The notes: generated by a model from the sequence alone, not told the origin. A DNA stretch of 51,755 bases from an uncultured Thiotrichales bacterium (GCA_903881315.1 CAIRSR010000099.1:1-51755); one strand, 5' to 3'; counted from the first letter of the stretch, positions 1 through 51,755 are shown. A program made the numbers and translations.

Positions 1-3000
1 CTCACCCAAGCGGGCACCTTCCCCGCCAAGGTTGTGGGCACGGGCCTAGTCGTCACCGCTAACGATAGCCTCGCTGGGGCGGATTTCGGCAATTACACCA
101 TCGTTCAGCCGACAGGCCTCACCGCCGATATCAGCAAGGCCCCGCTTCTCGTGACCGCAACGGGTATCAATAAGGTCTACGACAGCACGACCAATGCCTC
201 GGTTACGATTGCTGACAGTCCTTTGGGCAGCGATGCTGTCAGCGTCAATTACAGCGCGAATTACCTCGATAAGAACGTAGGGACTAATAAATATATTGCG
301 GTGAGCGGTATTACGCTTTCTGGCGCGGACGCCAACAACTACCAAGCTAATAGCACAACGAGCACCTTTGCCACCATCACCCCCGCAACCTTAACCGTTG
401 CGAGTACCAGCGTGACCAATAAGACCTATGACGGTACAACCGTCGCGACGCTGACTAATGGAACCTTGGTTGGCCTTTTCGCGGGTGATGTCGTCGCATT
501 AACCGAGGCCGGTGGTTTTGCCTCTAAGAATGTTGGGAGCAGTATTGCCGTTACCGCTAGTGACAGCATTAGCGGGACGGATTTTAATAATTACACGCTG
601 GTGCAACCAACTGGGCTCTCCGCCAACATCACGCCAGCGCCTTTGGTCGTCGTCGGAACGAGCGTTGCCAACAAGGTGTATGACGGAAATGTCACAGCGA
701 CCTTGTACAACGGTAATCTGATCGGGCTCATGTCGGGTGATTTGATCACGCTAAACCAGGCGGGTGGTTTTACGTCCAAGGATGTTGGTGACAGCATTGC
801 GGTAACAGCAAGCGACAGTCTGAATGGCAGCAGCGCATCAAACTACACCTTGATCCAACCCACCGGACTGATGGCCAATATCACCCCCGCACCGATTACG
901 ATCACGGCCAACAATGCCACAAAGACCTATGGCGTAACACTCGGTTTTTCTGGCACCGAATTTAGTATCAGCGGACTTAAGAATAATGAGACGGTCGAAA
1001 CCGTTAGCCTCGGCAGTACGGGCACGGTGAATAATGCGGGGGTTTCTGGCAATCCCTATAGCATTGTGGTCAGTAACGCCACGGGTGGCACCTTTACCAG
1101 CAGCAATTACACAATCATCTATGTCAATGGGGTTCTCACCATTACTCCGGCGAAACTGGTGGTCACGGCCAACGATCAGAGCAAGGTCGGTGGTGCCCCC
1201 GATCCGGCATTCACGTATACCTATTCTGGATTAACCGCTGGCGATACCGATTCGGTATTCTCGGGCGCACTTGGCCGAGTAGCGGGCGAAAGTGCTGGCT
1301 ATCGCGCCATCACGCAGAATACCCTAACCGCTGGCAACAATTATACGATCACGTATATTGGCGCAAATCTGAAGGTCACAGCCCCCACCTTGGCAACATT
1401 TGCGGTTGCAAGTTCGTTAGCGGCGATCAATTCATTTGCTGCACATCTTGGTTCAGCGAGTAATTCGTTTTCTGCCCCCGTAACCTCGACAACCACGCAA
1501 ACGGCACCCGTAACCGTGGCTGCAACCGATAGTTCATTTTCTGCCCCCGCAACCTCGACAACCACGCAAACGGCACCCGTAACCGTAGCTGCAACCGATA
1601 GTTCGCCTGCCACATCGGCCTTTGTCACGGCATTGTCCTCGGGTAGCACGCCCGAGGCGGCAGTATCGGTCGCAAACCAAACCGCGAGTGCACAGGCTGC
1701 CTTGAACAATGAGCAGGTAGTACCGTTATCCGCTGCAAACGCTGCGGTAGCGCCATTAGCCAATGCCCAACCATCCTCAACCTCTGGCGCAGAGGGCAGT
1801 GGCACGTCCAGCAACAGTTCACAGGGCAGTAGCAGCACAACCAACCGCAGTAATGGATCTGGTGGGAGTAGCACTGCGAGCAACAGTGAAGAATCTGAAG
1901 AAAAGGGCACGGCTACGGCCAGCACAGCCACCGGTGGCGCTGCCACCGCCACGGCCAGCCCGGAAACTGGCACCACCACCGCACCTGCCGCCACGGCCAG
2001 TGTCAGCACCACAGAGACTCCTGCCCCTGCTGTCAGCACTAGCACCACCGCCGCACCTGCCACGGTGGCCAATGTCGGCACCACAGAGGCTCCTACCCCT
2101 GCTGTCACTAGCACCACGTCCGCGCCTGTCGCCACTGCCAGTGTTAGCAGCGGCAACGCCACGCCCGTGCAGGAGACAGCCCAACAATCGCTGGTATCGG
2201 CGCTTGCAAGTGGTGCTACACCGGACGTAGCGTTCTCCGCAACAACCCAGTCTGTTGCGGCGCAGGCTGCCCTCACCACGGCCCAAACGGTACCGGTTTC
2301 ATCGTCTAATCAGGTGGCCGCTGCATTGTCATCCGGTGGGAGTGTAGCCACTGCGTTACAGAGCGCTGGCGTCACGGGTGGCGGCAATGATGCGGTGGGT
2401 CAGTCACTGGTCGCGGCCTTGGCGGGCGGATCTTCCCCTGCTGAGGCGATGGCCTCCGCGCAGCAGGTCGTCGCCGCCCAGGCGGCCCTCAGCTCCGCAC
2501 AGACCGTGCCGGTTTCGTCGTCCAACCAGGTTGCTTCTGCCTTGTCTTCGGGCGGCAATGTAGCCACTGCGCTGCAAAGCGCTGGCGTCACGGGTGGCAG
2601 CAATGATGCGGTGGGTCAGTCCTTGGTCGCCGCCTTGGCCGGTGGCGCTTCCCCTGCTGAGGCGTTGGCTTCCGCGCAGCAGGTCGCTGCGGCGCAGGCG
2701 GCGCTCAGTTCCGCACAGACCGTACCGGTTTCGTCATCCAATCAGGTCGCTTCTGCCTTGTCTTCAGGCGGGAATATGGCGGCTGCGCTGCAAAGCGTTG
2801 GGGTTACTGGTGGCGGAAATGATGCGGTAGGTCAGGCGCTGGTTGCGGCATTGGCAGGTGGTTCTGACCCGGCGGCGGCACTGGCCGCCGCGCAACAGGC
2901 AGCCGCTGCGCAATCAGCCCTGAACAAGGCCCAGACGGTCACCACCACGCCCGCTGATGCAACGGTTGCACTCCTCACCAGTGGTGCAAACCCTGCTGCC

Positions 3001-3726
3001 GCGCTAGCAAACACAGGCGGTAGCGCCTATGCCGGCACGGCCCTCGTAGCGGCACTCTCCTCTGGCGAATCCCCAGCAGAAGCAATGGCCGCAATGGCAA
3101 CAGCAGCAGCGGCCCAAGCCGAGCTAAGCAAGGCACAGACGGTCGCGGTCTCGCCGTCTGCCCAGGCCGTCGCGGTGCTAACAACCGGTGGGAATGTGGC
3201 GGATGCCCTGCACGCAGCAGGCATCCCCAACACGCCTGAGATCGGACAGGCCATGATGGCCGCACTCGCAGCGGGTCAGACCCCCGAACAGGCAATCGCG
3301 GCTGCAACCGCCACGACCATTGCCCAGACCACCCTGACCATCGCCCAAACCGTCCCCATGTCGAAGACCGATCAGGTTCTCGCCACCCTGGCGAGTGGTG
3401 CCACCTCTGCGGATGTCACCGCACGGACGGGGGTGGTGCCGCTCATCACGGCGTTGTTCTCCGGGGTTGCACCTGAGGTAGCCGTAATGGCCGCAAACGA
3501 GAATACCGATGCAGTCGCAGCCTTGATCAAGGCGCAAACGGTTGCGGTGTCGCCAACCGATCAGGTCGTCGGGTCGCTCGCGGCGTCTGGTTCCGCCACT
3601 GCCCACGGTTCGGTCTCTACCTCGTCAACCCAGAAATGCGTTTCCACCGACAAGAGGGACAAGAATCACAACCGCGTGACCGATACCCAGCGTACCGATC
3701 AGACCAAGGTAAAGGGTGGTAAATAG
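1..3726 (+). CDS. Giant repeat adhesin / filamentous-haemagglutinin-like exoprotein (5' partial)
   Basis: The reading frame is open from base 1, so the N-terminus and any secretion signal lie outside the window; about 1241 residues are visible. Roughly the first 450 residues are tandem immunoglobulin-like repeats of about 83 residues with the signature NKxYDGTT..ATL and ending in ITPAP, typical of YDG repeats. They are followed by an MBG-type repeat (TKTYGVTLGFSGTEFSISGL). These repeats are known from large surface or two-partner-secreted adhesins. A long Ala/Ser/Thr-rich stalk follows, ending in an array of about 72-residue repeats built around LVAALAGG..PAEA...AQAALSSAQTVPVSSS. The C-terminus is Lys/Arg/Asp-rich, with no LPXTG or visible beta-barrel anchor. 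The likely role is surface attachment or aggregation. The repeat classes are clear from sequence; the secretion route cannot be judged without the N-terminus. Confidence 0.8.
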   Translation, partial: LTQAGTFPAKVVGTGLVVTANDSLAGADFGNYTIVQPTGLTADISKAPLLVTATGINKVYDSTTNASVTIADSPLGSDAVSVNYSANYLDKNVGTNKYIAVSGITLSGADANNYQANSTTSTFATITPATLTVASTSVTNKTYDGTTVATLTNGTLVGLFAGDVVALTEAGGFASKNVGSSIAVTASDSISGTDFNNYTLVQPTGLSANITPAPLVVVGTSVANKVYDGNVTATLYNGNLIGLMSGDLITLNQAGGFTSKDVGDSIAVTASDSLNGSSASNYTLIQPTGLMANITPAPITITANNATKTYGVTLGFSGTEFSISGLKNNETVETVSLGSTGTVNNAGVSGNPYSIVVSNATGGTFTSSNYTIIYVNGVLTITPAKLVVTANDQSKVGGAPDPAFTYTYSGLTAGDTDSVFSGALGRVAGESAGYRAITQNTLTAGNNYTITYIGANLKVTAPTLATFAVASSLAAINSFAAHLGSASNSFSAPVTSTTTQTAPVTVAATDSSFSAPATSTTTQTAPVTVAATDSSPATSAFVTALSSGSTPEAAVSVANQTASAQAALNNEQVVPLSAANAAVAPLANAQPSSTSGAEGSGTSSNSSQGSSSTTNRSNGSGGSSTASNSEESEEKGTATASTATGGAATATASPETGTTTAPAATASVSTTETPAPAVSTSTTAAPATVANVGTTEAPTPAVTSTTSAPVATASVSSGNATPVQETAQQSLVSALASGATPDVAFSATTQSVAAQAALTTAQTVPVSSSNQVAAALSSGGSVATALQSAGVTGGGNDAVGQSLVAALAGGSSPAEAMASAQQVVAAQAALSSAQTVPVSSSNQVASALSSGGNVATALQSAGVTGGSNDAVGQSLVAALAGGASPAEALASAQQVAAAQAALSSAQTVPVSSSNQVASALSSGGNMAAALQSVGVTGGGNDAVGQALVAALAGGSDPAAALAAAQQAAAAQSALNKAQTVTTTPADATVALLTSGANPAAALANTGGSAYAGTALVAALSSGESPAEAMAAMATAAAAQAELSKAQTVAVSPSAQAVAVLTTGGNVADALHAAGIPNTPEIGQAMMAALAAGQTPEQAIAAATATTIAQTTLTIAQTVPMSKTDQVLATLASGATSADVTARTGVVPLITALFSGVAPEVAVMAANENTDAVAALIKAQTVAVSPTDQVVGSLAASGSATAHGSVSTSSTQKCVSTDKRDKNHNRVTDTQRTDQTKVKGGK
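1463..1600 (+). repeat. 69-bp perfect-period tandem duplication inside the adhesin
   Basis: Two nearly identical 69-bp copies (23 codons) lie head to tail, encoding a Ser/Thr/Ala segment containing STTTQTAPVTVAATDSS twice. The copies differ at only a few bases, so the duplication is recent. It keeps the frame. Confidence 0.85.
2185..3520 (+). repeat. 216-bp (72-aa) coding tandem repeat array, degenerating toward the 3' end
   Basis: Units begin at the codons for QSLV/QALV at 2185, 2401, 2617 and 2833, exactly 216 bp apart. More diverged units start near 3037, 3247 and 3439 (spacings 204, 210 and 192 bp), and a distant relative lies near 1615. The 2401 and 2617 copies are the most alike, which suggests recent expansion in the middle of the array. 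Length variation between strains is likely. Confidence 0.85.
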
Positions 3727-3737
3727 TTCGGAGAGGT

Positions 3738-5015
3738 ATGACCTGCCATGAGTCTACACGGCGTACCGGAATGAGCGACACCCCTCCTAAGACACCGGGC
3801 GGTGAACACATCTTTCCGTTGCAAGAGGCGGATCGGTGCGTGATGTGTGGGATGTGTCTTGCGCACTGTCCCACCTACCTAAAACACCGAGAGGAGGGGG
3901 AGTCGCCGCGAGGCCGTATTGCGCTGATGGTGGCACTGGCCTCGCAGCGTCTTGCCCCGTCGCCGAACCTCCACATCCACCTTGATCAATGCCTGGTCTG
4001 TCGCGCTTGTGAGCGAGTTTGCCCCTCAAAGGTGCCCTATGGGCGGCTCATTGATGCGGGACGTGCCCTGACGCGGCCCACGTTGCTACGCCGCTTGCTA
4101 CGCATCACCCTGTTAGACGGCCTCATCGCCCATCCGCACTGGTTACAGCGCTTTGCCGGACTACTCTACCGCTTGCAACAGTGGGGCCTTATCCATCCGC
4201 TGGCGCGCCTGGTTGGTTTGCAACGACTCGCTGCCTTATTACCCAAGCTCTCCGCCCCAACCCCGTTACAACCACACTATCCGGCGCGGGGTATAGAGCG
4301 CGGGCGGGTTGCTTTGTTTGTCGGCTGTGTCACCGGGGTTCTTGACCGCGAAACCATTGCCTCGGCGCTACAGGTGCTCACACAGCTCGGGTTTAGCGTG
4401 GATGTTCCACCAAAGCAGACCTGTTGTGGTGCCTTGCATCAGCACAATGGTGCGCTTGTCGGGGCAGAACGCTTGCTGCAACAAAACCAAGCGGCGTTCT
4501 CAGGCACACAATGGGATGCGATCCTCTCGGTTGCAAGTGGTTGTGGTGCCACCCTTGCCGAGTATCCTGCCGGAGCGTCCGCGCCGCCCGTCATGGACAT
4601 CAGTGATTTCTTAAGTCGCGCCTCCTGGCCCGAAGGGGTGCAGCTCCGCACCCTAGAGAAACGGGTGGTGGTACACGACCCCTGTTCGCTCGTCAACGTC
4701 CTCCGTCAGGCAGCGGGCCCTTATGCGGTTCTGCGCCGTATCCCGGGGCTTACGGTGCTGCCATTGGGCGGCAACCACCAATGTTGTGGTGGCGCTGGCT
4801 CGGCTCTGCTAACGGCATCCAGTCTGACCCGAGCGCTACAAGCAGACAAGGTGGCGGCCCTCCGCGAGATGAATGCAGATTTTTTGGTGAGTTCTAACCT
4901 CGGCTGTGTGCTGCATCTCGCTGAGGGGGCGAGGGCGGCACAGATATCGGTTGAGGTCATGCACCCGGTCACGCTGTTGGCGCGCTGTCTTGAGGACGGG
5001 CGCGGGGTTACCTGA
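3738..5015 (+). CDS. glcF: Glycolate oxidase iron-sulfur subunit GlcF (or related 2-hydroxyacid dehydrogenase Fe-S subunit)
   Basis: This 425-residue protein matches the GlcF family in size and layout. Two [4Fe-4S] motifs lie at residues 34-44 (CVMCGMCLAHC) and 85-95 (CLVCRACERVC). Two cysteine-rich CCG domains follow, with cores near TCCGALHQHNG and QCCGGAGS. GlcF passes electrons from the flavin subunits GlcD/GlcE during oxidation of glycolate to glyoxylate at the inner membrane. GlcD and GlcE are not adjacent here, so the partner must be encoded elsewhere. The start at 3738 is preceded by GGAGAGG; a second ATG at 3771 has a worse-placed ribosome site. It begins 11 bases after the adhesin stop and may be read with it. 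A lactate-type (LldE-like) role is possible but the length favours GlcF. Confidence 0.85.
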   Translation: MTCHESTRRTGMSDTPPKTPGGEHIFPLQEADRCVMCGMCLAHCPTYLKHREEGESPRGRIALMVALASQRLAPSPNLHIHLDQCLVCRACERVCPSKVPYGRLIDAGRALTRPTLLRRLLRITLLDGLIAHPHWLQRFAGLLYRLQQWGLIHPLARLVGLQRLAALLPKLSAPTPLQPHYPARGIERGRVALFVGCVTGVLDRETIASALQVLTQLGFSVDVPPKQTCCGALHQHNGALVGAERLLQQNQAAFSGTQWDAILSVASGCGATLAEYPAGASAPPVMDISDFLSRASWPEGVQLRTLEKRVVVHDPCSLVNVLRQAAGPYAVLRRIPGLTVLPLGGNHQCCGGAGSALLTASSLTRALQADKVAALREMNADFLVSSNLGCVLHLAEGARAAQISVEVMHPVTLLARCLEDGRGVT

Positions 5016-5049
5016 ACCAAGCGAATAGAGCAAAAGCACTCCAAATTCC

Positions 5050-5081
5050 CCCCTCTCCAGCCTGTACAGACCGGAGAGGGG
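5050..5081. terminator. Hairpin after glcF, possible terminator or intergenic repeat
   Basis: A perfect 9-bp stem (CCCCTCTCC / GGAGAGGGG) with a 14-base loop lies 34 bases after the glcF stop. No T-run follows, so a Rho-independent role is uncertain. GC-rich hairpins of this kind recur in other gaps of the window. Confidence 0.4.
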
Positions 5082-5175
5082 CAGGGGTGAGGTCACATCA
5101 TCGTGTTGCTCCTGCTATAACAACTAGTAACTACCAAGATACCCCCTCATCGACTACGGATACCTAGGTAACCAC

Positions 5176-5544
5176 ATGGCAAACGACAGGCTAAACCAAG
5201 TAGTAGCCGACGCCCACAAGGCTCGCCAAGCGCGGGATCAAGACTACCGTGAACAGGCAATGAAATTGTACCCGTGGGTATGCGGTCGTTGTGGTCGTGA
5301 TTTCACCCGCGTTAATCTGCGAGAATTAACCGTCCACCACCGTGATCACAATCACGATCACAATCCCACCGATGGCAGCAATTGGGAGCTGCTGTGTCTC
5401 TATTGCCACGACAATGAGCACCAACGCCAGATCGAGGCGGGCAATCCGGCAATGCCGACCAAGCGCACTGAAGCGGCAACCCATAATCCTTTCGGGCAGT
5501 TGCGCGAGATGCTCCAGAACCAAGGACAATCAAAGAAAAGGTAA
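5176..5544 (+). CDS. yajD: YajD-family HNH nuclease
   Basis: A 122-residue protein with the complete YajD layout. An N-terminal charged helix is followed by a zinc-knuckle pair CGRCG (about residue 36) and a second pair CLYC (about 76). The HNH core lies between them, with HHRDHNHDHNPTDGSN as the catalytic and metal-binding stretch and HDNEH after the second pair. YajD is a conserved proteobacterial HNH protein of unknown cellular substrate. An AGG seven bases before ATG supports the start. It stands alone, convergent with the MotB-like gene, the two stops only 6 bases apart. Family assignment is firm; function is unproven. Confidence 0.88.
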   Translation: MANDRLNQVVADAHKARQARDQDYREQAMKLYPWVCGRCGRDFTRVNLRELTVHHRDHNHDHNPTDGSNWELLCLYCHDNEHQRQIEAGNPAMPTKRTEAATHNPFGQLREMLQNQGQSKKR

Positions 5545-5550
5545 ACCGCG

Positions 5551-6252
5551 CTATTTTGGTTCGGGTGGCACCATCACAAAACGGAGATCAATGCGCCGAT
5601 TGCGGGCATCTGGTGTCGGCGAATCGTGGGGAATCAACGGACGGCCATCGCCATAACCACTCACCGAAAAGAGCGGTTGGCCACGGTGATTACTGAGCAG
5701 ACCGAGTTCGGGGCGCACCTTTAATAACATCCGGTAGGTATACAAGGCGCGTTGCGCAGACAACAGCCAATTGTCCTCAAAAGGCCCGCCATGTATCGGC
5801 ATATTGTCGGTGTGGCCTTCGAGGAATACCGACTCAAGCCGCCCCGGGGATGCGTCTTGACAGTCGGGTGGAGGAGGGGAGCCAGTCCGCCCGGCATAAC
5901 AAGAAAGCACCGTATCCAGCACCTCACCAAGGACGACGAGGTGTGGCACATCCTCTTCGCGCAACAGCGCCGACCCAGAAGGAAATAGGATCTCGTTTTC
6001 GGTGAGGCGTAACACGCCGTTATCCTCGATCACAAAGACCTCTACCCCCCGCTTGGAGAGTTCTAGCGCAATCTTTTGCAGGATGGCGGTGCGCAGGTGT
6101 TCGGTATTGGTGAGTTCGGTCGTTGCCCCCTGAAAGGTCAGCACAAAGACCATCAAGGTGATGATGAACACAAACAAAAGCCCCGCCATCAGATCGGCAA
6201 GCGAGATCAGATAATCGCCGGTTTCCTCTGGTGCGGTGCTGTCGGTGTTCAT
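5551..6252 (-). CDS. Orphan MotB/ZorB-like protein with C-terminal OmpA peptidoglycan-binding domain
   Basis: A 233-residue protein. A short cytoplasmic N-terminus is followed by one membrane helix (about residues 17-40, SLADLMAGLLFVFIITLMVF) that carries an Asp in the position of the proton-binding Asp of MotB/ZorB. After it come a linker and an OmpA-like domain with LFPSGSALL, LEGHTDNMP and a final NRRIDLRF. Stator B subunits of this design anchor to peptidoglycan and pair with a MotA/TolQ-like A subunit to conduct protons. No A subunit, ZorC or ZorD lies beside it, because the upstream neighbour is fliK on the other strand. No Shine-Dalgarno is evident before ATG. It may serve as an unlinked stator subunit or an orphan of a Zorya-like system. 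Domain call strong, role unknown. Confidence 0.8.
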   Translation of the reverse strand: MNTDSTAPEETGDYLISLADLMAGLLFVFIITLMVFVLTFQGATTELTNTEHLRTAILQKIALELSKRGVEVFVIEDNGVLRLTENEILFPSGSALLREEDVPHLVVLGEVLDTVLSCYAGRTGSPPPPDCQDASPGRLESVFLEGHTDNMPIHGGPFEDNWLLSAQRALYTYRMLLKVRPELGLLSNHRGQPLFSVSGYGDGRPLIPHDSPTPDARNRRIDLRFVMVPPEPK

Positions 6253-6746
6253 CGGGAGGGGGTCAGAACCTTTGTGGTTACGGTGTTTTCTGTGGAAAGG
6301 TTACTCTTGTCTCCTACCACGGCAGGGAATTGCCTACCCCACGGCCCGTGCTCGCAGGCATCTGGTTCGACCTCGGCAATCTCGGCAGTAACCACTCAGA
6401 CCCCTCCCCCCACTGGAGAGGGGGAATGAACGGTTACTCTCGGCATTGGATACAGTGTATATCGGCCCGAGGGGCGGCTACCAGCCGCTTGTGATGTTTC
6501 CCGCTCACATCGTTCAGGCAGTTGCGCATCACAGAGGCACTATGCCGGTCTGCAATGTGGCGGCCAGAAACACGTCCGCTAATGCCTCAGGCATCCCCTA
6601 TCAAGCCGACGGGGATAACCACAAGGACTATCGGCCTTCCTGCCGCCAGGAGGGTGCGCATGGGCTAGTCGCTGGCCTTTCCCAAACGACAGAAGTAGGC
6701 ATGGGGTTTGCATAATGGACAGGGACACCGCATGGAGAGAATGCCA
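6253..6746. other. Divergent intergenic region between motB-like gene and fliK
   Basis: 494 bases without a credible gene. It holds the palindromic element at 6388-6437 and a small perfect hairpin at 6474-6488 (GCGGCT/AGCCGC). A long frame at 6446-6715 has no domain-like composition and no ribosome site, so it is not called. I saw no clear sigma-70 or sigma-28 promoter for fliK. Confidence 0.5.
6388..6437. repeat. Palindromic intergenic element, copy 1
   Basis: A 50-bp element beginning GTAACCACTCA and ending TGAACGGTTAC, an 11-bp terminal inverted repeat with two mismatches. Its centre is a C-run and G-run pair (CCCCTCC...GGAGAGGGGG). The same ends occur at 17246-17290 and 31609-31719. It resembles REP/MITE-like extragenic palindromes. 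Confidence 0.75.
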
Positions 6747-8381
6747 ATGTCCAATCTCGTCGTAAATCAAGCACCATCTACCCCTGCCACCCCCCCCTCG
6801 GCGACATCGGCTGCGGCTGCAGGTGGCGACTCTGACGGCGTACGGTTTTCTGATACCATTGAGCGCGAGTCTTCGTCCCTCGCCGGGACAACGAAGGAGG
6901 GCACTGCGTCAACAACACGTCGCGTCCTGCCTACTGCCGAGAAAAAGACAGACGGATCGGCGGACAATGCGGCAGCGCTCGCAAGTTTATTTCTATCACT
7001 GTTTCCGGTAAAACCGAGCACGCCTGTCACCGCCTCGTCTGCTGATGCTGGGGCAACCTCTTCTGTCGGTGCGAATGCGAACAATGGCACCCAGGCGTTG
7101 TCACTCCAGGGGAGTGGCACAGCACCAACGCTAGCGACGACGACCAATGACGCCGCATTGGCCACGGCCTTGTCGAATGCCACCAAGCAGACCGCGTTGG
7201 CGAACACGAGCACCCCAACCGATGGGACAGACCCCAATGGCGCTCTCTCCCAGAAGACCGGCCTTGATGGGGCAACCGTAACCAGCACACCACAAGAAAC
7301 GACGCTCGCGCCGACGGGCTTTGCAGAGGCCTTGTCAGCCCTGCGTGCGGCAGCCTCTTCCGCACAGGGGGCAACCCATTCAGCCGATGGAACAAAACCA
7401 AGCGCCACCAATACGGCCACAACGGCAACGCCAGTAGCGGCTGTAAGCCTGCCCACGGATGGTAGTAGTGTTACCGCGTCACTTGCGCCGACGATCGCAG
7501 GTGGTGGGACACCAAGCCTTCAGACCCTCTCACAAAACGCGACTACGCCCAGTGCCGCGCCACCCATCACACCATCCGGGCCATTGTCGGATATGCTGCT
7601 CACCGCCCAACGGCTGCCCACTGGCACAACCACCCTCAGCACCCGCACCAGCCCATCGGGAACAGCCGCCACGCCCTCGGTCTCGTTGACTGGGGCCGCT
7701 AATGACACGGATCCCTCGGTTGTGGTGGGGAGCAACCCAATCCTCGCCCCCGGGATTGGCGGAGGAGCAAGCATCGCTGGCATGGATGCGGCGGCATTAG
7801 GTGACGGATTTAAGGCGGCGCTCGACAACGCCAAGGATTCGTCATTGCCGCCGGTCACGACCCAGAACCCGGGAGACCCATCGCTGTTAGCATCGTCCTT
7901 TTCGGCGGGCGCGGCCCCATCGGCACACAATGCGGCGGCTGCGCAGTCACCAGATGTCCCGTTGGCGATTGGTACACCGGACTGGGAAAAGGATTTGGGC
8001 AGCCGCATTAACTGGATGGTGCAAAATCAGGTACAACGCGCCGAGTTACAGATAACGCCAGCGCATTTGGGCCCACTTAACCTCCAGATCGAACTCAATG
8101 GCAGTCAGGCGAGCGTGAGCTTTACCACCCCTCATGCGGCAGTTCGCGAGACCATCAACAACGCACTACCGCAGCTCCGCGAGATGCTAGAGGGGCAGGG
8201 CCTACAGCTAAGCGGGGCGGGCGTTCACCACCAAAGTGCCGGGGACAACACGGGTGGGTGGCAAGGACAGCAACCAGAGGCACCACGGAGCTGGACGCGG
8301 CGCGGCGAAAACATCGTCGAGACCGTACCAACCGTTGCACCACAAACCGTGCAGCGTAGCCTAGTGGATTATTTTGCGTAG
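6747..8381 (+). CDS. fliK: Flagellar hook-length control protein FliK
   Basis: 544 residues. About 400 residues of Ala/Thr/Ser/Pro-rich, low-complexity sequence are followed by the conserved Flg_hook domain (about residues 430-510), recognised by QRAELQITPAHLGPLNLQIE and LPQLREMLEGQGL. FliK is a secreted ruler that sets hook length and switches the flagellar export apparatus to late substrates. ATG 6747 is chosen because GGAGA lies eight bases upstream. Earlier in-frame starts (TTG 6708, ATG 6732 and 6741) have no well-spaced ribosome site and would add at most 13 residues. No other flagellar gene is adjacent, which is unusual because fliK often sits in a fli cluster. The N-terminal part is too divergent for comparison, as is normal for FliK. 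Confidence 0.85.
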   Translation: MSNLVVNQAPSTPATPPSATSAAAAGGDSDGVRFSDTIERESSSLAGTTKEGTASTTRRVLPTAEKKTDGSADNAAALASLFLSLFPVKPSTPVTASSADAGATSSVGANANNGTQALSLQGSGTAPTLATTTNDAALATALSNATKQTALANTSTPTDGTDPNGALSQKTGLDGATVTSTPQETTLAPTGFAEALSALRAAASSAQGATHSADGTKPSATNTATTATPVAAVSLPTDGSSVTASLAPTIAGGGTPSLQTLSQNATTPSAAPPITPSGPLSDMLLTAQRLPTGTTTLSTRTSPSGTAATPSVSLTGAANDTDPSVVVGSNPILAPGIGGGASIAGMDAAALGDGFKAALDNAKDSSLPPVTTQNPGDPSLLASSFSAGAAPSAHNAAAAQSPDVPLAIGTPDWEKDLGSRINWMVQNQVQRAELQITPAHLGPLNLQIELNGSQASVSFTTPHAAVRETINNALPQLREMLEGQGLQLSGAGVHHQSAGDNTGGWQGQQPEAPRSWTRRGENIVETVPTVAPQTVQRSLVDYFA

Positions 8382-8740
8382 GGGTTTGGCTTACGGAGCG
8401 GGAAGGGGGTGTGGTGCCGCAGTTCCGGTTGGTCGGATGCTTTCCGACCGAACCGAGAGGTGCCAGGGATTGGGCTGCGGCATCAACCCTGCTAAACCAG
8501 GCACACCTCTGCGAGTCAGGCTGCCTTCCGGGCAGGAATCGGGCCTAAGAGAAAAATCAATATTCTGCCCACCATGGTTGAGTCCCCTCCGAAAAGCCTC
8601 TTCGGTGCCTACCGAGTCGCGTGACAGAAATCAGCGTTCATTCGCAATAGATTCGCCCATCAGGCGGTGCCCATAAACGCGCATTTTCGATCTTCAGAGC
8701 GGACGCCCGGGGTTTATCCCCCAGAGAAACAACCCCACCA
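8382..8740. other. Gap with several strong hairpins between convergent fliK and rarA
   Basis: 359 bases with no convincing coding frame. Bases 8426-8455 form an 11-bp stem (CGGTTGGTCGG with CCGACC-g-AACCG). Bases 8456-8510 form a nested stem (AGAGGTGCC with GGCAcaCCTCT, plus CAGGG/CCCTG inside). Bases 8521-8535 form CTGCC/GGCAG. This density of stems suggests a structured RNA or a two-way transcription end. I could not match it to 6S, tmRNA, RNase P or SRP RNA. Confidence 0.4.
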
Positions 8741-10051
8741 TCATTTCCCGGCATCCCTCGCCCGCAGCATGGCCAATTTCTCGGCAATCTTTATCTCTAA
8801 ACCCCGCATCACTGGCTGATAATAGATGCGTTGCGTCATCTCGGTGGGGAAATAATTCTCTCCGGCGGCATAGGCATCTGGTTCATCGTGTGCGTATCGA
8901 TAAGCCTTTCCATAATCAAGGCTCTTCATCAGTCGCGTCGGCGCATTCCGCAAATGCAACGGTACCCCCAGACTTCCGGTACTCGCCGCATCCTCTCGCG
9001 CACTCTGATAGGCCACATACACCGCATTACTCTTCGCGGCACAGGCCAAATACAACACCGCCTGCGCCAGCGCCAATTCACCCTCCGGGCTACCCAAGCG
9101 TTCCTGTACCTCGCAAGCACTGAGACAAAGATCTAAGGCGCGTGGATCCGCATTACCAATATCCTCGCTGGCCATACGCACAATCCGCCGCGCCAAATAG
9201 AGCGGGTCACAACCACCATCTAACATGCGACAGAACCAATATAACGCCGCATCCGGTGCCGAACCACGTACCGATTTGTGTAAAGCAGAGATCTGATTAT
9301 AGAATTCCTCGCCCTGTTTATCAAAACGCCGGGGCGTACCACCCGCCAATACGTCTTTGGCAATCGCCTCAGTAATCGTCTTCCGGCCATTCTCACTCTC
9401 TGTCAACGCGAGTGCTATCTCGAGCAGATTCAGCAAACGTCGCGCATCACCATCCGCCGCCTGGACAAACCAATCGCGCAACAGAGGCGTAATCTCAATG
9501 GGTTCTTCGCCCGCTAGACCGCGCTCGGTATCGGTAATGGCGCGTTCTAGCACTTGGAGCAAATCCTCGCTGGCTAATGGTTTTAAGACATAGACGCGCG
9601 CCCGTGATAATAACGCGCTGTTTACCTCGAAAGAAGGGTTCTCGGTGGTCGCACCAATAAACAAAAAGGTTCCGTTTTCTACATGCGGTAGGAACGCATC
9701 TTGCTGTGATTTATTAAACCGGTGTACCTCATCGACGAATAGAATGGTGCGACGATTGCTTTTCTGTCGATTGTCCTTGGCTACTGCTACCGCATCACGA
9801 ATCTCTTTGATGCCCGACAATACGGCAGAGATACTCAGAAACTCGGCATCCGCATGGCTCGCCACCAATCGCGCCAGGGTGGTCTTGCCGGTACCAGGCG
9901 GCCCCCACAGGATCATCGAATGCAAGCGACCCGATTTGATTGCCTGATACAATGGCCGACCCATTGCGAGGATATGCTGTTGGCCAATAAATTCTTCTAG
10001 TCGGCGTGGGCGCAAGCGATCAGCAAGCGGATTGTCTATCTCTTCCAGCAT
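8741..10051 (-). CDS. rarA: Replication-associated recombination protein RarA (MgsA)
   Basis: 436 residues, the usual RarA length. Family start (NPLADRLRPRRLEEFIGQQHIL), Walker A at residues 50-57 (GPPGTGKT), Walker B at 103-110 (ILFVDEVH) and sensor 1 in FIGATTENPSFEVN. The C-terminal tetramerisation part contains the conserved ALYWFCRMLDGGCDPLYLARR. RarA is a clamp-loader-like AAA+ ATPase acting at stalled replication forks. Convergent with fliK; probably transcribed alone, with the Sel1-repeat gene upstream on the same strand. Nothing unusual. Confidence 0.95.
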   Translation of the reverse strand: MLEEIDNPLADRLRPRRLEEFIGQQHILAMGRPLYQAIKSGRLHSMILWGPPGTGKTTLARLVASHADAEFLSISAVLSGIKEIRDAVAVAKDNRQKSNRRTILFVDEVHRFNKSQQDAFLPHVENGTFLFIGATTENPSFEVNSALLSRARVYVLKPLASEDLLQVLERAITDTERGLAGEEPIEITPLLRDWFVQAADGDARRLLNLLEIALALTESENGRKTITEAIAKDVLAGGTPRRFDKQGEEFYNQISALHKSVRGSAPDAALYWFCRMLDGGCDPLYLARRIVRMASEDIGNADPRALDLCLSACEVQERLGSPEGELALAQAVLYLACAAKSNAVYVAYQSAREDAASTGSLGVPLHLRNAPTRLMKSLDYGKAYRYAHDEPDAYAAGENYFPTEMTQRIYYQPVMRGLEIKIAEKLAMLRARDAGK

Positions 10052-10120
10052 GGGTACTTGCCAGTCCTCTCGAATTTACATTGTGCCTTCGTGCGCCATC
10101 GCCGCAAACCATACTCCCGA

Positions 10121-10801
10121 CTAATGCGCACCACCAGGTCGCCACTCAGCCGCACGTCGTTGTGCAGTAGCAATCTGATCGGCGGTCATCAGGGCCTCTA
10201 GTTTATCAATCACCTTAATGGCCTCTTTACTTACCTCATCATTCTGCGTAGCGGCAAGCGAAACCCACATATACGCAGTCACATAATCTCCGGTTACGCC
10301 TTGGCCCTCGGCCAACATAAAACCAAGCGCGTATTGCGCCAACGCAAGCCCCTGTTCGGCTGCCTTACGAAACCAATCCATCGCCTCGGTATAATTCTTT
10401 GGTACGCCCAAGCCCTTGTCGTACATAAGACCAAGGTTATAACGCGCATCCGCATTGCCTTGCAGGGCGGCCTTACGATACCAATGCACCGCCTCGGCAT
10501 AATTGCGCGGCATACCTTGGCCCTTGTCGTACATAACCCCTAGATTATACTGAGCACGCGCAAATCCTTGCAGAGCCGCCTTACGGAACCAAGCCATCGC
10601 CTCCGCATAGTCTTGCTTGACGCCGAGGCCGTTGTAATACACCAACCCCAAATTATACTGCGCACTAGAAAAGCCCTGATCGGCCAGGGCCTTGACGACA
10701 TTGAACATATCTTCTACGACATCGGCTCGTGTGCTTGGGCTGCACAAGGCAACCCAGAGGGCGCTGGCCAGTGCAAGAGAGGCGCGTTTCATTGAGGGCA
10801 T
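10121..10801 (-). CDS. Secreted or periplasmic Sel1-repeat protein
   Basis: 226 residues with a signal peptide (KRASLALASALWVALCSPSTRA). Four Sel1-type 36-residue repeats follow at about 40-75, 76-111, 112-147 and 148-183, with the pattern A..QG.A.AQYNLG.MY..G.GV..(N/D)YAEAM.WFRKA. Such solenoids mediate protein contacts in signalling and envelope processes; the partner is unknown. The start could also be the ATG at 10792, which gives a more typical signal peptide and has GGA at a good distance. The repeats are near-identical in part, indicating recent internal duplication. It lies between rarA and selO on the same strand with about 200 bases upstream, so it probably has its own promoter. Confidence 0.85.
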   Translation of the reverse strand: MPSMKRASLALASALWVALCSPSTRADVVEDMFNVVKALADQGFSSAQYNLGLVYYNGLGVKQDYAEAMAWFRKAALQGFARAQYNLGVMYDKGQGMPRNYAEAVHWYRKAALQGNADARYNLGLMYDKGLGVPKNYTEAMDWFRKAAEQGLALAQYALGFMLAEGQGVTGDYVTAYMWVSLAATQNDEVSKEAIKVIDKLEALMTADQIATAQRRAAEWRPGGAH

Positions 10802-11007
10802 TCCACGGAGTGAGGATGGCGTTGGGGTCTCATGGTGGGCCCCATGGTGATCGTTGGTATCATTCTACTCCAGAGAACGCCCACGGGAAGCAGGTATTCC
10901 CCGATCCTGAAATAGAACGCGCTCGGCTTGGGTGCGCGGCCTTTGGCTGCGGGCGAGGCGGGCAGATGAGCGCAGATTTTGGGTGTGGTCGGCTAATGAA
11001 TCGGCGC

Positions 11008-12570
11008 TTAGGTACCACAAAAGGTGCAGTACCCTGCGGCTTGTGCGGGGGTGGCGGGCAGTGCATAGGCATCGGCACCGGGTTGTTCTTCGAATGGACG
11101 CAGTAGCACCGCGAGTAGGCGCTCGAAGGGATTCAGGTCGCCCTGTTCGACCGCTGCCGCGAGAGCCATCTCAACCTGGTGGTTACGCGGGATGTAGGCC
11201 GGGTTGACCTGGTTTTGTAGCGCAGCGTGTTCGCTTGGTGCCACCGAGTCACGCGCTATCCGCGCCTGCCAACGGGTGAGCCAGGCAGCGATGGCGGTGG
11301 GTTCCCGCCAGAGAGAGCGTAGCGGGGCCTCGTTACCCAGTACCGCTTGCGCTAAATATCGGAAGGCGAGGGTGAAATCTACCTGTTGGCCTTCCAGGGT
11401 AGCAAGGAAATCCTCCACCAGCGCAAGGTCATCGCTCTCGGTGGTACACAGCCCCAATTTTCGACGCATCAGCGCCAACCAGTGGCGCTGGTACTGTCCT
11501 GGAAAGGCATCGACCACTTCGGTGGCCAGGAAGCGGGCGGTCTCGGCGTCGGTATGGAGCAAGGGCAGCAGGGCCTCCGCAAAACGGGCGATGTTCCAAT
11601 GAGCAATGACGGGCTGGTTCGCATAACGGTAGCGCCCTTGGGCATCAATCGAACTAAAGACCGTGCTTGGGTCGTAGGCGTCCATGAAGGCGCAGGGGCC
11701 ATAGTCGATGGTTTCACCCGATAGGGTCATATTGTCGGTGTTCATCACCCCATGGATGAACCCAACCCCCATCCAGCGTGCGATCAGCGCGGCCTGGCGC
11801 TCGCTCATGGCGCGTAGTAGGAGAAGATAACCGTCCGCTTGGTTTTGGAGCATGGGGTAGTGGCGAGCCATCACATGCCGCGCCAGTTGTCGAACGTGCG
11901 TAAGCTCACCACGAGCGGCGAAGTATTGAAAGGTGCCAATACGGATGTGACTCGCGGCAATCCGCGTCAACACGGCACCCGGCAGGGTCGCGCCATCGCG
12001 GTAGACAGGTTCTCCGGTGGTCACAACCGCCAATGCACGGGTGGTGGGGATGCCGAGTGCGTGCATCGCCTCGCCAATGAGGTATTCGCGCAGTACCGGC
12101 CCGAGTGGCGCCTTGCCATCGCCCCCGCGCGAGAACGGGGTACGCCCCGAACCCTTGAGCGCCAGGTCGCGCCGCTCACCGTCGCAGTCGATAAGTTCGC
12201 CCAGCAGCAAGGCCCGGCCATCACCGAGCTGCGGGGAGAAGCCACCAAACTGATGACCGGCATAGGCCTGCGCCAGCGGTTCAGCGCCTTCTGGTATTTG
12301 GTTGCCAGAGAAGAGGTCTGCCCCAAGTGGGCCATCAAGCCTATCGGCATTCAAGCCGAGCGTAATGGCCAAGGCACGATTAAACCGCACCATTTGCGGC
12401 GCTGACACAGACGCAGGTTGCCACGGTACATACAGGCCCTCGCATTCGTGCGCGAAACTGTTGTCGAAAGAAAAGAGTGGCGGTGTGCTGTGGTTGGTCA
12501 AGTCCGAATCCTGCTTTGGGGCGCGGGTCTTGCTACGGTTGATGATGCTCTCTTCTTGACCGGTAGACAT
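11008..12570 (-). CDS. selO: Protein adenylyltransferase SelO (YdiU family)
   Basis: 520 residues, slightly longer than the E. coli protein because of a 30-residue N-terminal extension. Family landmarks are AYAGHQFGGFSPQLGDGRA, the nucleotide-binding LKGSGRTPFSRGGDGKAPLG, the REYLIGEAMHALGIPTTRAL segment, and the active-site stretch GFIHGVMNTDNM with IDYGPCAFMDAY. It ends YCTFCGT, a CxxC near the C-terminus in the place where eukaryotic SelO carries selenocysteine. SelO is a pseudokinase that transfers AMP to Ser/Thr/Tyr of target proteins and is linked to redox stress. It appears monocistronic, with 139 bases upstream. Confidence 0.93.
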   Translation of the reverse strand: MSTGQEESIINRSKTRAPKQDSDLTNHSTPPLFSFDNSFAHECEGLYVPWQPASVSAPQMVRFNRALAITLGLNADRLDGPLGADLFSGNQIPEGAEPLAQAYAGHQFGGFSPQLGDGRALLLGELIDCDGERRDLALKGSGRTPFSRGGDGKAPLGPVLREYLIGEAMHALGIPTTRALAVVTTGEPVYRDGATLPGAVLTRIAASHIRIGTFQYFAARGELTHVRQLARHVMARHYPMLQNQADGYLLLLRAMSERQAALIARWMGVGFIHGVMNTDNMTLSGETIDYGPCAFMDAYDPSTVFSSIDAQGRYRYANQPVIAHWNIARFAEALLPLLHTDAETARFLATEVVDAFPGQYQRHWLALMRRKLGLCTTESDDLALVEDFLATLEGQQVDFTLAFRYLAQAVLGNEAPLRSLWREPTAIAAWLTRWQARIARDSVAPSEHAALQNQVNPAYIPRNHQVEMALAAAVEQGDLNPFERLLAVLLRPFEEQPGADAYALPATPAQAAGYCTFCGT

Positions 12571-12709
12571 GCGCTGGTTTTTTTATTTTCCGCGAGGACT
12601 GCCGCTGTCTGACCATTGCGCCTGCGTTTGATAAATTCATGTGACGTTCGCAGATCCCATGCCCATGATCGAACCAACCCGGGGATCACAAGAGTGACGG
12701 GCGCTAACC

Positions 12710-14896
12710 CTATTTACTACTCATCACAATCAAACTGCCCGTCGCGCCAGCCGCCAGCCGCTGCGCATGGTATTGCACCAGCGGATCATCGGCGTATCTC
12801 TCTGCCAATTGCCGGAACATATCAATTGCCTCTGCTGCCTCCGCCTCTAGTAGCGCATAGGCCGCCAGGTATTGCACCGTTCTATCCTCCGCCATTACCT
12901 CTGCCGATAATGGCTCGAACACCGCGATTGCCTCGGTCTTGCCTTTCAATACCAATCGTCCCACCGGCCTGCCCGTAAACGCAGGGCACTGTGCCACCGT
13001 AGCGCCGCTCACGCAAATATGGGTTCCGAATTGCGCGTTGATGGTTTCTAGGCGCGCTGCCGTATTAATAGCGTCGCCGAGCGCACGATAGTCCAACATC
13101 GCCTTACCGCCAAAATTGCCAACCATCACCATACCCGTATTGACCCCAATCCGCGTTTTGCCAAACGGGATACCAATCTCCTGTTGCCTACGACTGAACT
13201 CCCGCGCAAAGTGATCCATCTCTAGGGCGCAAGCCAGCGCCCGCTCGACATGATCGGGTTGTACGATGGGCGCTGAAAACATGACCGCAACCGCATCTCC
13301 AACAATCCTGTCGAGGGTGCCATCGTGGCGGAAGGCAATCTGGATCATGCCATCCAGATAATCATTGATGAGGGAAGAAAGCTGGGTTGGTTCATATTTC
13401 TCCATGAGGGTAGTAAACCCCTGTAGATCCGTCATGACAAAAGAACATTCCCGATAGACGCCACCAAGCTCCAGATTCTGCGGGTTTGCCTGGAGATGCT
13501 TTACCCGATTCGGCGAGACATAACGCGAGAAGGCATTGCGGATCCAGCGTTGCTCCCGTTCTGTTTGGAGATAACGGGGAACCATCATGACAATAAACAA
13601 TGCCCCAACCGCAAGCGTTGGGAAGATTGGATCGAGTAGCAATTGCTGCGCAACAAATAGCCACCACGAAAACGCCAACACCCCCGTAGCTGCGAGTGCT
13701 GTCAGTAGTACCGACCACACCGGACGCAGCCGCCCCAGCATTGCCCACAACAAGAGCCACATCCCAGACAACAGCACGATCACAAAATCGTTTTCCCAGG
13801 CCGGTCGCAGCAGGAAATCCCCATCCAGCATTTGCTCGGTTAATTGCACATGCCCTTCAACACCCGGGATCAACTCACCGAGCGGGCTAAATACTGTATC
13901 ACCGAGTCCCTTGGCTGTGGCACCAATAAATACGATGCTATCCTTGATCCGCCGCGCATCTACCTTGTTGGCCAACAGATCCTGTGCTGGGATATAGCGA
14001 TCCTGCGCCAAAGGCCGAAAGTGTAGCCACAGCCGACCATCTGGCGCGGTTGGCATAAAGGCGGTATTGCCGATCTCGATACCGGCAATGCCCGCTACCT
14101 GCCCACGGATCATCGCACTCGGCGAGGCAACCTGCACCGAGAGATTATCAACCCCCAGGAAGAGGCGCAGCGCTTCAAGCGCGAGGCCTGGGTAGAGTTC
14201 GTTGCGTACCCGATAGACCAGTGGTATCGAACGTAATATCCCATCGTTGTCCGGTTCTAGCGAAATAGCGCCACTGCCCGCTTCGGCAGCAGTAAGCAGC
14301 GGCAGACTAGCAAGCCCCCCGCCGTAGGGTGGCAACCAGTCGCGAGCATCGCCGCCGAAACTCAGAAAATGCGCCTTGACCGGAGGCAGCGGAGCATTCG
14401 TGGTGCGGGATTCGATGGGGAAACCGATCTCTACCCGACTTTTCCGCACACTCTCCGCCAGGATGGTATCGTGTGTTGGCATCTGTAGCAGCGCATCAGA
14501 TAAGGCGTGGTTTTGTTGGAACGATAGGGCGATCTGTTCAGGAGAGGTACGATCCGGTTCTGAGAAAATCACATCAAACGCGATTGCACGCGCACCCATC
14601 TCTTGCAGCTTGTCAATGATCAGTGCAATGACGGTACGCGGCCACGGCCACTGCCCTAGGCTGGCCAGGCTCGCATCATCAATCGCAATGACCCGGACGG
14701 GTAGATTGTCATGGTACGGCAGGGGGGACAGCGCCTGTAATTGATCGAAGGCATTGTCGCGGATGCGGACGCGGAATTGCGGGTCGAGGAACTGAATAGC
14801 CAGGACAATGGCGATAACAACCCACGGCAATATCACCCGCGTCAACAGCACCGAAAAAGAGGGCATGCGCCACGTCCACTTCATGACACGGGTCAT
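12710..14896 (-). CDS. CHASE2-domain class III adenylate/guanylate cyclase
   Basis: 728 residues. An N-terminal membrane helix (about 18-36) leads to a periplasmic CHASE2 sensor (about 40-330, with VIAIDDASLASLGQWPWPR). Three membrane helices follow (about 365-445), then a class III cyclase domain (about 475-660). Metal-binding aspartates are in MTDLQGFT and IVGDAVAVMF, and the transition-state Asn/Arg in ALGDAINTAARLE; Asp in LGDA favours ATP, hence cAMP. A helical tail follows. It starts with an ATGA overlap on the FecR gene stop, so the two are translationally coupled. Together with the beta-barrel gene this forms a three-gene operon. Its product could be sensed by the cyclic-nucleotide-binding protein encoded just upstream at 17287-18429; that link is inference. 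Confidence 0.9.
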   Translation of the reverse strand: MTRVMKWTWRMPSFSVLLTRVILPWVVIAIVLAIQFLDPQFRVRIRDNAFDQLQALSPLPYHDNLPVRVIAIDDASLASLGQWPWPRTVIALIIDKLQEMGARAIAFDVIFSEPDRTSPEQIALSFQQNHALSDALLQMPTHDTILAESVRKSRVEIGFPIESRTTNAPLPPVKAHFLSFGGDARDWLPPYGGGLASLPLLTAAEAGSGAISLEPDNDGILRSIPLVYRVRNELYPGLALEALRLFLGVDNLSVQVASPSAMIRGQVAGIAGIEIGNTAFMPTAPDGRLWLHFRPLAQDRYIPAQDLLANKVDARRIKDSIVFIGATAKGLGDTVFSPLGELIPGVEGHVQLTEQMLDGDFLLRPAWENDFVIVLLSGMWLLLWAMLGRLRPVWSVLLTALAATGVLAFSWWLFVAQQLLLDPIFPTLAVGALFIVMMVPRYLQTEREQRWIRNAFSRYVSPNRVKHLQANPQNLELGGVYRECSFVMTDLQGFTTLMEKYEPTQLSSLINDYLDGMIQIAFRHDGTLDRIVGDAVAVMFSAPIVQPDHVERALACALEMDHFAREFSRRQQEIGIPFGKTRIGVNTGMVMVGNFGGKAMLDYRALGDAINTAARLETINAQFGTHICVSGATVAQCPAFTGRPVGRLVLKGKTEAIAVFEPLSAEVMAEDRTVQYLAAYALLEAEAAEAIDMFRQLAERYADDPLVQYHAQRLAAGATGSLIVMSSK

Positions 14897-15801
14897 GGTG
14901 CGTGCGAAACACCGTGCAATCCGCCACCGCCAGGTGTTCCGCCGCCACCACCGCCAGGTGTTCCGCCGCCACCACCGCCAGGTGTTCCGCCGCCGCCACC
15001 GCCAGGCTTGGGTAATTGGTTGCCGCCAGAGCGAAAGTTTTGTGTCCCCGGTGAGGCAGGGGGAGGGGTGCCGCCCATAGCGCCGCCCATGGCACCGCCT
15101 CCGGGCATACCCATGGGCGCAGCACCCCCAATGGGGGGCGGTGCCCCACCCTCGCCTCCGGCCCCGCCAGGCCCGCCACCGCCAGGCCCACCGCCAGGCC
15201 CACCGCCACCGCCAGGGCCGCTGCCAGGGCTTCCCCCCGAGCGCAGCATGATCTTGCCCCCGATAGAGGGTAGCGGCATCTTATCTTGGGCGGTCACGAT
15301 GGCGCTCCCTCCGGCGCTAACCCGCAACGAGCCGGCGGCATTGGATACCTCCACCAGTCCCGTATCTACGCTGACCTGGAGCGCCTCAGCGAGCCGGACG
15401 GAGTATTCCGTCCCGCGCACCCCGAGATTGGCCAGCCGGGTCTTGAGTTGATAATTGCGATGGTCAATCTCTCCGGTCAGGGTGTGCAGCAGGCCGTTGA
15501 CCAGGCTAAATTGCGCCTTATTGCCATCCTTTCCGTAATGATAGTCGTCGATGGCAAATCGGGTATCGTGATACAGGGTCATCAGCGTGCCGTCGGCAAA
15601 ACGCAACTGCACCTGGCCATCCATGGTGACAATGCTATCCCCGCTAAACAATTCTTTCCGATTCGTTGGCGACTGGCTTTCGTTGCCGTGCAGAATATCA
15701 ACCTTGCCGGTAAAGGCTAGAACAACCGCTACGCTCTCCACGCCCCAAATGGGTTGGAAAGGTAATGATAGCAAAACACCGAGGAGTAGGCCGTTCTTCA
15801 T
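14893..15801 (-). CDS. Exported FecR-domain protein with glycine-rich tail
   Basis: 302 residues from ATG 15801, chosen because it overlaps the upstream stop as ATGA and begins a clean signal peptide (KNGLLLGVLLSLPFQPIWG); an ATG at 15816 is also in frame. A FecR domain spans about 35-160, including SGDSIVTMDGQVQLRFADGT and the hallmark RLANLGVRGTEYSV. The last ~110 residues are almost only Gly, Pro and Ala, with three 8-residue GGGTPGGG repeats (24-bp DNA repeats at 14931, 14955 and 14979). FecR domains occur in periplasmic or surface proteins; this is not the iron sigma regulator, as it lacks the cytoplasmic anti-sigma part. The Gly-rich tail may be structural or surface-exposed. Function unknown; operon partners are the barrel protein and the cyclase. 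Confidence 0.8.
   Translation of the reverse strand: MKNGLLLGVLLSLPFQPIWGVESVAVVLAFTGKVDILHGNESQSPTNRKELFSGDSIVTMDGQVQLRFADGTLMTLYHDTRFAIDDYHYGKDGNKAQFSLVNGLLHTLTGEIDHRNYQLKTRLANLGVRGTEYSVRLAEALQVSVDTGLVEVSNAAGSLRVSAGGSAIVTAQDKMPLPSIGGKIMLRSGGSPGSGPGGGGGPGGGPGGGGPGGAGGEGGAPPPIGGAAPMGMPGGGAMGGAMGGTPPPASPGTQNFRSGGNQLPKPGGGGGGTPGGGGGGTPGGGGGGTPGGGGLHGVSHAP
14925..15002 (-). repeat. 24-bp tandem coding repeat (Gly-rich tail)
   Basis: Three copies of a 24-bp unit start at 14931, 14955 and 14979 on the plus strand (CAGGTGTTCCGCCGCCACCA in each or nearly so). They encode GGGGGTP-type repeats at the C-terminus of the FecR protein. Confidence 0.8.
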
Positions 15802-17138
15802 TTTCCGAAATCCCATTTGATCTGCAACAGAATAGTGTTGCGGCTATATTGGTACAGCCCAACATTGGAGACATTGCGCGTGTGGGTGTACTGCGGAATG
15901 AAATGCCAGCGCCCGCTGAGATGATAATCAGCCGCAACCCCGACGATATAGTCGCTATCATGTCGCGTTACCGAGTATAATGGTTCCGCAGCAAGATGGC
16001 GCTGGAATTCACAAACCACCCCAGCGCTAAGCAACAGCGCATCGCTAACGCGCAGATTGCCCGCCACATGAGCGCCGAACAGATGATAGCTAAACTGTGG
16101 TTTGGTTGGGTCTTTGGCGTCCTCTGTCCCAACGTAAAGTCCATACTGCAGTGTCTTCGCGCCATTGGCTATGGTTGCATCGCGCATCACCCCACCGACC
16201 TTACGGGTAGTGTCGTCAATGGCGTTATGATAGGTAGAATTGAGATACCGGAAATAACTAGTGAGCGTGGCATGATTTGCGAGAGGATGCACCCAATTTA
16301 TGCTGGTGCCAAGCGCATTGCGGTAGCCCCTATTGCCGAGCAGGAAATCTTGCGCGAGTACCGACGCCCCAAAGAAATCGTGACCGATCCGGTGTAATCC
16401 CCCTAGATCAAGAGTAAAGATTCCTTCCTGCATATCTTTGCGTGTGTTGTTAATGCCTTGGTGAATACTCGTGTTGCCAGTGAGCCAAGTGTCCTCGCCG
16501 ATTGCCTTGCGTACAGAAACACCAACCTCCATTCTTGTGCCCATATCGCCATTCTTGCTGGCGCTACCAAGGGAGGTCAGGGAGGTTGTGGAGATCCCGG
16601 GAATCAGCAGCGCGGTTTGACTCGGGCCACTGGTCACGTTGCTGTCCCAACCAATCCCAGCAAGCACATATCCCTGCACGGATGTCCCACCGCCTGTCGC
16701 CGGAATGGCGGCACTACCGCGCATCCGCTCCAGTTCTTGCTGTTGTTCAGCACTGAGCCGCTGCGCTGACACTGATTTTATCAATTCACCGGCTTGTATC
16801 GGATCGCCTCGTTCCAGATTAATCCGCGCAGCCAACAAACGCACCTCTACATTATTGGGCGCTACCATTAACACACGGTCAAAGGCAAACAGTGCCTCTC
16901 CGGCATGCCCAGCCTGATACAGGGCTTTCCCTAGTAGGTAGTCGTAGTTTTCACTCCCGGCAAGGCGCAACATGTCTTGTTTAAGCAGGACAACAGCTTG
17001 CTCAGCCTTGCCTGCTGTTAATAATTGGCGCGCCTGATCTAGGTCAGTGGTTTCTTCCGCAATGGCTACGCTAGCATATAGCAGCAGAATAGCTAACAAT
17101 GTTCTCAGCACCGCGAAGGGACTCCTGTAGTATACCAT
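15798..17138 (-). CDS. TPR plus outer-membrane beta-barrel protein (Slam/DUF560-like)
   Basis: 446 residues with a signal peptide (LRTLLAILLLYASVAIA). The N-terminal third is TPR-like (about 35-150: LLTAGKAEQAVVLLKQ..., LLGKALYQAGHAGEALFAFDRVL, NNVEVRLLAARINLERGD). From about residue 170 it turns into alternating aromatic strands (YVLAGIGWDSNV, SYHLFGAHVAGNL, WHFIPQYTHTRNV) and ends with a barrel-type C-terminal strand (TILLQIKWDFGK). The layout resembles surface lipoprotein assembly modifiers and other TPR-porins that move proteins to the cell surface. First gene of a coupled operon with the FecR and cyclase genes, so the FecR protein could be its cargo; that is inference. Confidence 0.78.
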   Translation of the reverse strand: MVYYRSPFAVLRTLLAILLLYASVAIAEETTDLDQARQLLTAGKAEQAVVLLKQDMLRLAGSENYDYLLGKALYQAGHAGEALFAFDRVLMVAPNNVEVRLLAARINLERGDPIQAGELIKSVSAQRLSAEQQQELERMRGSAAIPATGGGTSVQGYVLAGIGWDSNVTSGPSQTALLIPGISTTSLTSLGSASKNGDMGTRMEVGVSVRKAIGEDTWLTGNTSIHQGINNTRKDMQEGIFTLDLGGLHRIGHDFFGASVLAQDFLLGNRGYRNALGTSINWVHPLANHATLTSYFRYLNSTYHNAIDDTTRKVGGVMRDATIANGAKTLQYGLYVGTEDAKDPTKPQFSYHLFGAHVAGNLRVSDALLLSAGVVCEFQRHLAAEPLYSVTRHDSDYIVGVAADYHLSGRWHFIPQYTHTRNVSNVGLYQYSRNTILLQIKWDFGK

Positions 17139-17245
17139 CGGTGTTATAGAGCCTAGGCCAAGGCAATGATAGCGGTCGATACCCGCCGAGATCGGTCTAT
17201 CCTAATACCTGCGCATGATTTTGTCATTGCCTATTCTCCGAGGGC

Positions 17246-17290
17246 GTAACCGTTCACTCCCCCCCCAGCGGGAGGGGGCTGAACGGTTAC
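17246..17290. repeat. Palindromic intergenic element, copy 2 (perfect 11-bp ends)
   Basis: A 45-bp element with perfect inverted ends GTAACCGTTCA / TGAACGGTTAC and a C8...G5 centre. Its right end contributes the TAA stop codon of the adjacent minus-strand gene, which ends at 17287. It may also act as a terminator or mRNA end for that gene. Confidence 0.8.
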
Positions 17291-18429
17291 CCGAGGGCAA
17301 TTTGTTTAATGCGTTCGATGATGTGCTGTTCTAGTTGTACACCCAACGCCTCATCAACCTCGCTGATGGTGTCCATGATTTGGATAATGCTCTCACGCAA
17401 ATGTGGAGACAAAGCGTCAAGAGCACGTTCGCGCACAGATTTATCTTGTTTCTTGAGCACGAGAGCGAGATTACAAGGATCTAGTTCTCGGAAGGCAAGG
17501 GCCAGCGTTTCTTGATTAACAAACTCAATATCACAGAACTCCCCAAGATCCTCGATCTTCTTGGCTGCCCGTTTTGTGAAAAACTGGCGTCCCCGATCCT
17601 TTAGTAATCTAATAACATCTGGGCGGCGGAATAGAAACAGATCAGACGGAAATCCCCCTTGCGCCATTTTACGAATAATAACGGATTCTTCAGTTTCTAC
17701 CAAACGCGCCAGTTCGGCAAGCTCGATAAACTCCATATCACTATGCAATTGATCGTTGCCAAGCCCTTTCATCTTAGCGTTAATCTCGCAGGCCTTGGCG
17801 ACGATCTTAGACGGTTCAAAGCGTACGATACCCAGTTTTCCCACACCATCGATCCGTATTAGATTAAGATCGACCATGCGCCGGAATATCTCCTTGACAC
17901 GGAACGGAGGCATACTCGAATTTATCGCGGTCAAGGTTTCGAGGCACTGGTAATACGGGAGGTTGGTAACGGAAACCTCAGATTGACTCCGGCCACTACC
18001 CGAAGAACGCGCCAATAGTTCTAGGGTGGTGGCAAAGGAAACCAGCACGTTGCTTGCGACAGCCTGGGGTGCTGTCATTGCGGTCAGGCGTTTTACCCGT
18101 TCGATGAGTGCGATCAAAATGGTGCGCAACAGTGGATTTGCTTGCTGCATAAGCTGGTCGAGCAGTGTCCGATTGACCACATACAATTCTGTGTGCTCAT
18201 GCGCAATCGCGGTTGCACTACGTTCCTCACCGAGAATTACAGCGATTTCACCAAAACACTTGCCCGGTTCAATCTTGGTCAATATGATCTTTTGACCGCC
18301 ACGAAGAATTGAGATCTCAACCAACCCAACCTTGACGATGTAAGCATGTTGTCCCGCATCCCCCTCGCGGAAGATGGTTTCCCCTCTAGCAAAGATTGAA
18401 ACTACTGGTGGCACGGGTTCATTCCTCAT
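17287..18429 (-). CDS. Cyclic-nucleotide-binding protein with FliG-like C-terminal domain
   Basis: 380 residues. A CRP-type cyclic-nucleotide-binding domain spans about 7-120 (GETIFREGDAGQHAYIVKVG; PGKCFGEIAVILGEERSATA as phosphate-binding cassette). A helical segment and a winged-helix-like part follow (about 150-215, VKEIFRRMVDLNLIRIDGVG). The last ~80 residues (about 300-378) resemble the FliG C-terminal rotor domain: CDIEFVNQETLALAFRELD, NLALVLKKQDKSVRERALDAL. FliG-C contacts the stator and the FliM/CheY switch. I therefore infer a cAMP- or cGMP-responsive protein linked to motility or a FliG-like scaffold, not an ordinary CRP activator. It lies in a signalling cluster with a cyclase, a c-di-GMP enzyme and CheB-CheR. 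The CNB domain is certain; the FliG-like match is by eye and needs a profile search. Confidence 0.75.
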   Translation of the reverse strand: MRNEPVPPVVSIFARGETIFREGDAGQHAYIVKVGLVEISILRGGQKIILTKIEPGKCFGEIAVILGEERSATAIAHEHTELYVVNRTLLDQLMQQANPLLRTILIALIERVKRLTAMTAPQAVASNVLVSFATTLELLARSSGSGRSQSEVSVTNLPYYQCLETLTAINSSMPPFRVKEIFRRMVDLNLIRIDGVGKLGIVRFEPSKIVAKACEINAKMKGLGNDQLHSDMEFIELAELARLVETEESVIIRKMAQGGFPSDLFLFRRPDVIRLLKDRGRQFFTKRAAKKIEDLGEFCDIEFVNQETLALAFRELDPCNLALVLKKQDKSVRERALDALSPHLRESIIQIMDTISEVDEALGVQLEQHIIERIKQIALG

Positions 18430-18519
18430 AGGGTAGAGAAAGATGCGAGAATCGCTGTAAGAATAGCGCCAACCAGAACAGTGTTGAATGCCACATGGTA
18501 CCCATTACCTGTGGAATAC

Positions 18520-21060
18520 TCACGGTTGCGCCGGTAGATGATATTGTTTCGCCCATTCCAGAAACTGCTCTGCTGGCATGGGACGCCCCCGCAGATAACC
18601 CTGGCCTTCGTTACAACCCTCGCTGCGGAGAAAATCCCATTGCGCTTGCGTTTCGATGCCTTCTGCGATGGTGCAGAGCCCCAGGCTTTTACTGATGGCG
18701 ACAATGGCGCGCACAATCGAGGCGTCGTGACCATTCCCTGGCAGATCGCGCACAAAGGATTGATCGATCTTGATGTGGTTGAGCGGCAGGCGCTTTAGAT
18801 AACTCAGAGAGGAATAGCCAATACCAAAATCATCGAGCGCAAGCGAGATATCCATCTGTTGTAGTCGTTCAAAGACAGCAACCGCGTGTTCTGCGTGTTC
18901 CATGACAAACCCCTCTGACACCTCTAACTCGAGGCGCTCTGGGGACAACTGGGTTTCATTCAGGGTGTTCTTGACGAATTCAGCGAGATGACTGTTCTCG
19001 ATGACAAAACCAGAGAGATTGGTCGCAATTCTCGGGAGAACAAAACCCTGTGCCTGCCATTCCATCACCTGCAGACAAGCCGCGTGCATCACCCAGAAAT
19101 CGATTGCAGACATAAGACCGATCTCTTCCGCGACTGGCAAGAAACGAATCGGTGCCAACAAACCAGCGGTAGGATGCTGCCAGCGAATGAGGGCCTCGGC
19201 ACCCACTAAAACGCCATGCTCCATATCAATCAACGGCTGGTAATGTAACCGGAATTCGTTTCTGTCGAGTGCGAGCCGAAGACCAGAACCAATCCGGAAA
19301 CGCTCATTGGCGCTCTCGGTGAGTTCTGGAGAACAGAACTGGTAGTTATTCCGTCCACGCTCCTTGGCTTGATGGAGGGCGAGATCAGCGCTACGCACCA
19401 GTGTCGCCAGGGAATCGCCGTCCTGGGGATAGAGGCTAATCCCAATACTGGCGCTCACGTATAAGGTGCGCTCGGTAACCACAAAGGGGGTGGTTAGAGC
19501 CTCGCGGATCTGGCTCGCCACCGTCGCGGCATGATTGGTATCCGTCACGCGCGGCAGGATCACGGCGAATTCATCACTTCCCAGGCGCGCAACGGTATCG
19601 CCGCTTTGGGCACACCCCTGGAGGCGAATGGCGACCTCGTTTAATAGATGATCGCCGACACCATGGCCAAGATTGTCGTTAATATCCTTAAACCGATCGA
19701 GGTCGATGAGGATGATGGCAACCTGGCGACGATCCTGTGCGGCATTTGCAATAGAAGCAGCCAGTCGCTCGTGGAACATCTCGCGCTTGGCCAGCCCCGT
19801 GAGCGTATCGTAATAGGCGAGGTGATGCAGGCGCTTACGAACGTGATCCTGGGTACTTAGATCAGAATAGATACAAACGTAATGACAGATCTCTCCTTTG
19901 TCATCACGCAAAACCGTGGCGTTTAGCCATTCCGGATAACATTCGCCATTGCTGCGCCGATTCCAGATCTCGCCACGCCAATAACCAGCTTCGTGTAGCG
20001 ACTGGTGAATGTTGGCAAAAAACTTCGCATCGTGCCGCCCCGACGACAATATTGATATGGGCTGACCACGCACCTCCGTGGCACTATAGCCGGTGGCGCG
20101 AGTAAAGGCCGGATTGACGCTGTGAATGATGGTTTTTTGATCGAGGATCGCCAAGGCATCCGACATGCGCTCGATGACGGCGGCGGAGAGGCGCAGTTGT
20201 TTCTCGGCGGCAATCCGTGCGCTAATATCAACAATGGTGCCGACAACCCGCAACGGAATCCCCACCGCAGACTTTCCGGTTTCCCGTCGCCATTCGCGCT
20301 CGACCACTTTGGCGCGTACTAACACCCAGATCCAACGATCGGTTGCGGTACGCATCCGGCACTCCAATTCGATGCGCTCGCGGCCCCCCTCGGCAAGTGC
20401 GCGGAAATTGGGTTCGACGCGCGAAACCTCATCAGGATGCAAGCGAGAGAGCACATCGCTTATGGTTTTTGGAATCGTACCCGGTGTTGCTCCGAGCATG
20501 ATCTCAAAACGGGGGCTTAGATAGACGGCATTGGTTGTAATATCCCAATCCCACAAACCATCCAGCGTGGTCTCGAGTGCGTAAGTAAGGCGTTGTTCAC
20601 TCACCTTCAGGCAGGTCAGGGATTGCGCGAGCAACTGTTCACGCTCAAACAAAGTACGGTAGGACTTGACCCGATTGGCGAGTAGGTTATCGTCGATCGG
20701 CTTGGTGAGATAATCGATGGCACCAACCTGATAACCGCGCCGGACAAAGGCCTCGGCCTTAAACACAGCCGTCACGAAAACCACTGGAATATGACGGGTA
20801 CGCTCGGTCATGCTGAGATGCCGTGCCGTCTCGAATCCGTCCATATGTGGCATCTGTACATCTAAAAGGATGAGATGTATCGGCTGCTCGACGGTACGCG
20901 CCAGCGCCTCCTCACCCGACGCCGCCTCGACCACCCGACAACCCGGTAGTCGATCGAGCAAAGTACTCAGGGTAAAGCGGTTATGGGTGTTGTCGTCAAC
21001 AATTAGGATGGTAAAGACTGGTACTTCCATTAGCAGGTTCTCATCGCGTACGTCACTCAT
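18520..21060 (-). CDS. Response regulator with PAS, GGDEF and EAL domains (c-di-GMP turnover)
   Basis: 846 residues. A receiver domain lies at about 12-135 (phospho-acceptor in LILLDVQMP, Lys in YLTKPID). Two PAS regions follow (about 150-275 and 295-410), then GGDEF (about 425-590) and EAL (about 600-840). The active-site loop of the cyclase is RLGSDEF, a GGDEF variant with Ser at position 2, so cyclase activity may be reduced. The EAL half keeps EALIRW, DDFGIGYSSL, IKIDQSFVRDL and AEGIETQAQ, so it should hydrolyse c-di-GMP. It starts 3 bases after the CheB-CheR gene stop, indicating one transcript. The missing HTH suggests output only through c-di-GMP. Confidence 0.93.
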   Translation of the reverse strand: MSDVRDENLLMEVPVFTILIVDDNTHNRFTLSTLLDRLPGCRVVEAASGEEALARTVEQPIHLILLDVQMPHMDGFETARHLSMTERTRHIPVVFVTAVFKAEAFVRRGYQVGAIDYLTKPIDDNLLANRVKSYRTLFEREQLLAQSLTCLKVSEQRLTYALETTLDGLWDWDITTNAVYLSPRFEIMLGATPGTIPKTISDVLSRLHPDEVSRVEPNFRALAEGGRERIELECRMRTATDRWIWVLVRAKVVEREWRRETGKSAVGIPLRVVGTIVDISARIAAEKQLRLSAAVIERMSDALAILDQKTIIHSVNPAFTRATGYSATEVRGQPISILSSGRHDAKFFANIHQSLHEAGYWRGEIWNRRSNGECYPEWLNATVLRDDKGEICHYVCIYSDLSTQDHVRKRLHHLAYYDTLTGLAKREMFHERLAASIANAAQDRRQVAIILIDLDRFKDINDNLGHGVGDHLLNEVAIRLQGCAQSGDTVARLGSDEFAVILPRVTDTNHAATVASQIREALTTPFVVTERTLYVSASIGISLYPQDGDSLATLVRSADLALHQAKERGRNNYQFCSPELTESANERFRIGSGLRLALDRNEFRLHYQPLIDMEHGVLVGAEALIRWQHPTAGLLAPIRFLPVAEEIGLMSAIDFWVMHAACLQVMEWQAQGFVLPRIATNLSGFVIENSHLAEFVKNTLNETQLSPERLELEVSEGFVMEHAEHAVAVFERLQQMDISLALDDFGIGYSSLSYLKRLPLNHIKIDQSFVRDLPGNGHDASIVRAIVAISKSLGLCTIAEGIETQAQWDFLRSEGCNEGQGYLRGRPMPAEQFLEWAKQYHLPAQP

Positions 21061-21063
21061 TCA

Positions 21064-22770
21064 CTACCGGAAACGGTAGAGGCGGTGTTCACGGTTGTGG
21101 GGTAGAAAAAGACTTTCGCCACCATCCAGGGTGCATTGTTCACTTGGCCCGAGCATCAGGAATCCATCTCGATGGAGAGACCGGGAAAAGCGATCGACCA
21201 CTTCCCGTTGTAAATTAGGTTTAAAGTAGATGAGAACATTACGACATAAAATAAGCTGGAACTCATTAAAAACGCCATCGTGAACCAACGAGTGACGGTG
21301 AAATAAAATTCGCCGTCGCAACCGCTGTGAGACCCTAAGAAACATACTATTCAGGTTCTCGATCCAGTCGCCAAGATTCCCCTTGGCACCGCTGTTGAGG
21401 TAGTTGCTACGCGCCTTTTCTAGGCAACTGCGGGGAAAAAGGCCCGCCTCTGCTTGACGAAGTACATACGGGTTCATATCCGTGGCGAATAAGATACTTT
21501 TTTCTAACATGCCAAGCTCGTCCAGCAATATTGCGAGAGAGTAGATCTCTTCTCCGGTGGCGCAACCAGCCGACCAGATCTTGATAACGGGAAAACTATT
21601 TAAATAGGGCAGAACCTCTTCGCGCAATACCCTGAATTGTTGTGGGTGCCGAAAGAAATCGCTAACCGCTACCGACATCTCGGCAAGAAATAACTCAAAG
21701 ACGGCGACATTCGCGAGTATCTCGAATTGTAGCGTGAAAAAGTCTGGTGCCCCTAACAGCGACATCACCCGACTCACCCGCCGCTCTACGGTGCCGCTCT
21801 GGTAGTCACTAAAATCGTAGCCATAGCGCGACTTGATAGCCTCTACCAGCAACGCAGTTAGCTGCGTGTGTAATTCGCGCTGACCTGGTTCATCCACCGG
21901 GGGCGGATTCTCCCCGATGAGGCTTGCCAGAAAACAGGTAAGTTCAGCGCGGCCCAACACCCAATCCGCGACACCTTTCGCTTGTACCGCCTCCGGCAAG
22001 AGGCTAGCGCCACGACAATCGGCGTAGTCCTCAACCACCACTCGACCACCGTGGCGGCGGATCGCCGCGCTCCCCTGTACCCCGTCCGTACCATAGCCGC
22101 ATAGTACTACGGCGACCGCCGCCTCGCCATATTCGGCTGCGACCGACTCGAATAACACGTCCAGGGACGGGCGGGCAAATTGCACCAGGCTGTCGCGGGT
22201 GAGATAGACGCGCCCATGCGCCACCTTCATGTGGTGCCCGGGCGGCGCTATGTAGATGGTACCTGGCTGTATCGGCAAGAGGTGGGTCGGCATCACCACG
22301 CGATACGCTGTGCGCACCTGCAACAACTGATCGAGGAGGTTCTCTCGATCGGCAAGGATATGTTGGGCAATAAAAAGGGCAACTGGCCGACGCGGCAGAT
22401 GCTCGATGAGGTGTAGCAAGGGGGCGAGACTCTCTGCCGAGCCACCAATCACCAAAGCAGCAACCTTCTGGTGTCGCGATTGGATGTGGCGAGACTCTAC
22501 CTGGATTATCGGCAGGCCCAAGCGTGCTAGGCTGTGCGTGAGGAATATCTCGTAGGTATAGATCTGGAGTGGGTGGCCCGCCTGGAGAAGGCCAGCAAGC
22601 CCACTGATAAGTTCGGCAGGCACCTCACGCGCATCGAAAAAACTTATCTCACAACGACCTGCGTAAGTGGCGCAAGCGCTTATGATCGCCTCAGCATCCT
22701 CGTTCGACACGATCGCGCCAAGCACCGAGACCTTACGCACACCCATTTGGTCAGAAACGCTAATGTTCAT
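21064..22770 (-). CDS. STAS-like / CheB-CheR fusion (chemoreceptor methylesterase-methyltransferase)
   Basis: 568 residues. An N-terminal ~100-residue STAS-like module (SVLGAIVSNEDAEAIISACA..., EISFFDAREV) precedes a CheB methylesterase domain (about 108-290). Catalytic Ser in VIGGSAESL, His in FIAQH and Asp in GYGTDGVQG are all present. A CheR methyltransferase domain follows (about 300-568), with SAM-binding SAGCATGEEIYSLA and LILCRNVLIYFKP. CheB lacks the usual receiver, so regulation may go through the STAS-like part or the adjacent receiver protein. Fusions of CheB and CheR usually carry PAS and kinase modules; this one is compact. It is divergent from the HDOD gene. Confidence 0.88.
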   Translation of the reverse strand: MNISVSDQMGVRKVSVLGAIVSNEDAEAIISACATYAGRCEISFFDAREVPAELISGLAGLLQAGHPLQIYTYEIFLTHSLARLGLPIIQVESRHIQSRHQKVAALVIGGSAESLAPLLHLIEHLPRRPVALFIAQHILADRENLLDQLLQVRTAYRVVMPTHLLPIQPGTIYIAPPGHHMKVAHGRVYLTRDSLVQFARPSLDVLFESVAAEYGEAAVAVVLCGYGTDGVQGSAAIRRHGGRVVVEDYADCRGASLLPEAVQAKGVADWVLGRAELTCFLASLIGENPPPVDEPGQRELHTQLTALLVEAIKSRYGYDFSDYQSGTVERRVSRVMSLLGAPDFFTLQFEILANVAVFELFLAEMSVAVSDFFRHPQQFRVLREEVLPYLNSFPVIKIWSAGCATGEEIYSLAILLDELGMLEKSILFATDMNPYVLRQAEAGLFPRSCLEKARSNYLNSGAKGNLGDWIENLNSMFLRVSQRLRRRILFHRHSLVHDGVFNEFQLILCRNVLIYFKPNLQREVVDRFSRSLHRDGFLMLGPSEQCTLDGGESLFLPHNREHRLYRFR

Positions 22771-22831
22771 GTGGGTACTTGTGACGCCAGTGGGGTGTGG
22801 AAATTACTGAGGAGTTTTGTCATACTTGGGG

Positions 22832-22858
22832 ACGTGATTGGATCGCATCACGTACAAT
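22832..22858 (+). promoter_or_regulatory. Dyad operator and possible -10 upstream of the HDOD gene
   Basis: A perfect 7-bp inverted repeat ACGTGAT / ATCACGT with an 8-base spacer spans 22832-22853 and overlaps TACAAT (22853-22858), a possible -10. It lies between divergent CheB-CheR and HDOD genes, so one regulator could affect both. The spacing differs from a CRP site. Confidence 0.4.
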
Positions 22859-22870
22859 GCGGGGTAGGCA

Positions 22871-23728
22871 ATGGCTCAACGAGAGTTTGATGATGCGTCG
22901 GCGACAGAGCTGCTAAAGGGTATCACCATTCCTCCTCAACCGGTTGTGCTCCAGGCAGTGATGATGGAGCAGCAGCGCCCCGAACCGGATATGCAGAAGA
23001 TTGGCAAGGTCATCGCAAAGGACATCAGCCTCTCGGCGGCGATGTTGCGCGCTGCCAATTCGCCTGCATTTGGGCTGCGCCAGAAGGTATCTTCTATCGC
23101 GCGGGCCGTGCTGTTGCTCGGGATGCGCAACACAGCAAGCCTGGTGACAGGCCTAATTCTGCGCCAGGCGATCTCTCCCAAAGGAAAGATGGATCTGGAA
23201 AAATTCTGGGACGACGCGGCGGATACTGCGCTGGTTTGCTCCTGGCTCACGACACGCTTTCGGTTTATGGCCCCTGATCAAGCACACCTTGCGGGATTAT
23301 TCCACGATTGTGGCGTGCCATTGATGATGCAACGCTTTCCTAATTACAAGGATGTGTTGCGTCTTGAGAAATCGTCCGTCCAAGAGATATCAATCGCCGT
23401 AGAGGAGCAACACTTCAAGACCAACCACGCGACCATTGGGTATATAATGGCGCGGACATGGTGTCTGCCGGATGAGGTTCGTAGCATCGTTCTGCAGCAC
23501 CATGACGCAGATGTCTTTTCTCAAGGCGAGGATGTGAATTTGTCACGCAGGGTTGCAATACTTAATCTTGCGGAACACCTGTGCTGCCTTTTTAGAAAAG
23601 AAAACGATTCCGTGTTCTGGACGAATCAGACCGCAGCAGAGGTGCTAGAGACACTGGCGATCACGGAAGAGGACGTTATTGAACTCAGTAAAGACGCAAG
23701 TGATCTTTTATCTCTATCGGTTCAGTGA
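22871..23728 (+). CDS. HDOD-domain signalling protein
   Basis: 285 residues, essentially one HDOD domain (about 12-215): ISLSAAMLRAANSPAFGLRQK, VLLLGMRNTASLVTGLIL, LAGLFHDCGVPLMMQRFP and NHATIGYIMARTWCLPDEV. HDOD proteins are HD-superfamily relatives lacking the full metal site and act as signalling scaffolds, often in c-di-GMP or chemotaxis networks. The neighbouring CheB-CheR and GGDEF-EAL genes fit that. Start ATG 22871 is preceded by GGGGTAGG. Enzymatic activity is not expected; function unknown. Confidence 0.9.
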   Translation: MAQREFDDASATELLKGITIPPQPVVLQAVMMEQQRPEPDMQKIGKVIAKDISLSAAMLRAANSPAFGLRQKVSSIARAVLLLGMRNTASLVTGLILRQAISPKGKMDLEKFWDDAADTALVCSWLTTRFRFMAPDQAHLAGLFHDCGVPLMMQRFPNYKDVLRLEKSSVQEISIAVEEQHFKTNHATIGYIMARTWCLPDEVRSIVLQHHDADVFSQGEDVNLSRRVAILNLAEHLCCLFRKENDSVFWTNQTAAEVLETLAITEEDVIELSKDASDLLSLSVQ

Positions 23729-23774
23729 TGGGCCTTTTTTGTTAGCCCTTATGAATCAAAGGGAACGAAATACG

Positions 23775-23794
23775 TAAGGGGGCTATCCCCCTTA
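23775..23794 (+). terminator. Hairpin after the HDOD gene
   Basis: TAAGGGGG / CCCCCTTA forms a perfect 8-bp stem with a CTAT loop, 46 bases after the HDOD stop. There is no strong T-run, so it may be a stabilising mRNA end rather than an intrinsic terminator. Confidence 0.4.
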
Positions 23795-23865
23795 GTTGGT
23801 GGTTTGGCTATATCGAAGTGGGTATGGGCGCTATGCCGATGTTCGTGACAAGGTGAGAGCCTTAT

Positions 23866-23879
23866 AACTCTTTAGAGTT
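23866..23879 (+). promoter_or_regulatory. Small palindrome upstream of the dsrL-like gene
   Basis: AACTCT-TT-AGAGTT is a perfect 6-bp inverted repeat overlapping a possible -10 (TATAAC, 23863-23868), 36 bases before the ATG. It could be an operator or form a hairpin in the leader. AGGAG at 23904-23908 is the ribosome site of the gene. Confidence 0.35.
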
Positions 23880-23914
23880 TCACTCTTTCAATACCTTATG
23901 TACAGGAGAACCAG

Positions 23915-25879
23915 ATGGCTGTTTCCCACGATGACCTGAAGCAAGCCCTCACTTTCCGGCGGTTTAAAGACGGTGACAGCAAGCACCGGCCGTGGCAGGA
24001 GGAGATCTTCAAGGCTAGTTGGAGCCACAAGTGCCCCACTTATGTCCATCGCACCCCTCCTTGCCAAGGGGGCTGCCCCTCTGGAGAGGACATCCGTGGC
24101 TGGTTGGACATCGTGCGTGGCATCGAGAAGCCGACCGGCGGTGTGCCCTGGCAGGAATATGCCTTCCGGCGTTCCACCAATGCCAACCCGTTCCCCTCCA
24201 TGATGGGACGGGTGTGTCCAGCCCCGTGTGAAGACGGCTGCAATCGTAACGCCCTTGAAGACCACGTCGGCATCAATTCCGTTGAACAGTACATCGGCGA
24301 TTGGGCCATCGCCAAGGGTCTCCAATTCACCCCTGGCCCCGACACCGGTCGCAAGGTTGCGGTCATCGGCGGTGGGCCTGCGGGTCTTGCGGCTGCCTAC
24401 CAATTGCGTCGCAAAGGTCATGGGGTCACCATCTTTGAGGCCTACGAGAAACTCGGCGGCATGTTCCGCTACGGCATCCCAGGCTATCGCGTGCCGCGTG
24501 ACAAGCTGGACGCTGAGATCCAGCGCATTGTTGATATGGGTGTTGAGGTTCGTCTCAATACCCGCGTGGGTAAAGACGTAACCCTAGAGGCCCTTGAGGC
24601 TGAGTTTGGCGCTTTGGTGTGGGCGCTCGGCGCACAGAGCGGGCGTGATCTACCCATCCCTGGGTTTAAAGAGGCCCCGAACTGCGTCTCGGGTGTGGCC
24701 TTCCTCTCGACCTTTAACATCGGTCGTTTGCAAATGGTCTCCCCGCGCGTCGTGGTCGTTGGTGGTGGTGACACCTCCATCGACGTGGCCTCGGTTGCTC
24801 GCCGTTTGGGCCATATCGCCGACAGTCACGACAAAGACCTCCCAGAACACGTCATCCTTGGCTACACCGCCCACGATGTCTCTGGCTCCCTGAAGCGCTC
24901 GGGCGCGACCGTCACCCTGACCTCTCTGTTCCCGGTAAACAAGATGACCGCCGCCGAGCACGAGGTCGAGGACGCGAAGCGCGAGGGTATCACCATCCTC
25001 GGTGGGGTGCTGCCGCTTGAGATTATCTGTGGCGCAGATGGCCGTGCGACCGCCATGAAGCTCTGTGAGTGTACCATGCAGGGCATGAAGCCAATCCCCA
25101 AGGAAGGAACCGAGTTTACCATTGAGGGGGATCTGTTCGTCTCGGCCATTGGCCAATTCGGCGATCTCACCGGTCTGCCTGGTCTCGATAACGGTCGTGG
25201 CGCGATTGACTGCGATCGTAACTACCAGGTCAAGGGCCGCAAGGGGCATTTCGTTGCGGGCGATATTATCCGCCCACACCTGTTGACGACCGCCATTGGT
25301 CAGGCCGCAGTCGCCGCCGAGTCGATTGATCAGTTCTTGAATAACCAGGAAATGAGCAAGCGCCCGAAGGTGGACGTGCGGCATTTTAACCTCCTCAACA
25401 AACTGACCGAGGTGGGTCTGTCACCTGCTGCGTTCAAGTCCGAGTCCTCGGGGATCGAGGGCGGGCTGCGCGGGACATCAGCGGCCAATTATGCGGTGCA
25501 TAACTTCGAGGATCGTGCGTCGAACGACGTTATCCCGCATGGTCGGTTGTTCCTTGGCCACTTCAAGTACGCCTTACGGGTTCGTCGTAGCGAGATCCAC
25601 ATCAGCGCTGACGACGTGCTCGGCAATTTCAGTGAGCGCTTGGTGGCACTGAACGAGGTGCAGGCCAAGGAAGAGGCCGGTCGCTGCATGAGCTGCGGCA
25701 TGTGCTTCGAGTGCGACAATTGTGTCATCTTCTGCCCACAAGAGGCGGTCAAGAAGACCCCGAAAAACCAATCTACCACCGGGCGCTATGTCTTCACCGA
25801 CTACACCCGCTGCATTGGTTGCCATATCTGCGCCGATGTCTGCCCGACGGGCTACATCGAAATGGGTATGGGCGAGTAG
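23915..25879 (+). CDS. dsrL: DsrL-like NAD(P)H oxidoreductase (glutamate-synthase small-subunit-like Fe-S flavoprotein)
   Basis: 654 residues. An N-terminal Fe-S region has Cys at about 40, 50, 54 and 101-109 (KCPTYVHRTPPCQGGCPSGED; GRVCPAPCEDGCNRN). An FAD Rossmann fold follows (VAVIGGGPAGLAAAYQL, about 149-165), then an NAD(P)H Rossmann fold (VVVVGGGDTSIDVASVA). A C-terminal 2[4Fe-4S] ferredoxin (about 590-650) has CMSCGMCFECDNC and CIGCHICADVCP. GltD has no such ferredoxin tail; size and layout match DsrL, which links reverse dissimilatory sulfite reductase to NAD(P) in sulfur oxidisers. No other dsr gene is in the window, so the partner must be elsewhere or the protein serves another acceptor. 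Symbol given by architecture and recalled similarity. Confidence 0.72.
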   Translation: MAVSHDDLKQALTFRRFKDGDSKHRPWQEEIFKASWSHKCPTYVHRTPPCQGGCPSGEDIRGWLDIVRGIEKPTGGVPWQEYAFRRSTNANPFPSMMGRVCPAPCEDGCNRNALEDHVGINSVEQYIGDWAIAKGLQFTPGPDTGRKVAVIGGGPAGLAAAYQLRRKGHGVTIFEAYEKLGGMFRYGIPGYRVPRDKLDAEIQRIVDMGVEVRLNTRVGKDVTLEALEAEFGALVWALGAQSGRDLPIPGFKEAPNCVSGVAFLSTFNIGRLQMVSPRVVVVGGGDTSIDVASVARRLGHIADSHDKDLPEHVILGYTAHDVSGSLKRSGATVTLTSLFPVNKMTAAEHEVEDAKREGITILGGVLPLEIICGADGRATAMKLCECTMQGMKPIPKEGTEFTIEGDLFVSAIGQFGDLTGLPGLDNGRGAIDCDRNYQVKGRKGHFVAGDIIRPHLLTTAIGQAAVAAESIDQFLNNQEMSKRPKVDVRHFNLLNKLTEVGLSPAAFKSESSGIEGGLRGTSAANYAVHNFEDRASNDVIPHGRLFLGHFKYALRVRRSEIHISADDVLGNFSERLVALNEVQAKEEAGRCMSCGMCFECDNCVIFCPQEAVKKTPKNQSTTGRYVFTDYTRCIGCHICADVCPTGYIEMGMGE

Positions 25880-25895
25880 GGGGCTCGGCGAGGCC

Positions 25896-26453
25896 GTGAA
25901 GACCCTTGCCGTAGTGGGAATGGCGGGCTCAGGGAAGAGCGTCGTCACCTCGCACCTCCAGACACGGGGCATGGAGCGTATCTATTTCGGCGACCTGGTT
26001 CTCAGGGGGGTGGAGGAGCGCAATCTCCCCCTCACCTCCGGCAACGAGCGCCTGGTGCGCGAGGATATGCGCCGTGCCCATGGCATGGCCGCGATGGCGA
26101 TGCTCTCCCTGCCGCTCATCCGCAAGGCGCTCGAGAGTGGCCCGGTGGTGATCGACGGCCTCTATAGCTTTGCGGAATACAAGCTACTGCGAAAGGAACT
26201 CGGGGATGACCTCGTGGTGCTTGCGGTGGCGTGTAGTCGCTCCTTGCGTTACGAGCGTCTGGCCGAACGACCCGTGCGCCCGCTGACGGCGGACGAGGCC
26301 GAGTCGCGGGACATGGCCGAGATCGAGAACATCGAAAAGGGCGGGCCGATTGCGCTCGCTGACCATACGGTGTTGAATGACGGCGATACCGCCTCACTCT
26401 TGGCGGCGGTGGACGAGCTTCTGCTCGGGCTTAGGCTCATCCAACGGCACTGA
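25896..26453 (+). CDS. UPF0200/dephospho-CoA-kinase-like P-loop nucleotide kinase
   Basis: 185 residues from GTG 25896, 16 bases after the dsrL-like stop. An earlier in-frame ATG at 25722 would overlap the ferredoxin-coding end and add non-homologous residues, so it is rejected. The P-loop is VVGMAGSGKS. IYFGDLVLRGVEER, VVIDGLYSFAEYKLL and a base-binding end ALADHTVLNDGD resemble archaeal UPF0200 proteins and dephospho-CoA kinases. The substrate is unknown. Close spacing suggests co-expression with the flavoprotein. A strong terminator follows. Confidence 0.75.
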   Translation: MKTLAVVGMAGSGKSVVTSHLQTRGMERIYFGDLVLRGVEERNLPLTSGNERLVREDMRRAHGMAAMAMLSLPLIRKALESGPVVIDGLYSFAEYKLLRKELGDDLVVLAVACSRSLRYERLAERPVRPLTADEAESRDMAEIENIEKGGPIALADHTVLNDGDTASLLAAVDELLLGLRLIQRH

Positions 26454-26501
26454 GGTGGGTGGATTCGCCTTTCCCCTTTTCTGATAGCATATCTGGAATG
26501 A

Positions 26502-26535
26502 GCCCCTTTTCCGTGTTCGGGAAGGGGCCTTTTTG
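26502..26535 (+). terminator. Rho-independent terminator after the kinase gene
   Basis: GCCCCTT...AAGGGGC stem with further internal pairing (TTCC/GGAA), immediately followed by CTTTTTGTT. It closes the dsrL-like/kinase transcript. Confidence 0.85.
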
Positions 26536-26655
26536 TTGTGTGGAAAAAGTATCCTGTACCGTAGGTAGTCTCCGGTGAATCAGCCAAGCGAGAACGTCAT
26601 TGACGTGTGTTCGGCTCTCCGTCTGGCTGTAGTAACGTAACGCAACGGAATCCCT

Positions 26656-27834
26656 ATGCTCGCTTCCCTAAAGATCAAAAACTTTAGAATGCTCCAAGAT
26701 TTCCAGGTTAGTCGGCTTGGGCACGTTAATCTCATTGTGGGCAGAAACAACTCCGGAAAGAGTACGGTGCTCGAAGCATTACGGATATTCGCCGGGAATG
26801 CACAGCCAGCGTTGCTTCAGGAGATTGCTGCCAGTCATGGTGAGAAATTTACCATAAGAGAAGAGGATGCAAGCGATGCGGATACGATATTTCCATTTGA
26901 GGACTTCTTTACTGGTAGACAATTTCCAGAAGATGATGATGCAAAGATAGAGATCGGGGAGATTGGTGCTGACCATTCCCGACTACTACAGATTCAGCAT
27001 GTATTTCTAGTGGAAGAAAAAAAGACAGTTACCGATGAACAAACGGGAGAAACACGTACTCGCATAATGCGCCGCCCGGTAGTTCCATCGAGATTGGAAA
27101 GGATGGAGGATGAGCCCGTTCAACCTGCTTTACTGGTGACGAAAGGGGAGCAGCGGTTATTTCCAATCACTCTTGAAATGACCAGACCTCGCTATAGAAC
27201 AGGCGCTCGTGATGCGGATGGCACGATTCCCTGTAGTACGATCCCAACACAGTTTATTTCTATGGATGAGCTGGCAAAGGAATGGGATAAGGTTGTATTT
27301 CAAGATCCACAAACAACCATCATAGCAGCAATGCAGATTATTGAGCCTGATTTTCAGAATCTAACCTTTGTTAATGACTCAACAGAAGAGTATAGGCCAC
27401 CGCATTTTCGTAGAAATCCTCTACGAACGCCTATGGTTAAAATGTCAGGTTTGTCACGTCCGGTCTCTCTGAACAGCCTAGGAGACGGGATGTTGCGGGT
27501 GTTTCAGTTGGTTCTCAAGGTCTTTCCGGCGAAAGGCGGTTTTTTGTTGATTGATGAGTTTGAGAATGGGCTACATTATAGTGTTCAAGAAAAGATCTGG
27601 ACATTGTTATTTAAGTTATCCAAAGATCTAAACATACAGATATTTGCCACAACCCATAGCTGGGATTGTATCGAGAGTTTTTCTAGGGTGGCAAAGCAGA
27701 ACACGGATACCGACGGCGTTCTCTTTCGTGTCGGAAAGAGTGCTCGACAGAGTAATCGGGGCCAGATTATTGCTACCGTCTTTGATAAGGAACAACTGTA
27801 TCGGATTACCCAATCAGATGTTGAGGTTCGCTAA
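26656..27834 (+). CDS. AAA (ABC/OLD-like) ATPase of a probable defence pair
   Basis: 392 residues. Opens with LKIKNFRMLQDFQVSRLGHVNLIVGRNNSGKST: the RecF/OLD-type start and Walker A (residues 29-37). A signature-like SLGDGMLRVFQL, Walker B FLLIDEFENGLH and H-loop ATTHSW follow, so a full SMC/OLD-class ATPase head (AAA_21 type) is present without a long coiled coil. It ends TAATG, sharing a base with the DUF3226 gene. Such ATPase plus TOPRIM-like pairs are the split form of OLD nucleases and are analogous to the AriA/AriB pair of PARIS. Both genes are visibly AT-richer than their neighbours, which fits transfer. The phage-defence role is inference from family and context. Confidence 0.85.
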   Translation: MLASLKIKNFRMLQDFQVSRLGHVNLIVGRNNSGKSTVLEALRIFAGNAQPALLQEIAASHGEKFTIREEDASDADTIFPFEDFFTGRQFPEDDDAKIEIGEIGADHSRLLQIQHVFLVEEKKTVTDEQTGETRTRIMRRPVVPSRLERMEDEPVQPALLVTKGEQRLFPITLEMTRPRYRTGARDADGTIPCSTIPTQFISMDELAKEWDKVVFQDPQTTIIAAMQIIEPDFQNLTFVNDSTEEYRPPHFRRNPLRTPMVKMSGLSRPVSLNSLGDGMLRVFQLVLKVFPAKGGFLLIDEFENGLHYSVQEKIWTLLFKLSKDLNIQIFATTHSWDCIESFSRVAKQNTDTDGVLFRVGKSARQSNRGQIIATVFDKEQLYRITQSDVEVR

Positions 27835-28523
27835 TGACGCAGAAGAATGTGCTGTTAGTGGAAGGTGTCGCTGACAGGGATTTTTTCAGGGAGTTATGCA
27901 AAACCTTAGATCTGTCCACTGAGATCCAAGTTGCCCCTCCGAAAGACTTGGGCGGCACCCATAATACCAAGCAAGGCGTGCTAAACCACTTAAGAGGTGT
28001 ACTGTTACCGCAGATTGAAGATGGACAAATCCAACGCCTGGCTATCGTTGTCGATGCGGACTATGCAGGGGCTCATGGTCTCGGTGTAGCAGGAACCCTT
28101 AATCAGATTAAAGAGATTGTCAAACCTTTCGGCTTTGAATTACCAGAAAACGAGATCTTCCCTAAAGGATTTTGTTTTAAACATTCAGACGGCTTGTCTG
28201 ATTTCGGTGCGTGGATTATGCCGGATAACACAAATGAGGGAATGCTTGAGGATTGGATCAAGTCCTGTATCGTTCGCAGTGAACAACCGTTATTTGGTTA
28301 TGCAAAAGAAGCGGTAGCAGGTCTGTCAGCGCGTAGCTTGCAGAAATTCAAACCCATTCATAGCACTAAGGCCGAGGTTGCTACCTGGCTTGCTTGGCAG
28401 CGCTGGCCCAAGTATGGTATTGAGTATGTATTCAGTAAAGACGAACTGCTGGTAGATAAAGATTCTTCTTTATATCAGGACTTAACCAATTGGTTAGCGA
28501 GTATTTTTAAGAATAACTCGTAG
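27834..28523 (+). CDS. DUF3226 TOPRIM-like nuclease partner of the AAA ATPase
   Basis: 229 residues. TOPRIM-like landmarks are LLVEGVADRDFF (catalytic Glu) and LAIVVDADYAG (DxD pair). The DUF3226 signature includes FGAWIMPDNTNEGMLEDW. Translation is coupled to the ATPase through the TAATG overlap. A nuclease activated or restrained by the ATPase is the expected mode by analogy with OLD and PARIS. The C-terminal part (KAEVATWLAWQRWPKYGIEY) is helical and specific to DUF3226 proteins. Activity against DNA or tRNA cannot be read from sequence. Confidence 0.82.
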   Translation: MTQKNVLLVEGVADRDFFRELCKTLDLSTEIQVAPPKDLGGTHNTKQGVLNHLRGVLLPQIEDGQIQRLAIVVDADYAGAHGLGVAGTLNQIKEIVKPFGFELPENEIFPKGFCFKHSDGLSDFGAWIMPDNTNEGMLEDWIKSCIVRSEQPLFGYAKEAVAGLSARSLQKFKPIHSTKAEVATWLAWQRWPKYGIEYVFSKDELLVDKDSSLYQDLTNWLASIFKNNS

Positions 28524-28577
28524 CCTTACTGATACGCCAAGATGTCTATTCGAGATTTTGTGGTAAGGTTCTTTTTT
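28524..28577 (+). terminator. Possible terminator between DUF3226 and acr3 genes
   Basis: CCTTAC (28524-28529) can pair with GTAAGG (28563-28568), and a T-run (TTCTTTTTTC) follows. The loop is long (33 bases), so confidence is low; the genes on both sides converge here. Confidence 0.35.
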
Positions 28578-29651
28578 CTATAAACCACCCCTCTCATACC
28601 AACCCTTCGAGTCATTGACTACCCGAACAACGAGCAGCATCACCGGTACCTCAATGAGCACCCCGACAACGGTCGCGAGTGCCGCCCCCGACGCAAAACC
28701 AAACAGACTGATGGCGGCGGCAACGGCCAATTCAAAGAAGTTGCTCGCCCCGATCAGCGCGGAAGGACAGGCGACCTCGTGTTTTTCTCCCACGACCCGA
28801 TTCAGCCAATAGGCAAGTGTGGCATTGAACAAGACTTGTATCAGAATAGGAACGGCCAGGAGCGCAATCACCAGCGGCTGTTCTATAATCACCGTACCCT
28901 GAAACGCGAACAGTAGCACTAACGTCGCTAATAGTGCCGCGATCGACCACGGCCCAGTCCTCGCCATGACCGTATCGAAATGGGCCTGCCCCCTACTAAG
29001 CAGCAAGGCACGCAAGCCCTGCGCCAGCACAAGCGGGATGACAATGTACAGGACGACCGAGGTAAATAACGTGTTCCACGGCACGGTAATTGCCGAAATA
29101 CCGAGCAGTAGACCAACAATGGGCGCAAAGGCGAATACCATGATGGTGTCGTTCAAGGCGACCTGTGACAAAGTAAACAGTGGATCGCCATTACAGAGCC
29201 GACTCCACACGAACACCATTGCCGTACACGGCGCAGCGGCAAGCAGGATAAGGCCGGCCATATAACTGTTGATCTGATCAGCTGGCAGCATTGGCGCGAA
29301 TAGGTTTTGCACGAACAGCCAGCCAAGGACGGCCATCGAAAAAGGCTTGACGAGCCAATTCACCAACAGGGTGACGCCAATCCCGCGAACGTGCCGTTTT
29401 ACTTCATGCAAGGCAGCAAAATCCACCTTGACTAACATCGGGATGATCATAATCCAGATGAGCAGTCCGACCGGAATATTGACCCGTGCAATCTCCATCC
29501 TGCCGAGCGCATGAAATGGTGCAGGAACCCACTGTCCGAGGACTATTCCAACAATGATGCACAGGAATACCCAGACCGTCAGGTAGCGCTCGAAGAAGCT
29601 TATCGGTAGGCCCGTGACCGCCTTTGCGGTTATTTCACATTGTGCAGACAA
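28578..29651 (-). CDS. acr3: Arsenite efflux permease Acr3
   Basis: 357 residues with about ten membrane helices. Acr3 hallmarks are the conserved Cys in LAAAPCTAMVFVWS, the segment VNWLVKPFSMAVLGW and the late LIGASNFFELAVAAAISLFG. It exports arsenite across the inner membrane using the proton gradient. The start is TTG 29651: AGGAG lies eight bases upstream and overlaps the stop of the arsR-arsC gene, so the two are translated as an operon with an 11-base gap. Confidence 0.93.
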   Translation of the reverse strand: MSAQCEITAKAVTGLPISFFERYLTVWVFLCIIVGIVLGQWVPAPFHALGRMEIARVNIPVGLLIWIMIIPMLVKVDFAALHEVKRHVRGIGVTLLVNWLVKPFSMAVLGWLFVQNLFAPMLPADQINSYMAGLILLAAAPCTAMVFVWSRLCNGDPLFTLSQVALNDTIMVFAFAPIVGLLLGISAITVPWNTLFTSVVLYIVIPLVLAQGLRALLLSRGQAHFDTVMARTGPWSIAALLATLVLLFAFQGTVIIEQPLVIALLAVPILIQVLFNATLAYWLNRVVGEKHEVACPSALIGASNFFELAVAAAISLFGFASGAALATVVGVLIEVPVMLLVVRVVNDSKGWYERGGL

Positions 29652-29662
29652 TGGTTATGCTC

Positions 29663-30397
29663 CTAGAGGTTTAGCGCTGCGCGGACAGCCGGAATCAGTC
29701 GGGTACGGATGTCGTCACGCACCTCGATAAAACTTTGCAGTGGCTCACCGTGCGGGTCATGAAACGGGAGATGAATGTGTGGCACCGGACGCGGAAAAAT
29801 GGGGCAGGTTTCCTTCGCGTTGTCGCAAACAGTTATCAGTAGGTCGATGGGCTCATTCAGAACGGCAGCTACGTCCTTTGGGTGCAGTCCATCGGTCGGT
29901 AGATCCCCGAGACGCAGGGCCTCGAGCGCACCGGCGGCGACCAAGGGCTGCGGACGGGTTCCCGCCGAGAGTGCCCGCACCCGGCCCGCCAGCACATGAT
30001 TGATGAGCGCTTCGGCCATCTGCGAGCGGCAGGAATTGCCGGTGCATAACACCAAGACAGTCTTTGGTGCGGTCATTGCTTTCTCCTTCTCTTGGATGCT
30101 TGGTAGGCACGGCCTACCCTGACAGCAGTTGTTGGTCAAAAAGGCAATGAGGGCGTCTACCGCCGCGAAATCTGCAAAGTAGCGAATGAAACGGCTCTCC
30201 CGTTGGCTGCGCACCAGACCAACGCGGCTGAGATGGGCCAGGTGAAAGGACAGCGTCGCAGGCACCATGCCAAGCCGCTCGCCAATCGCACCCGCGTTAT
30301 CGCCATCCGGCCCAACCTCAACCAACCAACGCAAGATCGAGAGGCGGGACTCATGTCCGAGTGCAGCGAACCGTTCAGCGGCGTTTTTCGTTTCCAT
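29663..30397 (-). CDS. ArsR-ArsC fusion: arsenic repressor joined to arsenate reductase
   Basis: 244 residues from ATG 30397; an ATG 46 codons earlier adds non-homologous residues. An ArsR winged helix spans 1-90 (ERFAALGHESRLSILRWLVE; TLSFHLAHLSRVGLV), with Cys 91, 92 and 97 as probable As(III) ligands. A low-molecular-weight-phosphatase-type ArsC follows from about 112, with the CX5R loop VLCTGNSCRSQMAEAL (Cys118) and DPHGE near the end. It reduces arsenate to arsenite for export by Acr3 and represses its own operon. An internal ATG at 30076 has AAGGAG six bases upstream, so free ArsC may also be made. A possible -10 on the same strand lies just before ATG. Confidence 0.92.
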   Translation of the reverse strand: METKNAAERFAALGHESRLSILRWLVEVGPDGDNAGAIGERLGMVPATLSFHLAHLSRVGLVRSQRESRFIRYFADFAAVDALIAFLTNNCCQGRPCLPSIQEKEKAMTAPKTVLVLCTGNSCRSQMAEALINHVLAGRVRALSAGTRPQPLVAAGALEALRLGDLPTDGLHPKDVAAVLNEPIDLLITVCDNAKETCPIFPRPVPHIHLPFHDPHGEPLQSFIEVRDDIRTRLIPAVRAALNL

Positions 30398-30426
30398 AAT
30401 TCTATTATAATCGAAATATAACAAAA
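30396..30426 (-). promoter_or_regulatory. ars promoter/operator, possibly leaderless
   Basis: On the minus strand TATAAT (30409 to 30404) lies so close to the ATG at 30397 that transcription would start at or next to the start codon. A surrounding inverted repeat (TTATA...TATAA) could bind ArsR. No clear -35 is visible. Confidence 0.5.
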
Positions 30427-30549
30427 CGAGAACACATTTCCGGTGCTGCGGACGGACAACTCCCCCTCTCTCTTGGGTGTGATACAGCGACGCCAACGGG
30501 AGGATAGGTCGCCCAAGCGCGCTCCTCATCACCACCGCTGCGCCAATGA

Positions 30550-30580
30550 TTGCGGTGGCTGCCTACAGTTACGCTATACT
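30550..30580 (+). promoter_or_regulatory. Possible promoter of the mntA-hepT pair
   Basis: TTGCGG (30550-30555) and TATACT (30575-30580) are separated by 19 bases; the ribosome site GGGGAG follows at 30604-30609. Confidence 0.4.
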
Positions 30581-30614
30581 CCCACAAGACGGGGATGGTA
30601 CAAGGGGAGTGACT

Positions 30615-31013
30615 GTGCTGAAACAGGCGTCTCTGGTTGCGACGCTACAAGACCGCATACCGAACCTGTTGGCGGTCTATGCCTTCGGCAGCCGAGCCCA
30701 GGGTACAGCGCGACCAGACAGTGATCTGGATCTGGCGGTGCTGGTCGCAGGCTATGTTCATCCGCTGGTATTGTGGGAATTAGCCAGTGACCTGGCTGAC
30801 CTCGCGGGTTCTGCGGTGGATCTGCTGGATCTGCGCGCCGCTTCCACCGTCATGCAGTACCAGATCATCACCACCGGCCAGTGTTGGTGGGCGAGTGATG
30901 CGCAAGCGGCGATCTTCGAGTCGGCAATCCTTAGTGATAAGACCGAACTGGATACAGCGCGCGCCGCCCTATTGGCGGATATTCAGGCAGCGGGGAAGAT
31001 CGGTGCTGGATGA
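30615..31013 (+). CDS. mntA: MntA-type nucleotidyltransferase antitoxin
   Basis: 132 residues from GTG 30615, chosen because GGGGAG sits five bases upstream; longer in-frame starts add unrelated residues. The minimal nucleotidyltransferase core is complete: AVYAFGSRAQGTARPDSDLD (GSx10DxD), with DLLDLRAAS as the third strand. MntA antitoxins block HepT toxins by adding AMP to them. The gene overlaps hepT by 11 bases. Confidence 0.88.
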   Translation: MLKQASLVATLQDRIPNLLAVYAFGSRAQGTARPDSDLDLAVLVAGYVHPLVLWELASDLADLAGSAVDLLDLRAASTVMQYQIITTGQCWWASDAQAAIFESAILSDKTELDTARAALLADIQAAGKIGAG

Positions 31014-31428
31014 CGTGCTGATCAACAAGGCAGCAACGATTGAACGCTGTGTCGCACGGGCGCGGGAGGAATACGCCCGTGACCCGGCCACCTTTGCCAC
31101 GGATGTCACGCGGCAGGATGCCGCCATCCTCAACATTCAGCGCGCCTGCGAGGCGGCCTTGGACATGGGCCAACACCTGATTCGCCGCGAACGGCTGGGT
31201 GTGCCGCAAAGCGCACGCGATGTCTTTGCGCTGCTCGCCCGCAGCGGTTGGATCGACACTAACCTAGCTGACAGCCTGAAGCGCATGGTCGGGTTTCGCA
31301 ATATCGCCGTACACGACTACCAGGCGTTGCAACTGCCCATTACCGTGCGCATCATCGTGCAGCATCTTGATGAATTTCTGCACTACAGCCAAACGATCCT
31401 GCGGGGCGATGCGGGCGGGCGCGGGTAG
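31003..31428 (+). CDS. hepT: HepT-type HEPN ribonuclease toxin
   Basis: 141 residues from GTG 31003, with GGGGA about six bases upstream; the frame extends further 5' but that part overlaps mntA in another phase. The HEPN fold carries the RNase motif Rx4H in MVGFRNIAVHDYQ, with the Tyr after it that is AMPylated by MntA in studied pairs. It is expected to cleave RNA, probably tRNA, when freed. The overlap with mntA is the usual order for this system. Confidence 0.88.
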   Translation: MLDDVLINKAATIERCVARAREEYARDPATFATDVTRQDAAILNIQRACEAALDMGQHLIRRERLGVPQSARDVFALLARSGWIDTNLADSLKRMVGFRNIAVHDYQALQLPITVRIIVQHLDEFLHYSQTILRGDAGGRG

Positions 31429-31756
31429 CGGTTCAGTCGGTGTGTGGGTGCGCCGCCGCTCAAACGCCCCCCAAGATCTCATGAGATAGCCGTTCCCATC
31501 CTGCCTGGCGCGAGGAGATACCGTTCCCCGAAAAAATAGGCGCTTGCGCAATGCCGCACCCCGCCAAGGTCGCTGTGTGGCGGACAAAATATCTGTGCTA
31601 GAATCGGCGTAATCGTTCACTCCCTCTCCTCCAGGGAGGAAGCCAGGGGGGAAGATATTGAAAAGCTCTCTTCCCTCCTCCCAACCTCCCCCAGTGGATG
31701 AAGGGGTCTGAATGGTTACGAATCGACAGAACTTTTAACGACGGGAAATGCGCCCC
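31429..31756. other. Gap between hepT and the TAXI receptor gene
   Basis: 328 bases without a gene. The central part is the long palindromic element at 31609-31719; the rest shows no clear promoter to my reading. CGGGA at 31742-31746 is the ribosome site of the next gene. Confidence 0.5.
31609..31719. repeat. Palindromic intergenic element, copy 3 (111-bp form)
   Basis: Ends are GTAATCGTTCA and TGAATGGTTAC. Read on the minus strand it begins GTAACCATTCAGACCCCTTC, very close to copy 1 (GTAACCACTCAGACCCCTCC). The centre is longer and contains two purine/pyrimidine stem blocks, so this copy may be a dimer or an expanded form. Confidence 0.7.
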
Positions 31757-32758
31757 ATGATGAAGACGGTACGCCTGGCTTGTCTCTTGTTGACGTTTGC
31801 GAGTATCGCGTCTTACGCAGAAGAAAATCAGGTGCGCATCGGTGGCGGGCCCACGACCGGTGAATATATCAACATTGCGAAATCCCTGTGCGTGGCCCTC
31901 GGAAGATTGTTTCAGTGCGAGGCCATCGAGACCAGCGGCACACTCGATAACAAGAAACGCCTCGAGGCAGGCCAGGTCGATATTGCCCTCGCCAAAGGCA
32001 ATATCGCCGAGGGCTGGATGAAGGATGCGGGCTTTGCCGCCAAGTATACGGTGGTGCGACAGATTGGCGACGAGTCGCTGTTTGTCTTCGGTAAACCCGA
32101 GACTCTACAGGCCGTCGGTAGTTGGATGGGGGTGCGCGAGAATGCCTCGCTGCTCAGTATCGGTCTGCCGGGCGGGCTTTCTGGTGAGACGGCCCTTTTC
32201 GATTCTCTCAAGAATCTGCCGGGTTCTCCGCTGGCAAAGCTTGAGGTCAAGATGTACCCAAACGAGCCCGCATTGGTCGATGCGGTGAAGAATGATAAGG
32301 TAAAGCTTGGCTTTATTGCACAGATCCCAAACCCCAATAATATCCTGTTTACGACCATCAATTCTTCTGGATTAATGATGATGGGGGTCGTTGACCCGGA
32401 CATGATTACCTTGGGCGATACCTTCCGGATCAAGTCCGTCACCATCAAGAATGCCAAATGGTTGGGCCTCGGTGGTGTTGCCCAAAAGATAGAGACTGCC
32501 AATGTCTCAGCGGCGATCGTCGCGGCCAAACCAGAATCATTAGCGGGGCGTGCCAGTATTGTGCAACAGGCCGCCATCAAGAAGATAAAAGACACCAAAG
32601 AGGCCGACCTGCTGCCGCGCGAAAACTGGATACAGGATCTCGCCAATACGACCTCTTTACAAACCGGCGTCAACATCGAGAACATTATGAAATCAATGGA
32701 AAGCGCATCTGCCGACGCGCGTGCCCGACTCGAGAAGTTGTGCCCTACAAAACCATAA
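31757..32758 (+). CDS. TAXI-family TRAP transporter solute-binding protein
   Basis: 333 residues from ATG 31757 (CGGGA ten bases upstream; ATG 31748 and 31760 are alternatives). A signal peptide (VRLACLLLTFASIASYAEE) is followed by a TAXI start, VRIGGGPTTGEYINIAKSLC, and LEAGQVDIALAKGNIAEGW. TAXI proteins bind small organic acids or amino acids for TRAP uptake, but no TRAP permease is near, so it may work with a distant permease or as a periplasmic sensor. The ligand cannot be predicted. The C-terminus holds a lone Cys (KLCPTKP). Confidence 0.82.
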   Translation: MMKTVRLACLLLTFASIASYAEENQVRIGGGPTTGEYINIAKSLCVALGRLFQCEAIETSGTLDNKKRLEAGQVDIALAKGNIAEGWMKDAGFAAKYTVVRQIGDESLFVFGKPETLQAVGSWMGVRENASLLSIGLPGGLSGETALFDSLKNLPGSPLAKLEVKMYPNEPALVDAVKNDKVKLGFIAQIPNPNNILFTTINSSGLMMMGVVDPDMITLGDTFRIKSVTIKNAKWLGLGGVAQKIETANVSAAIVAAKPESLAGRASIVQQAAIKKIKDTKEADLLPRENWIQDLANTTSLQTGVNIENIMKSMESASADARARLEKLCPTKP

Positions 32759-32861
32759 CCTAACTGGCAGGCACAACGATAGCCCATCGCTCCCTATGGT
32801 TTAGCAAGGGGAGGGCAGGGGTGTAGCGCCAACCTTTTTACCCTTCAATAATGAGGCATCT

Positions 32862-33695
32862 GTGGATCAAGCAATCGCTCTAACCAATTACCTAAACGCA
32901 ATCATCCTCGGCATGGTGGAGGGCGTCACCGAATTCCTTCCGATCTCGAGCACAGGACATTTGATCATTGCGGGTAACCTGCTCGACTTTACTGGGCCAC
33001 GCGCCAACACCTTCGAGATCTTCATCCAGCTTGGGGCCATCTTGTCGGTGCTGTGGCATTACCGTGCCAGGTTGCGCGTCATCCCCGACGCTATCAATGG
33101 TGACGGCCAGGCGATTGGCTTTATCCTTAATCTCGCCGTTGCCTTTCTCCCGGCAGCATTTTTTGGTTTTCTTTTTCATAGCGCAATCAAGAAATACCTG
33201 TTTAGCCCCATTACCGTTGCGATTGCCCTAATCGTTGGCGGCATCATTATTCTATGGGTAGAACAAAACGAGCGGGAGGCACGGGTCGCGGAGGTAGACA
33301 ACATGGACTGGCGCGATTCTTTAAAGGTTGGGTTTGCCCAGTGCCTGGCCCTTTTCCCAGGCACCTCGCGCTCGGGTGCAACCATTATCGGCGGGATGTT
33401 GTTTGGATTATCGCGTCGTGCGGCTACCGAGTTTTCCTTTTTCCTCGCCATCCCGACGATGTTTGCGGCCACCCTCTATGACCTCTATAAAAGCCGAGGC
33501 GACCTTACCTCATCGGACATTCCTTTGTTCGCGGTTGGTTTTGTCATCTCCTTCTTCAGCGCTTTAGTAGTGGTTCGCGCCCTGTTGGTCTATATCAGCA
33601 AACACAATTTCTCTGTCTTTGCCTGGTACCGTATTGTCTTCGGGGGGCTGGTATTGCTGTATGCCTGGAATTTCCCCGGTGCCTTTGCGGATTGA
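32862..33695 (+). CDS. uppP: Undecaprenyl-diphosphatase UppP (BacA)
   Basis: 277 residues, typical length, eight or so membrane helices. Active-site motifs are MVEGVTEFLPISSTGH (residues about 18-33) and LFPGTSRSGATIIGG. It recycles undecaprenyl diphosphate to the monophosphate for peptidoglycan and other envelope polymers. Start GTG 32862 has TGAGG five bases upstream; the family start (ILGMVEGVTEF) agrees. Followed 30 bases later by gspL, probably unrelated. Confidence 0.96.
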   Translation: MDQAIALTNYLNAIILGMVEGVTEFLPISSTGHLIIAGNLLDFTGPRANTFEIFIQLGAILSVLWHYRARLRVIPDAINGDGQAIGFILNLAVAFLPAAFFGFLFHSAIKKYLFSPITVAIALIVGGIIILWVEQNEREARVAEVDNMDWRDSLKVGFAQCLALFPGTSRSGATIIGGMLFGLSRRAATEFSFFLAIPTMFAATLYDLYKSRGDLTSSDIPLFAVGFVISFFSALVVVRALLVYISKHNFSVFAWYRIVFGGLVLLYAWNFPGAFAD

Positions 33696-33725
33696 GTACC
33701 CTGGGCCGATTGCGCAACAATCCCG

Positions 33726-34949
33726 ATGAGTGAGGCTACCCTCTACCTGCGCCTTGCAGACGACGCCACCCACGAGGCCGTCTGGCAGGGGAGCGATGGC
33801 GCAAGCGGCAGGGGGGCGCTTGCGGAGGTCGCCCCACTCACGCTGGGGCGGCGGGTGGTGGTATTCGTCGCTGGGGCGGATGTGCTGTTACTGGATGCGC
33901 TTGTGCCCACCCGCAAGCGCGAGCGCCTGTACAAGGCAGTGCCCTTCGCCCTCGAAGAACGCCTGGTCGCTGATGTCGAGACCTTGCACTTTGCCTTCGG
34001 GCGCTCGGCCCCCAACCCACTCAATACCGCAGAGAGTAGCGTTGCCGTTGCTGTCGTGGCGCGCACCCGTATGGATGCTTGGCTTGCGGCATTGGCGGCG
34101 GCCGGGATTGTGCCAAACTCCCTCATCCCCGATGTATTGGCGCTGCCGCTCGCGCCACAACATTGGACGCTCTTGCAAGAACCCACCACAGCACTGCTCC
34201 GCACCGGGCTCCAGAGTGGGCTTGCCCTGGCACCGGAGTGGCTGCCCCTCGCACTCGGCGAGGCCGCGCTGACACCCGATGGGATCTGTGTCGTGCGTGA
34301 TGTTTCCGCGCCGTTTCACGACCCCCTGCCCACCCTCGCCCTGCCAACGCTCGATCTACCCTGTCCAAACGGGGTGTTGGCGCTGCTCATTGAGGGTTAT
34401 CGGCCACTGGAGGCCATCAACCTTCTCCAAGGGGCCTATCAGCGCAGCGAACCGCTTACCCAGTTGTGGCAACCGTGGCGGATTGCTTCGATACTGCTGG
34501 TCGCCCTTATTGTGCTGCAATTCGTTATCTTGGTTTTGGATGAGCGGCAACTGGCGGCAGAGGACGTAGCCCTACAGAAACGCATGAAGGACATCTATAC
34601 GCAGACCTTCCCTGATGCGCGCCGCTTGGTCAATCCGCGTGTCCAGATGGAGCAGCGCCTCAACGCTTTACGTGCCGAGCCCGAAGGTGAATCCGGCAAT
34701 CTGCTGGAGGTGCTCGCACGACTCGCGCCGGTATTGGGCGCGACCCAGGGGGCAGAGCTACACTCCTTGCGCTACAAGGAGGAGGGCATGGAATTGGATC
34801 TCTCGATTACCAATCTGCAGCTATTAGATCAACTAAAACGGCAGCTCGTGGATGCCGGGCTTGATGCCGAGGTGCGCACCGCCCGTGCCGCAGGGGAGAG
34901 CGTTGACGCCATCCTCCAGATCCGTGGCACCAACAAAAAAGCCCAGTGA
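33726..34949 (+). CDS. gspL: Type II secretion system protein GspL
   Basis: 407 residues. A cytoplasmic actin-like part (about 1-245) contains KRERLYKAVPFALEERLVADVETLHFAFG, the classic GspL signature. One membrane helix lies at about 253-272 (IASILLVALIVLQFVILVL). The periplasmic ferredoxin-like part ends with IRGTNKKAQ. GspL recruits the GspE ATPase to the inner membrane and binds GspM. It is the first of three closely packed genes gspL-gspM-gspN (4 and 2 base gaps). The ribosome site is weak. Confidence 0.93.
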   Translation: MSEATLYLRLADDATHEAVWQGSDGASGRGALAEVAPLTLGRRVVVFVAGADVLLLDALVPTRKRERLYKAVPFALEERLVADVETLHFAFGRSAPNPLNTAESSVAVAVVARTRMDAWLAALAAAGIVPNSLIPDVLALPLAPQHWTLLQEPTTALLRTGLQSGLALAPEWLPLALGEAALTPDGICVVRDVSAPFHDPLPTLALPTLDLPCPNGVLALLIEGYRPLEAINLLQGAYQRSEPLTQLWQPWRIASILLVALIVLQFVILVLDERQLAAEDVALQKRMKDIYTQTFPDARRLVNPRVQMEQRLNALRAEPEGESGNLLEVLARLAPVLGATQGAELHSLRYKEEGMELDLSITNLQLLDQLKRQLVDAGLDAEVRTARAAGESVDAILQIRGTNKKAQ

Positions 34950-34953
34950 CGAC

Positions 34954-35439
34954 ATGAAAACTTGGTGGGATAACCTCTCCTCACGCGAACGCGCCCTGCT
35001 GCTCCTCGTCAGCGGCGTTGTACTCATTGCTGTCTTTTATCTCATCCTCTGGGAGCCCCTGGTAAAACACGTAGTCGCGCTACGCCAGACGGTTGCCGAG
35101 GAACGCACCGCCGCCGCTTGGATGGAGCAGGTGGCGCTTGAGGTTCGCGCCCTGCGTGGGGTCGCGACCACCGAGAAGCGCAGTGGCGAATCCCTGCTCT
35201 CGTTGGTAGACCGCAGCGCCCGCGCCGCCGGTATGGGCTCACACATCAACCGCGTCGAACCAGAAGGACGCGATAAGGTGCGGGTCTGGCTGAACGAGGT
35301 TGCCTTTGATGTGCTCATCCCGTGGCTTGCCGAACTCCGCAAGTCGCAGGCAATCTCGCCCGAAAGCCTGGTCGCCGATCGTCAAAGTGCCTCGGGAGTG
35401 GTCAACGTCCGTTTGGTCTTGGTGGGGAGTGGGGGATAA
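34954..35439 (+). CDS. gspM: Type II secretion system protein GspM
   Basis: 161 residues from ATG 34954, four bases after the gspL stop. It has the typical short cytoplasmic start MKTWWDNLSSRERALLL, one membrane helix (about 12-34) with LILWEPL at its end, and a small periplasmic domain containing the conserved SLLSLVDRSARAAGM. GspM partners GspL in the inner-membrane platform. The frame is open further upstream but those residues do not fit the family. Confidence 0.92.
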   Translation: MKTWWDNLSSRERALLLLVSGVVLIAVFYLILWEPLVKHVVALRQTVAEERTAAAWMEQVALEVRALRGVATTEKRSGESLLSLVDRSARAAGMGSHINRVEPEGRDKVRVWLNEVAFDVLIPWLAELRKSQAISPESLVADRQSASGVVNVRLVLVGSGG

Positions 35440-35441
35440 TC

Positions 35442-36188
35442 ATGATAAAAGCCAAGATCTTGCTGCTGGTTGGGATCATCGCCTATCTGGGGTTTTTGTT
35501 TTTGCAGCTCCCCATTGCGCGGGCGCTCCCGTGGCTGCCGCCGCAGATCCATGTCTACAGCGCGACCGGCACCATCACTGCGGGGAATGCTGAGCTGGTG
35601 CAATGGCGCGACTGGCGCTTTGAGAAGGTGAGCTGGCAGCTCCAGCCTGGGTCGCTCTTGACTGGGCGTCTCGCGTTCGCTGTCGCCTTTCACAATGCCG
35701 ATGAGAGTAGGGGACACGCCGAGGCCGGGGTGAGCCTGCAACAGGAGTTCTCTCTTACCAACCCCCACGCCCACCTGAAGATCAAGGCGTTGGCACCCGC
35801 TTGGCCGATGGCGACAAACCTAGATGGTTGGCTTACGGCGGATCTCGCCTACCTCACCTGGTCGCGCACGGCGCGCAGCCTCGCCGGTCGCGTGACCGTC
35901 GAGAATGTGGCGTTGGGGGGGAAGTCCGCGCTCCCAATCGGAGACTTTGTGGTTGACCTCGACACCAAGGATCAAACGATCATCGGCCAGATTGCTGATC
36001 GTAACGCCCTCCTTGCGGTTGCCGGGCAGGTCACGCTCGACCCCAAAGGCGCTTGGCAGCTAAACGCCACCCTCGCGCCACGCGCCAAGACGCCACCGCA
36101 GATCAGTCGGATGCTGGCCTTCCTCCCGCCACCCGATGCGAGTGGTCAGTACTCCCTGTCGCTTGGGGGGCGGCTTGGGGAGCGGTGA
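35442..36188 (+). CDS. gspN: Type II secretion system protein GspN
   Basis: 248 residues from ATG 35442, two bases after gspM. One N-terminal membrane helix (about 5-24, KILLLVGIIAYLGFLFLQLP) precedes a periplasmic beta-rich domain with VYSATGTITAGNAELVQWRD and a DPKGAWQLNATLAPR strand. GspN occurs in only part of the T2SS family and has an accessory role. Its length matches the family. Convergent with the SPOR gene. Confidence 0.87.
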   Translation: MIKAKILLLVGIIAYLGFLFLQLPIARALPWLPPQIHVYSATGTITAGNAELVQWRDWRFEKVSWQLQPGSLLTGRLAFAVAFHNADESRGHAEAGVSLQQEFSLTNPHAHLKIKALAPAWPMATNLDGWLTADLAYLTWSRTARSLAGRVTVENVALGGKSALPIGDFVVDLDTKDQTIIGQIADRNALLAVAGQVTLDPKGAWQLNATLAPRAKTPPQISRMLAFLPPPDASGQYSLSLGGRLGER

Positions 36189-36291
36189 GGTTAGGCAAGC
36201 ACCAGGGCCAACGGGATGCCTGTGCAGTTACGCGATTTCAGAGATCCTGCCGACAAGGTGTGAGACCCACAGACCCGGCGTACCCACCCCC

Positions 36292-37197
36292 TCAGCCGTG
36301 GTGCTCCTTGCTCAGGATAGACAGGATGCCTTCTTGCTGTAGGTGCTTCTGAACCTCGGTTGCCTGCTTAAACTCCGGGAAGGGGCCGAGCTTGACCTTG
36401 TGCAATACCTCTGTACTACCCGTCGCCGTGACTGTTTGGATAGTAGAGGTAATACCGAGAAGGGCAAGACGTGCGCGTAATCTGTCGGCCTCTTTTGGTG
36501 AGTGGAACGCGCCCACTTGTAGCATATAGGCAGCAGAAGCCGTTGGTTGCGCCTTTGCAGAAGCCGTTGGTTGTGCCTTTACAGCAACAGTGGCAGGAAG
36601 CACAGCACCCACTGGGGGGATACCATTCACCACGCCAACCGCAGCAGCAGAAGGTGGTGTCTTCGTCACGCCAACCGGAAGGGGCGGCGTCGCGACACCC
36701 GCCCCGGAAGCGGGGGCATTCGCCACGCCAGAAGCAACACCAGGTGGCGTCTTCGGCGCGTTCAGCGCCGCCTCTCTGCCGGCCTGTGCCCGTTGGGTGA
36801 TCTCTTCGGGCTTCGGTGGGCCTTTGTGGGTGGGGTCGTGCGTCTCCGCTACGGGCTCGCTGACCTTCATGTCCGGCAACAGCTTATAGAAATCAAAAGA
36901 GGGTGCTTCTGGTGTCTGGGGCGAGGCAGGCGCGCTACCCCCTGGTGCCGTCTGCGCCGTGGTGGGCGTGGGGGATGGCTTACTGGTCTTGGTGCCACCC
37001 TTCGCCGCCACACTACCCGCAGGCGCATGGTGATGCGAACTCCACACGTAGTACCCGAGAACCCCAACCAGGCCGATGAGCATACCAAGCGCCACCCACA
37101 CACTGCCCGCCAGGCGTTCTGGCTTGGGCTTTTGGGGGAATACCGTGGCGGGCTTGTAGTCAGGGGGCGGTATACGCTTACTTGATTTTTTTGACAT
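36292..37197 (-). CDS. SPOR-domain cell-division protein (FtsN-like)
   Basis: 301 residues from ATG 37197; GTG 37203, overlapping the argS stop as GTGA, is an equal alternative. A basic N-terminus is followed by one membrane helix (about 31-52), then a long Pro/Ala/Thr-rich periplasmic linker. A C-terminal SPOR domain (about 225-298) has YMLQVGAFHSPKEADRLRARL and HKVKLGPFPEFKQA. SPOR domains bind denuded glycan at the septum. The order argS then an FtsN-like gene is known from pseudomonads and supports the call, although hslV/hslU do not follow. Confidence 0.85.
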   Translation of the reverse strand: MSKKSSKRIPPPDYKPATVFPQKPKPERLAGSVWVALGMLIGLVGVLGYYVWSSHHHAPAGSVAAKGGTKTSKPSPTPTTAQTAPGGSAPASPQTPEAPSFDFYKLLPDMKVSEPVAETHDPTHKGPPKPEEITQRAQAGREAALNAPKTPPGVASGVANAPASGAGVATPPLPVGVTKTPPSAAAVGVVNGIPPVGAVLPATVAVKAQPTASAKAQPTASAAYMLQVGAFHSPKEADRLRARLALLGITSTIQTVTATGSTEVLHKVKLGPFPEFKQATEVQKHLQQEGILSILSKEHHG

Positions 37198-37199
37198 AA

Positions 37200-38993
37200 T
37201 CACATCTTATCAGGGGCAGAAACCCCGAGTAGGGAGAGCCCATTACCCAACGCCTGGCGCACCGCTGCAATGAGGGCAAGACGCGCATCGCGCAACGGGG
37301 CATCGTCTACCAGGAAGGTATGCGCGTTGTAGAGGGTATGAAAATCGTTGGCCAATTCCCGCAGATAAGTGGCCAATAGCTGCGGGGCATACGACAAGGC
37401 GGCGGCTTCTATGGTTGCGGGGTAGCGGGCTAGGGTTGCGAGTAGCACCTGTTCGTGATCCTCAGTCAGGCGATCAAGGTGATTGAGCGCATTTTCGCGA
37501 TCCCAGGTCAAGCCCTTTTCGGCCATTGTCCGGAAGACACTACACACCCGAGCGTGTGCATACTGACAATAATACACCGGATTGTCATTGGATTGTGACT
37601 TAGCCAGATCCAGATCAAAATCCATGTGCTGCTCAGAGGAACGCATAACATAAAAGAAGCGCGCAGCATCTTTACCCACCTCTTTCCGCAATTCACGCAA
37701 GGTGACGAATTCGCCACTGCGGGTAGACATCTGCATCCGCGCCCCATTGCGGTAGAGGATCGCGAATTGCACCAGCATCACGCGGAGCCTGTTCGCATCC
37801 TCGCCAAGGGCGGTCAGCGCCGCCTTAATACGCGGCACATAGCCGTGGTGGTCAGCGCCCCAGATATCCACCACCCAATCAAAACCGCGCGCTAGCTTCT
37901 CGAGGTGATAGGCAATATCCGAGGCGAAATAGGTTGACTGACCATTCTCGCGCACCATCACGCGGTCTTTTTCATCACCGAAATCGCTGGAGCGAAACCA
38001 CCAAGCGCCATCCTTATGATACAGATACCCCGCAGCCTTAAGACGTTCGATGGCCTCAGTCACCTTACCGCGCTCGGTCAGCGAACGCTCCGAATACCAC
38101 TCGTCGTATTCGACCCCGAAATGGGCGAGGTCATCGCGAATATCCGCGATGATAGAGGTAAGCCCACCATCAAAGACCGTGCGATAGCGCATCTCTCCCA
38201 AGCACTGTTTGGCGCGTTCGATCAGGCCATCGATATGCGCCTCTTTGTCACCTGCGGGGCCGATTCCGGCGGCCTGCTCCTCGGCGTTTGGCGCGTCCTC
38301 GGGGATGGCGGCAAAGACCTCATCTGCCGCAATCCGCAGGCCGTCGCCGTGGATGCGGTGCAATGTCGCGGCGATGTCCCAGACATAATTGCCTTGGTAG
38401 CCGTTGGCGGGAAAACGGAACGACTCGCCGCACAATTCAAGATAGCGTAACCAGATACTGGTCGCGAGAATATCCATCTGGCGGCCCGCATCATTGACGT
38501 AATACTCGCGGTGCACACGAAAACCAACCGCCGCAAGCAGAGCCGCCACGACTGAGCCATACGCAGCACCACGGCCATGCCCAACATGCAAAGGGCCGGT
38601 AGGATTCGCCGAAACAAACTCGACCTGCACCAAGCGGCCAGCGCCCAAATCCGAGCGCCCAAAGTTCTCAGCAAGGGTCAAGGCCTGGTTGATTATCGAC
38701 TGGTAGGCGTTCGCCGCGAGAAAGAAATTAAGAAAGCCCGCACCGGCAACCTCGGTGCGCACCACGCGAGCATCAATCGGGAGGCGCTCCTGCAAAGCGA
38801 CGGCAATCTCACGGGGCTTGCGTTTAGCCGCTTTGGCGAGAGCCAGCGCTACCGTACAGGCAAAATCGCCGTGGCTACGATCGCGGGTTCGTTCTACTAC
38901 CACGGCGGGAAGCGTAATGTCGGCAGCCAACCAACCATCGGTTTGAAGCTGAGTCAGTGCGGTTTTCAGCAAATCTTCTAGTGCGCGTTTCAA
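37200..38993 (-). CDS. argS: Arginyl-tRNA synthetase
   Basis: 597 residues from TTG 38993, chosen because the family begins [16 protein letters not shown] and CGGA lies about six bases upstream. A GTG at 39068 would add 25 residues without family resemblance. The N-terminal Add1 domain is followed by the class I HIGH motif in [26 protein letters not shown] and the KMSKS-equivalent loop [11 protein letters not shown] follow; ArgRS normally lacks the first Lys of that loop. The anticodon-binding helical domain forms the C-terminus. It charges tRNA-Arg with arginine. Read with the SPOR gene. Confidence 0.96.
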
Positions 38994-39121
38994 AGGGTAA
39001 TCCGGCAAGTAGTTGGGGAGGCGAGGGGAGCAAAACGTACGAGGCACAACGGGCAATGTCGTCGGCACACCCTAATGGTGCATAATAAACCTATCCATTA
39101 CCGCATGTCCCGCGCCTGGTC

Positions 39122-39204
39122 GTGGGGGTGCCCTTCGGGGGGAGAAAAACACGAACACCACCCGTCTACCAGAAAGGGCAGAGGGCGCTGCGCTCATCAC
39201 TGCG
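39122..39204 (+). other. Frameshifted 5' leader of gspK
   Basis: Read in the frame of 39122 this segment encodes GGRKTRTPPVYQKGQR, a basic prepilin leader. If one G is added to the GGG at 39183-39185 it joins RG-AALITAM and continues into the gspK frame. GTG 39122 or 39128 would be the start. In the gspK frame itself there is no ATG, GTG or TTG between the stop at 39073 and ATG 39205. Confidence 0.65.
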
Positions 39205-40095
39205 ATGTTGATCATGGCCTTGGTGAGTATCTTAGCCTGGGATTTAGCCGCCCGCCAGCAGCTTGATATCCGCCGTACCAGCAATCTTCTCATCTACGAT
39301 CAGGCACTGCTCTACGCCCGTGGGATGGAGGCGTGGGCAGAACAGATCCTGCTGCGCGATGCGGCGCACAACTCAGTTGTTTCGCTTAGTCAGGACTGGG
39401 CACAACACCTCCCGCCGTTACCCGTTGACGGGGGGACGTTGCAGGGCGAACTCGTCGATCAGCAGGGGCTCTACAATGTCAACAACCTGCTCAATGGCGT
39501 CGCGATCGACCCAGGCGAGATGAAGCGCTTCCAGCGGTTACTTGAGGTTATCGAACTACCGGTCGAACTCGCCGATGCGCTCGCCGATTGGCTCGACCCG
39601 GATCAAGACCGACGTTTTCCGGGCGGGGCCGAGGATCAGGAATATCTCGTTGCGGTTCCCCCGTATCGGGCAGCCAATGCCAAACTGCGAAGTGTCAGTG
39701 AATTGCGACTCATCAAAGGCTTTACCGCCGAGAACTTTCGGCGGATTGCGCCATTTGTAACCGCACTCCCCGAGCGCACCTCCATCAATGTCAACACCGC
39801 CCCTCTGCCGGTCTTGTTGGCGCTCGCACCTGGGCTCAAACTTCAGGACGCCGAGGCCCTGGTCGAAGGACGCGGCGCACAGGGGTATCGCGACGTGCAA
39901 AGTTTTGCAGAACAACCAACGGTCGTGGCGCACGCAGCGGAATTGGGCGCGGGGATGGGGATCTCCGTTGGCAGCAACTGGTTCCTGGCGCATGGGCGGG
40001 CCAACATCGCCCACCTGTCGTTGGAGTTTTATAGCCTGATATTTCGCGCCCAGAACCAGATTAGGGTGCTGATGCGCACCCAGGGCACGTTGTAG
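39205..40095 (+). CDS. gspK: Type II secretion minor pseudopilin GspK (leader frameshifted)
   Basis: 296 residues from the first ATG in frame, but the true protein should begin upstream, since codons before it read EGAALITA, the first residues of a mature pseudopilin. The hydrophobic helix (LIMALVSILAWDLAARQQLD) and GspK body follow: GELVDQQGLYNVNNL, LADALADWLDPDQDRRFPGGAEDQEY, FTAENFRRIAPFVTALPERTSINVNTAP. GspK caps the pseudopilus tip with GspI and GspJ. The leader lies in another frame (39122-39204); a single lost G or a sequence error explains it. If real, the protein could not be processed by GspO. It is separated from gspL-M-N by argS and the SPOR gene, unlike the usual K-L-M-N order. 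Confidence 0.85.
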   Translation: MLIMALVSILAWDLAARQQLDIRRTSNLLIYDQALLYARGMEAWAEQILLRDAAHNSVVSLSQDWAQHLPPLPVDGGTLQGELVDQQGLYNVNNLLNGVAIDPGEMKRFQRLLEVIELPVELADALADWLDPDQDRRFPGGAEDQEYLVAVPPYRAANAKLRSVSELRLIKGFTAENFRRIAPFVTALPERTSINVNTAPLPVLLALAPGLKLQDAEALVEGRGAQGYRDVQSFAEQPTVVAHAAELGAGMGISVGSNWFLAHGRANIAHLSLEFYSLIFRAQNQIRVLMRTQGTL

Positions 40096-40112
40096 CCACA
40101 GTCGCCACCGGT

Positions 40113-41498
40113 CTATGGTTGCGGCTGTACTAAGCCCATCAGTCGATCGCGCTGTTCTTCTAGCTCCGAGAGTGCACTACTTGCGGGGGTGGCCTTGATG
40201 GCGTCATTGATGTCATCGAGCGTGGTGGCGAGCATCCAAAGGATTGGCCCTTCCTGTTCAACCTGGTGGATACATTTTTTTACATCAGCGAGATCCCCCA
40301 CACGAAACGCAGCACCTAGTAGGGTTGACCGCGCCCAATCATCATCCTCACCGCGCTCAATCTTCCGATGGGCAGCGAGAACCGTGAGACGATCGAGGAA
40401 GTCTGCTTCTTCCTCGTCACCAGCACCGTTGCGCTCGCGCAGTAATCCCGGCAGATTACATACGCAATAATACTCATTCAGATTAAGATTCATGCCCCGT
40501 CGATAGTTTTCTATGGCATGATCGAGATGCCTCTGCTCAATGAGGCAGGGTTTCGTCTCTCCTTTCTTCTGGCGCTCTTCTCGCGCCTCTCGCCAGCGCT
40601 TTTTGTATCGCCCACCGAGGAGTCCCCGACGTTCGGCGGATTCTCCCCGCAGCGCTATCAATTCTTCAAGGCCAGCGATGGCCTGGGTGTGATCACCATT
40701 CTTTGATTGTGCAAGACACCTCTGCTCTCTGACATAATCATCGTTCTGGAAATAGACCGGAAGCCTTTCTATGAAGGCAAGCACGTCACCCCACGCGAGA
40801 GTGTCACGCACGAGGGTGAGTAACTCAAAGGATATTTCTCGCATTTCCAGGCTGCGTCCGGTGCTATAGTGCTTTAGCAGGTCTTGCACGCGCGTGTTTC
40901 GCACCTTTTTTTCCGTCTCTAACCGAACCGCCCTGATCTCTGCCTGAAAGTCGCTGATGCGCTCCATATGATCGCGAAAAACAGTGTTAGAGAATCCCAT
41001 CCCTTCGCTAATAAAGGTATAGTAAGGGGTAAGCGAGTGGATCAGTGTAGGAATGTGTTTAATCAAGTCATGACGAATGCTTTCGGCCTCTTTCGCCGGA
41101 ACCGTTCCGTCCTGGAGGGAGTAGCGATGGGTGCGCATCTGCGCCACGTCGAACAGTGGTTTTGACCAGTTTGCCGCGATCAGGATGCAATGATCTTTTC
41201 TTGCCGCGTGTCGAAGGCCAACCTCATAATACACATTGCCATTGGGCAGGGTGATGTCCGCGAGCACCAGGTCAGCAAACGCTAGGCGCTCGATCATGTC
41301 TTTTACAATGACAGAACCAGGATCCGCATCGGCGCGAACGGCAAGATAACCGCATTCCTCCAGAGCCGGACAAAAGACCCGATCCCAAAGGGCATCGAAA
41401 TCCACTTCCTTTGGCGCACCCGCTGCCGTATCCGATACCCTCCTCTTCCCGAAGGGCATAACCATGAAAGCAATGGGACGTAGCGGTTTTTTGCTCAT
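40113..41498 (-). CDS. TIR/deoxyribosyltransferase-like domain with TPR tail, probable conflict effector
   Basis: 461 residues from ATG 41498 (GGAGG five bases upstream; the longer frame overlaps the chemoreceptor end). The N-terminal Rossmannoid domain (about 5-150) has FMVMPFGKR, DFDALWDRVFCPALEECGY and LAFADLVLADITLPNGNVYYEVGLRHAAR, where the Glu in YEVGLRH is in the place of the catalytic Glu of nucleoside deoxyribosyltransferases and TIR NADases. The rest is helical, TPR-like, matching the DUF4071/TPR-S type known from predicted bacterial conflict systems. I infer a nucleotide- or NAD-processing effector. No partner toxin or sensor gene is adjacent; the NIT chemoreceptor upstream is on the same strand with a 55-base gap. 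Confidence 0.72.
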   Translation of the reverse strand: MSKKPLRPIAFMVMPFGKRRVSDTAAGAPKEVDFDALWDRVFCPALEECGYLAVRADADPGSVIVKDMIERLAFADLVLADITLPNGNVYYEVGLRHAARKDHCILIAANWSKPLFDVAQMRTHRYSLQDGTVPAKEAESIRHDLIKHIPTLIHSLTPYYTFISEGMGFSNTVFRDHMERISDFQAEIRAVRLETEKKVRNTRVQDLLKHYSTGRSLEMREISFELLTLVRDTLAWGDVLAFIERLPVYFQNDDYVREQRCLAQSKNGDHTQAIAGLEELIALRGESAERRGLLGGRYKKRWREAREERQKKGETKPCLIEQRHLDHAIENYRRGMNLNLNEYYCVCNLPGLLRERNGAGDEEEADFLDRLTVLAAHRKIERGEDDDWARSTLLGAAFRVGDLADVKKCIHQVEQEGPILWMLATTLDDINDAIKATPASSALSELEEQRDRLMGLVQPQP

Positions 41499-41553
41499 GT
41501 TGCCTCCACAAACCTGGAGAGACCAAACCACTCGGGGTTTATAGAAAAACCAT

Positions 41554-43425
41554 TTACGCCTGCAAGCGGAAGAAGGCAATACTCTCCCGCAGATTGGCCG
41601 CCTGCGACGATAGCGAATCCGCTGAGGCCGCCAATTGCTCCGCCGCTGCGGCATTGCCCTGGATCACGCTGTCCAATTGCTGCATGGCCAGATTCACCTG
41701 CTCAACACCATCGGCCTGTTCCTGCGAGGCATGGGAGATCTCGCTCACCAATTCGGCGGTCTGGCGAATATCCGGTGCCAATTGCCCAAGCAATGCACCC
41801 GCCTCTTTCGCCACCTGTTCGCTGGTCGCAGAGATGCCGGTGATTTCGGATGCGGCGTGCTGGCTGCGCTCGGCGAGTTTACGCACCTCGGCTGCGACCA
41901 CCGCAAAACCCTTGCCATATGTGCCAACCCGCGCTGCCTCAATGGCTGCGTTCAGTGCCAGCAGATTGGTTTGCCGCGCAATATCCCCGACAATGAGAAT
42001 CTTGCTCGCAATGTCGTTGAGGGCGGTCACCGCTTTGGCCACCGCCTCGCCACCAAGGGTGGCTTGGGTCGCGCCCTCACGCGCCATTTTTTCTGTTGTT
42101 CGGGCATTGTCTAGGTTTTGGGCAAAACTACTGCTCATCTCTTCTATCGCGGCGGCGGTCTCCTCAACCGAGGCGGCCTGTTCTGCCGCCCCAGAGGCAA
42201 GCACCTGTGAACTCTCACTCACCTGTTGACTGTCCGCCGCCATGGCCTCGGCGACGTGGCGCACATTCCCGATCACCTCATTGAGGCGCACTACCATTTG
42301 TCGCACCGCGCCGTGGATACCACTCGCCTGCACCCCGCTCGCAAGACGCAGATCCCCCGCCGCCACCTGTTCGGCGATACGCATCACCTCGGCAGGCTCA
42401 CCCCCCACCTGCACAAGGATCTGGCGGGCCAGCAGCAGCCCGAGTAAGACCGCAATAATGGTTGCCACAGCGGTTAAGCTTAGCACCGTCCAAAAGGTGT
42501 GGGTTGCGTTACGAGAAAGCCCATCTGTCCGTTCTTCTAGGTCATGGGCAAGCCTGTCCTCAACCTTTTTCAAAAGGTCGATGCGAGCCGTGCTCGCCGC
42601 AAACCAGGCCGCCGGTTCAACCCCAAAGTTGCCGACTGCCGCCTTGTCAAAGGCAAGATTGCGGAACTTGTCTACGTCCACGACCGACTGTCCGGCAACC
42701 GTCTGCTTCATGAAGGTTACCTGATCCCGTTCGGCCAACATGGAAAACACCGTAAAGTAGGCCTCCTGTTGCGCCATCAGCGCGGAAAAACGGCGGAACA
42801 GGCCCGGCGCAAAGCCGTTATTCGCGAAGGTATTTACCAGAACCGCCCGCTCAACTCCCGCCATCTCCTTACCCTGCAGAAAATTGACATAGGCAAAGAT
42901 CATGACCGTCACCGAGGCGTCGCTAGATAAACGCGGCATCATTTCTAGTGGGTATAACAGAGAACGAATCACGCCACTGTAAAAGGTAACGGTCTCCGCA
43001 CCGGTCACTTGTAAGGTATCGACCTTGCTACGAAACTCAGCGAGGGCCTGTAACCGAACCTTGGCTTCAGTGAGGCTTTCAGTAAAACCACTGCCGAATC
43101 TGTCTGCATCGAAGGTAGTAAGAAATCCTTGCAGCTCTTTGATCTTGGTATCAGCGAGGTCACGCTGGTCAGCCAGCTCTTTTTTGAAGGCAGTACCTTT
43201 AGCCCCGAGATATCCAGCCGATCGTCCCCGCTCTTTTTGGATCTCATGAACCAAGACACCTATGTTGACACCGAGACTCGCCAATTGGTTTAGGGAACTC
43301 ATGCGCACCGCGACATCCTGTTGATCCAATACCTGGCGCGCACCAAAGAAGATGAGGCCAGAGAGGGGAATGAGCAACATGATGAGAAACTTGCTGCGCA
43401 AAGACAGCGCGTTTAATAGAGACAT
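41554..43425 (-). CDS. Methyl-accepting chemotaxis protein with NIT sensor domain
   Basis: 623 residues from ATG 43425 (AGG six bases upstream; 46 earlier in-frame codons are not family-like). A membrane helix at about 13-33 is followed by a periplasmic NIT domain (about 50-300, [19 protein letters not shown]), a second helix (about 305-330), HAMP, and the signalling coiled coil. The hairpin tip is [37 protein letters not shown]; many receptors read GEAG/GEQG where this has VGTYG. NIT domains sense nitrate or nitrite in studied cases. No C-terminal CheR-docking pentapeptide is present. It may work with the CheB-CheR fusion at 21064-22770. Confidence 0.9.
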
Positions 43426-43658
43426 AGGCAACCTGTTTGTGGTGTAGTGACAGGGAGGAGGGAGGCACACATGACCTGCCTTACTTGGGCCAAGCCAAAC
43501 CATAGATGATGTGTGAGAACCACTCTGACCGCGAAGTATGACAGCACAGCGCTTACCTGTCATCCGTCGTACAATGTCTAGCGCTGCTTTGCATAGATAC
43601 CTTACTTAAGAGCCACGCGCCCGTCAAACTCCGTCCCCACTACTGTCTGGAGCGTGTT

Positions 43659-45974
43659 GTGAGCTGCCTCTACCTTTGCGAAAAACCCTCTCAGGCCCGA
43701 GACATTGCCCGCATCTTGGGGGTGCAACGCAAAGGGGAAGGCTGTCTCCTCGGCGAGGTCGCGGGGCGGCGCACTATCGTGACCTGGTGCTACGGTCATC
43801 TCTTGGAGATGGCCCCGCCGGACAGCTACGACCCCGCCCTCAAGCGCTGGAGCCTCGCAAGCCTCCCCATTGTGCCAAGCGCGTGGCGGCTCACGGTAAA
43901 GGCAAGCGCGAGTAGCCAATTTACGATCGTCCAAGCCCTGCTCAAAGAATCAAGTGAGGTTATCATCGCAACCGACGCTGACCGCGAGGGCGAACTCATC
44001 GCCCGCGAGGTGCTGACCCTCTCGCGGTGGCGTGGCTCTGTGCAGCGCCTGTGGCTGTCGGCGCTGGATGATGCGAGCATCCGCAAGGCGCTCACAAGCC
44101 TCCTCCCGGGTGCTAAAACCGAGCCCCTCTGGCAGGCGGGTCTTGGGCGGGCGCGGGCCGACTGGCTGGTTGGCATGAACCTCACCCGCGCCTACACGGT
44201 CGCTGGACAGAGTGCGGGTTACAGCGGGGTGCTCTCGGTTGGGCGGGTACAGACACCAACGCTTGCGCTGATCGTCCTGCGTGACCGCGCCATTGAGTCG
44301 TTTGTGCCGCTCGTCTATTTTGATGTGACGGCCTTGTTTCAGCTAGCGGCGCGTCCCGAGAGCTTTCGGGCAAGCTGGGTGCCGCCCTCTGAGGTCGCGG
44401 ATGAGGAGGGGCGGTGCCTGGATCAAAAGGCCGCTGCCCAGGTGGTTGCCCGCGTTACTGGGCAGAGCGGTGCTATCAGCAAGGCCGAGACGCGACGCTT
44501 CAAAGAATCACCACCCCTGCCCTTTGACCTCTCCACGCTGCAACAGATTGCCTCGTTGCGTTACGGACTGGGTGCGCAGCAGGTCTTGGACGCCGCCCAG
44601 TCCCTCTACGAAACCCACAAGGCCGTGACCTATCCGCGCACCGATTGCCCCTATCTGCCCGAGAGTCAGTTTAGCGCCGCCCCCGCCATTCTGGCCGCCC
44701 TCGCCGCCTCGGATCGCAAGCCTGACTTTGTGGCACTCGTCACCGAGGCCGATCCCAAGCTGCACTCCCGCGCCTGGGACGACGCCAAGATTACCGCGCA
44801 CCACGCCATCATCCCGACCGCAGCGCGGGTCGAGGTGGGACGGATGAGCCTGCCTGAGGCGCAGGTCTACGACCTCATCCGGCGGCGCTATCTCGCGCAG
44901 TTCTACCCGGATTATGAATATGATCGCACCGATCTAGAGGTGCTGGTGGAGCAAGCGCTGTTTCGCACGAGTGGGCGGGTGATGCGCGTCCTCGGCTGGC
45001 GAGCAGTGTTGGGCGGTGAGGCCCCAACCGAGGGCGAGGGCACGGAGGCGCTCTTGCCCGCAGTAAGCGTTGGTGAAGCGGCGGAGGCGCGTGAGGTGTC
45101 CTTAGAGGAAAAAAAGACCCGCCCCCTGCCGCGCTATACCGAAGGGACGTTGATCGCCGCAATGAAGAATGTGGGCCGCAGTGTCGCTGACCCAGCCCTC
45201 AAGAAGGTGTTGAAAGAGACCGCAGGCATCGGCACCGAGGCGACCCGTGCTAACATCATCGAGACCCTATTAAAACGCGGCTTTCTGGTGCGCGAGAAGC
45301 GGCGCAATCTGGTGAGCACGCCAGCCGGTCGCGCCCTGGTGGACGCGCTCCCCGATGCGGTGAAAAATCCGGCCACCACCGCACTCTGGGAACAGGGACT
45401 AGACGAAATCGCTCGTGGTGAGGCACCGCTCGCGCCCTTCCTTGAGCGCCAGGCGCGTTGGGTTGGGGAGATCGTCGCAACGGTAAAGACCGGGCAGATG
45501 CCGAGTGGTCTTGCGGCCCTCGCCAAGACCGCAGCTCCCACGCCAAGCCAAGACCCCACGCCACCCGCACGGCCCCGCAGAACGAGTGCAACCACTCGGG
45601 CTAAACCGCCCACGGAGGGGGGCGCTCCGGCACCTGCTGCTGCACCCGCCAAGGTGCGCACCAAGAGAGCAACCAAGGCCGCCCCGGAAACCGACACGCC
45701 CCCCACCAAACCACCCGCCAAGAAGGCGGCCAGGGTCGCGCCGGCTGACCCGTCACGCCCTATCAAGATCTTTCGGCTTCGAGAGGAGCCGACCCCAGCC
45801 GCCGCCACAAACCCGACGCCGCCCACCGCAGAGCGCCCCGCCGAGGAGGCCGCCACCTGTCCGCTCTGCCAGGGGAAGCTCGTGCAACGCATGGCGCGGC
45901 AGGGGCCCTATGCCGGGCAGACCTTCCGTGGTTGCGCCAATTTCCCACGCTGTCGCTATACGGCGAATGGGTGA
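43659..45974 (+). CDS. topB: DNA topoisomerase III
   Basis: 771 residues from GTG 43659 (GGAG six bases upstream). TOPRIM domain at the start: LYLCEKPSQARDIA (Glu) and IIATDADREGELIARE (DxDxE). The active-site Tyr is in VTYPRTDCPYLPESQ. Type IA domains continue through SVGRVQTPTLALIV and GIGTEATRANIIETLLKRGF. A ~120-residue Pro/Ala/Thr/Lys linker then leads to one C-terminal zinc finger (CPLCQGKL... CANFPRC). It relaxes and decatenates single-strand-containing DNA. The linker is longer than usual. Convergent with the NACHT gene. Confidence 0.94.
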   Translation: MSCLYLCEKPSQARDIARILGVQRKGEGCLLGEVAGRRTIVTWCYGHLLEMAPPDSYDPALKRWSLASLPIVPSAWRLTVKASASSQFTIVQALLKESSEVIIATDADREGELIAREVLTLSRWRGSVQRLWLSALDDASIRKALTSLLPGAKTEPLWQAGLGRARADWLVGMNLTRAYTVAGQSAGYSGVLSVGRVQTPTLALIVLRDRAIESFVPLVYFDVTALFQLAARPESFRASWVPPSEVADEEGRCLDQKAAAQVVARVTGQSGAISKAETRRFKESPPLPFDLSTLQQIASLRYGLGAQQVLDAAQSLYETHKAVTYPRTDCPYLPESQFSAAPAILAALAASDRKPDFVALVTEADPKLHSRAWDDAKITAHHAIIPTAARVEVGRMSLPEAQVYDLIRRRYLAQFYPDYEYDRTDLEVLVEQALFRTSGRVMRVLGWRAVLGGEAPTEGEGTEALLPAVSVGEAAEAREVSLEEKKTRPLPRYTEGTLIAAMKNVGRSVADPALKKVLKETAGIGTEATRANIIETLLKRGFLVREKRRNLVSTPAGRALVDALPDAVKNPATTALWEQGLDEIARGEAPLAPFLERQARWVGEIVATVKTGQMPSGLAALAKTAAPTPSQDPTPPARPRRTSATTRAKPPTEGGAPAPAAAPAKVRTKRATKAAPETDTPPTKPPAKKAARVAPADPSRPIKIFRLREEPTPAAATNPTPPTAERPAEEAATCPLCQGKLVQRMARQGPYAGQTFRGCANFPRCRYTANG

Positions 45975-46015
45975 TTATCGGCACGATAAATGATGGCCTG
46001 GTCTTCTGCGTAAAT

Positions 46016-46040
46016 CCCTCCCCGATGAGTCGGGGAGGGG
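46016..46040. terminator. Bidirectional hairpin terminator between topB and the NACHT gene
   Basis: A perfect 10-bp stem CCCTCCCCGA / TCGGGGAGGG with a TGAG loop, followed by GTTGATGTTTT, lies in the 85-base gap between convergent genes. It probably ends both transcripts. Confidence 0.7.
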
Positions 46041-46059
46041 TTGATGTTTTGACTGTCCC

Positions 46060-49000
46060 TCATTTTATCTGGCGGCTGTCATATTCCCACTGCTCGCCAA
46101 GCTTTTCCCAATCGACTGGGGCGGGGGGCCAATCGCGGAGGTTCCAGCCAGCGGCTTTGAGGTTGTTTAGGTAGTTGCGGGCCGTTTCTTCGTCATAAAT
46201 CCTTCGGTAGTGATCGCCAGGTTGGATGTCGAGATCGGCGGGTAGATCGCTCACGTCTGCCCCATGTTTCTCCAGCAAAGAGCGCAGCAAGCGATAGAGG
46301 CGGATGCTCGCAGCCTCGATTGGCTCGGGGGTAAAAGGTTCGTCCGCAAGCTCCTTCAACATTCGGTAGGGGAACCACTCCTCGTTAAAGAGATTTCCGA
46401 GTTCAGTGTCTTTCTGCGCTTCTTCATTCCACAGGGCAATCACCCGTTGTGGGTTGCATTCAGGTTTAGGGCAACTCAGCAGGAAGGCAACTGACTGCGA
46501 CCAAAACAGGAGGGTGGTTGATAGGGTGCGTTGTTCACGGGGAGCCAGCTTTAGAGCCAAATCGCTACGCCAAGCCCGAGCCCGATCCAGAGCCCGATCC
46601 AGATCCAGATCCAGATCCAGAGCCCGAGCCCGAGCCCAATCCAGATCCAGATCCAGAGCCCGAGCCCGATCCAGAGCCCTAGCCCGAGCCCGATCCAGAG
46701 CCCGAGCCCGAGCCCAAGCCCGATCCAGAGCCCAAGCCCGATCCAGAGCCCTCAATTGTTCCATAACAGGCGTTCTGCAAAGGGCTCTTTCTAAGAGGAT
46801 ATTGTAAATCAATCCTTCTGTATTCCAATACAGCGCGAGCAGGTGGCTCCTTTCATCCTCTATTTCCTGCATTATACCAGAAACAGGTGGTTGGTCAAAC
46901 TGGTTGTATAAAAGATACTTCTGGAGAGAAAGGCTGTTGATAATGGAAACGCCAACCGCTGGGTATTCACCATGACAGTCCAACGCCCAGAATAGCCTTT
47001 CTAGCTTGCCTTGATCGGCGCACCATTTCTTTTTAACGGTTACTTCGCCAATCTCTTCCCATTGTGTCTTCAGCCAATCCGCTGGCAAGAATGAGAATAG
47101 AACCAGGGGCCACTCCGCCTCCTCATTGGGGGGCAAGTCTCGCAATTCTTCTGCCATAAAGTTGCGCACCGAGTCTGGCCATTTGTCCCATTGTGGTGCA
47201 ATCCTCTCGAAGGCGTTATACCACCCCCCTGAATCCTTCTCATGACGGGCCTGCCACCAGAATCGTTCCCATAGTCTCTGGCGGAATGGGTCGGTCAGGG
47301 TATGTTCCCCTTCGGTGAAGAGGCGTTGCAAGAATAGCCATTGCGCGGGCGCTAATTCTGCCTCTGGTTCTAGCCAGGTAGCGGTTAGCAGCATTCTCTG
47401 GTAGGAGCGCGGCCCTTTGGTGGCTCGGATGCCGAAATAATGGATGCCGACTGGGTGCCATTCTTCTTTCACTAACCGTGATAGAAACTCTCTGTTAATC
47501 CATTCGTCCCTTTGTGCTAGATACATCTCATCCACTTCTCTCACGAGATGGGAGGCAGCCAAAAATTCCTGGAAGGAAAGGTGGGCAAAACGGATCACAC
47601 CCGTTTCAGGTTCTACCAAAAGTCCCGTCCGCGCTAGAAAATAGTCCACGAACGTAGCGGCGTCTTTTGGGTCATATTGCATGATGGGGCCATCGGAGTC
47701 CTCTGGTTCCTCATCGAGCGGGGTGGCCCATTCTTGTAATTTCGCCTCAAACTCGGGGCGGGTGATCTGAAGGTGAAAGGGGTTGTCCGTTTCGTTCTTG
47801 TTATCATCCCCTTTACCACCGATCTCCCTGGTGTGCAGTAACCAGGCGAGGCGCTCGAGGACGCGCCATTTGTCCTGGTCATCGAAGGTGGCGCTTGCGT
47901 TACGCCCGGCGGACTTGGCCTTTCTGTCCCCATCGAACTTCTTGGCATCGAGGATCGAGAGATAGGCCTCCACCATATCAAGATAGGCGCGTGCCTGGGA
48001 GTTCGGCAGCGGTTTGATCCCATGGATATAGGCGAGCAAGGCGAGAAAGATAGGCCGCCGTTGGATGACGCGCAGCCCATGATTGTCCGCCAGCCCCTGG
48101 GTCAGGGTGCGGCACGCCTTCTTTTGATCCTCCGCATTGTTGGGGTAGCGCACCGCCATCCAGCGCTTGATGTAATCCCCCACCTGTTGGTCATCGAACG
48201 GGCGCAAGAAGCGCCGCTCGAATGGCGTGGGCACGGGCCAATTGGTGCCTTCTTCTTTTATCGTCGCTTGCCAGGTCAAGGCATCGGGCGGCTCGTGGAA
48301 GTCACGCACCCCTTTTGTCTCCGCAGCGGCGGTAAGGCGTAGGCCCACCGGGCGGCCCGTCACCAAAATGGCCGCGAGCGGGAAGCGGGCCGCGAGCGCA
48401 AAGACCAGCGCATGCAGCCGCAGACGCGCCTCTGCGCCGACCTCGTCCATGCCATCGACGGCGATGATCACCCAGCCTTGGTCTAGGAAATACAAAAGGT
48501 TTTCTAAAAAGGCAGCGGGGTCTTGCCCAGCCAGCGCGGGCACGCGGCGTTGGAACCACTGTTGATAGAGGTGCAAGAGCGAGTCGGTGGTCTGTGGGCC
48601 GTGTACGTCCAATTCGCGCAAGACGAGCGGCATCACCATCCGCCGCCCGAGGTAGGTATTCTGTCGGTTATTCTTGCGCATCTCGCCGCAGGCAACCGCA
48701 AGCGAGCGCATCAGCACTGTCTTGCCCGAGCCAGGCGGCCCAATCACCACCACCCGACCGCGCACCCCGAGCGGCTGATCGTCTTTGTCAAAAGTGAGCA
48801 GCAGGTCGATGATGTCCTCGCTCGGCTCCTGTTCTAGGATGTCCTTAAAATTGGTTGCTGTCTCTTTTTCAGCAAGATCATTTTCCGTGAAGCGCTCGGC
48901 CACATGGATGTCGGCGAGCGCTGCCGGATTGGTGTTGCCTGCCCCCCCAACCCCAGTGAGATCCATCGCCGAGAAGAGTTTCTGTAGACCCTGTTGATAG

Positions 49001-49113
49001 CGTTCATACCAATCCATCTGGCGAGGATGATCGGTGGATGGGTATTGCCAGATGCGACTCTCCACATAACCATTCATTCTACGATTCAGGTTAGCGATTT
49101 GGTGTTCGTTCAT
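46060..49113 (-). CDS. NACHT-family NTPase (NLR-like, candidate defence protein)
   Basis: 1017 residues. A short N-terminal helical part precedes the NACHT NTPase: Walker A VVVIGPPGSGKTVLM (GPPGSGKT at 125-132), Walker B WVIIAVDGMDEVGAEAR (214-223), then AAILVTGRP as sensor and RRPIFLALLAYIHG in the winged-helix part. The C-terminal half is helical with no recognised repeat class apart from about 60 residues of alternating LD/RA dipeptides near residue 790-850, encoded by a hexanucleotide microsatellite. NACHT NTPases of this size work as bacterial NLR-type immune sensors. No nuclease or protease domain is evident. It lies 8 bases after the KAP gene, in one operon. Confidence 0.85.
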   Translation of the reverse strand: MNEHQIANLNRRMNGYVESRIWQYPSTDHPRQMDWYERYQQGLQKLFSAMDLTGVGGAGNTNPAALADIHVAERFTENDLAEKETATNFKDILEQEPSEDIIDLLLTFDKDDQPLGVRGRVVVIGPPGSGKTVLMRSLAVACGEMRKNNRQNTYLGRRMVMPLVLRELDVHGPQTTDSLLHLYQQWFQRRVPALAGQDPAAFLENLLYFLDQGWVIIAVDGMDEVGAEARLRLHALVFALAARFPLAAILVTGRPVGLRLTAAAETKGVRDFHEPPDALTWQATIKEEGTNWPVPTPFERRFLRPFDDQQVGDYIKRWMAVRYPNNAEDQKKACRTLTQGLADNHGLRVIQRRPIFLALLAYIHGIKPLPNSQARAYLDMVEAYLSILDAKKFDGDRKAKSAGRNASATFDDQDKWRVLERLAWLLHTREIGGKGDDNKNETDNPFHLQITRPEFEAKLQEWATPLDEEPEDSDGPIMQYDPKDAATFVDYFLARTGLLVEPETGVIRFAHLSFQEFLAASHLVREVDEMYLAQRDEWINREFLSRLVKEEWHPVGIHYFGIRATKGPRSYQRMLLTATWLEPEAELAPAQWLFLQRLFTEGEHTLTDPFRQRLWERFWWQARHEKDSGGWYNAFERIAPQWDKWPDSVRNFMAEELRDLPPNEEAEWPLVLFSFLPADWLKTQWEEIGEVTVKKKWCADQGKLERLFWALDCHGEYPAVGVSIINSLSLQKYLLYNQFDQPPVSGIMQEIEDERSHLLALYWNTEGLIYNILLERALCRTPVMEQLRALDRAWALDRAWARARALDRARARALDRARALDLDLDWARARALDLDLDLDRALDRARAWRSDLALKLAPREQRTLSTTLLFWSQSVAFLLSCPKPECNPQRVIALWNEEAQKDTELGNLFNEEWFPYRMLKELADEPFTPEPIEAASIRLYRLLRSLLEKHGADVSDLPADLDIQPGDHYRRIYDEETARNYLNNLKAAGWNLRDWPPAPVDWEKLGEQWEYDSRQIK
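46575..46748 (-). repeat. Hexanucleotide microsatellite inside the NACHT gene
   Basis: 29 consecutive hexamers of the forms CCAGAT, CCAGAG, CCCGAG, CCCGAT, CCCAAG and similar on the plus strand, encoding alternating Leu-Asp and Arg-Ala dipeptides. Gain or loss of units keeps the frame. Higher-order blocks (CCCGAT CCAGAG CCC) repeat in part. Confidence 0.92.
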
Positions 49114-49121
49114 GGTGCTTC

Positions 49122-50660
49122 TCAGGCCAGATAGCGTTTAATCGTGACATACTCTTGACTAGGGTTTGTCACCGGGAAGCTGCTCAAGAACAATTCCTTA
49201 AAGTGCCCCAAAGAACGGGCGCGCCAAGCGCCAGCCCTCAGAAGACGAAATTGATCGTCTTTCAAACCATCGGTCTTCTTCTCTTCTGTGCGTGGGGCTG
49301 AACCCGGTTCTGACCATTCTTCTTCTGGTGTTTCTTGCGCCAATCCCACCTCTAATCTGGTCGGCACCAAAGGATTCTCCATAAGATACAGAATATAGCG
49401 GTGTCGTTCGTTTTGCTTAAGCGGCTTGCGGCGGCATACGTCCAATAAATCAAGCATCGCGCCAGGTTGCTGCTGGGCCAGCAGTTCATAGATGTCGGGA
49501 AACACGGTGCGCAGATAATGCACCAGCACGAACTGTACCTCCATAGATACTGGTGGCTGGGGATTCTCGGTCAGTAACTCGTACTGGAAACGCAGACCAT
49601 TCAAGAAATTCTTGATAAAACGCGGATTGGGCGGCAGTAATTGCGACAAGGTGGGTAGGATCGGTTCATCCTGCGGTAATTTCCCAGTTACTAGCCAGCT
49701 ACTTTTGAGCAGACTGGCGGTATTTGTCTCGGTGAATGATGGCAAGGTTAGGTGGATCTGAAACATTTTGTCCACATACTGCGCGGCCTCGGTTTGATTG
49801 TAATCCCCACCCTTGATAACCGCCGTCTCTACCTGGGAGCGATCCAGTCCAAAGACAAAGACACAATGCCGACTGCTTAGGTACAAACGCACCGCTTCGA
49901 TCAGGGCATAAGCGGTGGCATGGCCACAACGGTCGAGATCATCAATAAAGATGACCAGGCGTGACGACTCTAGTATTGGATCATTGTCTTTTAAGTCATT
50001 ATATGGGCAAAGTACTTGCTGAATCGCTCTTTCGAATTCCTGCTGGAACCGCTGTGCTTCTACCTTATTAGAGAAGGTCTCATTCCTTCTCGCGGCTGTC
50101 TCAGCAACTAGGTTGTTGGTAAGGGTGCTGCCAAAGGTGAATGGTCTTTTCGACACAAGCCCTACAGCGCTATCCACTAAGGAACCAAAGGAAAGAATGC
50201 CAGCATTAAATATCGTCTTGCTGGCATTGATTCCTGTATCTAGTTGTCGTGGGAGCCAGTCAATTTGCTGGCGGATTTCATGGAGCAGGGGGATTAAGGG
50301 ATTCGGTTCATGCTGATATTGCCAGGGATTAAACCAGATTGCATAATAAAAAGGCATTTTCTGGTTATTAGTGTCCTGGTTTCCCTGGGGAGGACGCAAA
50401 TCATCCGGAAGTGTGCCGTGCGTCCTGATCTCAAACAACGCCTGGTCGGGGCCATCGCGACCACCGAGAGAAGCCATTAAGGTGCGTAACATTGAGGTCT
50501 TGCCCGAACCCCAGCGGCCACCAATGGTCATGGCAAAGGGGGTTGGGGATTCGGTGATCACTCGCCTTGCCTGTTTGGCAAACGCCAGCGCTCCACCGAT
50601 CTCAAACGTCCATTCATCATTGAGGTACGTCGTGGTTTGGTTTTTAGGGGTGTCTGACAT
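49122..50660 (-). CDS. KAP-family P-loop NTPase
   Basis: 512 residues from ATG 50660; an in-frame ATG 14 codons earlier is possible. KAP landmarks are Walker A TIGGRWGSGKTSML (47-55), IWFNPWQYQHE (108-114), Walker B RLVIFIDDLDRCG (233-243) and VFVFGLDRSQVE. Between the Walker motifs a weakly hydrophobic stretch (IFNAGILSFGSLVDSAVGLVS) stands where many KAP NTPases have membrane helices, so membrane contact is uncertain. KAP NTPases occur in phage-exclusion and conflict contexts. The NACHT gene follows after 8 bases, so two STAND-type NTPases are made together. The role is inferred from family and pairing. Confidence 0.87.
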   Translation of the reverse strand: MSDTPKNQTTTYLNDEWTFEIGGALAFAKQARRVITESPTPFAMTIGGRWGSGKTSMLRTLMASLGGRDGPDQALFEIRTHGTLPDDLRPPQGNQDTNNQKMPFYYAIWFNPWQYQHEPNPLIPLLHEIRQQIDWLPRQLDTGINASKTIFNAGILSFGSLVDSAVGLVSKRPFTFGSTLTNNLVAETAARRNETFSNKVEAQRFQQEFERAIQQVLCPYNDLKDNDPILESSRLVIFIDDLDRCGHATAYALIEAVRLYLSSRHCVFVFGLDRSQVETAVIKGGDYNQTEAAQYVDKMFQIHLTLPSFTETNTASLLKSSWLVTGKLPQDEPILPTLSQLLPPNPRFIKNFLNGLRFQYELLTENPQPPVSMEVQFVLVHYLRTVFPDIYELLAQQQPGAMLDLLDVCRRKPLKQNERHRYILYLMENPLVPTRLEVGLAQETPEEEWSEPGSAPRTEEKKTDGLKDDQFRLLRAGAWRARSLGHFKELFLSSFPVTNPSQEYVTIKRYLA

Positions 50661-50820
50661 CGCGCATCTCGGGGGCAGGGGGTGCGATAAAACCATTGCC
50701 ACAGGGCACGCCTACCCTACCACAAGTCTGACCTTTCGTAAAAACTAAGGCACCTAAAGCGAGGGTGCAGACTTCTCGTTGTCGTAGAATTACCCACTCC
50801 GCCCCCCTGAGCGCGACCCC

Positions 50821-51755
50821 ATGAAACGCACCAAGAATAACTATACCTGTCGGCAGTGCGGTGGCAAGTCGCAGAAATGGACTGGCCAGTGTCCCGATTG
50901 CAACGCCTGGAACACCCTCGAAGAGACCATTGAAACGCCGAACCCTGCCCCCCGCTCCGCCCGCTTTACCGTGACTGGTGCCGAGGTCGCGAGCATCCAG
51001 TCGCTTGCTGAGGTGCGCTCTAGCGAGGACGTGCGTAGCTCCACCGGCCTGGATGAATTGGATAGGGTGTTAGGTGGCGGTGTTGTCGAGGGCTCGGTTA
51101 TCCTCATCGGCGGTGACCCGGGGATCGGTAAATCGACCCTCTTGTTGCAGGCGCTGGCCAATCTCCACAGTCGTCTCGCGGTACTTTATGTGACGGGCGA
51201 AGAGTCGCTACGCCAGGTGTCGCTCCGCGCCCGACGCCTTGGGCTTGGGGCTGTGCCACTGCCGGTGATGGCCGAGACCAACGTCGAGAGTGTGCTTGCC
51301 GCTGCCCACACCACGCACCCACGGGTGATGGTGATCGATTCCATCCAGACGGTTTACACCGAGCTGCTCCAGTCCGCTCCGGGATCGGTTGCCCAGGTGC
51401 GCGAGAGTGCCGCCCAATTGGTGCGCTACGCCAAGGGCACTGGCACCGCCTTGTTCTTGGTGGGGCATGTCACCAAGGAGGGGGCGCTCGCCGGGCCAAA
51501 GGTGCTCGAACACATGGTAGACACCGTTCTCTACTTTGAGGGTGACACCGGCAGCACCTTTCGCCTGATTCGTGCCATCAAAAACCGCTTTGGAGCCGCC
51601 AACGAACTCGGCGTCTTCGCCATGACCGAGCATGGCCTGCGCGGGGTTTCTAATCCATCGGCGATCTTCTTGTCGCGCAGCAGTGAGGAAGCGCCCGGGA
51701 GTGTCGTGATGGTGACGCGAGAAGGTACGCGGCCCCTGCTGGTCGAGGTGCAGGC
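50821..51755 (+). CDS. radA: DNA repair protein RadA/Sms (3' partial)
   Basis: 311 residues are visible before the window edge, out of about 450 expected. A C4 zinc finger (Cys 10, 13, 24 and 27) is followed by the RecA-like ATPase with Walker A IGGDPGIGKSTLL (97-105). TGEESLRQVSLRARRLGL, Walker B VMVIDSIQT and the RadA-specific KNRFGAANELGVF follow. The lost part is the LonC-like P domain, of which the start is visible. RadA drives branch migration in recombination. Divergent from the KAP gene with a 160-base gap to the chosen KAP start. Confidence 0.96.
   Translation, partial: MKRTKNNYTCRQCGGKSQKWTGQCPDCNAWNTLEETIETPNPAPRSARFTVTGAEVASIQSLAEVRSSEDVRSSTGLDELDRVLGGGVVEGSVILIGGDPGIGKSTLLLQALANLHSRLAVLYVTGEESLRQVSLRARRLGLGAVPLPVMAETNVESVLAAAHTTHPRVMVIDSIQTVYTELLQSAPGSVAQVRESAAQLVRYAKGTGTALFLVGHVTKEGALAGPKVLEHMVDTVLYFEGDTGSTFRLIRAIKNRFGAANELGVFAMTEHGLRGVSNPSAIFLSRSSEEAPGSVVMVTREGTRPLLVEVQ

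What the first reader, a model, noticed from the sequence alone, without database searches (positions are those of the whole stretch)
46060..50660. Two-gene operon of KAP and NACHT NTPases, candidate undescribed defence system
A KAP NTPase and a NACHT NTPase are encoded 8 bases apart on the same strand. Both families are STAND-related and recurrent in antiviral or conflict contexts, yet neither shows a nuclease, protease or TIR effector domain. Two switch ATPases without an evident effector suggest a pair where one senses and the other (perhaps membrane-linked) executes. The pairing is not one I recognise as a named system.
Basis: partly seen in the sequence, partly recalled or inferred. Interest (0 to 1): 0.72.

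Follow-up and report, generated by a model that had tools for sequence, protein, structure and literature searches.

The report
Conserved KAP–NACHT pair with variable sensor
Two neighbouring bacterial genes, each coding for an ATP-driven switch protein of a kind used in virus defence, turn out to be inherited as a fixed pair in distantly related bacteria, and the one that resembles our own immune sensors carries an odd six-letter DNA repeat that may let the sensor vary quickly.

Summary
A KAP NTPase (49122-50660, -) sits 8 bp upstream of a NACHT NTPase (46060-49113, -). In Pseudomonadota, KAP lies directly upstream (-8 to +16 bp) in 14 of 14 relatives of this NACHT whose upstream side can be read. 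KAP and NACHT divergence match closely (Mantel r 0.96, p 0.0001). Other neighbours differ from locus to locus, so the unit is two genes. It matches no PADLOC, NCBIfam or Pfam system at cut-off; DefenseFinder could not be run. More distant NACHT relatives carry fused N-terminal effector-type domains; this family has none, and KAP fills that place. Membrane linkage is unsupported.

Six members have 27-58 units, six short or decayed arrays, three none. Units vary mainly at amino-acid-changing bases; synonymous bases are nearly uniform, and no proline or glycine occurs in 526 residues.

Best reading: an NLR-like sensor (NACHT) working with a KAP ring ATPase as a two-gene conflict/defence module whose sensor can change length in frame. 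Defence activity, the division of roles and the array's function are inferred, not shown.

The parts
49122..50660 (-). KAP-family P-loop NTPase, 512 aa (GTG start at 50702 also possible)
   Evidence: PF07693 E 7e-26; homologues start at the equivalent of the ATG at 50660; Walker A and B intact
46060..49113 (-). NACHT NTPase, 1017 aa, no N-terminal effector domain
   Evidence: PF05729 E 1e-8, residues 121-265; Walker A K131, DGMDE
48319..48753 (-). NACHT domain within the NACHT protein
   Evidence: Pfam stretch 121-265
46063..47556 (-). C-terminal half of the NACHT protein, undescribed, predicted mainly helical; presumed sensor
   Evidence: No Pfam hit even at E 5; low-confidence helical model
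46570..46752 (-). Mixed hexanucleotide array, 30 units, coding (LD/RA/WA)n, residues 788-848
   Evidence: Tandem Repeats Finder, period 6, 29.8 copies at 46573-46751; unit counts
49114..49121 (-). 8-bp gap between KAP stop and NACHT start
   Evidence: sequence; gaps -8 to +16 bp in relatives
46013..46042 (.). Hairpin just after the NACHT stop, terminator-like on the + strand, a dispersed genome repeat

Best explanation
The two genes are one functional unit, a KAP-NACHT module of the STAND/NLR-like kind. The NACHT protein is the sensor-switch: its C-terminal helical region detects a sign of infection or invasion and the NACHT domain then oligomerises. Because it carries no effector of its own, it acts through the KAP ATPase encoded in the same apparent operon, which by analogy with RdrA and QatA forms a ring that binds nucleic acid, and whose activation arrests the cell or blocks the invader. 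The mixed hexanucleotide array inside the NACHT C-terminal region changes length in steps of two residues without breaking the frame, so sensor variants can arise quickly. Shown: pairing, co-divergence, intact ATPase motifs, array position, variation between relatives and residue bias. Inferred: co-transcription, the defence role, the roles of the two proteins, ring formation, physical contact, and the use of the array as a variation device.
For: KAP directly upstream in 14 of 14 readable members. KAP and NACHT distances correlate, r 0.96. In 369 gammaproteobacterial genomes this KAP subfamily was found only in the three genomes with the NACHT, plus one weak partial hit. More distant NACHT relatives carry fused N-terminal domains (metallophosphoesterase, nucleoside phosphorylase, TIR, DUF4062, NNH1) and no KAP hit nearby. 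Flanking genes differ from locus to locus. The KAP model best matches RdrA rings of RADAR (model pLDDT 54); QatA is a heptamer or octamer and binds DNA (PMC13279940). The NACHT model best matches NLRC4 (pLDDT 44). Arrays of 27-58 units in six members. The only indel between two near-identical NACHT genes is 12 bp inside the array. No P or G in 526 array residues against 11% outside.
Against: No functional data. No consistent defence-island context; most neighbours are housekeeping genes. Structural models rest on four sequences and are poor. Three family members have no array, so it is not essential. Unit order is mostly no different from shuffled order, and one indel in one gene pair is thin evidence for fast change. 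QatB and QatC protect against some phages without the KAP protein QatA (PMC13279940), so a KAP partner need not be the executor.
Confidence: 0.5

Rival explanations
1. Roles reversed: KAP is the sensor (for example a ring that recognises phage nucleic acid) and the NACHT protein is the executor or scaffold whose C-terminal region acts on the cell.
For: QatA, a KAP protein, binds single- and double-stranded DNA (PMC13279940); the C-terminal half of NACHT has no known domain and could be an undescribed effector.
Against: Characterised bNACHT proteins sense with the C-terminus (PMC12169576); the variable array lies in the NACHT C-terminus, as expected of a sensor.
Confidence: 0.17
2. The pair is a conserved ATPase module without a defence role, for example a regulatory or chaperone-like complex.
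For: Chromosomal sites among housekeeping genes; no phage-defence model matches both proteins.
Against: Patchy distribution (about 1-3% of the genomes searched), a plasmid copy and insertion-sequence-broken copies, and the record of both families in conflict systems, all typical of dispensable defence or mobile genes.
Confidence: 0.23
3. For the array alone: it is a neutral microsatellite tolerated in a helical linker. It expands by slippage and decays by point mutation, with no use to the sensor.
For: Absent in three members and decayed in six; unit order mostly as shuffled; pure hexamer tracts are common in genomes.
Against: Same place and the same alternating small/large residue pattern in distant members with two different hexamers; no P or G in 526 residues; residue-changing bases vary while synonymous ones do not.
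Confidence: 0.45
4. The pair is a divergent Qat or RADAR system that has lost or swapped its partners.
For: KAP matches QatA models at 64-83 bits and RdrA by fold.
Against: QatA cut-off 600 bits not met (73 bits); no QatB, QatC, QatD or deaminase neighbours; a NACHT partner in every case.
Confidence: 0.05

Closest known systems
bNACHT / NLR-related anti-phage proteins (e.g. bNACHT02, 12, 25)
   Same: Central NACHT and a large C-terminal region; clade-14 bNACHTs also lack a discernible effector (PMC12169576)
   Different: Those have SNaCT or NCH1 C-termini and no KAP partner is mentioned; here a constant KAP partner, an undescribed C-terminus and a hexanucleotide array
QatABCD (QatA is a KAP NTPase)
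   Same: KAP NTPase in a multi-gene system; about 64-83 bits against PADLOC QatA models
   Different: NCBIfam QatA cut-off of 600 bits not reached (73 bits); no QatB, QatC or QatD; the partner is NACHT
RADAR (RdrA-RdrB)
   Same: RdrA is the best structural match of the KAP model (E 4e-5)
   Different: No adenosine deaminase RdrB; TM-score only 0.37 on a low-confidence model
PifA and the PADLOC candidate PDC-S20
   Same: KAP proteins; PDC-S20 is the best PADLOC match of most KAPs here (67-98 bits)
   Different: Partial matches in the KAP domain only; single-protein models, not known to be paired with NACHT
DGR-diversified STAND sensors (Thiohalocapsa PB-PSB1, PMC10907252)
   Same: Idea of a rapidly diversified sensor attached to a NACHT/STAND switch
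   Different: There, targeted point mutation of a CLec domain by a reverse transcriptase; here a repeat array and no CLec domain found

Membership tests
QatABCD | KAP protein scoring above the QatA equivalog cut-off | tested here: not met
   72.9 bits against 600
QatABCD | QatB, QueC-like QatC and TatD-like QatD beside the KAP gene | tested here: not met
   Window neighbours are NACHT, a topoisomerase and a RadA-like ORF; other pairs have varied unrelated neighbours
RADAR | RdrB adenosine deaminase next to RdrA | tested here: not met
   No deaminase among the neighbours scanned
RADAR | RdrA-like fold | tested here: inconclusive
   Top PDB hits are RdrA, but model pLDDT is 54 and TM-score 0.37
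bNACHT / NLR-related STAND protein | NACHT domain with intact nucleotide-binding motifs | tested here: met
   PF05729 above its gathering score; Walker A and DGxDE in all members examined
bNACHT / NLR-related STAND protein | N-terminal effector domain | tested here: not met
   No domain found before the NACHT region; some experimentally active bNACHTs also lack one (PMC12169576)
bNACHT / NLR-related STAND protein | Known C-terminal domain (e.g. NCH1, NCH2, SNaCT, LRR) | tested here: not met
   C-terminal half has no Pfam hit at E 5 in four members; whether Pfam covers SNaCT was not checked
Anti-phage system in general | Protection against phage | not testable with these tools
   Needs bench work
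DefenseFinder-named systems | Match to a DefenseFinder model | not tested
   Library not available; PADLOC-DB 2.0.0 gave only partial KAP-domain matches
DGR-diversified STAND sensor | CLec variable region and a reverse transcriptase | tested here: inconclusive
   No CLec domain in the NACHT protein; a reverse transcriptase was not searched for in the genome

The most novel reading that the evidence does not exclude
The in-frame hexanucleotide array is a selected diversification device in a bacterial NLR-like sensor: slippage or unequal exchange keeps reshuffling two-residue units drawn from a small helix-compatible alphabet (A/D or S alternating with L/R/W/Q), giving heritable, reversible sensor variation inside a KAP-NACHT immune pair, a route distinct from reverse-transcriptase hypermutation and from exchange of long repeats.
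Probability: 0.3. Interest if true: 0.87.

Novelty: new variant of a known kind. Interest (0 to 1): 0.72.

Why it matters
If it defends, this is an NLR-like protein without its own effector whose output runs through a constant KAP ATPase partner, joining two switch families that are usually studied apart. The array offers a clean, testable case of short-repeat slippage varying an immune sensor in bacteria, where rapid sensor diversification has so far been tied mainly to reverse-transcriptase hypermutation.

Tried and rejected
Membrane-linked KAP: rejected on hydropathy. Qat, RADAR and PifA membership: rejected or not reached. A third obligate gene: none, neighbours differ. Sequence search of solved structures: no hit for either protein. 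The array as an assembly artefact of one MAG: unlikely, since such arrays stand in several genomes, one of them a single 4.72-Mb contig, though the exact copy number in the window's MAG is uncertain. The array as an ordinary genome-wide hexamer: pure hexamers are common, but mixed ones inside long frames were found almost only in this family; one other long array (L124) codes an unrelated AQVLAQ-type repeat. Weak matches of array-bearing viral contigs to the NACHT profile were set aside as driven by low complexity. Block duplication in the unit order: clear only in G446, weak in Methylobacter. Fold search of the NACHT model: NLRC4 at E 1.6e-3, too weak to use alone. No relative of the NACHT in phage records, and only one weak hit in viral contigs. 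Literature searches for a KAP-NACHT pair or for such an array found nothing, but most subscription papers are not held.

Full report
1. Observation. Searches show two ORFs on the minus strand: KAP at 49122-50660 (ATG; a GTG start at 50702 is possible) and NACHT at 46060-49113, 8 bp apart. Pfam gives KAP_NTPase (E 7e-26) and NACHT (E 1e-8) and nothing resembling a nuclease, protease or TIR in either. Walker A and Walker B motifs are intact.

2. Is the pair more than chance? I searched the window's own genome (single copies), 143 relatives, 369 genomes of the class, 63 genomes of the order of Thiothrix G077, 398 genomes of the phylum, one genome per GTDB species by conserved peptides, and plasmids. 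This gives 16 clear members of this NACHT family plus one more distant (G607). KAP lies directly upstream on the same strand in all 14 clear members whose upstream side is present: the window, Thiotrichales KR_bin-0880, Thiothrix G077, G424, G398, Methylobacter L020, Magnetococcus massalia plasmid MAGMO_p1, G434, G458, G446, G538, G487, G479 and G665. In G424 and G665 KAP is cut by the contig end; in Magnetococcus it is split by an IS4-family element and the end of NACHT is lost beside an IS1380-family element. Gaps between the genes run from -8 to +16 bp. The other two members cannot be scored: the 5' part of G003 is lost beside transposase-like ORFs and in G562 the contig ends just upstream. 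G607 has a KAP-like fragment upstream. The reverse search with a KAP alignment in 369 gammaproteobacterial genomes found this KAP only in the three genomes with the NACHT, plus one weak partial hit. Pairwise identities of KAP and of NACHT track one another (KAP/NACHT 60/58, 54/56, 67/72, 27/26 percent; Mantel r 0.96, p 0.0001). The pair is inherited as a unit.

3. What surrounds it. Genes beside the pair differ from locus to locus: a topoisomerase and a divergent RadA-like ORF in the window (RadA is my reading of the sequence), PriA in KR_bin-0880 (my reading), and XdhC, CinA, a molybdopterin oxidoreductase, Sel1 repeats or a Crp-type regulator elsewhere. No third gene is obligatory. In the window a two-gene candidate system (PDC-M38A/B) lies 17.5 kb away, and a TPR-S protein with a weak TIR-type effector match lies 4.4 kb from the NACHT end.

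4. Effector question. More distant NACHT relatives found in the same searches carry fused N-terminal domains: calcineurin-like phosphoesterase, nucleoside phosphorylase, TIR, DUF4062, NNH1, and none of their loci gave a KAP hit. The KAP-linked NACHTs have no known domain before NACHT, and KAP sits where an effector would be. I take this as the main hint that KAP is the output partner; it is inference. KAP proteins in known defence systems form rings: the KAP model's best matches are RdrA rings (on a model of pLDDT 54), and QatA assembles as a heptamer or octamer and binds DNA (PMC13279940). The NACHT model's best match is NLRC4 (pLDDT 44, so only a hint). No KAP tested has a likely membrane segment.

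5. Tandem Repeats Finder marks 46573-46751 as about 30 copies of a hexamer, coding RALDRAWALDRAWARARALDRA and so on inside the NACHT C-terminal region. At the same place Thiothrix has 27 units of RS/LS, Methylobacter 36 of LS/RS, and G434, G458 and G446 have 53, 57 and 58 units of A or D alternating mainly with L, R, W or Q. G003, G424, G538, G487, G479 and G562 have short or decayed arrays; KR_bin-0880, G398 and G665 have none. An alternation score is 54-118 in eight of these NACHTs and at most 10 in other window ORFs.

6. How the array behaves. In the A/D-type arrays the commonest unit is G[A/C]TC[T/G]G. The two variable bases change the residue, while synonymous bases are nearly fixed: G446 uses GCT for 27 of 27 alanines against 6 of 102 outside the array, and the other arrays are similar. 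The order of units is mostly no different from shuffled order; G446 shows an 8-unit duplicated block and Methylobacter a weaker signal. No proline or glycine occurs in 526 residues, against 11% outside, although, counted by hand and unweighted, about 30% of the residue-changing single-base steps from these codons (A/D and L/R swaps left out) give P or G; the units are not independent, so I give no firm p-value. Between the near-identical G479 and G562 genes the only indel in about 1017 codons is 12 bp inside the array, and dN/dS is higher there (0.65 against 0.34 and 0.21; few changes). Pure hexamer tracts are common in genomes, but mixed tracts inside long frames were found almost only in these NACHT genes. 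I read this as continuing turnover by slippage or unequal exchange under a demand for helix-compatible residues. A neutral, tolerant linker is not excluded.

7. Wider hints. Two cyanobacterial plasmid NACHT genes of another subfamily show related features: Acaryochloris pMB05 has a 41-copy GCTGTG-type tract just after the NACHT stop, and Calothrix NIES-22 has a short LDLARALDLART stretch between the NACHT and NCH2 domains. Of seven other plasmid NACHTs examined, none has an array, though one has a 15-residue alternation, so this is not general.

8. Comparison with known systems. The KAP does not meet the QatA cut-off (73 of 600 bits), there are no Qat or RADAR partners, and PADLOC gives only partial PDC-S20, QatA and PifA matches for KAP and nothing above 18 bits for NACHT. 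PDC-S20 is listed as a candidate only. DefenseFinder was not available. NACHT proteins without a discernible effector are known (clade 14 bNACHTs, PMC12169576), but a KAP partner is not mentioned there.

9. Verdict. Pair as a unit: near certain. NLR-like sensor plus KAP partner in a conflict or defence role: about one in two. Array as a selected diversification device: about three in ten. Limits: most genomes here are fragmented draft assemblies, in which repeat length can be misassembled; the models rest on four sequences; no population data on array length could be had.

Noticed in passing
window 26656-28523 (+): Two-gene candidate defence system: an ATPase matching PDC-M38A (505 bits; also AbiLi, 183 bits) and a 229-aa partner matching PDC-M38B (267 bits), in the lowest-GC stretch of the window.
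   Followed up: partly
window 40113-41654 (-): TPR-S protein (PF20308, E 4e-16) with a weak TIR-type effector match in its N-terminal part; the ORF overlaps the end of a chemoreceptor gene.
   Followed up: no
window 46013-46042: Perfect hairpin CCCTCCCCGA-TGAG-TCGGGGAGGG just after the NACHT stop, a dispersed repeat with 12 places in the genome, 6 of them exact.
   Followed up: partly
L071 6612-6858: Acaryochloris sp. 'Moss Beach' plasmid pMB05: 41-copy GCTGTG-type hexamer tract starting 8 bp after the stop of a NACHT gene; in other frames it codes alternating dipeptides, as if the gene had been frameshifted.
   Followed up: partly
L068 3644-9287: Calothrix brevissima NIES-22 plasmid: a NACHT-NCH2 gene with a short LDLARALDLART stretch, and a KAP gene 1.7 kb away on the opposite strand.
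   Followed up: no
L005 5199-9311: Magnetococcus massalia plasmid MAGMO_p1: KAP split by an IS4-family element and the NACHT C-terminus lost beside an IS1380-family element, a decaying copy of the pair.
   Followed up: yes
L016 3595-5268: G003, same family as the window's genome: NACHT C-terminal remnant with an 8-unit WS/RS/LS array, 5' part lost beside transposase-like ORFs.
   Followed up: yes
window 2256-2899: 216-bp tandem repeat, three copies, in the large ORF 34-3726 (+).
   Followed up: no
L096-L123: Many gammaproteobacterial and other genomes carry pure GCTCTG tracts of 6-40 units, mostly outside long frames; no role known to me.
   Followed up: no
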